Shown here one piece after another: positions 1 to 64,000 of a stretch of DNA of 64,000 bases. The DNA is from Vibrio lentus (GTDB lineage Bacteria; Pseudomonadota; Gammaproteobacteria; Enterobacterales; Vibrionaceae): assembly GCF_030409755.1 (NCBI RefSeq), contig NZ_JAUFQE010000002.1:2480001-2544000 (forward strand), read 5' to 3'. Below the pieces are notes generated by a model, which did not search any database, was not told the origin of the DNA, and saw only the letters and a list, made by a program, of their open reading frames with translations. The translations under genes were made by a program, and so were the position numbers. How positions within the stretch are numbered: position 1 is the first letter of the stretch; every line of letters begins with the position of its first letter.

Positions 1-1787
1 AAACTGAAGTTATCTAAGGTATCCAATCGATAACTCATAAACCCACCAATACGTGTATATCCACCGCTACCTAAAGACGGTAACGAGGCTACCTCAATGT
101 CACCATCGGTGTATCGAGCACCCACTTTAAATTCTTGCCACAATGTTGGCTGGTAACCTAATGCCAGTTCACCAATATACTCTTGATAAGTCATTGGTAA
201 GTAGTCTTTCGTTACGTCGAGAGTAGGCTCTTCGATATCGTCAATATTGGCAGGTAAGTTTCTTTTCTGATTGCTGTAAACAAGTGATGCCGATGTAAAT
301 AACTTCTGGCTTGAGAAAAAAGGAGAATATAACTCAGCCTCGATGAGCTTATCAGTGCCCATTTCTACATTCGTTCTTAACTCTGCGCCATGCGAGTTAA
401 TATCCGTAAAATTAGCCGACATACCGATTGAATATTGGCTCTCGGTTGCAAAGTCATCTTCAAGATAAAATCGAAAGTTGAGGTAATTAGGGCCCCATGA
501 TTTTTCATTTACATCGACCTGTAGTTGATCTTCACCATCTACATTGTCAAATTCATAGGTGACCAGTTCAAAACGATCGAGTGCATACAGGTCTTTAACC
601 TGAGATTCAATTTCACTGGTTTTAAGGACTTTTCCAGAATCGAGGTTCAAACGATTGGCAATCAACTTATCTGAATAGTGGGTGTTATTATTGATAACGA
701 CCTTATCCACCACCGTTTTATCACCATGCTTGAGCTGCTTTCGAGCTTTCTGCTTGTCATCAATATAATGTTGGTAGTCCGCATTCGAGAGCGCCAACTT
801 AGAAAGCTGATCCCGATACTGCCTTGTTGCTTCGTATCCAGCATGGTAAGCCGTCGGCATTTTATCGAAGTCTGTGGTTTCCATTCGCCCAACATCAGGA
901 CGTAGGAAAAAATCATCGTCTGTTAACGTCGCGGCTTGCTCTTGCGTGCTGCGTTGAACAAGGTAATTAGAGAGTTGATCTGCTGCGGCTAAAAAGTTAG
1001 TGAAGTCTTCTTTGCTTTTGTAGTTAGTACTGATGTCAACGGCAATAACGATGTCGGCTCCCATTGCTCGAGCAACATCCACTGGCATGTTATTGGTGAC
1101 ACCACCATCGACCAGCATGCGCCCTTCTACTTCATAAGGAGGAAGCGCACCGGGTACTGACATACTCGCCATCATCGCATCAACAAGATGACCATGATCG
1201 ATGACCACTTCTTCAAGATCGATGATGTCGGTTGCAACAGAACGATATGGAATAGCAAGGTTGTCGAAAGAATCGAGTGGAGATAAGTTACCGGTCGTTT
1301 CACGCAGAATACGCAACATATTCTGACCTTGAACCACACCTTTTCTTGCTTTGATCTCGCCCCAACCTAGACCGAGGTCGGTATTCAGTTGGTAACGGTC
1401 TTCATACTCTTTGTCTCGCACACGGCGATCACTACGGTTAACGCGATCGCGATAGCCGCGATTCCAATCCACCGTATAAATAAAACTTTCGATCTCATCT
1501 GCGCTCATCCCTGTCGCATAAAGACCACCAACGTATGCACCCATACTGGTACCGGTAATGTAATCAACCGGAATCTGCATCTCTTCCAAAGCTTTAAGCA
1601 CGCCAATGTGGGCTGCACCTTTAGCGCCTCCACCAGCGAGCACGACAGCAACGGTTGGCCTTTTATGAGCTTGTTTAAGTTCAGCATGTTCTGATGAATC
1701 AACTTGTGCTGCAGTGGCTGCAAACAGTTGAAAACTGATCACTGTACCGACAACACCTAAGCTACTCACTAACCAACGAGAAATCAT
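1..1787 (-). CDS. Patatin-like phospholipase with POTRA and outer-membrane barrel (PlpD/type Vd family), 3' end outside window
   Basis: Reading from ATG 1787 gives a Sec signal peptide (about residues 1-27), then a patatin domain: glycine-rich oxyanion loop GGGAKG near residue 52, nucleophile elbow GTSMG with Ser about 81, and the DGG catalytic Asp about 227. A linker and a POTRA-like segment follow (about 330-400), then alternating amphipathic strands typical of a BamA/Omp85-type barrel, still open at the left window edge. By family knowledge (P. aeruginosa PlpD) the barrel sits in the outer membrane and carries the lipase to the outside or into the periplasm. All three catalytic motifs are present, so an active lipolytic serine hydrolase is likely. 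The gene ends beyond the window and is transcribed in the same direction as mrcB, 38 bp downstream of it. Substrate unknown. Confidence 0.85.
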   Translation of the reverse strand, partial: MISRWLVSSLGVVGTVISFQLFAATAAQVDSSEHAELKQAHKRPTVAVVLAGGGAKGAAHIGVLKALEEMQIPVDYITGTSMGAYVGGLYATGMSADEIESFIYTVDWNRGYRDRVNRSDRRVRDKEYEDRYQLNTDLGLGWGEIKARKGVVQGQNMLRILRETTGNLSPLDSFDNLAIPYRSVATDIIDLEEVVIDHGHLVDAMMASMSVPGALPPYEVEGRMLVDGGVTNNMPVDVARAMGADIVIAVDISTNYKSKEDFTNFLAAADQLSNYLVQRSTQEQAATLTDDDFFLRPDVGRMETTDFDKMPTAYHAGYEATRQYRDQLSKLALSNADYQHYIDDKQKARKQLKHGDKTVVDKVVINNNTHYSDKLIANRLNLDSGKVLKTSEIESQVKDLYALDRFELVTYEFDNVDGEDQLQVDVNEKSWGPNYLNFRFYLEDDFATESQYSIGMSANFTDINSHGAELRTNVEMGTDKLIEAELYSPFFSSQKLFTSASLVYSNQKRNLPANIDDIEEPTLDVTKDYLPMTYQEYIGELALGYQPTLWQEFKVGARYTDGDIEVASLPSLGSGGYTRIGGFMSYRLDTLDNFS

Positions 1788-1825
1788 TATCTAAACTATC
1801 CTTGTCATTCTTTTCTGTTATGACT

Positions 1826-4225
1826 TTACCACTGAAAAAGCTTCTTTAGCCACTGTTTTGGTTGACTTTCACAGCCCTTTTTAATGCTGCCACTCTCATC
1901 CCAAACCGGTAATTTCACCGTACCATCACAATCAAACTCTAACGCCCCTTCAGAAGTTCGAGTAAAGCTAGCAGTCGCAATTCCTGTTGGCCAAGGTAAC
2001 AATAGCTGTTCTGGTGTTCTTTGTTTCAGGTAATCAGCATAGACACGCAACGCACCACTAGAACCTGTTAGTTTAGTCGGTTTATTATCATCTCGACCTA
2101 ACCAAATCGTCGTCACTTCACGGCCATCAACACCAACAAACCAACTGTCTCGACTGTCGTTACTGGTACCAGTTTTACCGGCTAATCCTGCCCATGTAAA
2201 CTGGCCTTGTAGAAAACGGCCTGTACCTTCTGATACGCCACGCTTCATCGCATAAGTTGTTAACCAAGCCGCTTGCTGATCAACGCTTTGAGATACACGT
2301 GGAATCGATTGATACAACACCTCACCTTCACTATCAATCACAGAGCGAAGCGCAGACAATGGCGCGATACGGCCAGAGTTGGTAATCGTTTGGTACATCT
2401 GTGCTACCTGAAACGGTGTTAGCGAGAATGAACCCAAGAACATGGATGGCACTGGGCGAATTTCGTTTTTATCAACACCCAGTTTACCAATCGTATCCGA
2501 GACACTATCAATACCTAACTGCATCCCTAAACGAACGGTCGGCACGTTATAAGACTTAGAGAGCGCCACATACAACGGCACGTCTCCGCGAAACTTACGG
2601 TCGAAGTTTCTTGGGCTCCATACGCTTCCTTTACTGCCTTTCAAACTCAGTGGGGTGTCCATCAAAGTCGTCGCTAACGTGTACTTTTCGGGTTGTTCTA
2701 ATGCGGTTAAGTAGATTGCAGGCTTAACCAAAGAACCAATAGGACGACTCGCATTCAGTGCACGGTTAAAACCATCGTAACCGGTACGTTTACCGCCGAC
2801 CATCGCTCGGATTTCTCCGGTATTTCTATCAACAGCAATCGCAGCCGCTTCCAATTTGTTACCTGCCGTTTTCGACAGATCAGGCACCTTACGAGCAATC
2901 GATTTCTCTAGCTTATCTTGAGAAACCGGATCTAGAGAGGTAAAGACTCGAATGCCTTTCTGAGCTTCAAATCGGTCACCCACATACTTCTTCAGCTCAA
3001 TGTTTACTTGTTGGAAGTAAGCTGGCTGACGGCTGGCAATACGAGGGTTGTCTTGAATATCTAAATCACGACTTGCTGCTTCTTCGTATTGTCGCGGAGT
3101 CAAGATGTCTTGCTGCATCAACAAGCGAAGAACCAGATCTCGTCGAGTCTTAGCACGTTCTGGGTAGCGAACAGGGTTGTAATACGAAGGCCCTTTCACC
3201 ATACCAACAAGCAGTGCCAACTGATCAATTCTTAACTCTTGAATAGGCTGGCCGAAATACAAACGAGATGCCAAGCCGAAACCATGAATCGCTTCACCAC
3301 CATTCTGGCCAAGATAAACCTCGTTCAGATACGCTTCTAAGATACGGTCTTTGCTGTAACGATGATCCAAGATAAGTGCGATATACGCTTCACGCACCTT
3401 ACGCCACAAGGTACGTTCACTCGATAAGAACAGGTTTTTCGCCAACTGTTGCGTCAACGTACTGCCACCTTGAACCGTTCGTCCTGCCTTGATGTTGACT
3501 ACCATTGCACGAGCGATCGCCAATGGTGAAACTCCATCGTGCTGATAGAAGTTTCGGTCTTCGGTTGCCAGCAATGCGTCAACCATCACTTCAGGGAACT
3601 GATTACGTTTTAAGAACAAACGCTGCTCATCGTTACTTTTCTCAAGCATACCGAGCATTTTAGGTTCGACACGTAAGTAACCCATGTCGCCTTTCTTCTC
3701 TAATGACTGAATACGAGTAAGCTCGTTGCCATTAAAGTGCAGCATCACATGACGATCGGCTTCTGGCCCATCGACAAACTCGAACGGACGACGAATCATT
3801 TCAATCTTGGTTGAAGAAGAAGAGTACTCACCAGGGTGACGAGGGGAATTCACTTTACGGTAATTCAGCACATCCAATTCATTTTTGACTTGTACCAAAC
3901 TAACGGCTGTACCCGGAGATAGATCCAATACACGAGCATAAACAACGGTTGGCAGATCAAAAAGCTGACCTTCAAAACGCTGCTTAACCACCGAATCCAA
4001 ATAGATCCCAACGAACAACAACAGAGCTGCCGTTGCTAAACCCACCTTCCAAGCGATACCCCATAGGATCTTCAGCCAACCTCTGTTGCCCGTTTTCTTG
4101 GTCTTTGCCTTACCTTTCTTCGCGGCTGCTCTAGGCTTTCTTGGCTTGGCTTTGGTCGCTGGTGACTTCTTTGCTGGCGCTTTTTTAGGTGGTGCCTTTT
4201 TCGGCGTTAACATTTTGGTCATCAT
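1826..4225 (-). CDS. mrcB: Penicillin-binding protein 1B, bifunctional transglycosylase/transpeptidase
   Basis: A 799-aa class A PBP that polymerises and crosslinks peptidoglycan at the inner membrane. The cytoplasmic tail (about 1-48) is very rich in Lys, Ala and Pro, followed by one transmembrane helix (about 50-72). The GT51 glycosyltransferase domain shows the catalytic EDRNFYQHDG motif and QGGSTLTQQLAKN. The transpeptidase domain has SxxK (GSLVK), SYN and KTGT boxes, all intact. The start overlaps the hrpB stop by 4 bp (ATGA arrangement), so the two are translationally coupled. Length is a little short of E. coli PBP1b (844 aa), mainly in the termini. The mrcB-hrpB pairing is conserved in enterobacteria and vibrios. 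Confidence 0.96.
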   Translation of the reverse strand: MMTKMLTPKKAPPKKAPAKKSPATKAKPRKPRAAAKKGKAKTKKTGNRGWLKILWGIAWKVGLATAALLLFVGIYLDSVVKQRFEGQLFDLPTVVYARVLDLSPGTAVSLVQVKNELDVLNYRKVNSPRHPGEYSSSSTKIEMIRRPFEFVDGPEADRHVMLHFNGNELTRIQSLEKKGDMGYLRVEPKMLGMLEKSNDEQRLFLKRNQFPEVMVDALLATEDRNFYQHDGVSPLAIARAMVVNIKAGRTVQGGSTLTQQLAKNLFLSSERTLWRKVREAYIALILDHRYSKDRILEAYLNEVYLGQNGGEAIHGFGLASRLYFGQPIQELRIDQLALLVGMVKGPSYYNPVRYPERAKTRRDLVLRLLMQQDILTPRQYEEAASRDLDIQDNPRIASRQPAYFQQVNIELKKYVGDRFEAQKGIRVFTSLDPVSQDKLEKSIARKVPDLSKTAGNKLEAAAIAVDRNTGEIRAMVGGKRTGYDGFNRALNASRPIGSLVKPAIYLTALEQPEKYTLATTLMDTPLSLKGSKGSVWSPRNFDRKFRGDVPLYVALSKSYNVPTVRLGMQLGIDSVSDTIGKLGVDKNEIRPVPSMFLGSFSLTPFQVAQMYQTITNSGRIAPLSALRSVIDSEGEVLYQSIPRVSQSVDQQAAWLTTYAMKRGVSEGTGRFLQGQFTWAGLAGKTGTSNDSRDSWFVGVDGREVTTIWLGRDDNKPTKLTGSSGALRVYADYLKQRTPEQLLLPWPTGIATASFTRTSEGALEFDCDGTVKLPVWDESGSIKKGCESQPKQWLKKLFQW

Positions 4226-6720
4226 CGGTTCAACTGTCGTTTGGTTTTAGTGGTTGCTACATGATTAGCAGGGTCATCCGGCCAAGGATGTTTGGGGTAA
4301 CGGCCTTTCATTTCTTTTTGAACTTCTTTATACGCGCCAGCCCAAAAGCCAGCTAAATCCTGAGTAATTTGCAGTGGTCGTTGCGCAGGAGACAATAACT
4401 CAAGCACCACCTTTTTACGCCCTTGGGCAATCAAGGGTGAATCTTGCTCACCAAAGACTTCCTGCATTCGAACAGAGATCATTGGCTCAGATAGATATTG
4501 GTATCGAATCGACTTCTTACTGCCCGTTGGCATCAGGTAATTCGTAGGTAACCATTGATCAATTTCTTGATTAAGAGGCCAGCCAAGATAAGCCGACAAT
4601 GCTTGCTCGACCGAGATACTCGTCAGTCCTTTTGCCGACTTGATACCATTCAAATAAGGTAAAAGCCACTCATCAAGATGGCGCAATAAGCTCGCTTCAT
4701 CCATTTGAGGCCATTGCTGTTCAGGCAGCCACAACTCAGCACAGCGCACGCGTTCAACCAGCTGTTTAGCAGAAGCCGTCCAATTTAAACTTTCAAGTCC
4801 GCGTCGAGAGATGTAATTCAGTAACGCTTGGCTTATCTGAGCGGAATCAGGCTCTGGCAAAGGTTTAGTACTGATAATCAGCTTACCCAGTAATACTCTT
4901 TCTTCAGCAACCAAGCGACCGCGTTTTTCATCCCAATCCGCATAATCTTCGCGTGTAAAAAGACCGGAGAATGAAGCCTCAAGCTGCACTATATCAATCG
5001 GTGTCGCTAAAAAGATCTGACTTGCTCGCCCTGCCGTACGCATCAAATCAATCACCACGATGTATTCGTTGCTTGCTAGCGGATCATCATCACGAACCTC
5101 GGCTCCATGGCCATTGGCAAGACGAAATGCACAGCCAGTCGCACTTCTCGATTGGGCAATTCGGTCTGGAAAGGCCAAGCAAAGCACTAATGGTAGCAAT
5201 GATTCATCGACTTGTGACAAATCCAGGTGATGATTGAGTTTGCTTGCGAGACTTTTCGCTCGCTGCATCACAACACTGTTTTTCGAGTGCTTTCTTTGCT
5301 TAAGTCGATGTAGCGAATGCTGAATATCCGTCACGTTACGTTCAGGCTCTTCGAGTAAAGCGGCAGCGACAATCGCGACATTCAACAAGGCTTGGCTGTT
5401 TTGCTGCGCTTTGATCAGCATACTGGCGATACGCGGCTCAATGCCTAAACGCTGAGCTTGCTTTCCGACTGGAGTAAATTGCCCATTACTATCTAATAAA
5501 TCAAGCCCTTGTAACAGCTCTGTCGCTTGCTCAATCGATGCCTGTGGCGGAACATCTAACCAATGAAGCTCATCGGCACTACTTGCTCCCCATTGCGTCA
5601 ATTCAGCCACCAGCGAAGAGAGATCAGAATGGAGTATTTCAGGTTCTGGAACGGATGGTTGTTGCATCAACTGTGTTTCACTGTACAAGCGAACACATAA
5701 GCCCTCTTCGATTCGCCCAGCACGACCCGCTCTTTGTTCCGCTGAGGATTGTGAGATTTTTACTTGCTCAAGTTTGGTGATTCCAGTTTTAAGATCGAAC
5801 TTTGCGACCCTTTCCAATCCCGAATCAACAACTAAGCGAGTCCCTTCAATCGTCAAAGAAGTTTCCGCGATATTGGTGGCTAACACCACTTTTCGGCGAC
5901 CTTGCTTTGACGGCGCAATGGCTCTCTGTTGCTGTTCAAAACTCAACTGGCCATACAACGGACACACATCAATATCACTAGCAAGTTGTCCAAGCTGTGA
6001 TTCCACTTGTTTTATCGCCGAGACACCCGGTAAGAAAGCCAAAAGTGAGCCCGATTCTTTCTCCATCAGAGATTGGATCACCTTGGCCATTTTAGGCGCT
6101 AAATATTCATTCGAGCCTAGCGGCTGATAACGGAAATCGACAGGGAAAGTTCGGCCTTGTGATTCAACATACTTGGCATCAGGCAGCAAAGATTGCAGCG
6201 AGTGTTGATCCAATGTCGCCGACATCACGATCACCTTGAGATCATCTCGCAGCGCTTCTTGGATCTCTAAGCTAAACGCTAATGCGGTATCGGCATGAAT
6301 GCTGCGTTCATGAAATTCATCAAAGATCACCATGTCCACACCTGTCAATTCAGGGTCGCTTTGGATCATTCTGGTCATGATCCCTTCAGTGACGATTTCC
6401 AAACGCGTTGCACTACTGGTTTTAGATTCACCACGAACTCTAAAACCAATGCTCTCTCCCACCTTCTCTCCCAGTTGACTCGCTAAGTAAGTCGCAATAT
6501 TCCTAGCCGCTAAACGCCTTGGTTCGAGCATGATAATTTTCCCTTTAACAGCATTAGTCTTAACCAACTGCAAAGGGAAAAACGTTGACTTACCCGCACC
6601 GGGAGCGGCCTTTAGAATAAGTTGAGTATGTGTTTCTACGCCAGTGAGCAGATCTGGCATCACAGCTTCTATGGGCAGTTGTGGCAATGGGAGAACCTTG
6701 TGGTGTAATGTTGGCAACAT
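4222..6720 (-). CDS. hrpB: ATP-dependent RNA helicase HrpB
   Basis: An 832-aa DEAH/RHA-type helicase. Walker A is PGAGKST (about residues 40-46) and motif II is DEFH in VIFDEFHERS. SATLD (motif III), TNIAETSLT (motif V) and QRAGRAGR (motif VI) follow in order, then the HrpB-specific C-terminal region. Its cellular role is poorly defined; it is predicted to be cytosolic and to act on structured RNA. It is first in a two-gene operon with mrcB (4-bp overlap) and divergent from sfsA, with only 34 bp between the two start codons, so their promoters must overlap. Confidence 0.95.
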   Translation of the reverse strand: MLPTLHHKVLPLPQLPIEAVMPDLLTGVETHTQLILKAAPGAGKSTFFPLQLVKTNAVKGKIIMLEPRRLAARNIATYLASQLGEKVGESIGFRVRGESKTSSATRLEIVTEGIMTRMIQSDPELTGVDMVIFDEFHERSIHADTALAFSLEIQEALRDDLKVIVMSATLDQHSLQSLLPDAKYVESQGRTFPVDFRYQPLGSNEYLAPKMAKVIQSLMEKESGSLLAFLPGVSAIKQVESQLGQLASDIDVCPLYGQLSFEQQQRAIAPSKQGRRKVVLATNIAETSLTIEGTRLVVDSGLERVAKFDLKTGITKLEQVKISQSSAEQRAGRAGRIEEGLCVRLYSETQLMQQPSVPEPEILHSDLSSLVAELTQWGASSADELHWLDVPPQASIEQATELLQGLDLLDSNGQFTPVGKQAQRLGIEPRIASMLIKAQQNSQALLNVAIVAAALLEEPERNVTDIQHSLHRLKQRKHSKNSVVMQRAKSLASKLNHHLDLSQVDESLLPLVLCLAFPDRIAQSRSATGCAFRLANGHGAEVRDDDPLASNEYIVVIDLMRTAGRASQIFLATPIDIVQLEASFSGLFTREDYADWDEKRGRLVAEERVLLGKLIISTKPLPEPDSAQISQALLNYISRRGLESLNWTASAKQLVERVRCAELWLPEQQWPQMDEASLLRHLDEWLLPYLNGIKSAKGLTSISVEQALSAYLGWPLNQEIDQWLPTNYLMPTGSKKSIRYQYLSEPMISVRMQEVFGEQDSPLIAQGRKKVVLELLSPAQRPLQITQDLAGFWAGAYKEVQKEMKGRYPKHPWPDDPANHVATTKTKRQLNR

Positions 6721-6754
6721 TGTACATAAAAACCCACCTGTCTAAATAAGTAAT

Positions 6755-7498
6755 ATGCACTTCAACCCCCCTTTAGAGCCAGCGACTCTTATTAAACGCT
6801 ATAAACGTTTTCTTGCTGATATCACATTGCCTGACGACAGTGAACGTACCATTCACTGTGCGAACACCGGAGCCATGACTGGCTGCGCCACACCCGGTAA
6901 TACGGTTTGGTATTCAACCTCAGATAATGCAAAGCGAAAATACCCAAACAGTTGGGAGATCTCAGAAACAGATAAAGGTCATCGAATTTGTGTAAATACT
7001 GCGCGAGCGAACCAACTGGCAGTGGAAGCAATTGAAAATAAGACTATAGTTGAACTCTTAGGCTATGACGCTTTACGAACTGAAGTGAAATATGGCAGCG
7101 AGAATAGTCGAATTGATATTCTGCTGGAAGACAGTGAAAAGCCACCTTGTTATATCGAAGTAAAAAGTGTCACTTTGCTTGATGAGCAACAAACATCAAC
7201 TAAGCAAGGGACCTCAACCAAAGGACAAGGCTTTTTCCCTGATGCGGTCACCACCAGAGGCCAAAAACACCTGCGTGAACTCACAGAAATGGCAGAATCT
7301 GGAAATAGAGCCGTACTTTTATTCACTGTTTTACATTCAGGTATTGAAAAAGTATCTGCAGCACACCATATAGACGCCAAATATTCGTTATTACTAAAAC
7401 AAGCACAAGACGCTGGGGTTGAAGTGCTTTGCTATAAAGCAGAGCTCAGCAGTACTCAAATACAACTAAAACAGGCTGTTGAATTTATCAATAGCTAG
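6755..7498 (+). CDS. sfsA: DNA/RNA nuclease SfsA
   Basis: A 247-aa protein of the SfsA family, named in E. coli for stimulating sugar-fermentation genes. It has an N-terminal OB-like nucleic-acid-binding part ([14 protein letters not shown], about 35-48) and a PD-(D/E)xK nuclease core with Asp121, Glu135 and Lys137 (RIDILLE ... YIEVKS). Length matches the family (about 234-250 aa). It lies directly upstream of dksA, as in E. coli. The Shine-Dalgarno sequence is weak. Physiological substrate uncertain. Confidence 0.93.
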
Positions 7499-7547
7499 AT
7501 AAAGATGATGAAGTAATCACTTTGACTACAAGTTTGGATAAGAGTAT

Positions 7548-7576
7548 TTGCCAGAACCAGATCTTTCTGCTATAGA
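7548..7576 (+). promoter_or_regulatory. Candidate sigma-70 promoter of dksA with GC-rich discriminator
   Basis: TTGCCA (7548-7553), a 17-bp spacer and TATAGA (7571-7576), followed at once by the GC-rich stretch ACCCGCC. GC-rich discriminators are typical of promoters inhibited by ppGpp/DksA, which would fit negative autoregulation of dksA. An alternative, TTGACT (7522) with TATTTG (7545), is weaker. Inferred from sequence only. Confidence 0.45.
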
Positions 7577-7633
7577 TACCCGCCTTAAAATTAGCTGCTT
7601 TGCAGTTGACTAGGTGTAAATAGGAGATGCTGT

Positions 7634-8080
7634 ATGCCAGAATCTAAGAAAAAAGCGCTAGGCATCCTAGCCATCGCAGGTGTTGAACCGTACCAAGAAA
7701 AGCCAGGTGAAGAGTACATGTCACCTGAGCAAACGGAACATTTTACAAAAATTTTAGCAGCTTGGCGCAACCAGCTCAGGGAAGAAGTTGATCGTACTGT
7801 GCACCACATGCAGGACGAAGCAGCGAATTTCCCAGACCCAGTTGACCGTGCTTCTCAAGAAGAAGAGTTCAGCCTAGAGTTACGTAACCGTGACCGTGAG
7901 CGTCGTCTTATCAAGAAGATTGAAAAGACACTAGATAAGATTGAAGAAGATGATTTTGGCTTCTGCGATTCTTGTGGTGTTGAGATCGGCATTCGTCGCC
8001 TTGAAGCTCGTCCAACAGCTGACCTTTGTATTGACTGTAAAACACTTGCAGAGATCAAAGAGAAACAAATGCAAGGTTAA
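7634..8080 (+). CDS. dksA: RNA polymerase-binding transcription factor DksA
   Basis: A 148-aa cofactor of ppGpp that enters the RNA polymerase secondary channel and sets the stringent response. The coiled-coil tip carries DPVDRAS with Asp68 and Asp71, equivalent to E. coli Asp71/Asp74. The C4 zinc finger is intact (Cys111, Cys114, Cys132, Cys135). The ATG is preceded by a strong TAGGAG ribosome-binding site. Ends at a clear terminator. Gene order sfsA-dksA-gluQRS-pcnB-folK is as in E. coli. Confidence 0.98.
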
Positions 8081-8093
8081 TTCTTGCTGATGT

Positions 8094-8121
8094 AAAAAAG
8101 GGAGCTTTCGCTCCCTTTTTT
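8094..8121 (+). terminator. Intrinsic terminator after dksA
   Basis: GGGAGC-TTTC-GCTCCC stem flanked by A-run and T-run, 14 bp after the dksA stop. The symmetric tract would work in both directions. Confidence 0.9.
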
Positions 8122-8227
8122 GTTTGTATTGAAAGCTATTTTCAACATGCGCTATCTCATTGTCATCAAATAGCTACCACTACCAACAAACGGTTACTGT
8201 TGTTCTATCTAGACTAGGTTTTCACTC

Positions 8228-9103
8228 ATGAGTTATATCGGGCGCTTTGCACCATCACCGTCAGGTCCTCTTCATTTTGGCTCACTGGTTGCCGCACTTG
8301 GCAGCTACTTTCAAGCGAAATCAAACCAAGGACAATGGTTAGTTCGTATGGAAGATCTTGATCCACCAAGAGAAATGGCTGGCGCCGCAGATCTCATCCT
8401 CAAAACTCTTGAGGCTTATCATCTATTTTGGGATGGTGAAGTGGTGTATCAAAGCCAGCGTCATGATTTGTACCAAGCTCAAATAGATGCATGGGTAGCC
8501 TATAACCAAGCCTACTATTGCCAATGCACTCGTAAACAGATCAAAGCCCTTGGCGGCTTTTATACTGGGACTTGCCGCAACGCTGCGTTAATGGATTCAG
8601 GTGACCAAGCCGTTCGCTTACGTATGGCGCACCCTATTGAATCGTTTACCGATATTCGCCATGGTGACATTCATATACCGAAAGCACTGGCTGAAGAAGA
8701 TTTCATCATTAAGCGTAGAGATGGCTTGTTTGCTTACAACTTGGCTGTTGTGCTTGATGACATCGACCAAGGCATTACAGAGGTTGTGCGAGGAGCGGAT
8801 TTGATTGAGCCAACAGGCCGTCAAATTAGTTTGTATAAAACACTCAAACAAAAAACCGTCAGTTACTTGCACTTACCATTGGCAACCGATGGCTTGGGTA
8901 ATAAACTGTCAAAACAAAATCATGCAACTGCGATAGATCTCGACAATCCGAAACCGACGCTAATTAACGCGATGCGATTCTTAGGTTTTGATATCACCGA
9001 AGCCCTTTTGAGTGCTTCTATTGACGAGATTTTATTTTGGGGCTGCCAGCAATGGAGCATTGCTCAATTGCCTGATAGTTTACAAAAAGAACACCGTGAT
9101 TAA
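8228..9103 (+). CDS. gluQRS: Glutamyl-Q tRNA(Asp) synthetase
   Basis: A 291-aa truncated class I glutamyl-tRNA synthetase paralogue lacking the anticodon-binding domain. It attaches glutamate to queuosine at the wobble position of tRNA-Asp. It has the HIGH-like motif PSGPLHFGSL (about 11-20), a Cys-rich zinc site (YCQCTRKQ ... YTGTCRN, about 97-118) and the KMSKS-like GNKLSKQN (about 222-229). Lies between dksA and pcnB, the conserved position in gammaproteobacteria, where its expression is often coupled to dksA read-through; here a good terminator separates them. Confidence 0.95.
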   Translation: MSYIGRFAPSPSGPLHFGSLVAALGSYFQAKSNQGQWLVRMEDLDPPREMAGAADLILKTLEAYHLFWDGEVVYQSQRHDLYQAQIDAWVAYNQAYYCQCTRKQIKALGGFYTGTCRNAALMDSGDQAVRLRMAHPIESFTDIRHGDIHIPKALAEEDFIIKRRDGLFAYNLAVVLDDIDQGITEVVRGADLIEPTGRQISLYKTLKQKTVSYLHLPLATDGLGNKLSKQNHATAIDLDNPKPTLINAMRFLGFDITEALLSASIDEILFWGCQQWSIAQLPDSLQKEHRD

Positions 9104-9286
9104 CCCGAGTTCAGAGCTAAATAGCAAAAACGACACATAAAAATGCCATAACCAACAACTGTGGTTAAGCAGACGATGTTCTCAAATGGCTCGCGCTAAG
9201 CTATTATTAGCCGCAATTAAACTCTGCACTACCACTTTGGACTAAGAGAAAAACAAAGTTGGCGATACCTACTTTGTTCTAAACTA

Positions 9287-10627
9287 ATGAATACAAACGA
9301 CAATACCCCAAGCGAACAACGCGGATTCCACGAATTAGCACTGAATATTTATACTCGTCAAGAGCACAATATTTCACGCAAGCAGATCAGCGACAACGCA
9401 CTAAAAGTATTATATCGCCTAAATGGGGCGGGTTTTGATGCATTTTTAGTCGGTGGTGGTGTGCGCGACATCTTATTGGGTTCTCAACCAAAAGATTTTG
9501 ATATCGCAACCAACGCTACGCCAGAACAGATCAAAAACCTGTTTAGAAACTGCCGCCTAATTGGCCGTCGTTTCCGCTTGGCACATATCATGTTTGGTCG
9601 CGACATCATCGAAGTTGCAACTTTCCGTGGCCACCATCAAGAGCCATCGAAGAACGTGTCTGCACAATCGAAAGAAGGCATGCTATTACGTGATAACGTT
9701 TATGGCAGCGTCGACGAAGATGCAGAGCGTCGTGATTTCACCATTAACGCGATGTACTACAACATTGCCGATTACAGCATCCACGACTACGCGGGTGGTA
9801 TCGAAGATTTAGAAGATAAGCTGATCCGTTTGATTGGCGATCCTGAAACTCGTTACCGTGAAGACCCGGTACGCATGCTACGTGCTATGCGTTTCGCCGC
9901 TAAACTGGATTTCGATATTGAAGAAGATACTGCCGACCCAATCGAAGAGTTAGCACACCTTCTAAAAGATATTCCAGCTGCGCGTCTTTACGAAGAATCA
10001 CTTAAGTTACTGCAATCAGGACACGGTTTAGAAACTTACCACTTAATGCGTGAGTACAATCTATTCCAACAGATGTTCCCAGCCGTGGCTGAGCACTTCA
10101 CTGAAGGTTACGATTCTCATACCGAGCAGATGCTTGATTTAGTACTCGATTCAACTGACCTTCGTATCGACGATGGCAAGCGAGTAAACCCAGCCTTCAT
10201 GTTTGCTGCAATTCTTTGGTACCCGATGAATAAGCTAGCGGACAAGCTAGTCGCTGAACAAGGCATGGCGCACTACGATGCAATCATGGAAGCAAGTAAC
10301 ATCATCCTTGATCAGCAAGTAAAGTCGATTGCTATTCCTCGTCGTCATACCGCGACTATTCGTGAAATTTGGCAGCTGCAAGTTCGACTTCCACGTCGCA
10401 ACGGTAAACGTGCTGTACGCCTAATGGAACTGAACAAATTCCGTGCAGGCTACGATTTCCTAGAAATGCGTGGCGAAACCAAAGAGTTGGCAAAATGGTG
10501 GGAGCGTTATCAAACAGCCGGTCGCAATATGCGCCAAGCTATGGCTAATGACGTAGCTGCACCATCAAAATCAGGTCATCGTCGTCGTAAGACTTACCGT
10601 AATAAAAAAAGTAAGCAATCCGAATGA
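9287..10627 (+). CDS. pcnB: Poly(A) polymerase I
   Basis: A 446-aa nucleotidyltransferase that adds 3' poly(A) tails to RNAs and speeds their decay. Catalytic core: LVGGGVRDILLG and the metal-binding DFD in PKDFDIATN, followed by the tRNA-NT/PAP family RRDFTINAMYY region and a basic C-terminus (RRRKTYRNKKSK). The start is uncertain: ATG 9287 has no Shine-Dalgarno, and no ATG, GTG or TTG lies in frame before the upstream stop at 9218. E. coli pcnB is also weakly initiated, from AUU. Overlaps folK by 4 bp. Confidence 0.95.
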   Translation: MNTNDNTPSEQRGFHELALNIYTRQEHNISRKQISDNALKVLYRLNGAGFDAFLVGGGVRDILLGSQPKDFDIATNATPEQIKNLFRNCRLIGRRFRLAHIMFGRDIIEVATFRGHHQEPSKNVSAQSKEGMLLRDNVYGSVDEDAERRDFTINAMYYNIADYSIHDYAGGIEDLEDKLIRLIGDPETRYREDPVRMLRAMRFAAKLDFDIEEDTADPIEELAHLLKDIPAARLYEESLKLLQSGHGLETYHLMREYNLFQQMFPAVAEHFTEGYDSHTEQMLDLVLDSTDLRIDDGKRVNPAFMFAAILWYPMNKLADKLVAEQGMAHYDAIMEASNIILDQQVKSIAIPRRHTATIREIWQLQVRLPRRNGKRAVRLMELNKFRAGYDFLEMRGETKELAKWWERYQTAGRNMRQAMANDVAAPSKSGHRRRKTYRNKKSKQSE

Positions 10628-11109
10628 TAACGGCTTATATTGCGGTCGGCAGCAACCTTGCCGACCCAGTTAGCCAAGCAAATTTGGCTATCGAAACACT
10701 AAAAAGCCTACCGCGATCAACGTTTATTGCGACCTCCAAGCTATATAGTAGCACTCCGATGGGGCCGCAAAATCAACCCGACTACATCAACGCGGTAGTG
10801 GCAATCCAAACCGAATTAACGCCAATTGAACTGCTTGATTGCACTCAAAAAATCGAGTTAGAGCAAGGGCGTGTCCGTAAAGATGAGCGTTGGGGACCAA
10901 GAACCTTGGATCTCGACATTGTGCTTTACGGCAATGAGGTGATCGATTCAGAGCGCTTAACCGTTCCTCATTATGGAATGAAAGAACGAGAGTTTGTACT
11001 CTACCCGCTTGCTGAAATCGCACCAAGTTTACAACTCCCTGATGGGACTGAGCTGAACGAACTACTCAAAGTAGTCGATCAAAATGGGCTCAATGTTTGG
11101 CAACAATAG
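10624..11109 (+). CDS. folK: 2-amino-4-hydroxy-6-hydroxymethyldihydropteridine pyrophosphokinase
   Basis: A 161-aa HPPK that transfers pyrophosphate from ATP to hydroxymethyl-dihydropterin in folate synthesis. The signature RWGPRTLDLDIVLYG (about 89-103) holds the two magnesium-binding aspartates; the N-terminal IAVGSNLADP is typical. ATG overlaps the pcnB stop (ATGA), so it is translationally coupled. Followed after 22 bp by panB. Confidence 0.96.
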   Translation: MITAYIAVGSNLADPVSQANLAIETLKSLPRSTFIATSKLYSSTPMGPQNQPDYINAVVAIQTELTPIELLDCTQKIELEQGRVRKDERWGPRTLDLDIVLYGNEVIDSERLTVPHYGMKEREFVLYPLAEIAPSLQLPDGTELNELLKVVDQNGLNVWQQ

Positions 11110-11131
11110 CCAGGCGCATTAAGGAAACCCA

Positions 11132-11926
11132 ATGAAAAAAGTAACCATTAACGACCTTATCAAGTGCAAACAAGAAGGCCGTAAATTCGCGACGTCGACA
11201 GCTTATGATGCGAGCTTTGCTCAATTATTCGAAAGCCAAGAGGTCCCTGTATTACTTGTCGGTGATTCACTAGGCATGGTTTTACAAGGCCAAACTGACA
11301 CATTGCCAGTGACAGTCGACGAAATTGCTTACCACACTCGCTCAGTGCGTGCTGGTAGCCCAAACTGTCTTCTTATGGCTGATATGCCGTTCATGAGCTA
11401 TGCCACACCTGAGCAAGCTTGTGAGAGCGCTGCAACCATAATGCGTGCTGGTGCAAACATGGTTAAAATCGAAGGCGGAAGCTGGTTGGTTGATACCGTG
11501 AAGATGCTAACAGAGCGCGCGGTTCCCGTGTGTGCTCACTTGGGATTAACACCTCAATCAGTGAACATCTTTGGTGGTTACAAAGTTCAAGGCCGTGACG
11601 ACGAACAAGCGGACAAAATGGTTGCTGATGCTCTAGCTCTGCAAAATGCTGGCGCTCAAATTGTATTACTTGAATGTGTTCCGGCATCATTAGCCAAACG
11701 CATTACTGAAGCTTGTGATGTACCAGTGATTGGTATTGGCGCAGGCAACGTTACCGATGGTCAGATCTTAGTGATGCATGACATGTTCGGTATCTCTGCG
11801 ACTTATATGCCAAAGTTCTCTAAGAATTTCTTAGCGGAAACAGGCGATATGCGTAAAGCCGTCGCTCTATACAAAGAAGAAGTAGAGAGCGCGCGTTTCC
11901 CTGATGAAGCTCATACAATAGCTTAG
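11132..11926 (+). CDS. panB: 3-methyl-2-oxobutanoate hydroxymethyltransferase
   Basis: A 264-aa enzyme that makes ketopantoate from 2-ketoisovalerate and methylene-tetrahydrofolate, the first committed pantothenate step. Metal ligands Asp45 (VGDSLG) and Asp84 (MADMPF) and catalytic Glu181 (LLECVP) fall at the E. coli numbering. Ends 8 bp before panC and is surely cotranscribed with it. panD, the third pan gene of E. coli's cluster, is not here. Confidence 0.97.
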
Positions 11927-11934
11927 GAGTTACT

Positions 11935-12825
11935 ATGCAAACTTTTGCTGAAATAGCGGCTCTTCGCGAGCAGATTAAACAGTTTAAGCGTGATGGACGT
12001 ACCGTTGCTTTTGTACCAACAATGGGAAACCTTCATGAAGGCCACCTGACGCTGGTAAAGAAAGCGCGTGAATTAGCAGACATTGTTGTGGTGAGCATTT
12101 TTGTTAACCCAATGCAGTTTGACCGTGCCGACGACCTGAACAATTACCCTCGAACGTTAGAAGCTGATTTAAGCAAACTAACAGGCGAAGGTGTTGAGCT
12201 TGTGTTTACTCCAACGCCAGAAGTGATGTACCCAGATGGACTAGACAAACAGACGTTTGTTGAAGTACCTGGTATTTCGCACATGCTTGAAGGGGCATCT
12301 CGCCCAGGCCACTTCCGTGGTGTGGCGACGATTGTTGCTAAGCTATTTAATATCGTTCAGCCAGACTTTGCATGCTTCGGCGAGAAAGACTTCCAACAGC
12401 TTGCGGTCATTAGTCATATGACGACGGATCTTGCTTTAGATATCCAAATTATCGGCGTACCAACCGTTCGTGAGATGGATGGACTTGCGATGAGCTCTCG
12501 CAATAGCAACCTGACTATCGACGAACGCCAGCGCGCACCTGTACTTGCTCGTACTATGCGTTGGATCAGTAGTGCTATTCGTGGCGGCCGTGACGATTAC
12601 GCATCTGTCATTGAAGACGCAACCGACCAACTTCGAGCTGCAGACCTGCAACCTGATGAGATTTTCATTTGCGATGCTAAAACGCTGCAAGCCATCACTT
12701 CAGAATCGACTCAAGCGGTTATCTTAATGTCAGCTTTCTTAGGTAAGACTCGTCTTATCGACAACCAAGTTCTCGATTTGGTCACGGAAACGAAAGAAGA
12801 AGTGAAAGAAGAAACGGCGGAATAA
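11935..12825 (+). CDS. panC: Pantothenate synthetase
   Basis: A 296-aa ATP-dependent ligase of pantoate and beta-alanine. It belongs to the cytidylyltransferase-like fold with HIGH-type motif GNLHEGH (His34, His37), FGEKDFQQL and the KMSKS-like AMSSRNS. Preceded by a GGAG ribosome-binding site. The C-terminal tail is Glu/Lys-rich ([12 protein letters not shown]), a little longer than E. coli's 283 aa. Followed by a 7-bp tandem array and a terminator. Confidence 0.97.
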
Positions 12826-12858
12826 TCGCTCTCTTCTCGAAATGCGAAACAAAAACAC

Positions 12859-12891
12859 AAAACGCAAAACGCAAAACGCAAAACGCAAAAC
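12859..12891 (+). repeat. 7-bp tandem array, unit AAAACGC, about 4.7 copies
   Basis: Four perfect AAAACGC units plus AAAAC, beginning 33 bp after the panC stop. Upstream bases 12845-12858 look like decayed copies. It lies directly before the panC terminator. One of four heptamer arrays in the window. Confidence 0.95.
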
Positions 12892-12893
12892 AT

Positions 12894-12923
12894 AAAAAAG
12901 GTCGATGTAATATCGACCTTTTT
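12894..12923 (+). terminator. Intrinsic terminator between panC and yadH (bidirectional)
   Basis: GGTCGAT-gtaa-(T)ATCGACC stem with A-run before and T-run after. It serves the convergent genes panC (plus) and yadH (minus). Confidence 0.9.
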
Positions 12924-12958
12924 CTTTGCCTGTCATTCCAAGACTTACAAGGAAGACA

Positions 12959-13729
12959 TTAGCTACGCAAGCCGATGCCCTTAGTCACTAGATAGTGTGC
13001 AACACCATACAGCGCTACGATAAACACACCCAATACAGTAAACGACGTTACAATACCAACATCAGACACTCCCAAGAAGCCATATCTGAATGCGTTAACC
13101 ATGTACACAATTGGGTTCAGTTTCGACACACCTTGCCAAAATTCAGGCAATAGACTGATCGAGTAAAACACCCCCCCAAGGTATGTTAACGGTGTCAGAA
13201 TAAACGTTGGGATAATAGAAATATCGTCGAACGTGCGTGCAAATACAGCGTTGATTAAGCCACCCAGAGCGAACACAATCGACGTTAGAAATACAGTCGC
13301 AATAATCACGCCCCAATGATCAACTTGCAAGTCGACAAAGAAAAGCGATACGAATGTGACTATGGTACCCACTAACAAGCCACGCACTACACCGCCCATC
13401 ACGAAACCAGCAATAATCACATAGTTAGGAACTGGCGCTACAAGCAGCTCTTCAATGTTCTTCTGGAATTTAGCACTAAAAAACGACGAAGCGACGTTAG
13501 AGTATGAGTTCGTGATCACCGACATCATGATCAAACCCGGCACAATATATTCCATGTAACTAAAGCCGTTCATTTCACCGATACGAGCACCAATTAGGTT
13601 ACCGAAAATGATGAAGTAAAGCGTCATAGTGATCGCAGGTGGAACCAGAGTTTGCACCCAAATTCGAGTGAATCTGTTCACCTCTTTGGTCAACAAGCTA
13701 CAAAAGGCTGTCCAATATAATTTATGCAT
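12959..13729 (-). CDS. yadH: ABC-2 type transporter permease YadH
   Basis: A 256-aa inner-membrane permease with six predicted hydrophobic segments and the ABC-2 signature region (SLLPEFWQGVSKLNPIVYMVNAFRYG, in part). The chosen ATG 13729 starts MHKLYW, preceded by AGGGGAG; an upstream in-frame start inside yadG is unlikely. The yadG stop lies 1 bp before this start, so the two are coupled. Pairs with YadG as an exporter; the substrate of the E. coli pair is not known. yadGH next to can and hpt is the E. coli arrangement. Confidence 0.92.
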   Translation of the reverse strand: MHKLYWTAFCSLLTKEVNRFTRIWVQTLVPPAITMTLYFIIFGNLIGARIGEMNGFSYMEYIVPGLIMMSVITNSYSNVASSFFSAKFQKNIEELLVAPVPNYVIIAGFVMGGVVRGLLVGTIVTFVSLFFVDLQVDHWGVIIATVFLTSIVFALGGLINAVFARTFDDISIIPTFILTPLTYLGGVFYSISLLPEFWQGVSKLNPIVYMVNAFRYGFLGVSDVGIVTSFTVLGVFIVALYGVAHYLVTKGIGLRS

Positions 13730-13730
13730 A

Positions 13731-14648
13731 TTACTTGCTCCCCTCACGCACAATGCTCACAAATAGCTCTTCTAGACGGTTCGCTTTATTACGCATAGAA
13801 AGGACTTTTACCTGTTGCTCTGTCAGTTGAGCAAAGATAGCGTTCAAACCTAGGTTCTTGTCGATTTCGATCTCTAGCGAACCATTGACCATTACTTGGC
13901 TATTGACGCCATCAAGCTTAGGCTCTGCAGTGCCCTCTTCAAGATCTAGAATAAACGTCTCAGCACTTAACTTACCCAGCAGTGCTTTCATGGTCGTATT
14001 CTCAATCAACTCGCCACGGTTAATAATACCGATATTGCGACACAGCATTTCCGCTTCTTCTAGGTAGTGCGTGGTCAAGATAATGGTAATACCCTGCTTC
14101 TCGTTGATCTCTTTCAGGAATTCCCACATAGAACGACGCAGCTCAATATCAACACCCGCTGTTGGTTCATCAAGGATCAGCAAATGAGGTTCATGCATCA
14201 GTGCGCGAGCAATCATCAAACGACGCTTCATACCACCAGACAAGTTACGCGCACGTTCGCCACGTTTTTCCCACAAATCGAGTTGAGATAGGTACTTTTT
14301 CGCGCGTTCTTTAGCAAGAGTTTTAGTCACGCCGTAATAACCCGCTTGTTGCAGCACAATCTGCTCAACGGTTTCGAACGGGTTAAAGTTAAACTCTTGC
14401 GGTACTAAGCCTAAGTTCTGTTTCGCTAACTCCAGATCGGTATCAATGTCGTAACCGAACACGTTAACCTTGCCGGATGTTTTGTTAACCAGAGAAGAAA
14501 TAACGCCAATGGTCGTAGATTTACCCGCACCATTTGGACCAAGAAGCGCGTAAAAGTCGCCCTTTTTCACTTGTAAACTGATGCCTTTGAGAGCCTCAAA
14601 GCCCCCAGCATAAGTTTTTCTTAATTGCTCAATTTCTAATGCATACAT
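13731..14648 (-). CDS. yadG: ABC transporter ATP-binding protein YadG
   Basis: A 305-aa ABC ATPase of the DRA/CcmA-like export class. Walker A GPNGAGKST (about 37-45), signature LSGGMKRRL (about 135-143), Walker B LLILDEPTAGVD and the switch His in TTHYLEE are all intact. C-terminal extension of about 80 aa as in YadG. First gene of yadGH. Its upstream region holds a large nested inverted repeat (14751-14808). Confidence 0.94.
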   Translation of the reverse strand: MYALEIEQLRKTYAGGFEALKGISLQVKKGDFYALLGPNGAGKSTTIGVISSLVNKTSGKVNVFGYDIDTDLELAKQNLGLVPQEFNFNPFETVEQIVLQQAGYYGVTKTLAKERAKKYLSQLDLWEKRGERARNLSGGMKRRLMIARALMHEPHLLILDEPTAGVDIELRRSMWEFLKEINEKQGITIILTTHYLEEAEMLCRNIGIINRGELIENTTMKALLGKLSAETFILDLEEGTAEPKLDGVNSQVMVNGSLEIEIDKNLGLNAIFAQLTEQQVKVLSMRNKANRLEELFVSIVREGSK

Positions 14649-14750
14649 AGAGATAGACTGCCATTTGCGATAGATAGATGTTGATGACCGAGTATGAGGA
14701 AGAGAGTGAAACTTAAAACGAGCTAGTTGAACCTAACTCAAAACTTGTTT

Positions 14751-14808
14751 ACTCGGCCATTTTGCAAGCAAGTTTATCGTTGATTAACGATTAATACAAA
14801 TGCCGAGT
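14751..14808. repeat. Nested inverted repeat upstream of yadG
   Basis: Outer arms ACTCGGCCATTT (14751-14762) and AAATGCCGAGT (14798-14808) pair with one bulge. The centre contains the palindrome ATCGTT-gatt-AACGAT (14776-14791). No T-run follows, so it is not an ordinary terminator; operator or RNA leader structure are both possible. Confidence 0.65.
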
Positions 14809-14879
14809 GAGAGTTTCTTTCGAAAGCGAACAAGGATATTAGCTATGTGAAAACCAATTCAGTGTTCAGTAAACATAAA

Positions 14880-14910
14880 AATGCCGTTAAGTTATTCACT
14901 TAACGGCATT
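14880..14910 (-). terminator. Intrinsic terminator after the SulP gene
   Basis: AATGCCGTTAAG stem (12 bp) with loop, followed on the minus strand by TTTTTATGTTT. Confidence 0.88.
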
Positions 14911-14968
14911 AATCACAAATACTAGATTTGGCGTCTATAACTGATTCATGTCAGATTATTGCTGAAAA

Positions 14969-16642
14969 TTAAACTGACTCAAATTGATGTTCATCTCTAT
15001 CAACATAGCTTGTTGCAGCTGTCAGGGCTTCATATCTGAATCGATAGGTGTTGGATTCCGGCACAAGATCAAGCACATGGAATTTCTCTAATTGCTGACG
15101 GGTATTCTCGTTTGGACACAACAGATAAACCTCACATTCAGCATCGAGGGCATCTTTGATTGCGTTTTCTAGTGCGAGGCCGACCGTCACGTCAATCATT
15201 GGCACATCCGTCAGATCTAAGATCATCGCTTCGTAATCAGAGATGCTTGAGTGCTGACGCGATATCGCCTTAGAAACACTAAAAATCATCGGTCCAGAAA
15301 GATAGAAGAACAAAACTTTACCATTAGCGGTATCTAACAACTGACGTTCGCTGTCCGTCAGCGGGATATCGTCTTCGTCATCACCATCACTGATAGATTT
15401 AACTTGTCTGGCTTGTTCACGACTCAAACGTTCAATAATCAGGATGTTCGATATAAAGACACCAAGTCCAACGGCAATAATCAAATCAACAAATACGGTC
15501 AGGAGCATCACGCCATACATCACCCCCATACCCGCATAACTCACCTTGTGTGCGCGCTGAATAAAACTCCAATCAAGAATATTGAAGCCGACATACATGG
15601 CGATACCCGCAAGCACAGCCATTGGGATCGGTTCGGTCAAACCACCCGCGACTAATACAACTAACGCTAAAACTAGCGCTCGAATAACACCTGAAAGTGG
15701 AGAACGAGCACCTACTTGGATATTCGTGACCGTACCCATCGTAGCGCCTGCGCCCGGCAAAGCGCCGAACAAGCCAGAAATCATATTAGCGATGCCTTGT
15801 CCGCGAAGTTCCTTATCAGAGTCATGCTCTTTACGGGTTAATGAGTCCCCTATCACCGCGGTAAGCAGCGTATCGATACAACCTAACGTACCTAGCACCA
15901 AGGCATCGATTACCATGGTTGTGAACAGTTCAGGGCTAATCGTTGGAATAACTAAAGAAGGTAAGCCAGCCGGGATTTCACCAATACGACGAATAGAATC
16001 CGTATCGAAGATAATGACCGATAATAGGGTCACTGCAACTAGGGCCACCAATTGTGCAGGGACATACTTACGGTATTTAGTCGGAAAACCAAAAAGGATA
16101 CCGAGCGTTAATACACCTAAAAACAGCTCGCTGAACTTCAGATTTGCCAGCGTATCGGGAAGCGCAGAAAGCGTCCCCATCACGCCACCTGATGGTGCTG
16201 CGTGTCCTAACAATGGAGACAGTTGCAAGATAATCAGAATAACGCCAATACCTGACATAAAGCCGGAGATCACGCTATATGGCATCAAAGTAACGTATTT
16301 ACCGAGCTTTAATGTCCCAAGTAATATCTGGAATGCACCCGCCATCATCACGACGGTAAAGGTCATTGCCATTCCAGTTTCAGGATATTTAGCGACCATG
16401 CTGGTCATCACCGCCGTCATGATCACCGTCATTGGTCCGGTAGGCTCTGAGATCAAACTGCTGGAACCGCCAAATAATGCTGCAAACAGGCCAACCATAA
16501 TGGCGCCCCATAAGCCCGCTTCCGCACCCGCTCCAGAAGCAACACCAAATGCTAACGCTAAAGGCAGTGAGATGATGGCTGTAGTGACACCGCCAAACAT
16601 ATCTCCTTTGAGATTGATATCCGCAAAACGACTTCCAAACAA
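14969..16642 (-). CDS. SulP family inorganic anion transporter with STAS domain
   Basis: A 557-aa SLC26/SulP transporter with 10-14 hydrophobic segments over residues about 1-410 (SLPLALAFGVASGAGAEAGLWG near the start, LPGAGATMGTVTN further on). A C-terminal STAS domain covers about 430-545 (MILDLTDVPMIDV). Family members move sulfate, bicarbonate or dicarboxylates (for example BicA, DauA). The gene is divergent from a beta-carbonic anhydrase, which by context favours bicarbonate or CO2-linked transport, though the sequence alone does not settle the substrate. No cysteine-synthesis genes are nearby. The GTG/ATG choice at 16642 fits an N-terminus like other bacterial SulP proteins. Confidence 0.92.
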   Translation of the reverse strand: MFGSRFADINLKGDMFGGVTTAIISLPLALAFGVASGAGAEAGLWGAIMVGLFAALFGGSSSLISEPTGPMTVIMTAVMTSMVAKYPETGMAMTFTVVMMAGAFQILLGTLKLGKYVTLMPYSVISGFMSGIGVILIILQLSPLLGHAAPSGGVMGTLSALPDTLANLKFSELFLGVLTLGILFGFPTKYRKYVPAQLVALVAVTLLSVIIFDTDSIRRIGEIPAGLPSLVIPTISPELFTTMVIDALVLGTLGCIDTLLTAVIGDSLTRKEHDSDKELRGQGIANMISGLFGALPGAGATMGTVTNIQVGARSPLSGVIRALVLALVVLVAGGLTEPIPMAVLAGIAMYVGFNILDWSFIQRAHKVSYAGMGVMYGVMLLTVFVDLIIAVGLGVFISNILIIERLSREQARQVKSISDGDDEDDIPLTDSERQLLDTANGKVLFFYLSGPMIFSVSKAISRQHSSISDYEAMILDLTDVPMIDVTVGLALENAIKDALDAECEVYLLCPNENTRQQLEKFHVLDLVPESNTYRFRYEALTAATSYVDRDEHQFESV

Positions 16643-16886
16643 AACACACCTTCCTGATGATGAAATGACAAACCTTATTACTTTAACAAATGAGTCTGTA
16701 ACACAGAAAGTGTTAATTCAATCACATTATTCATGTCTTATAACCAGATACTAGCTTCTACGCTAAGTTAATGATTTTAACAGCTAGAACACGTCAGATG
16801 AGTGCGAGTTGACACAGTTTTTACGAGATTGAATTTGTAACATTGTGTATAGTTATAACTCTTAATTAAGGGACGTAAGACGCAAA

Positions 16887-17546
16887 ATGCCAGAGATTAA
16901 ACAGCTTTTTGAAAACAACTCTAAATGGTCTGAAGAAATTCGTTCTCAAAGACCAGAGTATTTTACAACGCTTGAAGAGGGTCAAAACCCTGGTTTCCTA
17001 TGGATCGGCTGCTCTGATAGCCGTGTACCGGCCGAGCGTCTCACTGGTTTGTATTCTGGCGAACTGTTTGTTCATCGAAATGTAGCAAACCAAGTGGTTC
17101 ATACCGACCTAAACTGCTTGTCTGTTGTGCAGTACGCCGTTGACGTACTCAAAGTTAAACACATCATTGTATGCGGTCACTATGGCTGTGGTGGTGTTAA
17201 TGCAGCGATTGATAACCCTAAACTTGGCCTTATCAACAACTGGCTACTCCACATTCGCGATAACTACCTTAAGTACCGTAAGCAAATTGAATCTCTACCT
17301 CGTGAACAATGGGGCGACAAGTTGTGCGAAATTAACGTTGCAGAGCAAGTCTACAACCTTGGTAACTCAACCATCATGCAAAGCGCATGGGAACGGGGAC
17401 AAGATATTGAAATCCACGGCGTAGTTTATGGTATTGGTAACGGCAAGCTACAAGACCTTGGCGTTCGTTGTTCAAGTAATGACACGTTAGAAAATAGTCA
17501 CTTAGATGCGCTTGATAAAATCCTATCGTCTCCAATTCTTGGTTAA
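16887..17546 (+). CDS. can: Beta-carbonic anhydrase (type II, allosteric bicarbonate site)
   Basis: A 219-aa zinc enzyme interconverting CO2 and bicarbonate. Zinc ligands Cys42, Asp44, His98 and Cys101 and the Asp44-Arg46 dyad are present ([13 protein letters not shown]). Trp39, Arg64 and Tyr181, which form the non-catalytic bicarbonate-binding site in the H. influenzae enzyme, are all conserved at identical positions, so the enzyme is probably inhibited by bicarbonate at low pH. AAGGGACG precedes the ATG. Divergent from the SulP gene; followed by a terminator shared with hpt. Confidence 0.97.
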
Positions 17547-17588
17547 TTATTAAGATTTAAACCTTATCGTTTAATCACTAGATATAAG

Positions 17589-17616
17589 AAAGGCTCGCAT
17601 TGTGCGAGCCTTTTTG
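17589..17616 (+). terminator. Bidirectional terminator between can and hpt
   Basis: AGGCTCGCA-ttg-TGCGAGCCT with flanking A- and T-runs, between convergent genes. Confidence 0.92.
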
Positions 17617-17641
17617 TTTGTCAGTCTTAACAGAGTAATAA

Positions 17642-18172
17642 TTACTCTTGAGGTACAACTTTACCGATGTACGGTAGGTGACGATACTTTTGCGCGTAGT
17701 CGATGCCCACACCAACAACGAATTCGTCAGGAATTTCAAAACCAATCCACTTAGTATCTACAATCACTTCACGGCGAGAAGGCTTGTCTAACAGCGTACA
17801 AATCTCGATAGATTTAGGACCACGTAGGCTTAGAATCTCTTTCACTTTAGTCAGAGTGTTACCTGTATCGATAATGTCTTCTACAAGTAGAACGTCTTTA
17901 CCTTGGATGTCGTCATCAAGGTCTTTCAAAATACGCACGTCACGTGAGCTTTCCATACCGTTGCCGTAGCTAGATGCGGTCATGAAATCCACTTGGTGGG
18001 TTAAATCGATAGCACGAGCAAGATCGGCCATAAAGACAAAAGATCCACGTAATAAGCCAACTAGAACTAGATCTTCACTACCGTTGTAATGTTCCGTGAT
18101 CTGTTTACCTAGTTCATTCACTCGATCCTGAACTTCTTGCTCGGAGATCATGACTTCAACTGTATGCTTCAT
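17642..18172 (-). CDS. hpt: Hypoxanthine phosphoribosyltransferase
   Basis: A 176-aa purine salvage enzyme making IMP or GMP from the base and PRPP. The PRPP loop [14 protein letters not shown] (about 92-105) is typical, with [11 protein letters not shown] in the flexible loop. Length matches E. coli Hpt (178). Convergent with can and divergent from luxR, an order conserved in vibrios. Confidence 0.96.
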
Positions 18173-18507
18173 ACTGCTCTCATTTTATTTGGTGATTGCG
18201 ACAAGTGTAGACAGTTTGCCAGTGGTGCCGCTCGATTTTGTGGGTAAGTCTAGCATTGCTCAAATACCCACACCACCTTCTGGTTCGAATTTACTCATAC
18301 ATTCTCAACGAAGTGTGCGCTGATGCCTTGTTCAATAGTCGCTTCCTTTCACATCAATCCTGATCACGCTTTATGGATCAAGTTTGATGTAACTGCCTAT
18401 AAAATAAGCTCAAAGGATTGACCATTCGCATATGCACCATTACACTCATCTTGGCTTAAATAATAATAAAATCATTAATATAAAAATTCGTTGGCAAGGA
18501 AAATAAA
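18173..18507. other. hpt-luxR divergent regulatory region
   Basis: 335 bp without a gene between two divergent starts, AT-rich toward luxR. Apart from the Qrr-pairing leader (18472-18500), no operator could be assigned by eye. LuxR autorepression sites, expected from V. harveyi, cannot be confirmed without a matrix search. Confidence 0.6.
18472..18500 (+). promoter_or_regulatory. Predicted Qrr sRNA pairing site in the luxR leader
   Basis: The leader TTCGTTGGCAAGGA just before the ATG overlaps the ribosome-binding site (AAGGA). UUGGCAAGG is complementary, with one mismatch, to the conserved Qrr segment CCUAGCCAA. In V. harveyi and V. cholerae Qrr RNAs block luxR/hapR translation here with Hfq. 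Pairing is inferred from remembered Qrr sequence; no qrr gene lies in the window. Confidence 0.55.
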
Positions 18508-19113
18508 ATGGACTCAATATCTAAGAGACCTAGAACTAGGCTTTCACCCCTAAAAAGAAAACTGCAATTGATGGAGATCGCTCTTGAAGTTTTCTCTCGT
18601 CGTGGCATTGGCCGTGGCGGTCATGCAGACATCGCAGACATTGCTCAAGTATCAGTTGCAACTGTATTTAACTACTTCCCAACCCGAGAAGACCTGGTTG
18701 ATGAAGTACTTAATCACGTAGTTCGCCAATTCTCTAACTTCCTTTCAGACAATATCGACTTAGATATTCACGCAAAAGAAAACCTACATAATATTGCGAC
18801 TGAAATGGTGACGTTAGTGGCTCAAGATAGCCATTGGTTAAACGTATGGTTTGAGTGGAGTGCTTCGACTCGTGATGAAGTGTGGCCTCTGTTTGTAACC
18901 ACTAACCGCACTAACCAGATGTTAGTACAAAACATGTTTAGCAAAGCGATTGAACGCGGCGAAGTTTGCGACGATCACGACCCTAAACATCTTGCGAACC
19001 TATTCCACGGCATTTGTTACTCGCTATTCATCCAAGCGAAACGTGTAGATACACAAGAAGAACTTTCGACCTTGACGGATAGCTACTTGAACATGCTGTG
19101 CATTTATAAGTAG
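18508..19113 (+). CDS. luxR: Quorum-sensing master regulator, LuxR/HapR/SmcR/OpaR type (TetR family)
   Basis: A 201-aa TetR-family protein. The N-terminal basic segment KRPRTRLSPLKRK is followed by the helix-turn-helix (about 40-62, VSVATVFNYFPTRED), then the all-helical dimer and ligand-like domain. This is the conserved master regulator that acts at high cell density on biofilm, protease, luminescence and competence genes; it is unrelated to the LuxI/LuxR-type LuxR of V. fischeri. The position between hpt and lpdA is the hapR/luxR locus of all vibrios. Translation is probably repressed by Qrr RNAs. An 8-copy 7-bp array begins at the base after the stop codon. Confidence 0.97.
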   Translation: MDSISKRPRTRLSPLKRKLQLMEIALEVFSRRGIGRGGHADIADIAQVSVATVFNYFPTREDLVDEVLNHVVRQFSNFLSDNIDLDIHAKENLHNIATEMVTLVAQDSHWLNVWFEWSASTRDEVWPLFVTTNRTNQMLVQNMFSKAIERGEVCDDHDPKHLANLFHGICYSLFIQAKRVDTQEELSTLTDSYLNMLCIYK

Positions 19114-19169
19114 ATTCGAGATTCGAGATTCGAGATTCGAGATTCGAGATTCGAGATTCGAGATTCGAG
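19114..19169 (+). repeat. 7-bp tandem array, unit ATTCGAG, 8 perfect copies
   Basis: Eight identical copies (56 bp) starting immediately after the luxR TAG stop and ending about 10 bp before the luxR terminator. It lies in the 3' UTR of the luxR mRNA. Perfect copies suggest recent expansion and likely length variation between strains. Confidence 0.98.
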
Positions 19170-19178
19170 TAAATAATT

Positions 19179-19210
19179 TAAGGGTTGACCTAAACGGTCA
19201 ACCCTTTTTT
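19179..19210 (+). terminator. Intrinsic terminator after luxR
   Basis: AAGGGTTGACC-taaac-GGTCAACCCTTTTTT. The same stem start (AAGGGTTGAC) recurs in the yacG terminator. Confidence 0.93.
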
Positions 19211-19294
19211 GTAGAATGGAATAGCTCTCGCATCCCGAAGCGCAGCGTACTCACATCTCGGAGTGAAACGTTCCTGTTCCTTACTTCAGACATA

Positions 19295-19324
19295 AAAAAG
19301 CCGCTGACGAATCAGCGGCTTTTA
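19295..19324 (-). terminator. Intrinsic terminator after lpdA
   Basis: AAAAGCCGCTGA-cgaa/ttcg-TCAGCGGCTTTT, 29 bp beyond the lpdA stop. Confidence 0.92.
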
Positions 19325-19352
19325 AAAACATTAGCGAGTGGCTAAAGAAGAA

Positions 19353-20780
19353 TTACTTCTTCTTTTTTACTGCTTTTTTGTTTGGAAGGTCAGTGATTGA
19401 ACCTTCGAATACTTCCGCAGCAAGACCAACAGACTCGTGTAGAGTTGGGTGAGCGTGGATAGTCAGTGCGATATCTTCTGCATCACAACCCATTTCGATT
19501 GCTAGGCCGATTTCGCCAAGAAGTTCACCACCGTTAGTACCAACAACAGCACCACCGATTACGCGATGAGTCTCTTTATCGAAGATCATCTTAGTCATAC
19601 CGTCAGCACAGTCAGAAGCGATTGCACGACCAGAAGCAGCCCAAGGGAAAGTAGCAACTTCGTAGTTCAAGCCTTCCGCTTTCGCTTCTTTCTCAGTCTT
19701 ACCTACCCAAGCAACTTCTGGCTCAGTGTACGCAATTGATGGGATTACTTTAGGATCGAAGTAGTGCTTCTTACCAGAGATAACTTCAGCAGCTACGTGA
19801 CCTTCATGCACACCTTTGTGAGCAAGCATTGGTTGACCAACAACGTCACCGATCGCGTGGATGTGAGGAACGTTAGTACGCATTTGCTTATCAACATTGA
19901 TGAAACCGCGCTCATCAACTTCGATACCTGCTTTTTCAGCGTCGATAAGTGCACCGTTTGGAACACGACCGATAGCAACAAGAACAGCATCGTAACGCTC
20001 AGCTTCAGCTGGTGCTTTTTTGCCTTCCATTGAAACGTAGATACCGTCTTCTTTCGCTTCAACTGCAGTCACTTTAGTTTCAAGCATTAGCTTGAACTTG
20101 TTCTTGATGCGTTTAGTGAAAACTTTAACGATGTCTTTATCCGCAGCAGGGATAACTTGATCGAACATCTCAACAACTTCAACTTTAGAACCTAGAGAGT
20201 GGTAAACCGTACCCATCTCAAGACCGATGATACCGCCGCCCATGATAAGCAGTTTTTCTGGTACTTCGTTTAGTTCTAGTGCATCCGTAGAATCCCAAAT
20301 ACGTGGGTCTTCATGTGGGATGAAAGGAAGTTTGATTGGGCGAGAACCCGCTGCAATGATTGCATTATCAAAGTTAATTGTTGTCGTTTCTTCGCCAACA
20401 ACTTCGATGCTGTTAGGACCAGTAAACTTACCGAAACCGTTAACAACAGTAACATTACGCATCTTAGCCATACCGCCAAGACCGCCAGTCAGTTGATCAA
20501 CTACTTTGTCTTTCCAGATACGAACTTTGTTGATGTCCGTTTGTGGCTCGCCGAATACAACGCCGTGCTCTGCCATCGCTTTTGCTTCTTCAATTACTTT
20601 AGATACGTGAAGAAGTGCTTTTGATGGAATACAACCAACGTTTAGACATACACCACCAAGAGTGCTGTAACGTTCAACTAGTACTGTTTCTAGACCTAAA
20701 TCCGCACAACGGAATGCCGCTGAGTAGCCAGCAGGACCTGAACCAAGTACAACAACTTGGGCTTTAATTTCTTTGCTCAT
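19353..20780 (-). CDS. lpdA: Dihydrolipoyl dehydrogenase (E3)
   Basis: A 475-aa FAD flavoprotein that reoxidises dihydrolipoyl groups of the pyruvate and 2-oxoglutarate dehydrogenase complexes. FAD-binding VVLGSGPAGYSAA (about 10-22); redox disulfide Cys45-Cys50 in GGVCLNVGCIPS; NAD motif MGGGIIGLEMG; catalytic His444/Glu449 in HPTLHE. The C-terminus is lysine-rich (KKAVKKKK). 242 bp downstream of aceF, with a hairpin between, so lpdA probably also has its own promoter, as in E. coli. Confidence 0.97.
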   Translation of the reverse strand: MSKEIKAQVVVLGSGPAGYSAAFRCADLGLETVLVERYSTLGGVCLNVGCIPSKALLHVSKVIEEAKAMAEHGVVFGEPQTDINKVRIWKDKVVDQLTGGLGGMAKMRNVTVVNGFGKFTGPNSIEVVGEETTTINFDNAIIAAGSRPIKLPFIPHEDPRIWDSTDALELNEVPEKLLIMGGGIIGLEMGTVYHSLGSKVEVVEMFDQVIPAADKDIVKVFTKRIKNKFKLMLETKVTAVEAKEDGIYVSMEGKKAPAEAERYDAVLVAIGRVPNGALIDAEKAGIEVDERGFINVDKQMRTNVPHIHAIGDVVGQPMLAHKGVHEGHVAAEVISGKKHYFDPKVIPSIAYTEPEVAWVGKTEKEAKAEGLNYEVATFPWAASGRAIASDCADGMTKMIFDKETHRVIGGAVVGTNGGELLGEIGLAIEMGCDAEDIALTIHAHPTLHESVGLAAEVFEGSITDLPNKKAVKKKK

Positions 20781-20981
20781 TGTGACCTCTTGTAGTCATT
20801 ATCCCTAACAGGCTGAGTAGATGTTCTTAAAATTATTGGGCTTTCAAACAGGAAACATTTTACAGAGATGTTAACAGTGTGAAAGTAGCTTTAAGTTAGC
20901 CTGTGAGCTAGACAACAATTCCCCCGCAGTTTATGAGAAATGCCGGAAACTGTTCTCTAAAAATAGTCTTTATATAAAGAA

Positions 20982-21007
20982 TTAAGGTGACCCGAAAGTC
21001 ACCTTAA
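20982..21007 (-). terminator. Hairpin after aceF, probable partial terminator
   Basis: TTAAGGTGAC-loop-GTCACCTTAA, 10-bp stem; the T-tract on the minus strand is interrupted (TTCTTTATAT), so read-through into lpdA is plausible. Confidence 0.65.
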
Positions 21008-21022
21008 TAATTACTTTCTCAA

Positions 21023-22909
21023 TTACAGTACTAGACGACGAATGTCAGATAGTGCGCTGTTTAGGAAAGTAATGAAGCGTGCACCTTCAGCACCATCGAT
21101 CACACGGTGATCGTATGATAGAGACAGTGGAAGCTGTAGACGTGGTTGGAACTCTTTACCATTCCAAACTGGCTTAATCTCAGACTTAGATACACCTAAG
21201 ATACCTACTTCTGGAGCATTTACGATTGGAGTAAATGCAGTACCGCCAATACCACCAAGGCTAGAGATTGTGAAACAACCGCCTTGCATGTCTGCTGCTG
21301 TTAGCTTACCAGAGCGTGCTTTCTTAGAAACAACCATTAGTTCTTCAGATAGCTCGTAAATACCTTTCTTGTTCACGTCTTTGAAAACAGGAACAACTAG
21401 GCCGTTTGGTGTATCAACTGCGATACCCACGTTTACGTACTTCTTAAGAATGATGCTTTCGCCATCGTCAGATAGAGACGAGTTGAATGCAGGGAATGCT
21501 TCTAGCGCTTTAGCAACAGCTTTCATGATGAACACAAGTGGAGTGATCTTCATACCAGTGTCTTTCTTCGCTTCGATTGCATTCTGTTCTTTACGGAATG
21601 CTTCTAGCTCAGTGATGTCTGCGTTGTCCCACTGTGTAACGTGCGGGATCATTACCCAGTTACGGTGCAGGTTAGCGCCAGAGATCTTCTTAATCTTAGA
21701 AAGCTTCTGAACTTCAGTTTCGCCGAACTTGCTGAAGTCAACTTTTGGCCACGGTAGTAGACCAAGAGCAGAACCGTCGCCGCCTTTGCCAGATGCTGCA
21801 GCACCAGACTCTAGACGCTTAAGTGCATCTTTAACGTAAGACTGAACATCTTCTTTAAGGATACGGCTCTTACGACCAGTACCTTTAACCTTAGAAAGGT
21901 TAACGCCAAATTCGCGAGCAAGACGACGAACAACTGGAGAAGCGTGCGCGTAGTCACCGTTCTCTTGGAAGTCGCCAGCTGCTGGAGCTACTGCTTCTGC
22001 TTTAGGTGCAGGTGCTGCTGCCGGAGCTGCTGCTTGTGCTGGAGCCGCTACTGCTACTGGAGCTGCGCCTTCAACAACGAAAGTCATGATTGAAGAGCCT
22101 GTTGACACTTTGTCGCCAGCTGCAATCTTGATTTCTTTTACTGTACCAGCGAATGGTGCAGGCACTTCCATTGAAGCTTTGTCGCCTTCAACAGTAATTA
22201 GAGATTGCTCTTCTTCTACTGTATCGCCAACCGCTACCATGATTTCAGTAACTTCTACTTCGTCGCCACCGATATCTGGAACGTTCACTTCTTTCTCAGC
22301 AGATGCTGCTGGAGCCGCTGCAACTGGTGCCACCACTGGAGCAGGAGCTGCTGCAACTGGAGCGCCAGAACCTGCCACTTCAAATACCATCACTAGAGAA
22401 CCAGTAGATACTGAATCACCAGAAGCGATCTTGATTTCTTTAACGATACCAGCGAATGGTGCAGGTACTTCCATTGAAGCCTTATCACCTTCAACAGTAA
22501 GAAGAGATTGCTCTTCTTCTACTGCGTCGCCGATAGCTACCATGATTTCAGTTACTTCAACTTCATCACCGCCGATATCAGGAACGTGAACTTCTTTAAG
22601 CTCAGCTGCCGCTGCAGGAGCAGCTGCAACTGGTGCCGCTGCTTCAACTGCTGGCGCAGCCGGTGCTGCTGCAGCACCTTCCGCTTCGAAGATCATGATA
22701 AGAGAACCAGTAGAAACAGAATCACCTTCTGAAATCTTGATTTCTTTAACGATACCCGCTTGAGACGCAGGAACTTCCATTGAAGCTTTGTCGCCTTCAA
22801 CAGTGATCAGTGACTGTTCTTCTTCAACCTTGTCGCCAACGTTTACAAGAATCTCAGTTACTTCAACCTCGTCAGCACCGATGTCTGGTACATTAATTTC
22901 GATTGTCAT
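21023..22909 (-). CDS. aceF: Pyruvate dehydrogenase E2, dihydrolipoyl acetyltransferase
   Basis: A 628-aa core of the pyruvate dehydrogenase complex. Three N-terminal lipoyl domains each carry [10 protein letters not shown] with lipoyl lysines at about 41, 143 and 244, joined by Ala/Pro-rich flexible linkers. The peripheral subunit-binding domain is about 325-362 ([14 protein letters not shown]) and the catalytic acetyltransferase domain is C-terminal, with His601 and Asp605 in DHRVIDG. The triplicated lipoyl DNA segments form direct repeats of about 300 bp that could recombine. 26 bp downstream of aceE. Confidence 0.97.
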
Positions 22910-22935
22910 TGTATTTACCTACCTTAATGCCAGTC

Positions 22936-25599
22936 TTATGCGTATTGCGGGTTAGTTTTTTCAGTGTCGATATCGAACTTAGCAATTGCTTCAGCAACAA
23001 CAGACTTCTCGATATCACCACGTTTAGCCAGTTCAGTTAGAGCTGCAACTACGATGTAGCCAGCATTAACTTCGAAGTGACGACGTAGGTTTGCACGGCT
23101 GTCAGAACGGCCGAAACCATCTGTACCAAGTACTTTGTAAGACTCAGTTGGCATGTACGCACGTACTTGCTCAGCGTAGTTCTTCATGTAGTCAGTCACT
23201 GCGATTGCAGGTTCTTTACCAAGAACAGTCGTGATGTACGGTACTTTCTCTTCAGCTTCTGGGTGAAGCATGTTGTCACGCTCTACCGCTTGGCCGTCAC
23301 GAGTTAGTTCGTTGAACGACGTTACAGAGAATACGTCAGATGCTACGCCATACTCTTCGCTTAGAATTTCAGCGGCTTTACGCGCTTCGTTCATGATAGT
23401 ACCAGAGCTCATTAGTTGAACTTTGCCCTTAGCACCAGCGTGAGATTCAAGCTTGTAGATACCCTTACGAATGCCTTCTTCAGCGCCTTCTGGCATTGCT
23501 GGCATTGCGTAGTTCTCGTTCATTACTGTTAGGTAGTAGTAAACGTTCTCTTGGTTCTCACCGTACATGCGACGGATACCGTCTTGCATGATAACCGCTA
23601 GCTCGTAAGCAAACGTTGGGTCGTAAGAGATACAGTTAGGGATCGTGTTCGCTTGAATGTGCGAGTGACCATCTTCGTGCTGTAGACCTTCACCATTCAG
23701 TGTTGTACGACCTGCAGTAGCACCTAGTAGGAAGCCACGAGCTTGTTGGTCGCCTGCTAACCAAGCCATGTCGCCAATACGTTGGAAACCGAACATTGAG
23801 TAGTAGATGTAGAACGGGATCATTGGTAGATCGTTTGTGCTGTATGAAGTTGCAGCAGCAACCCATGAAGCCATAGAACCTAGTTCGTTGATACCTTCTT
23901 GAAGAACTTGACCAGACGTTGCTTCTTTGTAGTAAGAAACGATGCCTTTATCTTCAGGTGTGTATTCTTGACCGTGTGGGTTGTAGATACCAACCTGACG
24001 GAATAGACCTTCCATACCGAATGTACGAGCTTCATCACAGATGATAGGAACGATGTTCTTACCGATGTTCTTATCTTTAAGAAGGATGTTTAGCGTACGT
24101 ACATAAGCCATAGTTGTAGAGATATCACGCTTCTGCTCACCTAGTAGAGGTGCGAATGCGTCTAGCTCAGGAACCTTGAACTCTTGAGTAAACTTAGGAA
24201 GACGTGCAGGTGTGTAACCGTGTAGAGCGTTACGACGAGCGTGCATGTATTCGTATTCAGCAGAACCTTCTTCCAGTTTTAGGTATGGAAGTTCAGCGAT
24301 TTTCTCATCTGATAGTAGGTCTTCTAGGCCTAGGCGATCACGTAGGTGTTGAACATGAGTCATGTCCATTTTCTTAACACCGTGTGCAATGTTCTTACCT
24401 TCAGCTGCGTCACCCATGCCGTAACCTTTAACAGTCTTAGCTAAGATTACAGTTGGCTTACCGTTTGTTTCTTTTGCATTGTTGAATGCAGCAAACAGTT
24501 TAGAAGAATCGTGACCACCACGCTTAAGAGCGAAGATTTCGTCATCAGTCATGTCTGCAACTAGTGCAGCTGTTTCTGGGTACTTACCAAAGAAGTGCTC
24601 ACGTACGTATGCGCCATCTTTAGATTTGAATGTTTGGTAGTCACCATCGATAGTTTCGTTCATTAGTTGAAGAAGCTTACCAGTCGTGTCTTTAGCCAGT
24701 AGAGAATCCCAGTTGCTACCCCAGATAACTTTAACAACGTTCCAACCTGCGCCTTTGAATAGGCCTTCAAGTTCTTGAATGATGCTGCCGTTACCCATTA
24801 CAGGGCCATCTAGACGCTGTAGGTTACAGTTGATTAGGAAACATAGGTTGTCTAGCTTCTCACGCGCAGCGAAAGAGATAGCACCACGTGATTCTGGCTC
24901 ATCCATCTCACCGTCACCTAGGAACGCGTATACGCGTTGCGCTGAAGTTTCTTTCAGGCCACGGCCGTCAAGGTACTTAAGGAAGCGCGCTTGGTAGATC
25001 GCAGAGATTGGACCAAGACCCATAGATACAGTAGGGAACTGCCAGAACTCAGGCATCAGTTTCGGGTGCGGGTAAGAAGGGATACCTTTACCATCAACTT
25101 CTTGACGGAAGTTATCTAGCTGTTCTTCAGTTAGACGACCTTCAACGAATGCACGAGAGTAGATACCTGGAGAGATGTGACCTTGGTAATAAACTAGATC
25201 GCCACCGTCCGTCTCATTTGGAGCACGGAAGAAGTGGTTGAAACATACTTCGTAGAACGCTGCAGCTGACTGGTAAGAAGCCATGTGACCACCAAGGTCT
25301 AGGTCTTTCTTAGAAGCACGCAATACGATCATGATTGCGTTCCAGCGAATAATCGAACGAATACGACGCTCAAGAGTTACGTCACCAGGGTAAGCTGGCT
25401 CTTGTGCTGCTGGAATTGTGTTGATGTAGTTTGTGTTGATGCCTGTAGCCATATCAACACCATCTAAACGCGCTTTATCTAGAACTTGTTCTAGTAAAAA
25501 CTGTGCACGTTCTACACCTTCTTCACGTACTACTGACTCAAGAGCTTCTAACCAATCTTGAGTTTCCAGAGCATCAACGTCATGCTTCATGTCAGACAT
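22936..25599 (-). CDS. aceE: Pyruvate dehydrogenase E1 component
   Basis: An 887-aa homodimeric thiamine-diphosphate enzyme that decarboxylates pyruvate. Matches E. coli AceE (887 aa) in length. The ThDP-binding GDGEMDEPES ... NCNLQRLDGPV region lies about 230-270, and HEDGHSHIQANTIPN is also present. Second gene of pdhR-aceE-aceF, 62 bp after pdhR, with a weak hairpin between them. Regulated by PdhR in response to pyruvate by family knowledge. Confidence 0.98.
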   Translation of the reverse strand: MSDMKHDVDALETQDWLEALESVVREEGVERAQFLLEQVLDKARLDGVDMATGINTNYINTIPAAQEPAYPGDVTLERRIRSIIRWNAIMIVLRASKKDLDLGGHMASYQSAAAFYEVCFNHFFRAPNETDGGDLVYYQGHISPGIYSRAFVEGRLTEEQLDNFRQEVDGKGIPSYPHPKLMPEFWQFPTVSMGLGPISAIYQARFLKYLDGRGLKETSAQRVYAFLGDGEMDEPESRGAISFAAREKLDNLCFLINCNLQRLDGPVMGNGSIIQELEGLFKGAGWNVVKVIWGSNWDSLLAKDTTGKLLQLMNETIDGDYQTFKSKDGAYVREHFFGKYPETAALVADMTDDEIFALKRGGHDSSKLFAAFNNAKETNGKPTVILAKTVKGYGMGDAAEGKNIAHGVKKMDMTHVQHLRDRLGLEDLLSDEKIAELPYLKLEEGSAEYEYMHARRNALHGYTPARLPKFTQEFKVPELDAFAPLLGEQKRDISTTMAYVRTLNILLKDKNIGKNIVPIICDEARTFGMEGLFRQVGIYNPHGQEYTPEDKGIVSYYKEATSGQVLQEGINELGSMASWVAAATSYSTNDLPMIPFYIYYSMFGFQRIGDMAWLAGDQQARGFLLGATAGRTTLNGEGLQHEDGHSHIQANTIPNCISYDPTFAYELAVIMQDGIRRMYGENQENVYYYLTVMNENYAMPAMPEGAEEGIRKGIYKLESHAGAKGKVQLMSSGTIMNEARKAAEILSEEYGVASDVFSVTSFNELTRDGQAVERDNMLHPEAEEKVPYITTVLGKEPAIAVTDYMKNYAEQVRAYMPTESYKVLGTDGFGRSDSRANLRRHFEVNAGYIVVAALTELAKRGDIEKSVVAEAIAKFDIDTEKTNPQYA

Positions 25600-25643
25600 G
25601 GCGATCTATCCTTTTTGTTAGTTGGATTCTACTAAACACGTAA

Positions 25644-25663
25644 AAAGCCGAAGTATTACGGCT
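25644..25663 (-). terminator. Weak hairpin at the pdhR stop, possible attenuator
   Basis: AGCCG-8 nt-CGGCT followed by TTTTT on the minus strand; it overlaps the pdhR stop codon. The short stem suggests partial termination before aceE. Confidence 0.45.
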
Positions 25664-26423
25664 ATTTACCCTGTTGGATTCGACGTAAAGAACGTTCGCG
25701 GCGCGATTCTTCTTTGGTCAAATCCATCAATGTTTCTTCGATGTAAGCTAAATGAGAGTGTGACATTTCACGAGCCTGTTCTGGCTGTCCTGAAACGATC
25801 GCATCCACAATGTTAGCTCGATGTATACTCACTTTCTCCACAACGTCTTTACGACGATGCAACAGCTTTAAATTTTCTAAGACGTTTTGTTCGAGTAACG
25901 GAGCCAAGCTACGAACAATGTGCAATAACACCACATTGTGTGCTGCCTCTGTTAAAGCAATAAGAAAAGCCATCACCGCTGCAGATTCGGCTTCAATATC
26001 ACCTTTATCCTGCGCACCGCGAATTTTTTCTTGGCATGCTTGAATTCGAGCAAAGTCTTCATCAGTGCCACGCAATGCCGCGAAGTAAGCCGAAATCCCT
26101 TCCATCGCATGACGCGATTCCAACAAGTCTAGTTGGGTTTCAGAATGGGAGGACAACAAATTAAGCAAAGGATCTGAAAAGCTTTTCCAGATATTTTCAC
26201 TAACAAACGTACCTCCACCTTGACGGCGAGTAAGCAAGCGTTTTGCTTCTAAACGTTGTATCGCTTCTCGGATTGAAGGACGAGACACATCGAACTGTTT
26301 CGCCAGTTCGCGCTCAGGCGGCAGCTGCTGCCCTGGAGCCAGTGTTCCTTCCACTATCAACCTTTCTAACTCTTGTTCGATAACGTCCGAGAGTTTTGGC
26401 TGACGAATCCTTTGATAAGCCAT
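25662..26423 (-). CDS. pdhR: Pyruvate dehydrogenase complex repressor PdhR
   Basis: A 253-aa GntR/FadR-family repressor relieved by pyruvate. The N-terminal winged helix ([23 protein letters not shown], in part, about 35-60) and GGGTFV wing are close to E. coli PdhR, and the FCD all-helical effector domain follows. ATG 26423 ([11 protein letters not shown]) matches the E. coli start; the longer reading from TTG 26468 is rejected because it would begin inside the operator. Two PdhR-type operators and a promoter lie upstream. Confidence 0.96.
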
Positions 26424-26453
26424 AGTTTGTTGTTCTTCTTTTTCTTCGCTGAC

Positions 26454-26470
26454 AATTGGTAATACCAATT
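26454..26470. promoter_or_regulatory. PdhR operator (proximal)
   Basis: AATTGGTAATACCAATT is a perfect 17-bp palindrome matching the PdhR consensus ATTGGTnnnACCAAT. It sits 15 bp downstream of the proposed -10, at the transcription start side, as in the E. coli pdh promoter. Confidence 0.9.
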
Positions 26471-26484
26471 TTAAGTTGGGCAGA

Positions 26485-26513
26485 AATTAACATAATTAAA
26501 ACGCCACTGTCCA
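26485..26513 (-). promoter_or_regulatory. Candidate pdhR promoter
   Basis: On the minus strand TGGACA (26508-26513), a 17-bp spacer and TTAATT (26485-26490), just upstream of the perfect PdhR operator. Confidence 0.5.
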
Positions 26514-26590
26514 GTCTAAAGTTGACCTGCATCATAGAACGCAGTGTGAATTAACCACGATTTAACAAATGAGATTTAAAACAGCAACCA

Positions 26591-26607
26591 AATTGGTCTT
26601 ACCATTT
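26591..26607. promoter_or_regulatory. Second PdhR-type operator (distal)
   Basis: AATTGGTCTTACCATTT keeps the GGT-nnn-ACC core with one mismatch in the outer arm. It lies 137 bp upstream of the perfect operator, centre to centre (about 13 helical turns). Confidence 0.6.
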
Positions 26608-26906
26608 ACAGGGGTAATACTTTTGGGGAGTATTCGTGCTAGAAAGTTTCAGGATAAAAATGAATTGTTTCAGAAAGATTAGCGCCACTTGATTAAAAAT
26701 CGAACCAAGTGCACATTAGAGGCAGAAATTCTGTTCATAAGTCTTAACATTAGAGCGTTTGATAAGCTCGTCACACTCTCGATTTATTGATGCTCACCGC
26801 CCGACCACTTCCTTTACAAAAGCACAACAAAAATTCACAAACAATTATGCTCATCATTGATTATCTAGAGCCCTTCAATGAGCAAAGCCTTATTGTGAAT
26901 TCGAAT

Positions 26907-27456
26907 TTAGAAGCTCAGTTGACCTTGATATTTCTTCCAATCAAACACCAAACCGGGGTCAGTTTTCCGTAGCGGGGCTATGTATTGATGGCCAGTGATA
27001 CGCTGACGCGTAATCTGCGGGAACGTCGACATCAATGTATTCGTCAATTGAGTCAAAGATTGATATTGCTGCTCGGTATAAGCAACAAAGTCACTGCCTT
27101 CCAATTCAATGCCAATCGAGTAGTCATTACACCTTTCACGGCCAGAAAAGCTCGATTGACCCGCATGCCAAGCTCGGTCTAAGAAAGAAACGAACTGCAC
27201 CACTTCCCCATCGCGACGAATCAAGCAATGTGCCGAAACGCCCATTTGATGAACCACCTTAAAAAACGGATGCTCAGCGGGGTCGAGTTTTCCCGTAAAA
27301 AAACTGTTCGATGTAAGGCCCACCAAATTGACCCGGTGGTAAACTGATATTGTGAACCACCAGCAAAGAGATATCGTCCCCCTTTGGCCTTGCATCAAAA
27401 TAAGGGGAAGGAACATGCCGAGCGTTGTCATACCATCCGTTGGAGCTGATCGTCAT
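26907..27456 (-). pseudogene. ampD: N-acetyl-anhydromuramyl-L-alanine amidase AmpD, split by a frameshift
   Basis: AmpD cleaves anhydromuropeptides during wall recycling, and its loss derepresses AmpC-type beta-lactamases. Reading from ATG 27456 gives the AmpD N-terminus (GWYDNARHVPSPYFDARP, SLLVVHNISLPPGQFGGPYIEQFF) with the first zinc His in VVHN. The frame then breaks at the seven-base A run 27297-27303. The remainder (TGKLDPAEHPFFKVV, VSAHCLIRRDGE, GRERCNDYSIGIELEG, DPGLVFDW) continues in another minus frame to 26907. With six bases in the run the product would be 182 aa, matching E. coli AmpD (183). A natural mutation, slippage-based switching or a sequencing error are all possible. Confidence 0.88.
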
Positions 27457-27509
27457 CTTAGTCTCACTTTCTTTTCTGCTAGCACAATAAGATGTGACCT
27501 TGCCCATAG

Positions 27510-28481
<972 letters not shown>

Positions 28482-28509
28482 TCTATTGAAATATAAATAA
28501 CTTATTCAT

Positions 28510-28538
28510 AAAGGCATGGTTAACTACCGTGCTTTTTT
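28510..28538 (+). terminator. Intrinsic terminator after nadC
   Basis: AAAGGCATGGT-taact-ACCGTGCTTTTTT with one G-U pair. Confidence 0.82.
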
Positions 28539-28735
28539 ATTGCCTAAACTATCAGTATTTCAATCACTTATTTAAGTTGATCGCATAAATTTGCGCGCTA
28601 TATGAAACACCACACTAATAAATACAAAACCACTCGCGACCACACTTGATTACCATTCCACTTCCCCATTCCGGCTTCTATTCTTTCCATCAACCAGTGC
28701 TTGCGCTGAAACAAACTAAATAATGGAATAGAACA

Positions 28736-29146
28736 ATGAATAACAAAAGTAAAAGAACAAATCAGAAAGGTTTCACGCTAATTGAGTTGATGATTGTAGT
28801 AGCCGTGATTGGGGTTCTTTCTGCTATTGCGGTACCTCAATATCAAGATTACGTAAAGAAAAGTGCTTTGGGTGCAGCTTTAGCTTCCGTAACTGCATAT
28901 AAAACAAATATCGAAGATTCAATCGCGTTTGAAAATGAATTCCCGGCAATTTCAGCCGCATTTGGTATTGGTACTATTAACTCTACATCTGCCGCGATCA
29001 CAACAACCGGACAAAACACAATAGTTGCAACAGTCACCGAAGGCGCAGGGGAAAATGCCACTGTAACGTTAACTAGACAAAATGCTACCGGCGAATGGTC
29101 ATGTGCCCATAACCAAAGCCCAATTAATTTAACAGGTTGCTCATAA
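28736..29146 (+). CDS. pilA: Type IV pilin PilA (major subunit)
   Basis: A 136-aa prepilin. A basic leader ([12 protein letters not shown]) is cleaved by PilD before Phe13 in the canonical [21 protein letters not shown]; Glu at mature position 5 is present, and the hydrophobic N-terminal helix follows. The C-terminus has a Cys pair (WSCAHNQ ... LTGCS) that should form the D-region disulfide. The variable middle is short and rich in Thr and Ala. First gene of pilABCD. In vibrios the ChiRP/PilA pilus serves chitin binding and DNA uptake. Confidence 0.95.
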
Positions 29147-30832
29147 GTGCTAACCAACCTCCCAACCGTTCTCCGTCAGGCTGACTTACTCAGCCTGACT
29201 CAAGAACAAGCCGTTGCGGAACATGTACATGCTTCAGGCGTTTCTACGCCTGAAGCTTTACTTGTTCTAGACATCTTCACCGGCGAGAGTCTCGCAAATA
29301 ACATTCACGCCATCTTCGGCTTGCCGTTGGTACAACTTGGCAATACGGACTATGAAGCTTTATGCGAACAGTTAGGGCTTCGTGAGCTGATCACCAAGTA
29401 TCGCGCCATTCCAATTTCAGTTTCTAGCTCAACTCTTACACTCGCTTCAGCCGATCCAACCGACTTACAAGCTGAAGATGATTTCCGCTTTGCGACGGGA
29501 TTACAAATCGAATTAGTTGTCGCTAACTACTCTGAACTAGAAGGCGCAATACGAAAGCTGTATGGACGCTCTATTTCTGGGCAAGACTCCAAGCGTAAAG
29601 AGATCACCCAAGATGAACTCGCCAACCTAGTTGAAGTCTCTGACGATGAGATGACTTCAATTGAAGACCTCAGCCAAGACGACTCCCCTGTCAGCCGTTT
29701 TATCAATCAAATACTGGTTGATGCGGTGCGTAAAGGCGCTTCCGATATCCACTTCGAACCTTATGAAGAAAACTATCGTGTGCGCTTACGTTGCGATGGC
29801 ATCCTTGTTGAAATACAACAGCCCGCTTCTCATTTAAGTCGCCGTTTATCTGCTCGTTTAAAGATCCTCGCTAAACTGGATATTGCCGAACGTCGCTTGC
29901 CTCAAGATGGTCGTATCAAGTTGCGGCTAAACGATGAACTGGCGATTGATATGCGTGTATCTACGCTGCCAACCTTGTGGGGTGAGAAGATCGTTCTTCG
30001 TCTTCTAGATAGCAGCGCTGCTAATCTAGATATCGATAAGTTGGGTTACAGCGAGGATCAAAAAGCACTCTATCTCAATGCATTGAAGCGCCCACAAGGA
30101 ATGATCTTAATGACCGGCCCAACCGGCAGTGGTAAAACCGTTTCTCTCTACACTGGCCTTCGGGTACTTAACACCACAGAGCGCAACATCTCAACAGCTG
30201 AAGATCCGGTCGAGATCAATCTATGTGGTATCAATCAAGTTCAAGTCGCACCCAAAATCGGTTTTGGGTTTGCTGAAGCATTGCGATCATTTTTACGACA
30301 AGATCCCGATGTGGTGATGGTGGGGGAGATCCGCGATTTAGAAACCGCAGAGATCGCGATCAAAGCATCGCAAACCGGTCACCTAGTCCTTTCGACATTG
30401 CACACCAACTCCGCCGCAGAAACCGTGACTCGATTGGCTCACATGGGAATTGAACCCTTTAATCTTGCTTCATCATTAAGCCTGATTATCGCCCAACGAC
30501 TGGCAAGACGATTGTGCAATCACTGTAAAGCCGCTGACGACTCTCCGGACATATTTCTGCGTCACTCTATCCCTAACAACCAAACGATCTACAAAGCCAA
30601 TCCTCAGGGGTGTAATGAGTGTAATCAGGGATACTCTGGGCGAGTGGGCATCTATGAAGTTATGCCGTTTAGCGACCAACTGAAAAGCAGCCTAATCGAC
30701 AAACCGAACGCGTTAGCCATTGAAAACTTGGCGCGCCGAGAAGGCATGCGAACACTGCAAGAATCAGGGCTAGATAAATTGCTGGAAGGCACCACCAGCT
30801 ATCAAGAACTACAACGTGTTCTGTACCTATAA
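29147..30832 (+). CDS. pilB: Type IV pilus extension ATPase PilB
   Basis: A 561-aa GspE-family ATPase powering pilus extension. N-terminal GSPII_E_N domain (about 1-150), then Walker A GPTGSGKT (about 324-331), the Asp box, Walker B ([15 protein letters not shown]) and His box, and a zinc tetracysteine (LCNHC ... GCNEC, about 460-490). It begins with GTG directly after the pilA TAA stop, with no intergenic base, which implies coupled translation from pilA and a weak separate start. Confidence 0.95.
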
Positions 30833-30846
30833 TTCACGGAGCGAAA

Positions 30847-32076
30847 ATGAGTAGTAAAAACAAACAATCACAACTAAAAAACTACCATTGGAAGGGAATA
30901 AACAGCTCCGGAAAGAAAGTATCAGGGCAGACCTTAGCATTGACGGAATTAGAGGTACGAGAAAAGCTCAAAGACCAGCATATCCAAATAAAGAAAATCA
31001 AAAAGAAGAGCATTTCAGCACTGACTCGTTTAACGCACCGAGTTAAGGCCAAAGACATTACCGTGTTAACTCGGCAACTCGCGACCATGTTGGCAACGGG
31101 TGTTCCTATCGTGCAGGCCATCAAGTTAGTATCAGACAACCATCGTAAAGCTGAGATGAAATCTATCTTGTCGCACATCTGTAAAGGCGTGGAAGCAGGT
31201 ACTCCGATTTCAAAAGCCATGCGCACCGCAAGCCGTCACTTTGATGAACTGTATACCGACTTAGTTGCGACGGGAGAACTCTCAGGTAACCTAGCGCAAG
31301 TGTTTGAACGTTTAGCGACATACCGTGAAAAGAGTGAGCAACTAAAGTCTAAGGTTATAAAGGCTCTCATCTACCCAGCAATGGTTGTTGCGGTCGCCCT
31401 TACCGTTTCCTATTTAATGCTGACCATGGTCATTCCTGAGTTTGAATCGATGTTTTCTGGTTTCGGAGCAGACTTACCTTGGTTCACTCAGCAAGTGCTT
31501 TATCTTTCCCACTGGATGCAGGCCTACAGTTTCTATACTGCTATCGGTATTGGTTTATTATTCCTATCCATTCAGCAACTGCGTCAGCGATCTTATTCAA
31601 TTCGACTTTCAACCAGTCGTCTTGGTTTACGCTTTCCTATCTTGGGTGCTGTCATCACTAAGGCATCAATTGCAAAGTTCAGCCGGACGCTCTCAACCAG
31701 TTTTAGTTCTGGGATTCCCATCTTAACGAGCCTAAAAACCACAGCGAAAACGGCGGGTAATCTGCATTATGAATCGGCAATCATCGAGGTTCACCGTGAG
31801 ACTGCCGCAGGCATGCCGATGTACATTGCAATGCGCAATACCAATGCCTTTCCGGAGATGGTTTTGCAGATGGTAATGATTGGAGAAGAGTCAGGAAACC
31901 TCGATGATATGCTCAATAAAGTCGCTTCCATTTACGAGTTTGAAGTAGACAACACCGTCGATAATCTAGGTAAAATTCTCGAACCACTGATTATTGTCTT
32001 TTTGGGTACCGTTGTTGGTGGCCTTGTTGTCGCGATGTACTTACCGATCTTTAATCTTATGAGTGTGTTAGGATAG
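30847..32076 (+). CDS. pilC: Type IV pilus inner-membrane platform protein PilC
   Basis: A 409-aa GspF-family protein with two T2SF domains (about 70-195 and 275-398). Each holds a GxPxxxA-type amphipathic segment ([22 protein letters not shown]), and three membrane helices are predicted. It links PilB to the pilin-assembly machinery. 14 bp after pilB with a GGAG-type site. Confidence 0.95.
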
Positions 32077-32144
32077 CCAAAAGCAACTAAACACCCATGA
32101 GTAGCCAATCTCTACTCATATAGATCAAGTGGTAAAAGGACACT

Positions 32145-33014
32145 ATGGAAGTATTTCACTACTATCCTTGGCTATTCCCCGTATTAGCTTTCATTTTTAG
32201 CCTTCTTATCGGCAGTTTTCTCAACGTCGTCATACACCGTTTACCGATTATGATGGAACGAGAATGGCAACAAGAGTGCTCGGAATATTTCTCTCAATAC
32301 AAAATCCCGGCACCTGAAGGGAAGTTTAACCTAAGCATTCCTCGTTCGACTTGTCCGAAATGTGAAACCCAATTAAGAATCATCGACAATATCCCAGTAT
32401 TGAGCTGGTTGTTCTTAAAGGGTAAATGTCACAGTTGTGCGAATCCAATCAGTGCTCGCTACCCTTTGGTTGAACTGCTTACTGCAATCCTTTGTACCGT
32501 AGTCGCTAGCCATTTTGGTTTCAGTTACTACGCTATCGCCCTGATCTTTTTCACATTTGCATTAATTACCGCAACCTTTATCGATCTCGATACCATGCTG
32601 CTGCCTGATCAAATTACCTTACCTTTAGTTTGGTCTGGTATCGCTCTCGCTCTGTTTAACGTCAGTCCGGTATCGCTTCAAGATTCTGTGATTGGCGCAA
32701 TGGCAGGCTACCTAGCCTTGTGGTCGGTTTATTGGCTGTTCAAGCTTCTAACAGGCAAAGAAGGCATGGGTTACGGTGATTTCAAACTTCTGGCTGCGCT
32801 TGGTGCATGGCTTGGCTGGCAACACCTACCAATGATCATCCTTTTATCGTCGCTGGTCGGTTTGGTTTTCGGCTTGATTCAACTTCGCTTGAAACAACAA
32901 GGCATAGATAAAGCCTTCCCATTTGGCCCATACCTAGCGATTGCTGGTTGGGTAAGCCTATTGTGGGGCAATGACATCATGAGTTGGTATTTCACTTCTG
33001 TTTTAGGGATTTAA
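32145..33014 (+). CDS. pilD: Prepilin peptidase / N-methyltransferase PilD
   Basis: A 289-aa inner-membrane aspartic protease that cleaves and N-methylates type IV pilins and type II secretion pseudopilins. The cytoplasmic zinc loop has two CxxC pairs (CPKC ... CHSC, about 72-99). Catalytic aspartates lie in [11 protein letters not shown] and GMGYGDFK. About eight membrane segments. Last pil gene; coaE starts 3 bp after its stop. Confidence 0.96.
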
Positions 33015-33016
33015 TC

Positions 33017-33631
33017 ATGGCAATCATTATCGGATTAAGTGGTGGTATCGCCAGTGGCAAAACCACGGTAGCCAACCTATTCCATGAGCATTTCAATATT
33101 GATATTGTCGATGCTGATATCGTGGCACGCGAAGTGGTGGCGTTGGGCAGTGAAGGTCTAAAACAGATTGCTACTCATTTTGGTGAAGAGGTATTGCTCA
33201 AAGATGGAGCGCTAAACCGAGCTAAACTGCGCGAAGTGATCTTCACTGATCCCACAGAAAAACAATGGCTCAATGAACTGCTTCATCCAATGATCCGCGA
33301 CAAAATTGACAGTGACCTGTCTAAAGTCACATCCCCTTATGCTTTATTAGTCGCACCGCTATTGGTTGAAAACCAAATGCAAGGTATGGCCGATCGCGTT
33401 TTAATCGTTGATGTGCCGGCAGAAGTACAAATAGAACGCACAATGAGTCGTGACAATGTTTCAAAAGAACAGGTTACAGCAATTTTAAAGTCACAAGCTT
33501 CAAGAGAACAGCGCTTAGCGGTTGCAGATGACGTGATTAAAAACCATACTAAAAACCAAGAACTTTTGCCTCAAATCACAGATTTACATCAAAAGTATCT
33601 GGCAATCAGTACAGTAGATGGGTCAGAATAG
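33017..33631 (+). CDS. coaE: Dephospho-CoA kinase
   Basis: A 204-aa last enzyme of CoA synthesis, phosphorylating the 3'-OH of dephospho-CoA. P-loop GLSGGIASGKTT (about 6-17), DADIVAREVV for substrate binding, and the lid region. ATG 33017 is preceded by AGGGA; an earlier in-frame start inside pilD is rejected. The pilD-coaE-zapD-yacG order is conserved. Confidence 0.96.
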   Translation: MAIIIGLSGGIASGKTTVANLFHEHFNIDIVDADIVAREVVALGSEGLKQIATHFGEEVLLKDGALNRAKLREVIFTDPTEKQWLNELLHPMIRDKIDSDLSKVTSPYALLVAPLLVENQMQGMADRVLIVDVPAEVQIERTMSRDNVSKEQVTAILKSQASREQRLAVADDVIKNHTKNQELLPQITDLHQKYLAISTVDGSE

Positions 33632-33657
33632 AACTATGTTGAATGAAGGTTTGCTTG

Positions 33658-34398
33658 ATGATCACCCATAAATTTGAACATCCTCTAAATGAGAAAACAA
33701 GAATCTACTTAAGAGTTGAATCACTCTTGAGGCAGCTCCACCTGTCTTCTACATTTTCTGATGCTCAACAGTATCAACTCTTTTTCCGTTCAATCTTTGA
33801 TCTGATTGAAATATTCGAACAGATCCAACTTAAGAGTGAACTGGCGAAAGACATTGAGAAACAACGTGTAACCTACAAGAGTTGGTTAGATGTTGAAGGT
33901 GTCGATCAAGAGATGTTAACGTCATTACTCAATGATATTGGCAATATCTATCGCGAACTGATGCAGGCCGAACGTTTTGGGCAATCCCTAAAAGAAGACC
34001 GTTTCCTGAGCGCGATTCGTCAACGCTTTAATTTACCCGGTGGTTCGTGCTGCTTTGATTTACCCGCACTGCATTATTGGCTGCACCTACCTCTCGATAA
34101 AAAAATGAGAGATGCCAAAGCATGGATGGACAGCCTACAACCGCTCTATGAAGCGCTGACACTGTGGTTAAAGCTCACCAGAGAGACTGGTCACTTTAAA
34201 GAGCAAATAGCTCGTGCTGGCTTCTTCCAGAGCGATGCTGATGAAGCAAATATCCTTCGTCTTTCTATTCCAATGCAATACGGCGCCTACCCGATGATCT
34301 CAGGCCATAAGAACCGTTTTGCAGTTAAGTTCATGAGTTTTGAAACCGGCCAAGCCTGTACTCAAGATATCGAATTTGAATTGGCTATCTGCACCTAA
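33658..34398 (+). CDS. zapD: Cell division protein ZapD
   Basis: A 246-aa FtsZ-binding protein that bundles protofilaments at the Z ring. [16 protein letters not shown] at the N-terminus and [20 protein letters not shown] in the middle are family hallmarks; length equals E. coli ZapD (247). ATG 33658 has GAAGG 8 bp upstream; the alternative ATG 33643 adds five residues. Confidence 0.95.
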
Positions 34399-34479
34399 TT
34401 AATTTCCTTTTATAGTTTGGCTTGAGTCCTCACTCGAGCCTAAACTCAGTATTATTACACCTTCAAATTAAGAATCACT

Positions 34480-34677
34480 ATGTCGAAAAAAATCACCATC
34501 GTAAAATGCCCTCAATGTAATACCGACGTTGAATGGGGCGAACAAAGCCCACATCGCCCGTTTTGCAGCAAGCAATGTCAGATGATTGATTTCGGTGAAT
34601 GGGCAGACGAAGAGAACAGCATCGCTGGCGCACCAGACATGTCAGATAGCGATGGTTGGTCGGAAGACCCGCACTAA
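34480..34677 (+). CDS. yacG: DNA gyrase inhibitor YacG
   Basis: A 65-aa zinc protein with ligands Cys10, Cys13, Cys29 and Cys33 (KCPQC ... FCSKQC) and an acidic disordered C-terminus. E. coli YacG binds GyrB and blocks DNA binding. Last gene of the coaE-zapD-yacG run. A 7-bp array begins at the base after its stop. Confidence 0.95.
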
Positions 34678-34705
34678 GCGAGTAGCGAGTAGCGAGTAGC
34701 GAGTA
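34678..34705 (+). repeat. 7-bp tandem array, unit GCGAGTA, 4 copies
   Basis: Four perfect copies immediately after the yacG TAA stop and 6 bp before its terminator, the same layout as at luxR. Confidence 0.95.
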
Positions 34706-34711
34706 ATTTTT

Positions 34712-34742
34712 GAAGGGTTGACGTTTTACGTCAATCCTTTTT
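34712..34742 (+). terminator. Intrinsic terminator after yacG
   Basis: AAGGGTTGACG-tttta-CGTCAATCCTTTTTT with one G-U pair. Stem resembles the luxR terminator. Confidence 0.9.
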
Positions 34743-34910
34743 TATTGCCTATAACACGGCGCTACCAGAGATTCCCTACTCCTTCCTTCGCCAGTCTAGG
34801 GAATGACGGTTATTGTCCCTACGGGATTCTATTAGCCACAGCCTTCCTACTGGGCCTCTACCCCAATAAGTCTTCATCATCCAATGCCAGATTCCGGTTA
34901 CCCATTCGTC

Positions 34911-34946
34911 ATTCTCAAGAGTGAGGAACGAACGAGTTGGGGATCT
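34911..34946 (+). repeat. Dispersed intergenic repeat, copy 1
   Basis: Shares CAAGAG-GAG-AACGA-CGAGTTGGGGATCT with copy 2 at 35024, in the same orientation 113 bp away. No ORF or IS ends. Confidence 0.75.
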
Positions 34947-35023
34947 AATGACTTCGAACTAAATCATATACCTAGCTCTGGGGCAGATTTCCGACGATAT
35001 GCTCACGTATGACACTCTTCTCG

Positions 35024-35060
35024 ATATCCCAAGAGCGAGAAACGAGCGAGTTGGGGATCT
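35024..35060 (+). repeat. Dispersed intergenic repeat, copy 2
   Basis: About 85 percent identical by eye to copy 1, including the exact GAGTTGGGGATCT end. Confidence 0.75.
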
Positions 35061-35093
35061 CTTATCAGCGAAACTCTAAATAACAGGTACAAA

Positions 35094-35120
35094 AAAGCGG
35101 AACCAAATGGCTCCGCTTTT
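35094..35120 (-). terminator. Intrinsic terminator after rplS
   Basis: AAAAGCGGAGCC-attt-GGTTCCGCTTTTTT on the minus strand. The G-U pair is favourable only in this direction, matching the rplS operon. Confidence 0.9.
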
Positions 35121-35141
35121 ATCGATAGAATGCAAAAAGAA

Positions 35142-35495
35142 TTACTTCTTAGTAAGCTTCTCTTTAATACGAGCTGACTTACCAGAACGCTCACGTAGGT
35201 AGTACAACTTGGCACGACGTACTGCACCACGGCGTTTAACTTCGATGCTATCAACCATTGGAGAGTGAGTTTGGAACGCACGCTCTACGCCTTCACCGTT
35301 CGAGATCTTACGAACTGTGAATGCAGAGTGTAGACCACGGTTACGAATAGCGATTACAACGCCTTCGAAAGCCTGTAGACGCTCACGGTCACCTTCTTTT
35401 ACCTTAACCTTAACTACAACAGTGTCACCTGGTGCGAATTTAGGAAGGTCTGATTTTAGTTGCTCTTCTTCAAGAGCCTTGATGATGTTGCTCAT
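35142..35495 (-). CDS. rplS: 50S ribosomal protein L19
   Basis: A 117-aa ribosomal protein at the 30S-50S interface. [26 protein letters not shown] (in part) and the basic C-terminus [18 protein letters not shown] are typical. Last gene of rpsP-rimM-trmD-rplS, 59 bp after trmD. Confidence 0.98.
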
Positions 35496-35554
35496 TTGTA
35501 TAAATTCCTAGAATAAACTGATACTAAATTTAATAGGTTACTGCTTGCTTTTCG

Positions 35555-36295
35555 TTAAGAGCGTTGCTCTTTAATGAATTCAGCCAGTAATTGTTCCTGT
35601 TCGTCAGTCAGAGCTAGGTTTTCCAGGAGTTCTGGTCTTCTTAGCCAAGTTCGGCCCAACGATTGTTTCAATCGCCAGCGACGAATGTCCTTATGGTTTC
35701 CAGACTTGAGTACCGAAGGTACATCTTTATCGTCTAGCACCTCAGGGCGCGTATAATGGGGACAATCTAGCAAACCATTTGCAAAAGAATCTTCTTCTGC
35801 TGATGCGAAATCTCCAAGTACACCCGGAACAAACCGAGAGACTGAATCAATCAACGTCATGGCTGGCAACTCACCACCCGTCATCACAAAATCTCCAATC
35901 GACCATTCTTCGTCGACTTCAGATTGAATGATGCGCTCATCTACCCCTTCATAGCGACCACAAATAAGAAGCAAGTTCTCGTTTGTTGCCAGCTCTTCAA
36001 CACCTTGTTGGTCGAGTTTACGACCTTGAGGTGAAAGGTAGATAACCTTCGTCTTTCCCGGTGCTGCCTGTTTGGCTGTTTGGATAGCGTCGCGCAAAGG
36101 CTGAACCATCATTAACATGCCAGGACCACCACCGTAAGGTCTGTCATCAACAGTGCGATGTTTATCATGAGTGAAATCACGAGGATTCCATGTCTCAATA
36201 GATAAAAGACCTTTTTTAACCGCTTGACCTGTTACTCCAAAATCAGTAACAGAACGGAACATTTCAGGAAAAAGGCTAATAATGCCAACCCACAT
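35555..36295 (-). CDS. trmD: tRNA (guanine-37-N1)-methyltransferase
   Basis: A 246-aa SPOUT enzyme placing m1G37 on tRNAs reading CNN codons, which prevents frameshifting. The trefoil knot region [14 protein letters not shown] ... [15 protein letters not shown] (about 108-143) binds S-adenosylmethionine. Third gene of the operon, 26 bp after rimM. Confidence 0.98.
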
Positions 36296-36321
36296 GTGTT
36301 CTCTCGCTCTGTAATTTGGAG

Positions 36322-36876
36322 TTAGAATCCAGGATCCCAGTCAACTTCGATCCGGCGAGCTTCGCGATCAACTTTCTTGATCACTTGCTCTTCAAGGTAC
36401 GGGATTAACCGTTCCTTTTGGCCAAAAGCATCTTTAAGATTTGCTTTGATTACTAGAACATCGTTCGAGCCAGTTTCTAATAGGTCAGTGACCTCACCAA
36501 GGTTGTAACCTTTAGTGGTAAAAACTTGCATACCGAACAATTCGCGCCAGTAGAATTCATCTTCTGACAATTCAGGTAATGAAGCAGGGTCAATAGCAAT
36601 TTCAAAGTTGGTCATCAGTTGCGCGTCTTCACGTACATCTAATCCCGCTAGCTTACATACATAGCCTTGGCCATGACGTTTCCAGCTTTCAACTTTATAC
36701 TCAACCCACTCGCCCTTTAGCTTTAAATACCAAGGACTGTAATCAAATATGCTTTCAGCATTGTCTGTGTAGGAGAACACTTTAAGCCAGCCACGAATAC
36801 CATAGGTAGACCCAAGTTTACCCATAACAATTCTTTCGTTTTGCTCGCTCATCGTTTCTTTACCCTTCATCGACAT
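36322..36876 (-). CDS. rimM: Ribosome maturation factor RimM
   Basis: A 184-aa 16S processing factor that binds S19, with an N-terminal RimM beta barrel ([18 protein letters not shown]) and a C-terminal PRC-barrel ending in EVDWDPGF. Two starts are plausible: ATG 36876 (MSMKGKET) and ATG 36852 (MSEQNER), the latter with GAAGGG upstream. The 184-aa form is closer to E. coli (182 aa). 26 bp after rpsP. Confidence 0.96.
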
Positions 36877-36902
36877 AAGCTATTTCTCTTTTTAAAAAAG
36901 AA

Positions 36903-37151
36903 TTAAGCCGCTTTTTGAGCGTCTTTAACTAGCTTAGCTACGCGGTCAGATAGAGATGCGCCTTGACCAACCCAGTGGTTAACACGATCTAGGTCTAGAC
37001 GTAGACCTTCTTCTTGACCTTGAGCAGTAGGGTTAAAGAAACCTACTTTCTCGATGAAACGGCCAGTTACAGAGTTACGGCTATCCGCAACTACGATTTG
37101 ATAAAATGGGCGCTTCTTTGCACCGTGACGTGCCAAACGAATGGTTACCAT
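36903..37151 (-). CDS. rpsP: 30S ribosomal protein S16
   Basis: An 82-aa S16 beginning [25 protein letters not shown] (in part), first gene of the rpsP operon, with AGAGGACG upstream of ATG. Its leader contains two hairpins (37186-37212 and 37228-37275). Confidence 0.98.
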
Positions 37152-37185
37152 GTCGTCCTCTTTGCTTTCTTAATAAAATAATTAA

Positions 37186-37275
37186 CCCCAAGTATAAGTA
37201 AATAGCTTGGGGTCTCGTGCCAAATTAAAGCCCCGGAATTTTACTCTTATTCCGGTGCAATGCAAGGGCTTTAGC
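37186..37275 (-). promoter_or_regulatory. Structured region between ffh and rpsP
   Basis: Two stem-loops on the minus strand. One is CCCCAAG-13 nt-CTTGGGG (37186-37212). The other has outer arms AAAGCCC/GGGCTTT enclosing CCGGAAT/ATTCCGG (37228-37275). The T-tracts are poor, so this may be a combined ffh 3' end and rpsP leader. Confidence 0.45.
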
Positions 37276-37363
37276 TATTTTTTCACCAACATAGCCACCG
37301 TACACTTTCTGTGACACGGCTAACACTATGAAAAGTAACGTAGCTAAAGCTTACATTTGTAGA

Positions 37364-38758
37364 TTATCGGCCAAACGGGTTAAAACCACCACCCATTCCG
37401 CCCATACCTCCACCGCCGCCCATCATGCCCTGCATGTTGCGCATCATGCCTTTCATTCCACCCTTCTGCATTTTCTTCATCATCTTCTGCATTTGAGTGA
37501 ATTGTTTCAGCATACGGTTTACATCTTGTACTTGAGTGCCAGAACCTGCAGCAATACGCTTCTTGCGTGAACCTTTGATTAGGTCAGGACGCTGACGCTC
37601 CTTCATTGTCATAGAGTTGATGATCGCTTCCATCTGCTTGAACATCTTGTCATCAACTTTATCTTTTACGTTGTCCGGTAGCTGAGACATGCCTGGAAGC
37701 TTATCCATCATGCCCATCATGCCGCCCATGTTCTGCATTTGTCCTAGCTGCTCACGGAAGTCTTCAAGGTCAAAGCCTTTCTTCTCTTTGAACTTCTTAG
37801 CCAGTTTCTCTGCTTTCTCGGTATCAACGTTTTTCTGTAGGTCTTCAATAAGAGACAGTACGTCGCCCATACCAAGGATACGAGAAGCAACACGATCTGG
37901 GTGGAACGGTTCTAGTGCGTCAGTTTTTTCACCAACACCCAAGAATTTAATCGGTTTACCTGTGATATGACGAACAGACAGAGCTGCACCACCACGCGCA
38001 TCACCGTCCACTTTCGTTAAGATAACACCGGTAAGTGGTAGCGTATCGCCAAAGGCTTTTGCAGTGTTCGCAGCATCTTGACCTGTCATTGCATCAACAA
38101 CGAACAGTGTCTCTACTGGGTTAATTGCCGTATGAAGCTCTTTGATCTCGCCCATCATCTCTTCATCGATAGCCAAACGACCGGCAGTATCGACAATTAG
38201 AACGTCGTAGAATTTCTTCTTCGCGTGGTCGATTGCAGCATTTGCAATATCAAGAGGCTTTTGATCAGCTGAAGATGGGAAGAAGTCGACACCAACATCG
38301 CTTGCTAAGGTTTCAAGCTGTTTGATCGCCGCTGGACGGTAAACGTCGGCAGACACAACCAAAACTTTCTTCTTGTCACGCTCAGTCAGGAGCTTAGATA
38401 GTTTACCTACCGATGTGGTTTTACCCGCACCTTGTAGACCCGCCATTAAGATAACTGCTGGCGGTTGTGCTGCTAGGTCAAGAGCCTCGTTAGACTCACC
38501 CATCACAGCTTCAAGTTCAGCTTGAACGATCTTAATGAATTCTTGGCCAGGTGTTAGAGATTTAGATACCTCAACACCCACAGCGCCTTCTTTTACGCGC
38601 TTAACAAAATCACGGACAACTGGCAGTGCAACGTCGGCTTCAAGTAGCGCCATACGTACTTCACGCAGCGTCTCTTTAATATTGTCTTCGGTCAGGCGAC
38701 CTTTACCGCTGATATTCTTCAGCGTTTTGGATAGACGATCCGTTAAATTATCAAACAT
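37364..38758 (-). CDS. ffh: Signal recognition particle protein Ffh
   Basis: A 464-aa SRP54 GTPase that targets inner-membrane proteins with 4.5S RNA. N domain about 1-85, G domain with P-loop GLQGAGKTTS (about 104-113), DTAGR and TKVDGDARGG. The Met-rich M domain ends in a glycine/methionine tail (MMGGGGGMGGMGGG). ATG 38758 (MFDNLTDRLSK) equals the E. coli start; the upstream TTG reading adds six residues. Followed across a divergent gap by ypjD and corB, as in E. coli. Confidence 0.98.
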   Translation of the reverse strand: MFDNLTDRLSKTLKNISGKGRLTEDNIKETLREVRMALLEADVALPVVRDFVKRVKEGAVGVEVSKSLTPGQEFIKIVQAELEAVMGESNEALDLAAQPPAVILMAGLQGAGKTTSVGKLSKLLTERDKKKVLVVSADVYRPAAIKQLETLASDVGVDFFPSSADQKPLDIANAAIDHAKKKFYDVLIVDTAGRLAIDEEMMGEIKELHTAINPVETLFVVDAMTGQDAANTAKAFGDTLPLTGVILTKVDGDARGGAALSVRHITGKPIKFLGVGEKTDALEPFHPDRVASRILGMGDVLSLIEDLQKNVDTEKAEKLAKKFKEKKGFDLEDFREQLGQMQNMGGMMGMMDKLPGMSQLPDNVKDKVDDKMFKQMEAIINSMTMKERQRPDLIKGSRKKRIAAGSGTQVQDVNRMLKQFTQMQKMMKKMQKGGMKGMMRNMQGMMGGGGGMGGMGGGFNPFGR

Positions 38759-38805
38759 AGTTTTCTCTTCGCTCAATCCTGCGACTATTACTGTGAGTAT
38801 ACATT

Positions 38806-38853
38806 AGCGTGGATTAGAGTCATACCCGTTGTAGAGCGTTAATCATCCACGCT
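38806..38853. repeat. Inverted repeat in the ffh-ypjD divergent region
   Basis: Arms AGCGTGGAT (38806-38814) and ATCCACGCT (38845-38853) are perfect 9-bp complements, 30 bp apart, between the two start codons. Operator or leader stem. Confidence 0.6.
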
Positions 38854-38949
38854 TGTGATGTGAGACATTGTTCCCTTGGAATTGAGTGAGGTTCACCATA
38901 GCCCCAAAGAGCGATGCAAGGTATAATTCGTCAATTAGTAATCATTTAA

Positions 38950-39753
38950 ATGGATACCATGGACAGTCTTATTGCGATCGCAGCAGCCTTTCTTTATACA
39001 ATGGCGATTTCCACGATCATTCCAGGTCTCGTGCACCAAACAGGAATCCGTGTAAAAACGGTGTTTATCAGCGCATTACTTGCTTTAGCTTTCCATGCTT
39101 GGTTGCTTGGCGATTTAATCTTTAATGCCAGTGGCCAAAACCTCAGTATCTTGAACGTTGCTTCATTGATCAGTTTAATCATCTCTTTGGTCATGAGCGG
39201 TGCTATGCTCAAAACCCGATTGTGGTTCATCTTGCCCGTCGTTTATAGCTTCGCTGCGCTTAACTTGATGGCTGCCACTTTTCTTCCGAGCACCTTCATC
39301 AAACACCTAGAGAATGACCCAAAACTGCTTGTGCACATCTCTTTGGCGCTCTTCTCATACGCGACACTAACTATCGGCGCGCTATACGCTCTGCAACTCG
39401 CGTGGCTCGATCACAAACTTAAAAAGAAAAAAGCGTTAGTAATAAACCCTAACTTACCTCCATTAATGATGGTGGAAAGACAACTTTTCAAGATCATTCT
39501 TATCGGTAATGGTTTATTAACCGGCACCTTGCTGACTGGCCTTATCTTCGTACAAGATATGTTTGCTCAAGGAAAGGCGCACAAAGCCGTGTTGTCTTTT
39601 ATTGCTTGGGTTATCTACTCCATCCTTCTTTGGGGTCATTACCAAAAAGGTTGGCGTGGACAGAAAGTCACTTGGTTCGCCCTTGCGGGTGCCAGCATGC
39701 TCACATTAGCCTACTTCGGTAGCCGCTTCGTTCAGGAAATCATCCTGAATTAG
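38950..39753 (+). CDS. ypjD: Inner-membrane protein YpjD, CcsA/cytochrome c assembly family
   Basis: A 267-aa eight-helix membrane protein of the HemX/CcsA-like family (HAWLLGDLIFNA; LLVHISLALFSYATLTIGALYALQL). The His residues and WxxW-like region are only partly kept, so true cytochrome assembly activity is doubtful. E. coli YpjD is associated with the CorB neighbour, and the ffh-ypjD-corB order is the same here. Start at 38950 or 38959; neither has a clear ribosome-binding site. Confidence 0.9.
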   Translation: MDTMDSLIAIAAAFLYTMAISTIIPGLVHQTGIRVKTVFISALLALAFHAWLLGDLIFNASGQNLSILNVASLISLIISLVMSGAMLKTRLWFILPVVYSFAALNLMAATFLPSTFIKHLENDPKLLVHISLALFSYATLTIGALYALQLAWLDHKLKKKKALVINPNLPPLMMVERQLFKIILIGNGLLTGTLLTGLIFVQDMFAQGKAHKAVLSFIAWVIYSILLWGHYQKGWRGQKVTWFALAGASMLTLAYFGSRFVQEIILN

Positions 39754-39764
39754 TCTGTAAAATA

Positions 39765-39794
39765 AAGGCAAGGTCTCACACACCTTGCCTTTAA
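39765..39794 (+). terminator. Intrinsic terminator after ypjD
   Basis: AAAGGCAAGGT-ctcacac-ACCTTGCCTTTA stem. Confidence 0.82.
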
Positions 39795-39880
39795 AATATT
39801 GAGTCCGTTAGATTCAATTGACATCTCGACCATGTTCGGTCATAAATTAATCAAGATACACAAATAGGAAAAGAATAGTT

Positions 39881-41152
39881 TTGGACGACATATCAACGGG
39901 TATCTTATTTGCGCTACTCGCGTGTCTCATCGTAATTTCTGGTTATTTCTCTGGTTCTGAAACGGGCATGATGTCCCTGAACCGCTACCGTTTAAAGCAC
40001 TTAGCCAGTACGGGCCATAAAGGTGCCAAACGCGTAGAAAAACTTCTGAGTCGCCCAGACAGATTGATCGGCCTCATTCTCATCGGCAACAATCTCGTCA
40101 ACATTCTTGCATCTGCGATCGCTACGATTCTTGGTATGCGCATCTATGGGGATATCGGTGTTGCAATCGCAACCGGAGCCCTGACCCTAGTGATCCTCGT
40201 ATTTGCTGAGGTTACCCCAAAAACCATCGCCTCACTTTTCCCAGAACGAGTGTCTTACGCCAGCAGTATTCTATTAATGATACTGATGAAGGTGCTGTCA
40301 CCACTGGTTATCTTGGTTAACTTTATTACCAACGGCTTCATTCGTATCTTAGGTGTCAAAGCCAGCCATGATGCGACCGACCATTTGAGCTCAGAAGAAC
40401 TTAGAACGGTAGTAAATGAAGCGGGAACCCTAATACCTCAGCGTCACCAAGATATGTTGGTGTCGATTCTAGATTTAGAGCACGTCACCGTGAATGACAT
40501 CATGGTGCCACGTAACGAGATCACTGGCATCGACATCAATGATGATTGGAAGTCTATCGTCCGTCAGCTCACTCACTCTCCTCATGGTCGTGTCGTGCTA
40601 TACCGCGATCAAATAGATGAAGTGGTTGGTATGCTGAGGCTGCGTGAAGCTTATCGCTTGATGCTTGAAAAGAACGAATTCAATAAAGAGACGCTGCTGC
40701 GTGCCGCAGATGAAATCTACTTTATTCCTGAAGCGACGCCGCTCAACATTCAACTGCTTAAATTCCAACGCAACAAACAGCGTATTGGTTTGATCGTCGA
40801 TGAATATGGCGATATCAATGGTTTGGTTACGCTAGAAGATATTCTTGAAGAGATCGTGGGCGAATTTACGACCTCTATCGCACCGAGCTTATCTGAAGAG
40901 ATCACGCCGCAAAGCGATGGTAGCTTCTTGATTGAAGGCAGCGCTAATATCCGAGATATCAACAAAGGTTTGCAATGGACATTGCCTACTGACGGCCCAA
41001 GAACACTCAATGGCCTGATATTAGAACATCTAGAGGACATCCCAGAAAGTCACCTCAGTGTTGAGGTTGCCAGCCATCCGATGGAAATCGTTGAACTCGA
41101 AGAAAACCGCATCAAGCTAGTACGTGTATTTCCACAGGTCGCTAACGGATAA
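39881..41152 (+). CDS. corB: CNNM/CorB family transporter with CBS domains
   Basis: A 423-aa protein of the HlyC/CorC group. A DUF21/CNNM membrane domain (about 1-190; SGYFSGSETGMMSLNRYRLKHLA, in part) is followed by two CBS domains (about 205-330, PRNEITGIDIND ... LEDILEEIVGEF) and a CorC-HlyC domain. Linked to magnesium or cobalt efflux in Salmonella CorB. Initiates at TTG with AGGA upstream. Formerly YfjD. Confidence 0.92.
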   Translation: MDDISTGILFALLACLIVISGYFSGSETGMMSLNRYRLKHLASTGHKGAKRVEKLLSRPDRLIGLILIGNNLVNILASAIATILGMRIYGDIGVAIATGALTLVILVFAEVTPKTIASLFPERVSYASSILLMILMKVLSPLVILVNFITNGFIRILGVKASHDATDHLSSEELRTVVNEAGTLIPQRHQDMLVSILDLEHVTVNDIMVPRNEITGIDINDDWKSIVRQLTHSPHGRVVLYRDQIDEVVGMLRLREAYRLMLEKNEFNKETLLRAADEIYFIPEATPLNIQLLKFQRNKQRIGLIVDEYGDINGLVTLEDILEEIVGEFTTSIAPSLSEEITPQSDGSFLIEGSANIRDINKGLQWTLPTDGPRTLNGLILEHLEDIPESHLSVEVASHPMEIVELEENRIKLVRVFPQVANG

Positions 41153-41171
41153 TCACTACTCGACGAAAAAC

Positions 41172-41202
41172 AAAAGGCCCGGTTCATTGAACCGGGCCTT
41201 TT
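41172..41202 (+). terminator. Bidirectional terminator between corB and luxS
   Basis: AAAAGGCCCGGTTCA-TTGAACCGGGCCTTTT, perfect long stem between convergent genes. Confidence 0.95.
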
Positions 41203-41238
41203 AGTATCTAACTCGCCCTATCTAGGGAGCTACAATGA

Positions 41239-41757
41239 TTAGTCGATTTTAAGCTCTTGAAGCATTGACTCTGGCAGTGCCAGTTCATCATTTTTGTTTA
41301 CAGAGATACCTGCAGCGATGATCGCGTTGGCGATATCTTTAGCTTCATCCAAAGAGTGCATTGCCGCTGTACCACATTGGTATTCGTTCAGCTCAGGGAT
41401 CTTATTCTGGCTCTCAACTTTCAGCACATCTTGCATTGCAGCCAACCAACCGTCTGCCACTTGCTGCTCTGAAGGCGTACCAATTAGGCTCATGTAGAAA
41501 CCAGTACGACAGCCCATCGGTGAAATATCGATGATTTCCACGTCTGAACCATTCAGTTGATTACGCATAAATCCCGCGTATAGGTGCTCTAGAGTATGGA
41601 TACCTTTTTCAGATAGGATATCTTTATTTGGTGCCGTAAAACGCAAGTCAAATACCGTGATGGTATCCCCTTTTGGGGTTTGCATTGTTTTAGCTACACG
41701 AACTGCAGGGGCGTTCATGCGCGTATGATCAACAGTGAAACTATCTAATAAAGGCAT
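41239..41757 (-). CDS. luxS: S-ribosylhomocysteine lyase (AI-2 synthase)
   Basis: A 172-aa metalloenzyme producing homocysteine and DPD, the precursor of autoinducer-2. Metal ligands His54, His58 (HTLEH) and Cys128 (YQCGT), catalytic Glu57 and Cys83 (MGCRTGFY) are all intact. Last gene of a gshA-lipoprotein-luxS run, 24 bp after the lipoprotein. AI-2 feeds the LuxPQ-LuxU-LuxO-Qrr cascade that controls luxR, also in this window. Confidence 0.98.
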
Positions 41758-41781
41758 TGCTATTCTCCGTGACGGTTGGCT

Positions 41782-42435
41782 TTAGAAAAACCAACTTCTA
41801 TTGTCTTCTAGTTCTTTACGGCACTGTTTCAGCTGCCATCCATAATCTTTTGCTTGCTGCTCGACTTTGCGCGCCACCTTAATCAACGATGGTTTGCTAT
41901 TGTATGACTTGCGCTTATAACCACCACGACCTTCATGATAAGCCAAGTACTGGTTATATGGGTCCCAAAGTGAAACCCCTAACTGACGACGCGTTTCGCT
42001 GGTGTACCAACCGATGAACATCAGTGCATCATCAAAACTGGTTCTTGAGCCACCGTTATTCGTCGCCTTTTGGAAGTCTTCCCAAGCAGGGTCTTGAGCT
42101 TGCGCATAACCGTAGGCACTGCTCACACGGCCCCACGGAATAAAGCCAAGAATGTAATCTTTAGGCGGGCGCGCATCATGACGATAGCTACTCTCTTGTT
42201 TCACAAAAGCCATCGCTACGTTGATCGGCGTGCCCCACTCTTCTTGCATATCGAGTGCATCTTCATACCACGAAGGGTGCTCTCTAAAGATGCTGCACAA
42301 GTTATCTTGCTGTTTTGGCGGTGGCGTTGCACATCCAACCAATAGGCTAGAGACAACACCAACAGTCACTACAGGCAACCATTTTCCACTTACGCGTTTA
42401 GGCTGGCCTAATAAGGCTTGCTTCCTTTCCACCAA
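41782..42435 (-). CDS. Putative lytic transglycosylase-like lipoprotein
   Basis: A 217-aa protein. The basic n-region (KRVSGKW) and hydrophobic stretch end in a lipobox SLLVGC (Cys35/36). The mature part has an SLT/lysozyme-like core: FVKQESSYRHDA with a candidate catalytic Glu, SSAYGYAQAQDPAW, and YHEGRGGY near the C-terminus. It may be a membrane-anchored muramidase or a related inactive protein; activity is not shown. The start is TTG 42435 or GTG 42432. It overlaps nothing but follows the gshA stop by only 7 bp, so gshA, this gene and luxS form one transcription unit. Confidence 0.75.
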   Translation of the reverse strand: MVERKQALLGQPKRVSGKWLPVVTVGVVSSLLVGCATPPPKQQDNLCSIFREHPSWYEDALDMQEEWGTPINVAMAFVKQESSYRHDARPPKDYILGFIPWGRVSSAYGYAQAQDPAWEDFQKATNNGGSRTSFDDALMFIGWYTSETRRQLGVSLWDPYNQYLAYHEGRGGYKRKSYNSKPSLIKVARKVEQQAKDYGWQLKQCRKELEDNRSWFF

Positions 42436-42442
42436 AGTCTCG

Positions 42443-44011
42443 CTATGCTTTTAAATACGAAAAATAATCCGTTAAGAAGCTGTCAAAATCTTGAGTGCTT
42501 GCTTCTTCACTTTGTTGTTGAGCGATCATTGAGCGCTGAACTTCCGCTTCCATCAACTCAGCTGAGTAAACTTTATATTGATGCGCTTTGTGTTGTTGAG
42601 CGTAGGTTTTCCCCAACGCGCAGCCCACTTTTCCTAAGCCACCTAATCTCTTGGTCTCTTCAAGTAGCTGACCAGAAATCGTTAATTCTGGGTTATCGAT
42701 CCAAGCTTCAAGCGTATCACACGTTTCTTGGTATGCACGGCCGCCTTGTTCAGCGTCCATCATCTCAGCAATAGAGCGTAGGTCTTTGAAGACGCGCTTC
42801 GCCCAATCTTGCAGAGACAATCGTTCACCATGACAACCGATTTTCAGCTCTAAACCAACCTGACGACCTTCTAAGATCACCTTGTTCCAGTTATCGCGCC
42901 AGCATTCAAGTTCGCAGTTATCCATCTCAGCAGAGTCGGTTAGCACGCTCCAAGTTAGGAATAAATCCAAGAAGCGAACCTGTTGCTCATTGATACCAAT
43001 TGAGCTGAATGGGTTTACGTCTAAAGAGCGAACCTCGATGTACTCGACACCAGCACGAGCCAGTGCTTCAGATGGCTTCTCACCACTTTTAGCAACACGC
43101 TTAGGACGAATTGGCGCATAAAGCTCGTTCTCGATTTGAAGAACATTGCTATTCAACTGACGGTATTCACCATCAACTTTAGTACCGATTTCGGCAAACT
43201 CTTCCGATGGAGTGCGAATCGCTTGGTTCAATCCCTCTAGGTACTGGTCTAGGCTATTAAAGCCAATTTTCAATACACTTTGAGCACTGTTGGTGTAGCC
43301 AAGATCGCTCAAACGTAGTGCCGTTGCTTTTGGTAGATACAGCGTCTCACCAATCTTTTCAAAAGGTAGCTTTGTCTCTCTTCCTTTGATGAAAGAAGGA
43401 CATAGTGCAGGTGAAGCACCGAAGAAATAAGGAATTAACCAACCAAAACGGTAGTAATTACGAATCAAACCAAAGTAAGCATCGGACTTAGATTCACAAC
43501 GTGCTTCTTCGGTTTGCTCTCCAAACAGGCTATCCCAAAAACTATCCGGGAAAGAGAAGTTGAAGTGAACACCTGAAATAATCTGCATCAGGCTACCGTA
43601 ACGACGTTTTAGGCCTTCACGATATAGCGTCTTCATCTTGCCGTTGTTAGAGGTACCGTATTGCGCTAACTGAATGTAATCTTCACTGCCTACATAACAA
43701 GGCATAGAAAGCGGCCACATCTTTTCGCCATCTAACTTGGTTTGTGTGAAGTGATGGATATCAGACAACTGATTCAAAAGCGTCGGAACGTCGTTAGAAA
43801 CAGGCGTAATAAACTCCAGTAGCGACTCAGAAAAATCGGTCGTTACCCATCCGTTCATCAACGCAGATCCCAAAGCCTTTGGGTGCGGCCCAGTCGCAAG
43901 ATGCCCATCTTCCGTGTAGCGTAACGTTTCCCTTTCAACACCACGACCAAATTGAGAGAAGGTCTTAGGGTTGGTTGCAACTTGCTTTAGTCGCGCAGCA
44001 AAATCAGTCAA
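42443..44011 (-). CDS. gshA: Glutamate-cysteine ligase
   Basis: A 522-aa gammaproteobacterial-type (GshA class I) enzyme for the first step of glutathione synthesis. [19 protein letters not shown] (about 22-40) and [17 protein letters not shown] (in part) are family motifs; length matches E. coli (518). The start is TTG 44011, with no strong ribosome-binding site. It opens the gshA-lipoprotein-luxS cluster; both enzymes belong to sulfur amino acid metabolism. Confidence 0.96.
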
Positions 44012-44110
44012 AATTCAGTTCACTTATCTTATATCGTTCTGATTAGAACTATCATAAATTAGGTCGGAGGAGAAAAATAGAGTCTTTTCCCTCCCCCTTT
44101 AATGTGTACT

Positions 44111-46969
44111 CTAACGAATGATTTCAAGCTCTTCTATTGGAATATCTAACTTTTCTAGTTGAGGACGAAGCGAAGCCGCGTCGCCAACAACAATTATTTG
44201 ATAATCATTCGGGTCAAACCATTTCTTAGATAGCTCGTTTAACGTCTCTTTTGAGACCGTTTCAACTATCTGATTACGTTGTTGCAGGTAATCTTCGTCA
44301 AGGCTCAGCGCAACAATATTACTCAACAACCCAGCCTTTTGACTTGGAGTTTCGTATTTAAGCGCATCTTGTTGACCGACGGCAAGGCGCATAAATTTCA
44401 CCTCTTCGTCAGTTAATCCACTTTGACTAAATTCATTTAGCTCAGAGATAAACTCTTGAATCGATGGAACCGTCGCATTGGCTCTCACTTGAGCACTAAA
44501 TACTACCGCACCAGTTTCACGTGTACTCGCGAAGTAACCGCTTGCACCATAAGTGTACGCTTTGTCTTCACGTAAGTTTTGGTTAATGCGGCTATTGAAG
44601 TTACCGGCTAAATTGAAGTTAGCCAACTGGCTCAAATACAACTCACCCGTCGCATCAAAAGGTAAACCTTTACGCACCAGACGAACAATACTTTGTGGCG
44701 CACCTGGTTTATCTACTAAGTACAGATGCTGTCCTGAAAGCTCTTTGATGATCTGCGGACGCGTTAGTGGTGCCGCATCGCCTTGCCACTGTTCAAAGAA
44801 TTGTAGCTGTTTCCCCACCTCTTTCTTCGAGATGTCTCCCACAACAACAATATTGGCACCTTCTGGTGTGTAATGTTGACCATAGAATTTTTTTACATCA
44901 TCTAAGGTCAGTTGCGATAGAGACGCTTTAGTACCATCGCTTGCTCGAGCAAAAATACTGTCACCAAATAACACTTCACGGGTTGCTTGAGAAGCCATCC
45001 AGCTTGGTTGTTGATGCTGATAGACAACACCTTCAAGCATCTGCTTCTTCACGCGTTCGAAGTCTTGCTCATCAAACTTAGGCTCAAACAGAACCTCTTG
45101 TACGATCGCTAAGGTTTGAGGCAGGTTTTTCTCTAGCGTTGAAACCGAGATATCCGTGGTATAACTTCCGGCGCTAATGCTGACACTGCTACCTAGCTTA
45201 TCTAAGGTCGCCTGTAATTCTTCAACCGTTCGTTTCGTCGAACCTTCTTCCATCATAGAAGCGGTTAAGTTCGCTAAGCCTTCTTGCCCTTTACGAACAT
45301 AGCGTTCGCCTGCAGGCAGTTGAATTTGTAGCTGCACTGTCGGCGTTTCACTGGTCACGGTACCAATCAAGTCTGTGCCATTCGCAAAGTGCATGCGATA
45401 CAGCTCAGGCATGGTCGCTTCAACACCAAAGTTCACTTCTGGCATCACACTGCGATCAAATGTGTTGGGTGCTTTTCTGAAATCAAGCTGATCTTCAGTG
45501 ACCTTAGCGTATTCAGGTAACGTGCGATCTGGAGTGGTGAATGTAGCTTCACGAACTGCGAGATCGAGCTGCTTCTTAGGAACAACACTGAGTGTCACCT
45601 TATGCTTACCCTCGATGAAATCTTGGTATGCCTTGCTGACGCTTTCTGGTGTTACCGCTCGGATTTGATCGAGTTGCGATTCAATACGGTCAGGTTGACC
45701 ATAGAACGTCTGATTCGAAGCCAGTTGTGAAACTTTCCCTTTGACACTTTGTAGAGCGAAAACCGCATCCGCTTCAGCCATACCAGTAATTTGGTCTAAG
45801 CGCTCTTGTTCAACACCCTCTTTCGAGAACTGCTCTAAGGTATCCATCAACTCTTTGTTAAGAACCGTCAAATCCCCTTTTTTACCAGAGTCGCCCATCG
45901 CATAAACATACATGGTACAAGCCAATTCAGCACAGTCATGGAAAGAACCCGCGCTCACTGCTTTTTGCGTCTTAACCAAGTTTTGGTATAGGTAACTGTT
46001 GGTACCAGAACCTAAAACGTTAGACAGTGCATTTAACGAAGCTTGTGTTTCTTCACCACGATATGTCGTTGGCCAACCGACCAGTACCATCGGCTGACGA
46101 ATATTATCTTTTAAGGTGATGTACTTATCTTCAGTCAGCACCGCAGGTTGTTTCTCAGCAGCCTTAACTTCAGGGCCTTGAGGGATTGGACCAAAGTACT
46201 TGTTAACCCACTCTAGCGTGTCATCAACGTCGATATCACCACCGATAGTCAACACGGCATTATTTGGGCCATACCAGCGTAGAAAGAAGGCTTTAAGATC
46301 ATTCACATCCACACGGTCTAAGTCTTCAACATAACCGATTGGTTGCCACGAGTATGGGTGGCCTTCAGGGTAAAGGGCTTCACCCATACGTTCCCACATC
46401 AAGCCATAAGGACGGTTTTCGTAGCTTTGAGCTCGCTCGTTCTTAACCGTGCCTCTTTGAACTTCAAATTTCTTCTGAGAAACCGCATCCAACAAGAAGC
46501 CCATGCGGTCTGATTCCAGCCACAGCATTTTCTCAAGTTGATTAGATGGAACGGTTTCAAAGTAGTTGGTACGGTCACGGTTAGTGGTGCCGTTTAAAGA
46601 ACCACCCGCTTCGGTAATGATCTTGAAGTGCTGTTGGTCACCAACGTTTTCAGAGCCTTGGAACATCATGTGCTCAAAGAAGTGAGCAAAGCCTGACTTA
46701 CCAATCTGCTCACGAGCAGAACCTACGTGATAAGTGACATCAACATGCACCAGTGGATCGGAATCATCAGGAGATAGAATAACGGTCAAGCCATTTTCAA
46801 GCTGATATTTCGCATACGGAATCACGACTTTATCTTTAGAAGGCTTAACTTCTTCTAATAAGGTGACACCTTCAGGTAGCGAAGAAAAGAAGGGTGTTGA
46901 GCTAGGTACATTGTAAGAACAGCCAGCAATGGCGATAAGAGAAAATGTACCAAGTAAAACCTTTTTCAT
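44111..46969 (-). CDS. M16 family zinc metallopeptidase, lipoprotein
   Basis: A 952-aa pitrilysin/insulinase-like protease. Signal peptide with lipobox IAGC (Cys17), so it is probably outer-membrane anchored. The first M16 domain has the inverted zinc motif HFFEH (His96, Glu99, His100) and a downstream Glu region NDRTNYFETV. Two M16-type halves (about 45-470 and 510-940) form the usual clam shell; the second lacks the zinc motif. Predicted periplasmic peptide degradation. Followed closely upstream by yqaA (9 bp). Confidence 0.93.
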   Translation of the reverse strand: MKKVLLGTFSLIAIAGCSYNVPSSTPFFSSLPEGVTLLEEVKPSKDKVVIPYAKYQLENGLTVILSPDDSDPLVHVDVTYHVGSAREQIGKSGFAHFFEHMMFQGSENVGDQQHFKIITEAGGSLNGTTNRDRTNYFETVPSNQLEKMLWLESDRMGFLLDAVSQKKFEVQRGTVKNERAQSYENRPYGLMWERMGEALYPEGHPYSWQPIGYVEDLDRVDVNDLKAFFLRWYGPNNAVLTIGGDIDVDDTLEWVNKYFGPIPQGPEVKAAEKQPAVLTEDKYITLKDNIRQPMVLVGWPTTYRGEETQASLNALSNVLGSGTNSYLYQNLVKTQKAVSAGSFHDCAELACTMYVYAMGDSGKKGDLTVLNKELMDTLEQFSKEGVEQERLDQITGMAEADAVFALQSVKGKVSQLASNQTFYGQPDRIESQLDQIRAVTPESVSKAYQDFIEGKHKVTLSVVPKKQLDLAVREATFTTPDRTLPEYAKVTEDQLDFRKAPNTFDRSVMPEVNFGVEATMPELYRMHFANGTDLIGTVTSETPTVQLQIQLPAGERYVRKGQEGLANLTASMMEEGSTKRTVEELQATLDKLGSSVSISAGSYTTDISVSTLEKNLPQTLAIVQEVLFEPKFDEQDFERVKKQMLEGVVYQHQQPSWMASQATREVLFGDSIFARASDGTKASLSQLTLDDVKKFYGQHYTPEGANIVVVGDISKKEVGKQLQFFEQWQGDAAPLTRPQIIKELSGQHLYLVDKPGAPQSIVRLVRKGLPFDATGELYLSQLANFNLAGNFNSRINQNLREDKAYTYGASGYFASTRETGAVVFSAQVRANATVPSIQEFISELNEFSQSGLTDEEVKFMRLAVGQQDALKYETPSQKAGLLSNIVALSLDEDYLQQRNQIVETVSKETLNELSKKWFDPNDYQIIVVGDAASLRPQLEKLDIPIEELEIIR

Positions 46970-46978
46970 AGGTTCTCC

Positions 46979-47440
46979 TTAGAAAAAACCGAAGTAAATA
47001 GCAGCAAGTAAGCTGTAGCGAGCGGCTTTGCCAATCGCTATCAAAATAACGCTAGGGATAAATTTCATTCTCAGCCAACCGGCAGCCAGACACAAAGGGT
47101 CACCAATGATCGGTAACCAACTGAATAACAGTGTCCAGTAACCATAGCGGCTCAGCCAAGCCATAGCCTTATGACCATGCTTTTCAGATTGAGTTCGATT
47201 AGGTAACCACAAACCAATCCAATAATTGGTCAGGCCGCCTAAGGTATTACCAAGTGTCGCCAGCAGAATGATCGATGATGTTGAGAACTGATCTAAGCTC
47301 AATGCCGCAACCAGACTTGCTTCAGAACCGCCGGGCAATAACGTGGCACTCAAGAAGCCACTAATGAAGAGTACCCACAGCGCTGAGTCAGAAAACCACA
47401 GCGCTATGTTTTCAAATAGAGAATTAAAAAACTCTAGCAC
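46979..47440 (-). CDS. yqaA: DedA/VTT-domain membrane protein YqaA
   Basis: A 153-aa membrane protein with about four hydrophobic segments. LLPGGSEASLVA (about 35-46) and NTLGGLTNYWIG followed by SWLPIIGDPLCLAAGWLRM are SNARE-associated (VTT) family motifs. DedA-like proteins recycle undecaprenyl phosphate or phospholipids; YqaA itself is less studied. Between the MDR oxidoreductase (6 bp upstream) and the M16 peptidase. Confidence 0.9.
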   Translation of the reverse strand: MLEFFNSLFENIALWFSDSALWVLFISGFLSATLLPGGSEASLVAALSLDQFSTSSIILLATLGNTLGGLTNYWIGLWLPNRTQSEKHGHKAMAWLSRYGYWTLLFSWLPIIGDPLCLAAGWLRMKFIPSVILIAIGKAARYSLLAAIYFGFF

Positions 47441-47446
47441 TGCATA

Positions 47447-48400
47447 TCAACCTTCTTGCATTTTAAGTAGTACCTTGCCTCTGGTATGTCCGGTTTCAAC
47501 CTGCAGATGAGCTGATTGCGCTTCGTCTAACTGGTAGATACCTTGAATTTCTGTTTTGAGCAATCCGACACTGACCATATACAGCATAGTGTCCATTTGC
47601 TCTGGGTTTGGCTCAACCAGCATACCTGATGCAGTAAAGCCTAATAATGTTGCTTTTTCGCAGATCAATTCAGCAGATAAAGTTGGGACTGTCACGACTC
47701 TTGCGCCATCTTTTAGACACTTCAATGCATCGAGAGCGGTATCTCCACCGACCAAATCAATCAGCACATCGACATCGGATACTCTTTCTGATGCTGGTGC
47801 AAATTTATAGTTAATCGCATGAGCGCCTAGCGTTGCTAAGTAATCAAGATTCGCTTCACTACACGTTGTATAAACCTCGGCTTTCGCTGCCACGGCGATT
47901 TGAACCGCTAGATGACCAACGCCGCCTGCACCCGCCAAGATGAGTACACGATCGCCCTCTTTCACTTCCGCTTTATTGAGTGCCTGTGCTGCCGTTTGGC
48001 TGGCTAGTGGTAATGCCGCAGCCGCTTCTAGAGTGACAGAATCAGGAACCATGCTTAATGCAGCTTCTGGAACGCACACATATTGGCTGTAACCGCCGCC
48101 TTGCAATGGGAAGCCAATAAAGCCGGCTACGTTATCACCAACAGTAAAACGCTCTGCATGTTCGCCTAGCGTAACAATCTGCCCTGAAATGTCGTAACCA
48201 GGTACCCAAGGAAGATTATCTTTGTTCTGTGCTGCGGCCCAACCAAGGCCAGCACGGGTTTTGACATCAATCGGATTAATGCCCGAAAAGGAAACTTTGA
48301 CCAGCACTTCTCCCGCCTTTGGCTTAGGAATAACGTTGGTTTGAATACTTAGGTTTTCGACGCCGCCGAATTGAGTAATCGCAATCTGTTTGTTTTCCAT
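47447..48400 (-). CDS. Zinc-independent MDR-family NADPH:quinone reductase-like oxidoreductase
   Basis: A 317-aa medium-chain dehydrogenase/reductase. GroES-like N-terminus (FSGINPIDVKTRAGLG) and Rossmann fold with AGAGGVGHLAVQIA (about 150-163). No zinc-binding Cys cluster, as expected for quinone/enone reductases. ATG 48400 (MENKQIAITQF) has AAGGA upstream; a longer reading from 48496 is rejected. Electron acceptor unknown. Confidence 0.9.
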   Translation of the reverse strand: MENKQIAITQFGGVENLSIQTNVIPKPKAGEVLVKVSFSGINPIDVKTRAGLGWAAAQNKDNLPWVPGYDISGQIVTLGEHAERFTVGDNVAGFIGFPLQGGGYSQYVCVPEAALSMVPDSVTLEAAAALPLASQTAAQALNKAEVKEGDRVLILAGAGGVGHLAVQIAVAAKAEVYTTCSEANLDYLATLGAHAINYKFAPASERVSDVDVLIDLVGGDTALDALKCLKDGARVVTVPTLSAELICEKATLLGFTASGMLVEPNPEQMDTMLYMVSVGLLKTEIQGIYQLDEAQSAHLQVETGHTRGKVLLKMQEG

Positions 48401-48451
48401 TTCCACATTTCCTTGATTGATAAAAGCCCTAGTGAGCAAACACCCTAATTG

Positions 48452-48483
48452 ATAAAAAGAAAGGGATGCGAAAGCATCCCTTT
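48452..48483 (-). terminator. Intrinsic terminator after oadB
   Basis: AAAGGGATGC-tttc-GCATCCCTTT followed by CTTTTTATC on the minus strand. Confidence 0.9.
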
Positions 48484-48571
48484 GACTATAAACCATTTAA
48501 TAAGGCGAAGTTAACCGCTCATTCGTAAATTGACGACCAATTAACGTAACGACACATGACCCAGCAGTTCA

Positions 48572-49702
48572 TTAGCCCACGAGAGCTAATAGAATACCTG
48601 CGGCAACCGCACTACCAAGTACACCTGCCACGTTCGGGCCCATCGCATGCATCAACAAGAAGTTTTGAGGATTTGCCTCAAGACCAACCTTGTTTACAAC
48701 ACGAGCCGCCATAGGAACCGCTGATACTCCAGCTGCGCCAATCAATGGGTTGATGTCTTCTTTAGAGAAGCGATTAAGTAGCTTAGCCATTAATACGCCA
48801 CCCGCCGTACCGATACTGAACGCCACAGCACCTAAACCTAGAATACCCAGTGTCTCTAAGTTCAAGAACGTATCCGCTTGAAGCTTAGAACCAACACCTA
48901 GGCCTAGGAAAATAGTTACGACGTTAATCAGTTCGTTTTGAGCTGTTTTTGAAAGGCGATCAACCACACCCGCTTCACGCATTAAGTTACCCAAGCAGAA
49001 CATACCCACTAGAGGTGTTGCTGAAGGTAGGAACAGAATCGTCATCAATAGTACAGCAAGCGGGAAAAGGATCTTCTCGGCTTTACCAACGTGACGTAAC
49101 TGCGCCATCTTAATCTTACGTTCTTCAGGCGTCGTTAACGCTTTCATGATTGGCGGCTGAATAATAGGAACCAACGCCATGTAGCTATAAGCCGCTACCG
49201 CAATGGCACCTAATAGGTCAGGAGACAACTTACTCGCCAAGAAGATCGCGGTTGGGCCATCGGCACCACCAATAATCGCAATTGACGAAGCATCGGCCAT
49301 TGAGAATTCCATTCCTGGAACATAGTTCAGCAAGATCGCACCAAATAGCGTTGCGAAGATACCAAACTGAGCCGCAGCCCCTAGCCATAACGTTTTAGGG
49401 TTAGCAATCAACGCACCGAAGTCCGTCATTGCACCAACACCCATAAAGATCAGCAGTGGGAAAATACCCGTTTCAATACCAATGTAGTAAACGTAGTAAA
49501 GCAAACCACCTGGATCAGTAAACCCAGCATTTGGAATGTTTGCTAATACGGCACCAAAGCCAATTGGCAGTAGAAGTAACGGTTCAAATCCTTTGCGAAT
49601 TGCTAAAAACAACAATAAGCAACCGACCAACATCATACAGATCTGGCCGAACTCAAAGTTAGCAATACCTGTTTCAGACCATAAGGTCATCAATCCTTCC
49701 AT
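48572..49702 (-). CDS. oadB: Oxaloacetate decarboxylase beta subunit (sodium pump)
   Basis: A 376-aa membrane protein coupling decarboxylation of carboxybiotin to sodium export. It has nine to eleven hydrophobic segments, with the conserved loop [16 protein letters not shown] (about 143-158) carrying the essential Asp. [19 protein letters not shown] lies near the C-terminus. 9 bp after oadA. Confidence 0.96.
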
Positions 49703-49711
49703 GGGACTCCC

Positions 49712-51499
49712 TTACGCTAAGCTTAGTAGTGGAGCGCCTACAGTAACTGCATCGCCTTCTTTAACATTCAACTCTTGAACGATACCACCACGAGCAGCAC
49801 GAACTTCGGTTTCCATCTTCATCGCTTCCAAGATCAGTAGCACATCACCTTCAGCCACTTCAGCACCCGGCTGAACGATAACTTTGAAGATGTTGCCCGC
49901 TAACGGAGCTGGAACGGCTTCTGCATCAGAAGCCGCAGCAAGTGCTGCTTGAGCCGCTTGTGCAGGTTTCGCTGATGGAGATACCGATGTCAGTTCACCT
50001 TGAGGGCCAACTTCAACATCATAAACTTGACCATCAACCTTCACGCTGTAGCTTTCAATACCGCCAGTAGCAGGTTGTGGTGCTGCAACAGGAGCTGCCG
50101 TTTCCGCAGTCGGTGCAGGTTCAAATGCTTCAGGGTTACGACGGTTCTTAAGGAACTTAAGGCCGACTTGTGGGAAGAGTGCGTATGTCAGTACATCATC
50201 AACGGTATCTTCAGCGAGTGAAATGCCATCTGATTTCGCTTTTTCTAAAAGGTCAGTCGTTAACGTATCCATTTCAGACTTAAGTAAATCAGCAGGACGA
50301 CACGTGATTGGCTCAGCACCATCTAACACTTTCGCTTGTAGTTCAGCATCAACCTCAGCAGGCGCTTGACCGTATTCGCCTTTCAACAGACCCGCTGTCT
50401 CTTTAGTGATGCTCTTATAGCGCTCACCGGTTAAGACGTTGATAACTGCTTGAGTGCCCACGATTTGAGAAGTAGGTGTTACCAAAGGAATGTAACCCAA
50501 TTCTTTACGTACGCGCGGGATCTCTTCAAGCACTTCGTCCATACGATCGGCTGCGCCTTGCTCTTTAAGCTGACCTTCCATGTTGGTTAACATGCCGCCA
50601 GGAACTTGAGCGATCAAGATGCGAGAATCGACACCTTTTAGCTGACCTTCCCATTTCGCGTACTTTTTACGTACATCACGGAAGTAAGCCGCGATGGGTT
50701 CGATCTGATCAAGCTTAAGATTGGTGTCGCGCTCTGTGCCTTCCAACATAGCAACAACCGTTTCGGTTGGTGTATGGCCGTAAGTACAGCTCATAGAAGA
50801 GATTGCGGTGTCTAGAATATCAATGCCAGCTTCAACAGCTTTAACGGCTGTAGCGGTTGATAGACCCGTTGTCGCGTGGCTATGTAGCGCTAGAGGTACA
50901 TCACAAGACGCTTTGATGCGAGTAATTAGCTCTTCCGCTTCATAAGGCTTTAATAAACCTGACATATCTTTGATACATAGTGAATGGCAGCCTAGATCTT
51001 CCAAGCGCTTAGCGAGATCAACCCACGTATCTGAGTTATGTACTGGGCTGGTTGTATAAGACAACGTACCTTGAGCGTGGCCGCCAACATCGATCGTTGC
51101 TTTCACTGCCGTTTCAAAGTTACGAACATCATTCATCGCATCAAAAATACGGAATACGTCCATGCCGTTCTTGTGGGCACGTTCAACAAACTTTTCGACT
51201 ACGTCATCCGCGTAGTGGCGGTAACCTAATAAATTTTGACCACGCAGTAGCATCTGCATTGGTGTGTTTGGCATCGCTTTTTTCAGCTCACGCAAACGCT
51301 CCCACGGATCTTCTCCAAGAAAACGGATACACGAATCAAACGTCGCGCCACCCCAAGTCTCTAAAGACCAGTAACCGACTTTATCCAGTTCTGCCGCAAT
51401 AGGCAGCATATCTTCGATACGCATACGTGTAGCAAATAGTGACTGGTGCGCGTCACGAAGTACCACATCAGTGATAGCTAGTGGTTTAGACATGCTCAT
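49712..51499 (-). CDS. oadA: Oxaloacetate decarboxylase alpha subunit (biotin carboxyltransferase)
   Basis: A 595-aa soluble subunit. N-terminal carboxyltransferase TIM barrel ([15 protein letters not shown], metal-site SLCIKDMSG and LHSHATTG), Ala/Pro linker (about 470-525), and C-terminal biotinyl domain with EAMKMETE (biotin Lys about 561). 25 bp after oadG. Works in citrate or oxaloacetate fermentation; no citrate lyase genes are in the window. Confidence 0.97.
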
Positions 51500-51524
51500 A
51501 AACTCCTTTTTAATCCTTTAAATG

Positions 51525-51782
51525 CTACTTAGCAGTAGACGCACGGTATTGGTGAACCGCGGCCGAAATTGCTGCCACTACCTGTGGACTAACAGCAGAA
51601 GGGTTTGATTGTGATTTTTTAATTTTTTTAGGTGCTGCGATCGGTTCAGGTACTTCTTCTGGTACCAGTTTTGACATCAACCGAACGAGGTAAACTAGAA
51701 TAGTTAGGAAAATAAAGACAACGGACATTCCCGTTATCATTAGAGTTGCTGCATCTCCTAGCAGGCTTCCAATATTAGTCAT
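51525..51782 (-). CDS. oadG: Oxaloacetate decarboxylase gamma subunit
   Basis: An 85-aa subunit with one N-terminal membrane helix (LMITGMSVVFIFLTILVYLV, about 15-34) and an Ala/Pro/Lys soluble tail that assembles the complex and binds zinc. ATG 51782 has AGGAAG upstream; earlier in-frame codons are not needed. First gene of oadGAB. Confidence 0.92.
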   Translation of the reverse strand: MTNIGSLLGDAATLMITGMSVVFIFLTILVYLVRLMSKLVPEEVPEPIAAPKKIKKSQSNPSAVSPQVVAAISAAVHQYRASTAK

Positions 51783-51850
51783 GTTGCTTCCTTTCTTCGT
51801 CATCCTGACATAGGTGCAGGATTTCAGCGAATAGTGATCCCGACCCATGG

Positions 51851-51878
51851 ATTATCTCGATTGGTAAAAGTTTGTCAA
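51851..51878 (-). promoter_or_regulatory. Candidate oadGAB promoter
   Basis: Minus-strand TTGACA (51873-51878), 16-bp spacer, GATAAT (51851-51856). The implied leader of about 60 nt holds a short ATCCTG/CAGGAT hairpin (51803-51824). Confidence 0.6.
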
Positions 51879-52078
51879 TTTTGTTTAAGGTTCTGTTACG
51901 GATAACGCACACATAAGGTTAATTATTCGCCTATCAGATCACATAAATCTGTCAAATGAGTCATTTTTAGATATTTAAACTGTGACTTAAACGGGGCTTT
52001 TCTGGGAAATGATATGAGAAAGGTGGAATAACCAAGAAGCAATCAAGAATTACTTTAAATACAACAAGTTAAAAAAAC

Positions 52079-52110
52079 CGTAAATTTAACATTGTTGCAA
52101 CAAATTTACG
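52079..52110. repeat. Inverted repeat downstream of the tRNA array
   Basis: CGTAAATTT (52079-52087) and AAATTTACG (52102-52110) flank the palindrome GTTGCAAC. No T-run; may be an operator or a second 3' processing structure. Confidence 0.6.
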
Positions 52111-52118
52111 ACAGGCAT

Positions 52119-52147
52119 AAAAAAAGCCTCGTAAAAACGAGGCTTTC
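52119..52147 (-). terminator. Intrinsic terminator of the tRNA array
   Basis: AAAGCCTCG-tttta-CGAGGCTTTTTTT on the minus strand, 10 bp after the last tRNA-Arg. Confidence 0.93.
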
Positions 52148-52157
52148 TCTAATAATG

Positions 52158-52234
52158 TGGTGCGCCCTGGAGGATTCGAACCTCCGACCGCCTGGTTCGT
52201 AGCCAGGTACTCTATCCAGCTGAGCTAAGGGCGC
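52158..52234 (-). tRNA. tRNA-Arg(ACG), copy 1
   Basis: 77 nt with encoded CCA; acceptor GCGCCCU/AGGGCGC, anticodon ACG in GGCTACGAACC (wobble A becomes inosine and reads CGU, CGC, CGA). Last gene of the array in transcription order. Confidence 0.98.
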
Positions 52235-52322
52235 AACGGTTTCGATATTGAACTGTTAGTTAAGGCAATAAAGCAGTTAAAACTAAACATTCAACATCAG
52301 GATTAATGAAAACCCTAAATAG

Positions 52323-52399
52323 TGGTGCGCCCTGGAGGATTCGAACCTCCGACCGCCTGGTTCGTAGCCAGGTACTCTATCCAGCTGAGCTAAGGGCGC
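52323..52399 (-). tRNA. tRNA-Arg(ACG), copy 2
   Basis: Identical in sequence to copy 1; spacer of 88 bp to copy 1. Confidence 0.98.
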
Positions 52400-52470
52400 A
52401 ACGGTTTCGATATTAAGCATAAAGTTAAAACTAAACGTTTAACATCAGGATTAATGAAAACCCTAAATAG

Positions 52471-52547
52471 TGGTGCGCCCTGGAGGATTCGAACCTCCGA
52501 CCGCCTGGTTCGTAGCCAGGTACTCTATCCAGCTGAGCTAAGGGCGC
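52471..52547 (-). tRNA. tRNA-Arg(ACG), copy 3
   Basis: Identical to copy 1; 71-bp spacer to copy 2, a shorter version of the same spacer. Confidence 0.98.
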
Positions 52548-52618
52548 AACGGTTTCGATATTGAGCATAAAGTTAAAACTAAACGTTCAACATCAGGATT
52601 AATGAAAACCCTAAATAG

Positions 52619-52695
52619 TGGTGCGCCCTGGAGGATTCGAACCTCCGACCGCCTGGTTCGTAGCCAGGTACTCTATCCAGCTGAGCTAAGGGCGC
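52619..52695 (-). tRNA. tRNA-Arg(ACG), copy 4
   Basis: Identical to copy 1; 71-bp spacer to copy 3. Confidence 0.98.
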
Positions 52696-52783
52696 AACGG
52701 TTTCGATATTGAGCTGTTAGTTAAGGCAATAAAGCAGTTAAAGCTAAACGTTCAACATCAGGATTAATAAAAACCCTAAATAG

Positions 52784-52860
52784 TGGTGCGCCCTGGAGGA
52801 TTCGAACCTCCGACCGCCTGGTTCGTAGCCAGGTACTCTATCCAGCTGAGCTAAGAGCGC
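52784..52860 (-). tRNA. tRNA-Arg(ACG), copy 5, acceptor-stem variant
   Basis: As copy 1 except base 5, which is U instead of C (GCGCUCU), giving a U5-G68 wobble pair in the acceptor stem. Still foldable. 88-bp spacer. Confidence 0.96.
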
Positions 52861-52948
52861 AACGGTTTCGATATTGAGCTGTTAGTTAAGGCAATAAAGC
52901 AGTTAAAACTAAACATTCAACATCAGGATTAATCAAAACCCTAAATAG

Positions 52949-53025
52949 TGGTGCGCCCTGGAGGATTCGAACCTCCGACCGCCTGGTTCGTAGCCAGGTA
53001 CTCTATCCAGCTGAGCTAAGGGCGC
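52949..53025 (-). tRNA. tRNA-Arg(ACG), copy 6
   Basis: Identical to copy 1; 88-bp spacer to copy 5. Confidence 0.98.
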
Positions 53026-53095
53026 AACGGTTTCGATATTGAGCATAAAGTAAAACTAAACATTCAACATCAGGATTAATGAAAACCCTAAATAG

Positions 53096-53172
53096 TGGTG
53101 CGCCCTGGAGGATTCGAACCTCCGACCGCCTGGTTCGTAGCCAGGTACTCTATCCAGCTGAGCTAAGGGCGC
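53096..53172 (-). tRNA. tRNA-Arg(ACG), copy 7
   Basis: Identical to copy 1; 70-bp spacer to copy 6. Upstream spacer toward the tRNA-Ser is different. Confidence 0.98.
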
Positions 53173-53257
53173 ACGGTATCTTCAAGTGAAGAAGTTGTGA
53201 AATATATCACATTCTTGTTTCTACGAAACAAAAAAAAGGCCATAGGCCTGTAATGAA

Positions 53258-53350
53258 TGGCGGTGAGGGAGGGATTCGAACCCTCGATGCGGCTACAAAC
53301 CACATACTCCCTTAGCAGGGGAGCGCCTTCGGCCACTCGGCCACCTCACC
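53258..53350 (-). tRNA. tRNA-Ser(GCT), copy 1
   Basis: 93 nt with long variable arm and encoded CCA; anticodon GCU in CCCCTGCTAAGGGAG reads AGC/AGU. D-loop GAGTGGCC, differing by one base from copy 2. Confidence 0.97.
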
Positions 53351-53398
53351 TAATTCATTATTCTTATCCATTACTTCTTAACAAAGTAATCTAAAGAA

Positions 53399-53475
53399 TG
53401 GTGCGCCCTGGAGGATTCGAACCTCCGACCGCCTGGTTCGTAGCCAGGTACTCTATCCAGCTGAGCTAAGGGCGC
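53399..53475 (-). tRNA. tRNA-Arg(ACG), copy 8
   Basis: Identical to copy 1, but lying between the two tRNA-Ser genes, so a Ser-Arg pair was duplicated as a unit. Confidence 0.98.
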
Positions 53476-53521
53476 ACATTGTTACTTCTGTGTTTGCTTG
53501 CAAATTCAAACGTGCAAGAAA

Positions 53522-53614
53522 TGGCGGTGAGGGAGGGATTCGAACCCTCGATGCGGCTACAAACCACATACTCCCTTAGCAGGGGAGCGCCTTCGGCCTC
53601 TCGGCCACCTCACC
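53522..53614 (-). tRNA. tRNA-Ser(GCT), copy 2
   Basis: 93 nt; D-loop GAGAGGCC like E. coli serV. First gene of the array, directly behind the promoter at 53630-53657. Confidence 0.97.
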
Positions 53615-54042
53615 GTCTTGCGGAGGCACATATTACGTTTTACCGAAAATATGTCAAACACTTTATTGAAAAAAACCGGACAAAAACATTCAACCGTTTG
53701 CAATTTAATCAAAGCGCTTGCAAATTGAACTTATAACATCCAATTAGCGCTTTTTCCCTTAAAAATTAAGGTGAAAGATTGGCAATAATTAACAGCGGAA
53801 AACAATTATCTAATTTATCTCGCAGTAAGTGTCACTGCTGTTTGCACCATACTACGGGATGCTCTATTTCACCATAGGGTAAGTCAGTAAAACTTGAACT
53901 ATGGCAAACAAATATCACGATGCCTCAATAAGAGTTAACTCAGGCGCGTAACTTTTCGATATCAAGCATTCAGCCCTGCATCTAGAACTAAGCCAGTTAT
54001 TGAACTAACCAATCACTAACTTGTGATTTTGCTCTCCCAAGA
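53615..54042. other. Non-coding region between the tRNA array and csrA
   Basis: About 430 bp. The tRNA promoter is at 53630-53657; the rest is AT-rich with no gene, RNA family or repeat recognised. Confidence 0.7.
53630..53657 (-). promoter_or_regulatory. Promoter of the tRNA-Ser/Arg array
   Basis: Minus-strand consensus TTGACA (53652-53657), 16-bp spacer, TAATAT (53630-53635), then a GC-rich discriminator GTGCCTCCGC. Strong and probably under ppGpp/DksA control, like other stable RNA promoters. Confidence 0.8.
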
Positions 54043-54073
54043 TCAAAAAAGGCTAGCAACAATGCTAGCCCCT
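54043..54073 (-). terminator. Intrinsic terminator after csrA
   Basis: GGCTAGCA-ttgt-TGCTAGCC followed by TTTTTTG on the minus strand. Confidence 0.93.
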
Positions 54074-54089
54074 CTTCTACGCAAAAGTA

Positions 54090-54287
54090 TTAGTAGTTGC
54101 CAGATGCAACGTTACCATTACCTTTTTCAGCTTGAATGCGCATGTAGATCTCTTCACGGTGAACAGATACTTCTTTAGGTGCGTTAACACCAATACGTAC
54201 TTGGTTACCTTTAACGCCTAGTACAGTAACTGTTACTTCATCACCAATCATCAGTGTTTCGCCAACACGGCGAGTCAAAATTAGCAT
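54090..54287 (-). CDS. csrA: Carbon storage regulator CsrA
   Basis: A 65-aa RNA-binding dimer that represses or stabilises mRNAs at GGA motifs. [16 protein letters not shown] and the C-terminal [16 protein letters not shown] (RNA-contact Arg44 region) are typical. A strong AAGGAG lies just upstream. Sits between lysC and the tRNA-Ser/Arg array, matching alaS-csrA-serV-argV in E. coli, with lysC added. Confidence 0.98.
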
Positions 54288-54379
54288 TCTTTGCTCCTTG
54301 AGTAATCTCTAAATTTATCTAGCTACGAGAGCATTATCCAACAAAAGTTATATTTTCGTAAACTATCGATTGAGTTTAT

Positions 54380-55561
54380 TTAACCAAAATGCACTTCTTT
54401 TTTAAGATAACCCTGTGTTTCACGCGCTACGATGTATGCATTGTGTAATATGTTAGCAGCCATATCGACTTGCGTTGGTGATATCACCAAAGTTAAAGAC
54501 TGCTGCTGCAATAAGTGATGTTGTACATCAATTTCGCCTTCAGACAACAATCCATGTGAACTGACCACAATTTCTTGTGTTCGGCTTCCTACCACAGTTA
54601 ACAAACTAACATATTCACTATTACGGATTTTTTCAGCAAAAACTAGTTTTAATTTAGCACTTATGTCCGGTTTGATAATGAGCGCTGCCCGTTCTGTTTC
54701 CTCGATCACACTACAGACTTCGATCCCTAACAACTGACAATGCGACATGAGAGACGGTAAATCTTGATTCAAACACTCGATGCGAACCATATCTCTTTCA
54801 ATAGCTATCCCAGCAATATCATTCAAACAGTCATTACCTGCGATAAGAGTTCCCTCGCCTTCTTCAAAGCTCGAAAGCACTCTCAATGGTACATTGTGTC
54901 GCCACGCATGCTGAACACATGGAAGGTGCAAAACCTTAGCGCCTCTGCGAGCCATTTCTTCCATAGAAGGAAAGTCTAAGGTATCTAATTTCTTAGATTG
55001 CTTAACGACTCTAGGGTCGCAGGAATATACGCCATCAACATCGGTATAAATCTGACACTCTTTCGCTTGAAGCGCGCCCGCTAATGCAACGGCCGTGGTA
55101 TCTGAACCACCTCGCCCTAAGGTTGTGATATCACCTTTCGCGTTAACGCCTTGAAAACCTGCAACAATGACAATCTGATCATCATCTAACAGCGCTTTAA
55201 TAGGAGCGGTATCAATACGCTCAATCGTCGCATTATTATGATTAGAATCGGTGTGTATCTTGGCTTGGTAGCCAGTCATCGATGTCGCTTCATAACCCAA
55301 CTTGTGCAACGTCATCGCTAACAAAGCCATGGAAACTTGTTCTCCAGCTGTTAACAGCACATCCAACTCTCTAGCATTTGGCACGCTATCAACTTGTGAA
55401 GCTAAGTTAACTAACCGATTTGTTTCACCTGACATAGCAGAAACGACAACCAGGATCTGGTTCCCTTCATTTTTCGCTTCAATGATTTTTTCTGCTACAT
55501 GATGGATTCGTTCTATTGAACCCACCGACGTTCCACCAAATTTCTGCACGATAAGAGGCAT
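54380..55561 (-). CDS. lysC: Aspartate kinase
   Basis: A 393-aa monofunctional aspartokinase, first step of lysine, threonine and methionine synthesis. VQKFGGTSVGS at the N-terminus and TLGRGGSDTTAVALA (about 150-164) form the kinase; two ACT domains follow from about 265 and bind the inhibiting amino acid. ATG 55561 has GGAAGG at good spacing; the in-frame GTG 55567 would abut that site. Downstream of alaS but separated by two terminators. No room for a lysine riboswitch. Confidence 0.94.
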   Translation of the reverse strand: MPLIVQKFGGTSVGSIERIHHVAEKIIEAKNEGNQILVVVSAMSGETNRLVNLASQVDSVPNARELDVLLTAGEQVSMALLAMTLHKLGYEATSMTGYQAKIHTDSNHNNATIERIDTAPIKALLDDDQIVIVAGFQGVNAKGDITTLGRGGSDTTAVALAGALQAKECQIYTDVDGVYSCDPRVVKQSKKLDTLDFPSMEEMARRGAKVLHLPCVQHAWRHNVPLRVLSSFEEGEGTLIAGNDCLNDIAGIAIERDMVRIECLNQDLPSLMSHCQLLGIEVCSVIEETERAALIIKPDISAKLKLVFAEKIRNSEYVSLLTVVGSRTQEIVVSSHGLLSEGEIDVQHHLLQQQSLTLVISPTQVDMAANILHNAYIVARETQGYLKKEVHFG

Positions 55562-55642
55562 TTTCACCCTTCCTCACCTTCCCAAGACCAATGTCTATAT
55601 ATGACAAAAAAACACATACTCCGCGTCATGGCGAAGCAATAA

Positions 55643-55687
55643 AAAATTAACCAAGGAGTCTAACGTTACCATTAGACTTCTTGGTTA
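55643..55687 (-). terminator. Second terminator between alaS and lysC, possible lysC attenuator
   Basis: 17-bp-arm stem TTAACCAAG-AGTCTAA / TTAGACT-CTTGGTTAA followed by TTTTTTATTG on the minus strand. One mismatch per arm. Confidence 0.88.
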
Positions 55688-55732
55688 ATCTCAATCAAAC
55701 CTTTTTCAGACGTTCTTCCATTAGGCAAAATA

Positions 55733-55765
55733 AAAGATGCCCAATCAGTTGATTGGGCATCTTTG
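55733..55765 (-). terminator. Intrinsic terminator after alaS
   Basis: AAAGATGCCCAATCA-GTTGATTGGGCATCTTT followed by TATTTTG, 17 bp after the alaS stop. Confidence 0.92.
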
Positions 55766-55781
55766 TATCAATTACTTAAGC

Positions 55782-58364
55782 TTAAAGACGCTCTTCTAGC
55801 CAAATACGTACTGATTTAAGCGCTTCAGGTAGTGCTTCAACGTCTGTACCACCCGCTTGAGCCATATCTGGACGACCGCCGCCTTTACCGCCAACTTGCT
55901 CAGCAACCATCTTAACGAGGTCACCGGCTTTTACTTTGCCGATAAGGTCTTTGGTTACGCCAGCAATTAAGCCAACTTTACCGTCTGCTACGTTCGCAAT
56001 CAGGATGATGCCGCTACCCACTTGGTTTTTAGCATTATCAACCATAGTACGTAGGTTCTTGTTGTCTGCGCCTTCAATTGCAGCAACCAGAACTTTAGTG
56101 CCTGAGATGTCTTCCACTTTACCCATGATGTTTGCGCCTTCAGCTGCAGCCATCTTTTCTTTAAGTAGTTGGATTTCTTTCTCTAGCGACTTCGCTTTCT
56201 TAGCCGATTCAGCCAATTTCTCTTCGTAAGCGTTATTCTGAGCATCAACGGCATCTAGAGCAGCTTCACCCGTTACCGCTTCAATACGACGAATACCCGC
56301 AGCAATACCACCTTCAGAAGTGATCTTGAATAGACCGATATCACCCGTGTTGCTCGCGTGGATACCACCACAAAGCTCAGTAGAGAAATCGCCCATAGAC
56401 AGAACGCGAACTTCATCATCGTACTTCTCGCCAAACAGTGCCATCGCACCTTTTTCTTTCGCTGACTCGATGTCCATGATGTTCGTTTCAATCACATGAT
56501 TCTTACGAACTTGTGCGTTAACTAGACGCTCTACTTCTTTAATCTGTGCTGGTGTTACCGCTTCAAGGTTAGAGAAGTCAAAACGTAGGTTGTCTGGCTT
56601 AACTAAAGAACCTTTCTGAGCAACGTGCTCACCTAGCACTTCGCGCAATGCAGAGTGAAGTAAGTGAGTTGCAGAGTGGTTTAGTGAGATAGCAGCACGA
56701 CGCTCAGCATCAACGCGCGCTTCTACTTTATCGCCTTGAGCAAATACGCCTTCAACTAGCTCGCCGTGGTGTGCAAATGCATTACCTAGCTTCTGAGTGT
56801 CTTGTACTTTGAATAGACCCGACGCAGTGCTTAACGTACCAGCGTCACCACATTGACCGCCTGACTCAGCGTAGAATGGTGTCTCTTCAAGGATGATGAT
56901 TGCTTTGTCGCCAGCCGATAGTGAAGATACTTCTTCGCCGTCAACGAATAACGCAGAAATTTCACCCGCACCTTCAGTACCTGTGTAACCACAGAACTCA
57001 GTGTTAGTGTCTACTTTGATCGTTGCGTTGTAATCAGTACCGAACTGACCCGCTTCACGTGCACGCTTACGCTGTGCTTCCATCGCCTTCTCAAAGCCTT
57101 CTTCATCGATAGTAAAGTCGCGTTCACGAGCTACATCGTTAGTAAGGTCAGCTGGGAAGCCGTATGTGTCGTAAAGTTTGAAGACTGTTTCACCGTCAAG
57201 CTCTTTGCCTTCAAGTGCGTCTAATGCGTCGTTAAGGATAACCATGCCACGCTCTAGCGTACGACCAAAGTTCTCTTCTTCGATGCGAAGTACTTTTTCA
57301 ACAAGCTCTTGCTGTTTCTTAAGCTCTTCAGCCGCAGAGCCCATCACTTCAGCCAGTACACCCACAAGTTTGTGGAAGAACACGCCTTGTGCACCAATCT
57401 TGTTACCGTGACGAACTGCACGACGAATAATACGGCGTAGAACGTAGCCACGACCTTCGTTTGAAGGCATTACGCCATCAGCGATTAGGAATGAACAAGA
57501 ACGGATGTGGTCAGCAATAACGCGCAGAGATTGGTTAGATAGGTCGTCGTGACCCACCACTTCTGCTGTCGCTTTGATTAGCTTTTGGAATACATCAATT
57601 TCGTAGTTAGAGTGAACGCCCTGCATGATTGCAGAGATACGCTCAATACCCATACCAGTATCTACAGCTGGCTTAGGTAGCGGTTCCATAGTGCCGTCAG
57701 CGTGACGGTTGAACTGCATGAATACGTTGTTCCAAATCTCGATGAAACGGTCACCATCTTCTTCAGGTGTACCAGGACGACCGCCCCAGATATGCTCACC
57801 GTGATCGTAGAAGATTTCAGTACATGGACCACAAGGACCTGTGTCACCCATTGTCCAGAAGTTATCAGATTCAAACTTCTTGCCGCCTTCTTTGTCGCCG
57901 ATGCGAACAATCTTGTCAGCTGGGATGCCCACTTTCTTGTTCCAGATATCGAATGCTTCGTCATCTGTCTCGTAAACCGTTACTAACAGACGATCTTTTG
58001 GCAGACCGAGTGTTTCAGTCAGGAATTCCCAAGCAAACCCAATCGCTTCTTCTTTGAAGTAATCACCAAAGCTGAAGTTACCTAGCATTTCGAAGAATGT
58101 ATGGTGACGAGCCGTGAAACCTACGTTTTCAAGGTCATTGTGTTTACCACCCGCACGTACACAACGCTGAGCCGTAGTTGCTCGAGTGTAGGCACGTTTT
58201 TCGGCGCCTAAGAAGCAATCTTTGAATTGGTTCATACCTGCGTTAGTAAATAGCAGGGTTGGATCGTTATGTGGAACTAACGATGAACTGTCTACGATTT
58301 GGTGTTCTTTGCTCTCAAAGAACTTAAGGAACGCGTTGCGAACCTCATCAGTGCTCATGTACAT
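55782..58364 (-). CDS. alaS: Alanine-tRNA ligase
   Basis: An 860-aa class II synthetase with cis-editing. The N-terminal catalytic core ([25 protein letters not shown]), editing-domain [11 protein letters not shown] and [10 protein letters not shown] (zinc/editing His-Cys motifs), and the C-terminal oligomerisation domain are all present. The first ATG (MYMSTDEV) is 8 bp behind AGGAAG, so it is preferred over the ATG two codons later. Confidence 0.98.
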
Positions 58365-58595
58365 GCAGCTCTTCCTGAAAATAGTCGAGTTAGAATTTTG
58401 CCGTATTGTAGATCATGGTTAAGGCTTCGACTAGTTTTCTTGTAGAAAAGACACCCTTGGGCAGGATTTTAGTTGGAATTCGATAAAATGAAGAATATTC
58501 CACTAGCTCAGGCAGAGAACATACAAAGAAAATGGATGAGACAGGAAGAGAGTTGTTCTTAAAGACTAAGGTACACGGAGGGTAAATAACTGCAA

Positions 58596-59084
58596 TTAAC
58601 GCTTGGTACAAATGTGATTGAACTCTTCACTATTGCTGGATGAATACAAGTAAAGAAAATCACCGTCCAGCTCAATGTCATATTGGATAGTAAACCCTTT
58701 ATACAAAGACTGATTACGATTAATCATGTCATCAGGGTGTTTATGTCTGAAGTTCACTTCATTGAAAACCATCTCTAGGTGGTTATCATTCAGCGTATAT
58801 TTCCCCACAAATACAACTTCCGCAGTTTCAACTGCGCCCTGTTGATTCAGGGTTTGAATTCTATCGCTGACAAAAAAATCTTCATCAGAGCTAAATGAAT
58901 ACAGCATAAATTCATTCAATTCAGAGTATTGCGCATACGATGGTGTGACAAATCCCATTTGCTTGAAATTACATGCCCACTGACTCCCTCGCAAAGCGAG
59001 TGGAGGCGTGAGCAACACGATGGCGAGAATAATCGCCCCTATCGTTGAAACCGTAACAAAAATGGCTAACTTTACTTTTATCAA
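58596..59084 (-). CDS. Unknown membrane-anchored protein, 162 aa, with extracytoplasmic Cys pair
   Basis: I do not recognise the family. The N-terminus is a basic n-region and one hydrophobic helix (about 5-27, FVTVSTIGAIILAIVLLTPP); the remaining 135 residues are predicted periplasmic. Two cysteines, Cys38 (WACNF) and Cys159 (HICTKR), sit near the two ends of this domain and could form a disulfide. The domain is rich in Tyr, Phe, Glu and Asp and looks like beta structure. Size and layout resemble small partners of ToxR-like regulators (ToxS, VtrC), but it is neither adjacent to nor on the same strand as the regulator at 60417. The 231-bp gap to alaS holds no gene. Belongs to the block replacing recX. 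Confidence 0.7.
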   Translation of the reverse strand: MIKVKLAIFVTVSTIGAIILAIVLLTPPLALRGSQWACNFKQMGFVTPSYAQYSELNEFMLYSFSSDEDFFVSDRIQTLNQQGAVETAEVVFVGKYTLNDNHLEMVFNEVNFRHKHPDDMINRNQSLYKGFTIQYDIELDGDFLYLYSSSNSEEFNHICTKR

Positions 59085-59238
59085 GGAAGAACACCGATAT
59101 CTAATTCAACAATCTAGTTCAATAATCCAATTCACTCGTTGGGCATTGTTCTACAAATAACTGAATTATAAGCGTAGACCGAATTGAGCTTGGGTTCTTA
59201 AAAACGAAATCAACTTGTTATCGTTGTGCGTAAAATAA

Positions 59239-59272
59239 TGAAACCTTGGTGCCCAAAATTCACCAAGGTTTC
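59239..59272 (-). terminator. Intrinsic terminator after tpx
   Basis: TGAAACCTTGGTG-loop-CACCAAGGTTTCA, followed by TTATTTTA on the minus strand. Confidence 0.82.
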
Positions 59273-59281
59273 AAATCATCA

Positions 59282-59788
59282 TTAAGCCTTTAAAGCTTCA
59301 ATGATAGCGCTGTAGTTTGGCTCTTCAGTCACTTCAGCAACCAATTCACTGTGTACAACAACATTGTTTGTATCCAGCAAAATAATTGCGCGAGCTGACA
59401 AACCAGACAGAGCATGCTCTTCAAATTGAGTACCAAATGCTTTTAATAGCTCTGGGTTCTTGAATACTGATAGCTGCTCAACGCCTGTCACTGCTTCTTT
59501 CTCCTGGAAGCGAGCAAGTGCGAATGGCAGGTCTGTTGAAACTGTGTAGATATCTACAGAATCTGATTTCAGTTCCGACAACTCAGAGATCGCCTTAGTG
59601 CTGCTTGAGCATACTGGCGTATCAACACTTGGGAACAAGTAAATCAGTTTAAACTCAGCCGTTTTGTCTGAGATAGTTAACGGAGCTAGCGATACTGTTG
59701 TCATCGAAGGTGTTGTCAGTACTTCGCCCTTTAGTGGGAAATCACCCGCTAGTGCAATCTTGTCGCCTAAAAATGTAACTGTATTCAT
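59282..59788 (-). CDS. tpx: Thiol peroxidase (Tpx family) without resolving cysteine
   Basis: A 168-aa peroxiredoxin of the Tpx class, reducing hydroperoxides. The active site PSVDTPVC has peroxidatic Cys60 and Thr57, with Arg133 (SARAIILL) conserved. The position of the resolving Cys (E. coli Cys95 in SRFCGAEG) is Gln95 (ARFQEKEA), and Cys60 is the only cysteine in the protein. It therefore cannot form the usual internal disulfide and would need an external thiol. Sequence is divergent from typical vibrio Tpx, so it may be a second, acquired copy. It has its own terminator. Confidence 0.9.
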   Translation of the reverse strand: MNTVTFLGDKIALAGDFPLKGEVLTTPSMTTVSLAPLTISDKTAEFKLIYLFPSVDTPVCSSSTKAISELSELKSDSVDIYTVSTDLPFALARFQEKEAVTGVEQLSVFKNPELLKAFGTQFEEHALSGLSARAIILLDTNNVVVHSELVAEVTEEPNYSAIIEALKA

Positions 59789-59958
59789 TATTTCTTCCTT
59801 TCAATGTAATTATAATATTGCCGACCTAGCTGACTGTGTTGCCTTTATCTAAAGACATTCAAATCAAACATGAACATCTTTAATTTATATTTCACTTAGA
59901 GATTGAACCTCAAGTGTCAGCGTAAGTGCCTGACAATCTTAAAATTCAAATCCAACGC

Positions 59959-60237
59959 TTAGACAATCTCAATTACTTTTCTAATTGAAGTTAGGATAGG
60001 AACGGCATCATCAAAACCAACAGAAAGTGAAAAATCGATCTCTTCATCGATATATTGTTGTGCAACCTTTACTAAGGTCACCTTATCGCCTTGCTCAAGG
60101 CTTTTATCAGTGTCGGTAAAAATCTTTATTAAAGACTTAACGACATCCAATTGAAAAGACTCAACGGAGGTCACTTCTTTATACTCTTCCAACAGGGTCT
60201 TCACTGATTCCGAGTTTTTCTGTTTAATTTCGGGCAT
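59959..60237 (-). CDS. Unknown small protein, 92 aa
   Basis: Not recognised. It is acidic, cysteine-free, and predicted mostly helical (KTLLEEYKEVTSVESFQLDVVKSLIKIF, in part), with no signal or membrane segment, so probably cytosolic. Divergent from the ToxR-like gene with 179 bp between starts, and 170 bp upstream of tpx on the same strand; it may share regulation with either. Codon use looks chromosomal. The ORF is clean and starts MPEIKQ, but coding status rests only on length and composition. Confidence 0.55.
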   Translation of the reverse strand: MPEIKQKNSESVKTLLEEYKEVTSVESFQLDVVKSLIKIFTDTDKSLEQGDKVTLVKVAQQYIDEEIDFSLSVGFDDAVPILTSIRKVIEIV

Positions 60238-60348
60238 CCTATTTACCTATAAAACAACGATTAGTAATCGAGCTATCATCAAAACTCGTGGCGGCATAAC
60301 GTTAGCAACCACCTTTGGCTTTCGCTACAAACCATTGCCAAACAAAAA

Positions 60349-60385
60349 TATAACCAGATAACTAAATGTAATTTTTATATAACCA
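60349..60385 (+). promoter_or_regulatory. Direct repeat TATAACCA in the divergent promoter region
   Basis: Two copies of TATAACCA (60349-60356 and 60378-60385), start-to-start 29 bp, just upstream of the ToxR-like gene. Possible operator pair; the AT-rich context weakens the case. Confidence 0.3.
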
Positions 60386-60416
60386 ATGACGTTTTACAGT
60401 TACAGACTGGCCTCCT

Positions 60417-61421
60417 ATGCTTAAAGTACCGCCCGCAAAATCCAACATGAAAACGTCATACAAGCCCATGAATCACAAAAGCAATATCACTGACCAAATC
60501 GTTATCAATAATAAAATGAGGACGATCACACAGACGCTATCTGATACCACGATCAGCATGCGCCCATTGCCGTTTAAGGTGCTTGTATATCTGTTAGAGC
60601 ACCAAGGTCAGTGCATATCTCGAGAGGAATTATTTGAAGAGTGTTGGCAGGGTGTATTAGTAACCGACCAGTCCCTGACCAACACCATTAGTTACATTAG
60701 AAAGGTCATCAAAAATTTAAACACTGATGAGTTAAAGCTCAAAACAATAAGCAAGAAAGGGTACTCACTTTCAGTCACCCAAAATAAGCAACCTCAAGCA
60801 TCAAGTACCCCGCAAACTAAAAACCGAGATGTGTTAGAAGCAATGCCTGAGAACGATATTTTAGGTGATGCATTAGGAGTTGGGGGTAAAGTAGATGTAG
60901 AAGCAGAAGCAGAAGCAGAAGCAGAAGCAGAAGCAGAAGCAGAGAGAAACACCTATCACCTACAACAGCCAATTAACGAAGAACAAGTTAACCCAAGATT
61001 CCCTCATCAATTTGCGATAAGTTTATGCGCTCTATGGTTTGGCATCATTCTGGTCGCCTATTACTTTATCCACTACAACAATGAACAAGCGCCATTCCTC
61101 AATAAAGAGAACTACCAACCCTATCAATTCGGCAGTGCGACGCTTTATCTCAGTGACGATTCACAGAAGGTATCTTCAACAGAAATGAAGGCCTATATAA
61201 ATGGATTGGAACTGGCACAATGCAATGTGAAAAGTATCTACATTCGAGTGAGTAATTCAGCATACAGAGACAACATTGCTTCGATGTATGCCTTTGTCTT
61301 TACCAACAATAGAAAAAGCCAAAACATATTTAAGCAGAAGCTAGATAACATCAATATCTATCACTCCATCATTACACCGTTACTGAACTCTTTTTACTGT
61401 AAGGGTAAGCCTCAAAAGTGA
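60417..61421 (+). CDS. ToxR-like membrane-bound winged-helix transcriptional regulator
   Basis: A 334-aa one-component regulator. The N-terminal OmpR/ToxR-type winged helix (about 26-120) includes LPFKVLVYLLEHQGQCISREEL (in part), SLTNTISYIRKVIK and ISKKGYSLSV. The cytoplasmic linker holds seven Glu-Ala pairs (162-175) encoded by a perfect 6-bp tandem repeat. One transmembrane helix (about 198-219) and a 115-aa periplasmic domain follow, with Cys269 and Cys328; ToxR also has two periplasmic cysteines at similar spacing. Start uncertain (Met1, Met11 or Met18); none has a clear ribosome-binding site. No ToxS-like gene directly follows. A 7-bp array starts after the stop. Confidence 0.85.
   Translation: MLKVPPAKSNMKTSYKPMNHKSNITDQIVINNKMRTITQTLSDTTISMRPLPFKVLVYLLEHQGQCISREELFEECWQGVLVTDQSLTNTISYIRKVIKNLNTDELKLKTISKKGYSLSVTQNKQPQASSTPQTKNRDVLEAMPENDILGDALGVGGKVDVEAEAEAEAEAEAEAERNTYHLQQPINEEQVNPRFPHQFAISLCALWFGIILVAYYFIHYNNEQAPFLNKENYQPYQFGSATLYLSDDSQKVSSTEMKAYINGLELAQCNVKSIYIRVSNSAYRDNIASMYAFVFTNNRKSQNIFKQKLDNINIYHSIITPLLNSFYCKGKPQK
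60900..60941 (+). repeat. In-frame 6-bp tandem repeat GAAGCA, 7 copies
   Basis: Seven perfect GAAGCA units encode (Glu-Ala)7 in the linker of the ToxR-like regulator. Changes in copy number keep the frame and would only alter linker length. Confidence 0.98.
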
Positions 61422-61462
61422 TTAGGGTTTAGGGTTTAGGGTTTAGGGTTTAGGGTTTAGGG
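61422..61462 (+). repeat. 7-bp tandem array, unit TTTAGGG, about 5.9 copies
   Basis: TTAGGG then five TTTAGGG units, beginning directly after the TGA stop of the ToxR-like gene. The unit equals the plant telomere repeat, surely by chance. Fourth heptamer array of the window. Confidence 0.97.
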
Positions 61463-61512
61463 GATGGAGAAGTGAAATCGCACGATACAACTCAAGGCTA
61501 AATCAGCCCCAA

Positions 61513-61545
61513 CAAAAAAGCCCCACATAAAATATGCGAGGCTTT
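61513..61545 (-). terminator. Intrinsic terminator after recA
   Basis: AAAGCCTCGCATA-ttt-TATGTGGGGCTTT followed by TTTGTTGG on the minus strand; two G-U pairs form only in this direction. Confidence 0.85.
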
Positions 61546-61598
61546 CTACTCTTTCAAAACGAATGTTTCTTTAAAACACCCGTTCTATAAACGTTAGC

Positions 61599-62639
61599 TT
61601 ATAGCTCTTCGTTTTCTTCTTCTTTCTCTGCGCCTTTCTCTTCAAGAACAGCAGGAGTCAGTAGCAATTCACGAAGCTTAGTGTCAAGTTCCAGAGCGAT
61701 CTCTGGGTTTTCACGTAGGTGCTTACAAGAGTTCGATTTACCTTGGCCGATCTTATCGCCTTTGTAGCTGTACCAAGCGCCCGCTTTCTCTACTAGCTTA
61801 TTCTTAACACCTAAATCGATAAGCTCACCTTCGCGGTTGAAGCCTTTTCCGTAAAGGATTTGAGTTTCAGCTTGTTTGAATGGTGCAGCAATCTTGTTCT
61901 TAACAACCTTGATACGAGTCTCGTTACCAACAACTTCATCACCATCTTTGATTGCACCAGTACGGCGAATATCAAGACGAACAGATGCGTAGAACTTAAG
62001 TGCATTACCACCTGTTGTTGTTTCTGGGTTACCGAACATTACACCAATTTTCATACGAATTTGGTTAATGAAGATAGCCATACAGTTAGACTGCTTAAGG
62101 TTACCTGTTAGCTTACGCATTGCTTGAGAAAGCATACGTGCTTGAAGACCCATGTGGCTATCGCCCATTTCGCCTTCGATCTCAGCTTTAGGTGTTAGTG
62201 CAGCAACCGAGTCAATAACAAGAACATCGATAGCACCTGAACGAGCCAGTGCATCACAGATTTCTAGAGCTTGTTCACCGGTATCTGGTTGAGACACAAG
62301 CAAAGCGTCGATATCAACACCAAGCTTTTGAGCGTAGATAGGGTCAAGTGCGTGTTCCGCATCAACGAATGCACACGTTTTGCCCACTTTTTGCGCCGCT
62401 GCAATAAGCTCAAGCGTTAGCGTTGTTTTACCTGATGATTCTGGACCGTAAACTTCCACGATACGCCCCATCGGTAGGCCACCAGCACCTAGTGCGATAT
62501 CTAGAGATAGAGAGCCTGTAGAAATAGTTTCTACGTCCATTGTACGGTTATCACCAAGACGCATGATCGAACCTTTACCAAATTGCTTTTCAATCTGACC
62601 AAGGGCTGCGGCTAACGCTTTTTGTTTATTCTCGTCCAT
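61599..62639 (-). CDS. recA: Recombinase RecA
   Basis: A 346-aa strand-exchange ATPase and LexA coprotease activator. Walker [10 protein letters not shown] (about 66-74), Walker [21 protein letters not shown] and loop L2 [19 protein letters not shown] are intact; the acidic C-terminal tail is Glu-rich ([14 protein letters not shown]). ATG 62639 (MDENKQKAL) has GGAG at 8 bp; the GTG four codons upstream overlaps that site. A LexA-controlled promoter is upstream. recX, its usual downstream partner, is missing. Confidence 0.98.
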
Positions 62640-62721
62640 TTCTATCTCCACATAATCGGTTGTCTCAACAAGCGACTTAGAATCTATTTCTAACCCACAA
62701 AGGGGTGACTAATTGGCTTTT

Positions 62722-62749
62722 ATTATACTGTTGATTCATACAGTGTCTA
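62722..62749 (-). promoter_or_regulatory. recA promoter
   Basis: Minus-strand TAGACA (62744-62749), 16-bp spacer and consensus TATAAT (62722-62727). The spacer is occupied exactly by the LexA box. Confidence 0.88.
62728..62743. promoter_or_regulatory. LexA (SOS) box of recA
   Basis: CTGTTGATTCATACAG matches CTGT-N8-ACAG perfectly and fills the spacer of the recA promoter, so LexA binding would block RNA polymerase. Confidence 0.95.
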
Positions 62750-62778
62750 TACCTGTATGAAAATAATTTGTACAAATG

Positions 62779-63273
62779 TTACTTGTCTTCCATTGATAGG
62801 TAATCATAAATAACTTGCAGGGCATGGTGCGTGGCTTGTTGGCGTACTTGTGATCTATCGCCTGTAAATACATGCGTTCCTACTTTGTTCCATCCATTTG
62901 TAGCCTTCCAAGCAAAACACACGGTCCCTACCGGCTTATCTTCCGTACCACCACCTGGGCCAGCAATGCCGCTGATCGATACAGAAATCGTGCCGTTTGA
63001 ATGTTGCAGCGCCCCGTGAGCCATTTCTATAACCACCGGCTCACTCACGGCACCAAATTCAACTAAGGTTTCAAGCTGAACACCAATCATCTCTTGTTTT
63101 GCTTCATTACTGTAGGTCACGAAAGCACGGTCAAACCAAGCCGAGCTACCAGCAATATCGGTTACCGCGCTAGCAACGCCACCGCCAGTGCAAGATTCAG
63201 CCGTCACTAATACATGTTTATGTTTCGCAAGTAAGTGTCCGAGTTTTTCACTAAGAGCTTGAGTCGTCTGCAT
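62779..63273 (-). CDS. pncC: Nicotinamide-nucleotide amidase (CinA C-terminal family)
   Basis: A 164-aa NMN deamidase for pyridine nucleotide recycling. [19 protein letters not shown] (about 27-45) and the catalytic [18 protein letters not shown] region are typical of stand-alone PncC. Lies between recA and the divergent mutS, the common order in gammaproteobacteria. Confidence 0.95.
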
Positions 63274-63396
63274 CTTTGGCTTCCCTTATCTAGATGTATA
63301 TCATTTGGATTTGCATCTTTTCGCATGTGTCGCTTTTCGCACGAAACGCTTTCACGTATCCTAAGCCGCAATAGAAATAAACGAAAGAAGTTAACT

Positions 63397-64000
63397 GTGA
63401 AAGCCGATCAAAAACATACTCCTATGATGCAGCAGTACCTAAAACTAAAAGCAGAAAATCCAGAAATTTTGCTGTTCTATCGCATGGGAGATTTCTACGA
63501 GCTTTTCTACGATGATGCTAAAAAAGCCTCTCAACTCCTCGATATTTCGCTAACCAAGCGTGGCTCTTCAAACGGTGAGCCTATTCCTATGGCTGGTGTT
63601 CCATACCACGCCGTTGAAGGTTACCTTGCGAAGTTAGTGCAGTTGGGCGAGTCCGTAGCGATTTGTGAGCAGATTGGTAATCCAGCAACTTCAAAGGGCC
63701 CGGTTGATCGCGCTGTCGTAAGAATTGTGACTCCGGGAACCGTAACCGACGAAGCATTGCTTTCTGAGCGTGTTGATAACCTGATTGCCTCCATTTATCA
63801 CCACAATGGTAAATTCGGCTACGCGACGCTTGATATTACTTCTGGCCGATTCCAGCTATGTGAGCCGGAAACCGAAGAAGCGATGGCGGCAGAGCTACAA
63901 AGAACGTCACCACGTGAGCTGCTATTCCCTGAAGATTTCGAACCCGTAAATTTGATGGCAAGTCGTAATGGCAATCGCCGTCGTCCAGTATGGGAATTTG
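63397..64000 (+). CDS. mutS: DNA mismatch repair protein MutS, 5' part (gene continues past window)
   Basis: The first 201 codons of Mut[36 protein letters not shown] (in part) holds the mismatch-contacting Phe33-x-Glu35 motif, and [21 protein letters not shown] is typical of domain I. GTG start with a weak AAGAAG upstream; no ATG in frame before the conserved region. The ATPase domain lies outside the window. Confidence 0.96.

Follow-up and report, generated by a model that had tools for sequence, protein, structure and literature searches.

Mutations in ampD, the gene for the amidase AmpD (1,6-anhydro-N-acetylmuramyl-L-alanine amidase; family model NF008758, solved structure 1j3g), are described in Enterobacter hormaechei (PMC10266578) and in Burkholderia multivorans (PMC6300292) exposed to beta-lactams, and in the passages of the two papers that treat them they act through a beta-lactamase. 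The same gene is affected in the Vibrio lentus genome analysed here, but a search here turned up no class C enzyme and nothing clear of class A or D, and no selection on it is known. A second precedent is the indel error of long-read sequencing: the passages of PMC12007338 on nanopore reads tie deletions to runs of one base, and insertions less so. The split in the V. lentus gene resembles such errors in being a one-base change of run length that breaks a conserved gene, but it differs from them in the low rate of breaks in the assembly and in its direction, the run being too long whereas nanopore errors are mostly deletions.

A one-base split in ampD

The window, a stretch of 64,000 nucleotides (G000:C2:2480001-2544000), belongs to a 5.9-Mb Vibrio genome in three contigs (termed here G000; completeness 99.97, contamination 0.39). 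On its minus strand, an AmpD reading starts at about position 27456, keeps one frame as far as a plus-strand run of seven A at 27297-27303, which is T on the gene strand, and beyond it extends in another frame to 26907, the frame changing at a conserved Phe-Phe site. The pieces and their neighbours, which we take from their sequences to be nadC-like and pdhR-like genes, are as follows:

27274..27507, minus strand: N-terminal AmpD piece, an ORF of 77 aa whose AmpD-like part begins at about 27456 (NF008758, 71.3 bits, profile positions 3-59)
26907..27431, minus strand: C-terminal AmpD piece, an ORF of 174 aa (NF008758, 214.7 bits, profile positions 53-182)
27534..28481, plus strand: nadC-like ORF of 315 aa, divergent neighbour, in the same order in the closest relative, L033
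25662..26468, minus strand: pdhR-like ORF, downstream neighbour, likewise in the same order in L033

Both pieces thus match the AmpD model, and both match the structure, in a gene order shared with L033; what differs is that the G000 reading falls into two frames at a single run. The curated cut-off of NF008758 (143 bits) is exceeded by the C-terminal piece, the first ~40 residues of which are an out-of-frame reading, and the N-terminal piece alone falls short of it. Aligned to 1j3g, the N-terminal piece covers residues 4-58 and the C-terminal piece residues 48-176, so that the position of His34 lies on the former and those of His154, Lys162 and Asp164 lie on the latter. We take His34, His154 and Asp164 to be the zinc-site residues of AmpD, with His34 as a ligand, and likewise assume a role for Lys162. 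The three zinc-site residues do not occur together in one polypeptide and, as the gene is written, neither piece would have the whole zinc site.

The frameshift is present in the given sequence, and an earlier note on this DNA, which had placed a break between two frames of ampD at this A run, was correct in that the NF008758 matches of both pieces meet there. Its statement that the rest of the gene looks undamaged also stands: outside the split, the gene is conserved, and of the codons that differ from L033, 24 are synonymous and 7 change the amino acid. Codon changes assigned to the branch of the window comprise 1 synonymous and 2 non-synonymous, with 16 more that could not be polarised, too few to judge selection.

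Between ampD and the pdhR-like gene (26469-26906) there is no ORF of at least 100 aa, and ampE is therefore absent from beside ampD; in Escherichia coli, the gene order is ampDE. Elsewhere in the window, tRNA genes, eight of them tRNA-Arg (ACG) and the other two tRNA-Ser (GCT), are arrayed on the minus strand within ~1.5 kb (52158-53614). An ORF at 28736-29146 (plus strand), presumably type IV pilin-like, has no DNA match over ~28864-29137 in six relatives (L035, L039, L041, L042, L045 and L033 itself), and L044 (V. crassostreae 9ZC13) aligns without a break at 92%, which gives the pilin gene a mosaic appearance.

ampD in relatives and in public sequences

Alignment of the locus with related DNA gave 93 rows, of which 2 are the window's own locus, 5 end short of the run and 86 reach it. 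Over a 41-base stretch, 83 of these 86 rows show the relative to be shorter by exactly one base, and they represent fewer distinct genomes since some are the same genome reached by two routes; in the remaining three (L027, L071 and L074), the aligner placed additional gaps close by. The closest relative, L033 (V. lentus 10N.261.46.F8, 93.4% identical), is the sole other V. lentus in this comparison and encodes an AmpD of 182 aa in a single frame. The comparison of run lengths in related ampD genes that the earlier note had called for accordingly leaves the window with the longer run.

Across a draw of 148 genomes from the genus, AmpD scores above the cut-off in 144. In five genomes (G000, G010, G085, G144 and G165), the best AmpD match leaves part of the model uncovered, and a sixth, G065, has a late start and an extra stop. 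At the DNA level, none of the five loci outside G000 breaks at the window's run: ampD in G165 and G010 breaks at the second conserved Phe-Phe pair, and in G085, G144 and G065 it breaks elsewhere. Completeness and contamination of the other four genomes with partial matches are 95/5, 94/7, 79/7 and 99/4, and several genomes with similar contamination values keep an intact ampD. Two of these four were tested for split genes, of which, with ampD included, there were 33 of 85 in G010 and 4 of 62 in G165.

A protein search with the N-terminal piece returned 27 public proteins of similar short length, which we aligned to the L033 AmpD; they are known from protein only, and some of them end with their contig. 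Two (P0010 and P0016) leave the AmpD frame just after the first Phe-Phe pair, the break point of the window, and five (P0005, P0006, P0008, P0009 and P0018) leave it at the second, so that 7 of the 27 N-terminal fragments break at one or the other conserved pair. These fragments show the T-rich Phe-Phe pairs to be recurrent break points in public sequence, whether through error or mutation. The corresponding search with the C-terminal piece considered the best 120 of 8000 scored matches, with strains not separated.

We asked what codon use predicts for the T-runs by surveying 107 distinct ampD sequences at columns with at least 20 Phe codons. At every such column TTT is the usual Phe codon (0.69-0.95). 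The first Phe-Phe pair, at the break, reads TTTTTT in 49 of 78 sequences against ~0.57 expected from its two columns, and the second does so in 52 of 86 against ~0.56 expected; at neither pair is the run kept beyond the expectation from codon usage. In the long ORFs of the genome, TTTTTT is less common and encodes 31 of 298 Phe-Phe pairs. The ampD gene does not avoid such T-runs as other genes do, and its own codon use accounts for them.

Other split genes and two assemblies of the plasmid

To place the split against the rest of the chromosome, we compared 780 kb around ampD in G000 with the complete relative G017, using comparable ORFs of at least 150 aa. In G000, 485 of 489 such ORFs lie in a single frame and four are split: ampD, a dprA-like gene, a Kef-like gene and the homologue of a 377-aa G017 ORF. 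In the reverse direction, 491 of 492 ORFs lie in one frame, the exception being the shifted ampD ORF serving as query. Only two of the four G000 breaks are one-base changes, those in ampD and in the dprA-like competence gene (G000:C2:3069771-3070408), the latter not within a long run; of 8 genomes, 7 exceed the cut-off of the dprA model, and the gene is split in G000 alone. The transporter gene at G000:C2:2733266-2735115, which we take to be Kef-like, is split by a tandem duplication of ~50 bases, and the homologue of the 377-aa ORF (G000:C2:2697507-2699259) is interrupted by an insertion of ~617 bp; this insertion and the duplication look biological. Among the four, ampD alone breaks at a long run.

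A looser test (ORFs of at least 80 aa, with a stricter coverage rule) gave 5 frameshift candidates in G000 against 7 in G017. One of the five is ampD, and the DNA was inspected for the other four in G000; those of G017 include a 447-aa ORF with its first 47 residues in another frame in G017. One G000 candidate, in the first 400 kb, was rejected because it falls in 5S rRNA DNA; another, in a 99-aa ORF, was set aside as a doubtful gene, yet it also has a small length change. Internal stops close to ORF ends were taken for differences of start or end. The 336 coding runs of at least 6 bases yield no slip rate, as by construction they lie inside in-frame stretches.

The third contig of G000, a plasmid of 251,448 bp, matches NZ_AP025501.1 (V. 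lentus LMG 21034 p1, 251,461 bp) along its whole length, and the first 20 kb show 0 substitutions and 1 gap. Judged by this match, G000 is probably LMG 21034, which we take to be the type strain of V. lentus, or a culture of it; a literature search found no paper naming both Vibrio lentus and LMG 21034. Of 17 substitution events, seven lie in two HipA copies, seven in an EAL gene that is present a second time, and three in a peptide synthetase. We take them for repeat effects, which for the peptide synthetase is an assumption.

As assemblies of one strain's plasmid, the G000 contig and NZ_AP025501.1 also disagree in length, at three internal sites, two of them in listed genes, and by two extra bases at the end of the G000 contig. 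At a T6/T7 run, a DUF3307 ORF has 251 aa in NZ_AP025501.1 and, via another start, 240 aa in G000; the domain begins at residue 7, so the shortening reaches into it, and which assembly is correct is not certain since the ORF is shortened and not destroyed. At the other genic site, a two-base difference leaves one of three ltrA copies as two ORFs in G000 only; a caution here is that the copy is a repeat, and repeats are more prone to error than unique sequence. At both, the gene is longer in NZ_AP025501.1. The third site is a poly-G tract outside the listed genes (G000:C3:232256), the length of which differs by ~12 bases between the assemblies. We count one of the genic differences as a clear error and the other as a probable one, in 251 kb. 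At one to two events per 251 kb, about three to six would be expected in 780 kb, where two one-base breaks were observed, and this rate is enough to account for both, with the qualification that it rests on small numbers and on one repeat site.

Beta-lactamases, wall recycling and the origin of the split

The beta-lactamase search covered classes C, A and D. Family PF00144 gave two matches, a 480-aa protein scoring 19.8-25.2 bits on class C models with cut-offs of 680-875, and another of 23.9 bits, under the Pfam cut-off; by the models used, the G000 genome has no class C beta-lactamase. The one match to PF13354 (36.6 bits; cut-off 22) lies in a 402-aa frame common to all eight genomes, which we take for a carboxypeptidase, and the class A-like gene of 129-131 bits that is clear in 3 of 7 relatives is absent from G000 in this family. 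All five PF00905 matches lie in frames that, at 593-858 aa, exceed the size of a class D enzyme, and no class D-sized frame of this family was found in G000. The derepression of AmpC that the earlier note had linked to AmpD loss is thus not supported by the search of these classes. Its proposal to look elsewhere for ampC or a second AmpD yielded, besides the missing class C enzyme, a second Amidase_2 gene without an NCBIfam match as scanned; its neighbour, holin-like but matched to no confirming family, gives it a phage-type look. AmpG (401 bits) and NagZ (471 bits) are intact.

We consider the split to be probably a residual one-base length error in this V. lentus assembly: the bases of the run at the conserved Phe-Phe codons were probably miscounted, and AmpD is probably ordinary in the organism itself. 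A length error is the likeliest account because the plasmid assemblies differ in length within two genes, each of which is longer in NZ_AP025501.1, from which we infer that G000 is the assembly in error there and that the split on the chromosome arose in the same way. The sequencing error that the earlier note had named as its own refuting case has in this way become the leading explanation. Against it stands an assembly that is otherwise clean, as its completeness and its 485 unbroken ORFs attest, and in which some breaks have a biological look. The same observations speak for a genuine loss of ampD through a recent slippage mutation in this strain, perhaps during culture, which we hold to be possible and the less probable of the two: breaks are few, some are insertions or duplications, so that real gene loss does occur, the zinc-site positions fall partly on one piece and partly on the other, and AmpG and NagZ are intact. 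Slippage would also give the breaks at Phe-Phe pairs in 7 of 27 public fragments, but so would errors; the direction of both genic plasmid differences and the lower quality values of the other four genomes with partial AmpD matches weigh against a mutation. Were the mutation real, peptide removal in the cytoplasm would stop, since neither piece has all the active-site residues, and anhydro-muropeptides would be expected to accumulate after AmpG uptake and NagZ trimming.

Reversible switching, in which slippage at the run would turn ampD on and off and produce mixed populations, is improbable. The position of the break within a run speaks for it, as do the splits of G165 and G010 at the second Phe-Phe pair and the seven fragments that break at either pair, which lend weak support to the possibility of switching raised in the earlier note. 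Seven bases is short for phase switching, however, TTTTTT is as frequent at the break as codon use predicts, and ampD is one of many genes that are split in G010 and G165. Moreover, the available assembly data contained neither a strain mixture nor a second run length for the strain. Of 14 papers that mention both ampD and phase variation, ten were listed, and none of their titles concerns ampD switching; no Vibrio ampD appears in the titles found for ampD with Vibrio and frameshift, or with homopolymer and beta-lactamase, and the passages retrieved from PMC11726461 concern other enzymes. Scarcely credible is a role for RNA polymerase or ribosome slippage at the run, by which some full-length AmpD would still be made: a U7 run in a transcript is a weak slippage site, but most relatives read ampD in one frame and need no shift. 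We are also very doubtful of a wider proposition, based on breaks at Phe-Phe pairs in 7 of 27 public fragments and 3 of 144 surveyed genomes, that the T-runs of ampD slip recurrently across gammaproteobacteria and that, through loss and regain of AmpD, marine vibrios change how they recycle and release muropeptides, with no part played by AmpC.

Taken as a whole, the earlier interpretation is partly supported. If the split is a length error, as we think probable, it cautions against taking single-base splits in finished genomes as biology, and comparing the same strain's plasmid across assemblies offers a cheap check. If it is real, one would expect anhydro-muropeptides to accumulate and not resistance by way of AmpC; tracheal cytotoxin, such a fragment, signals to the squid host in Vibrio fischeri, according to the passages of PMC6448482 that discuss it. 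The strain would then be a natural AmpD-null Vibrio without AmpC, and could serve to separate the role of AmpD in wall recycling from its control of beta-lactamase.
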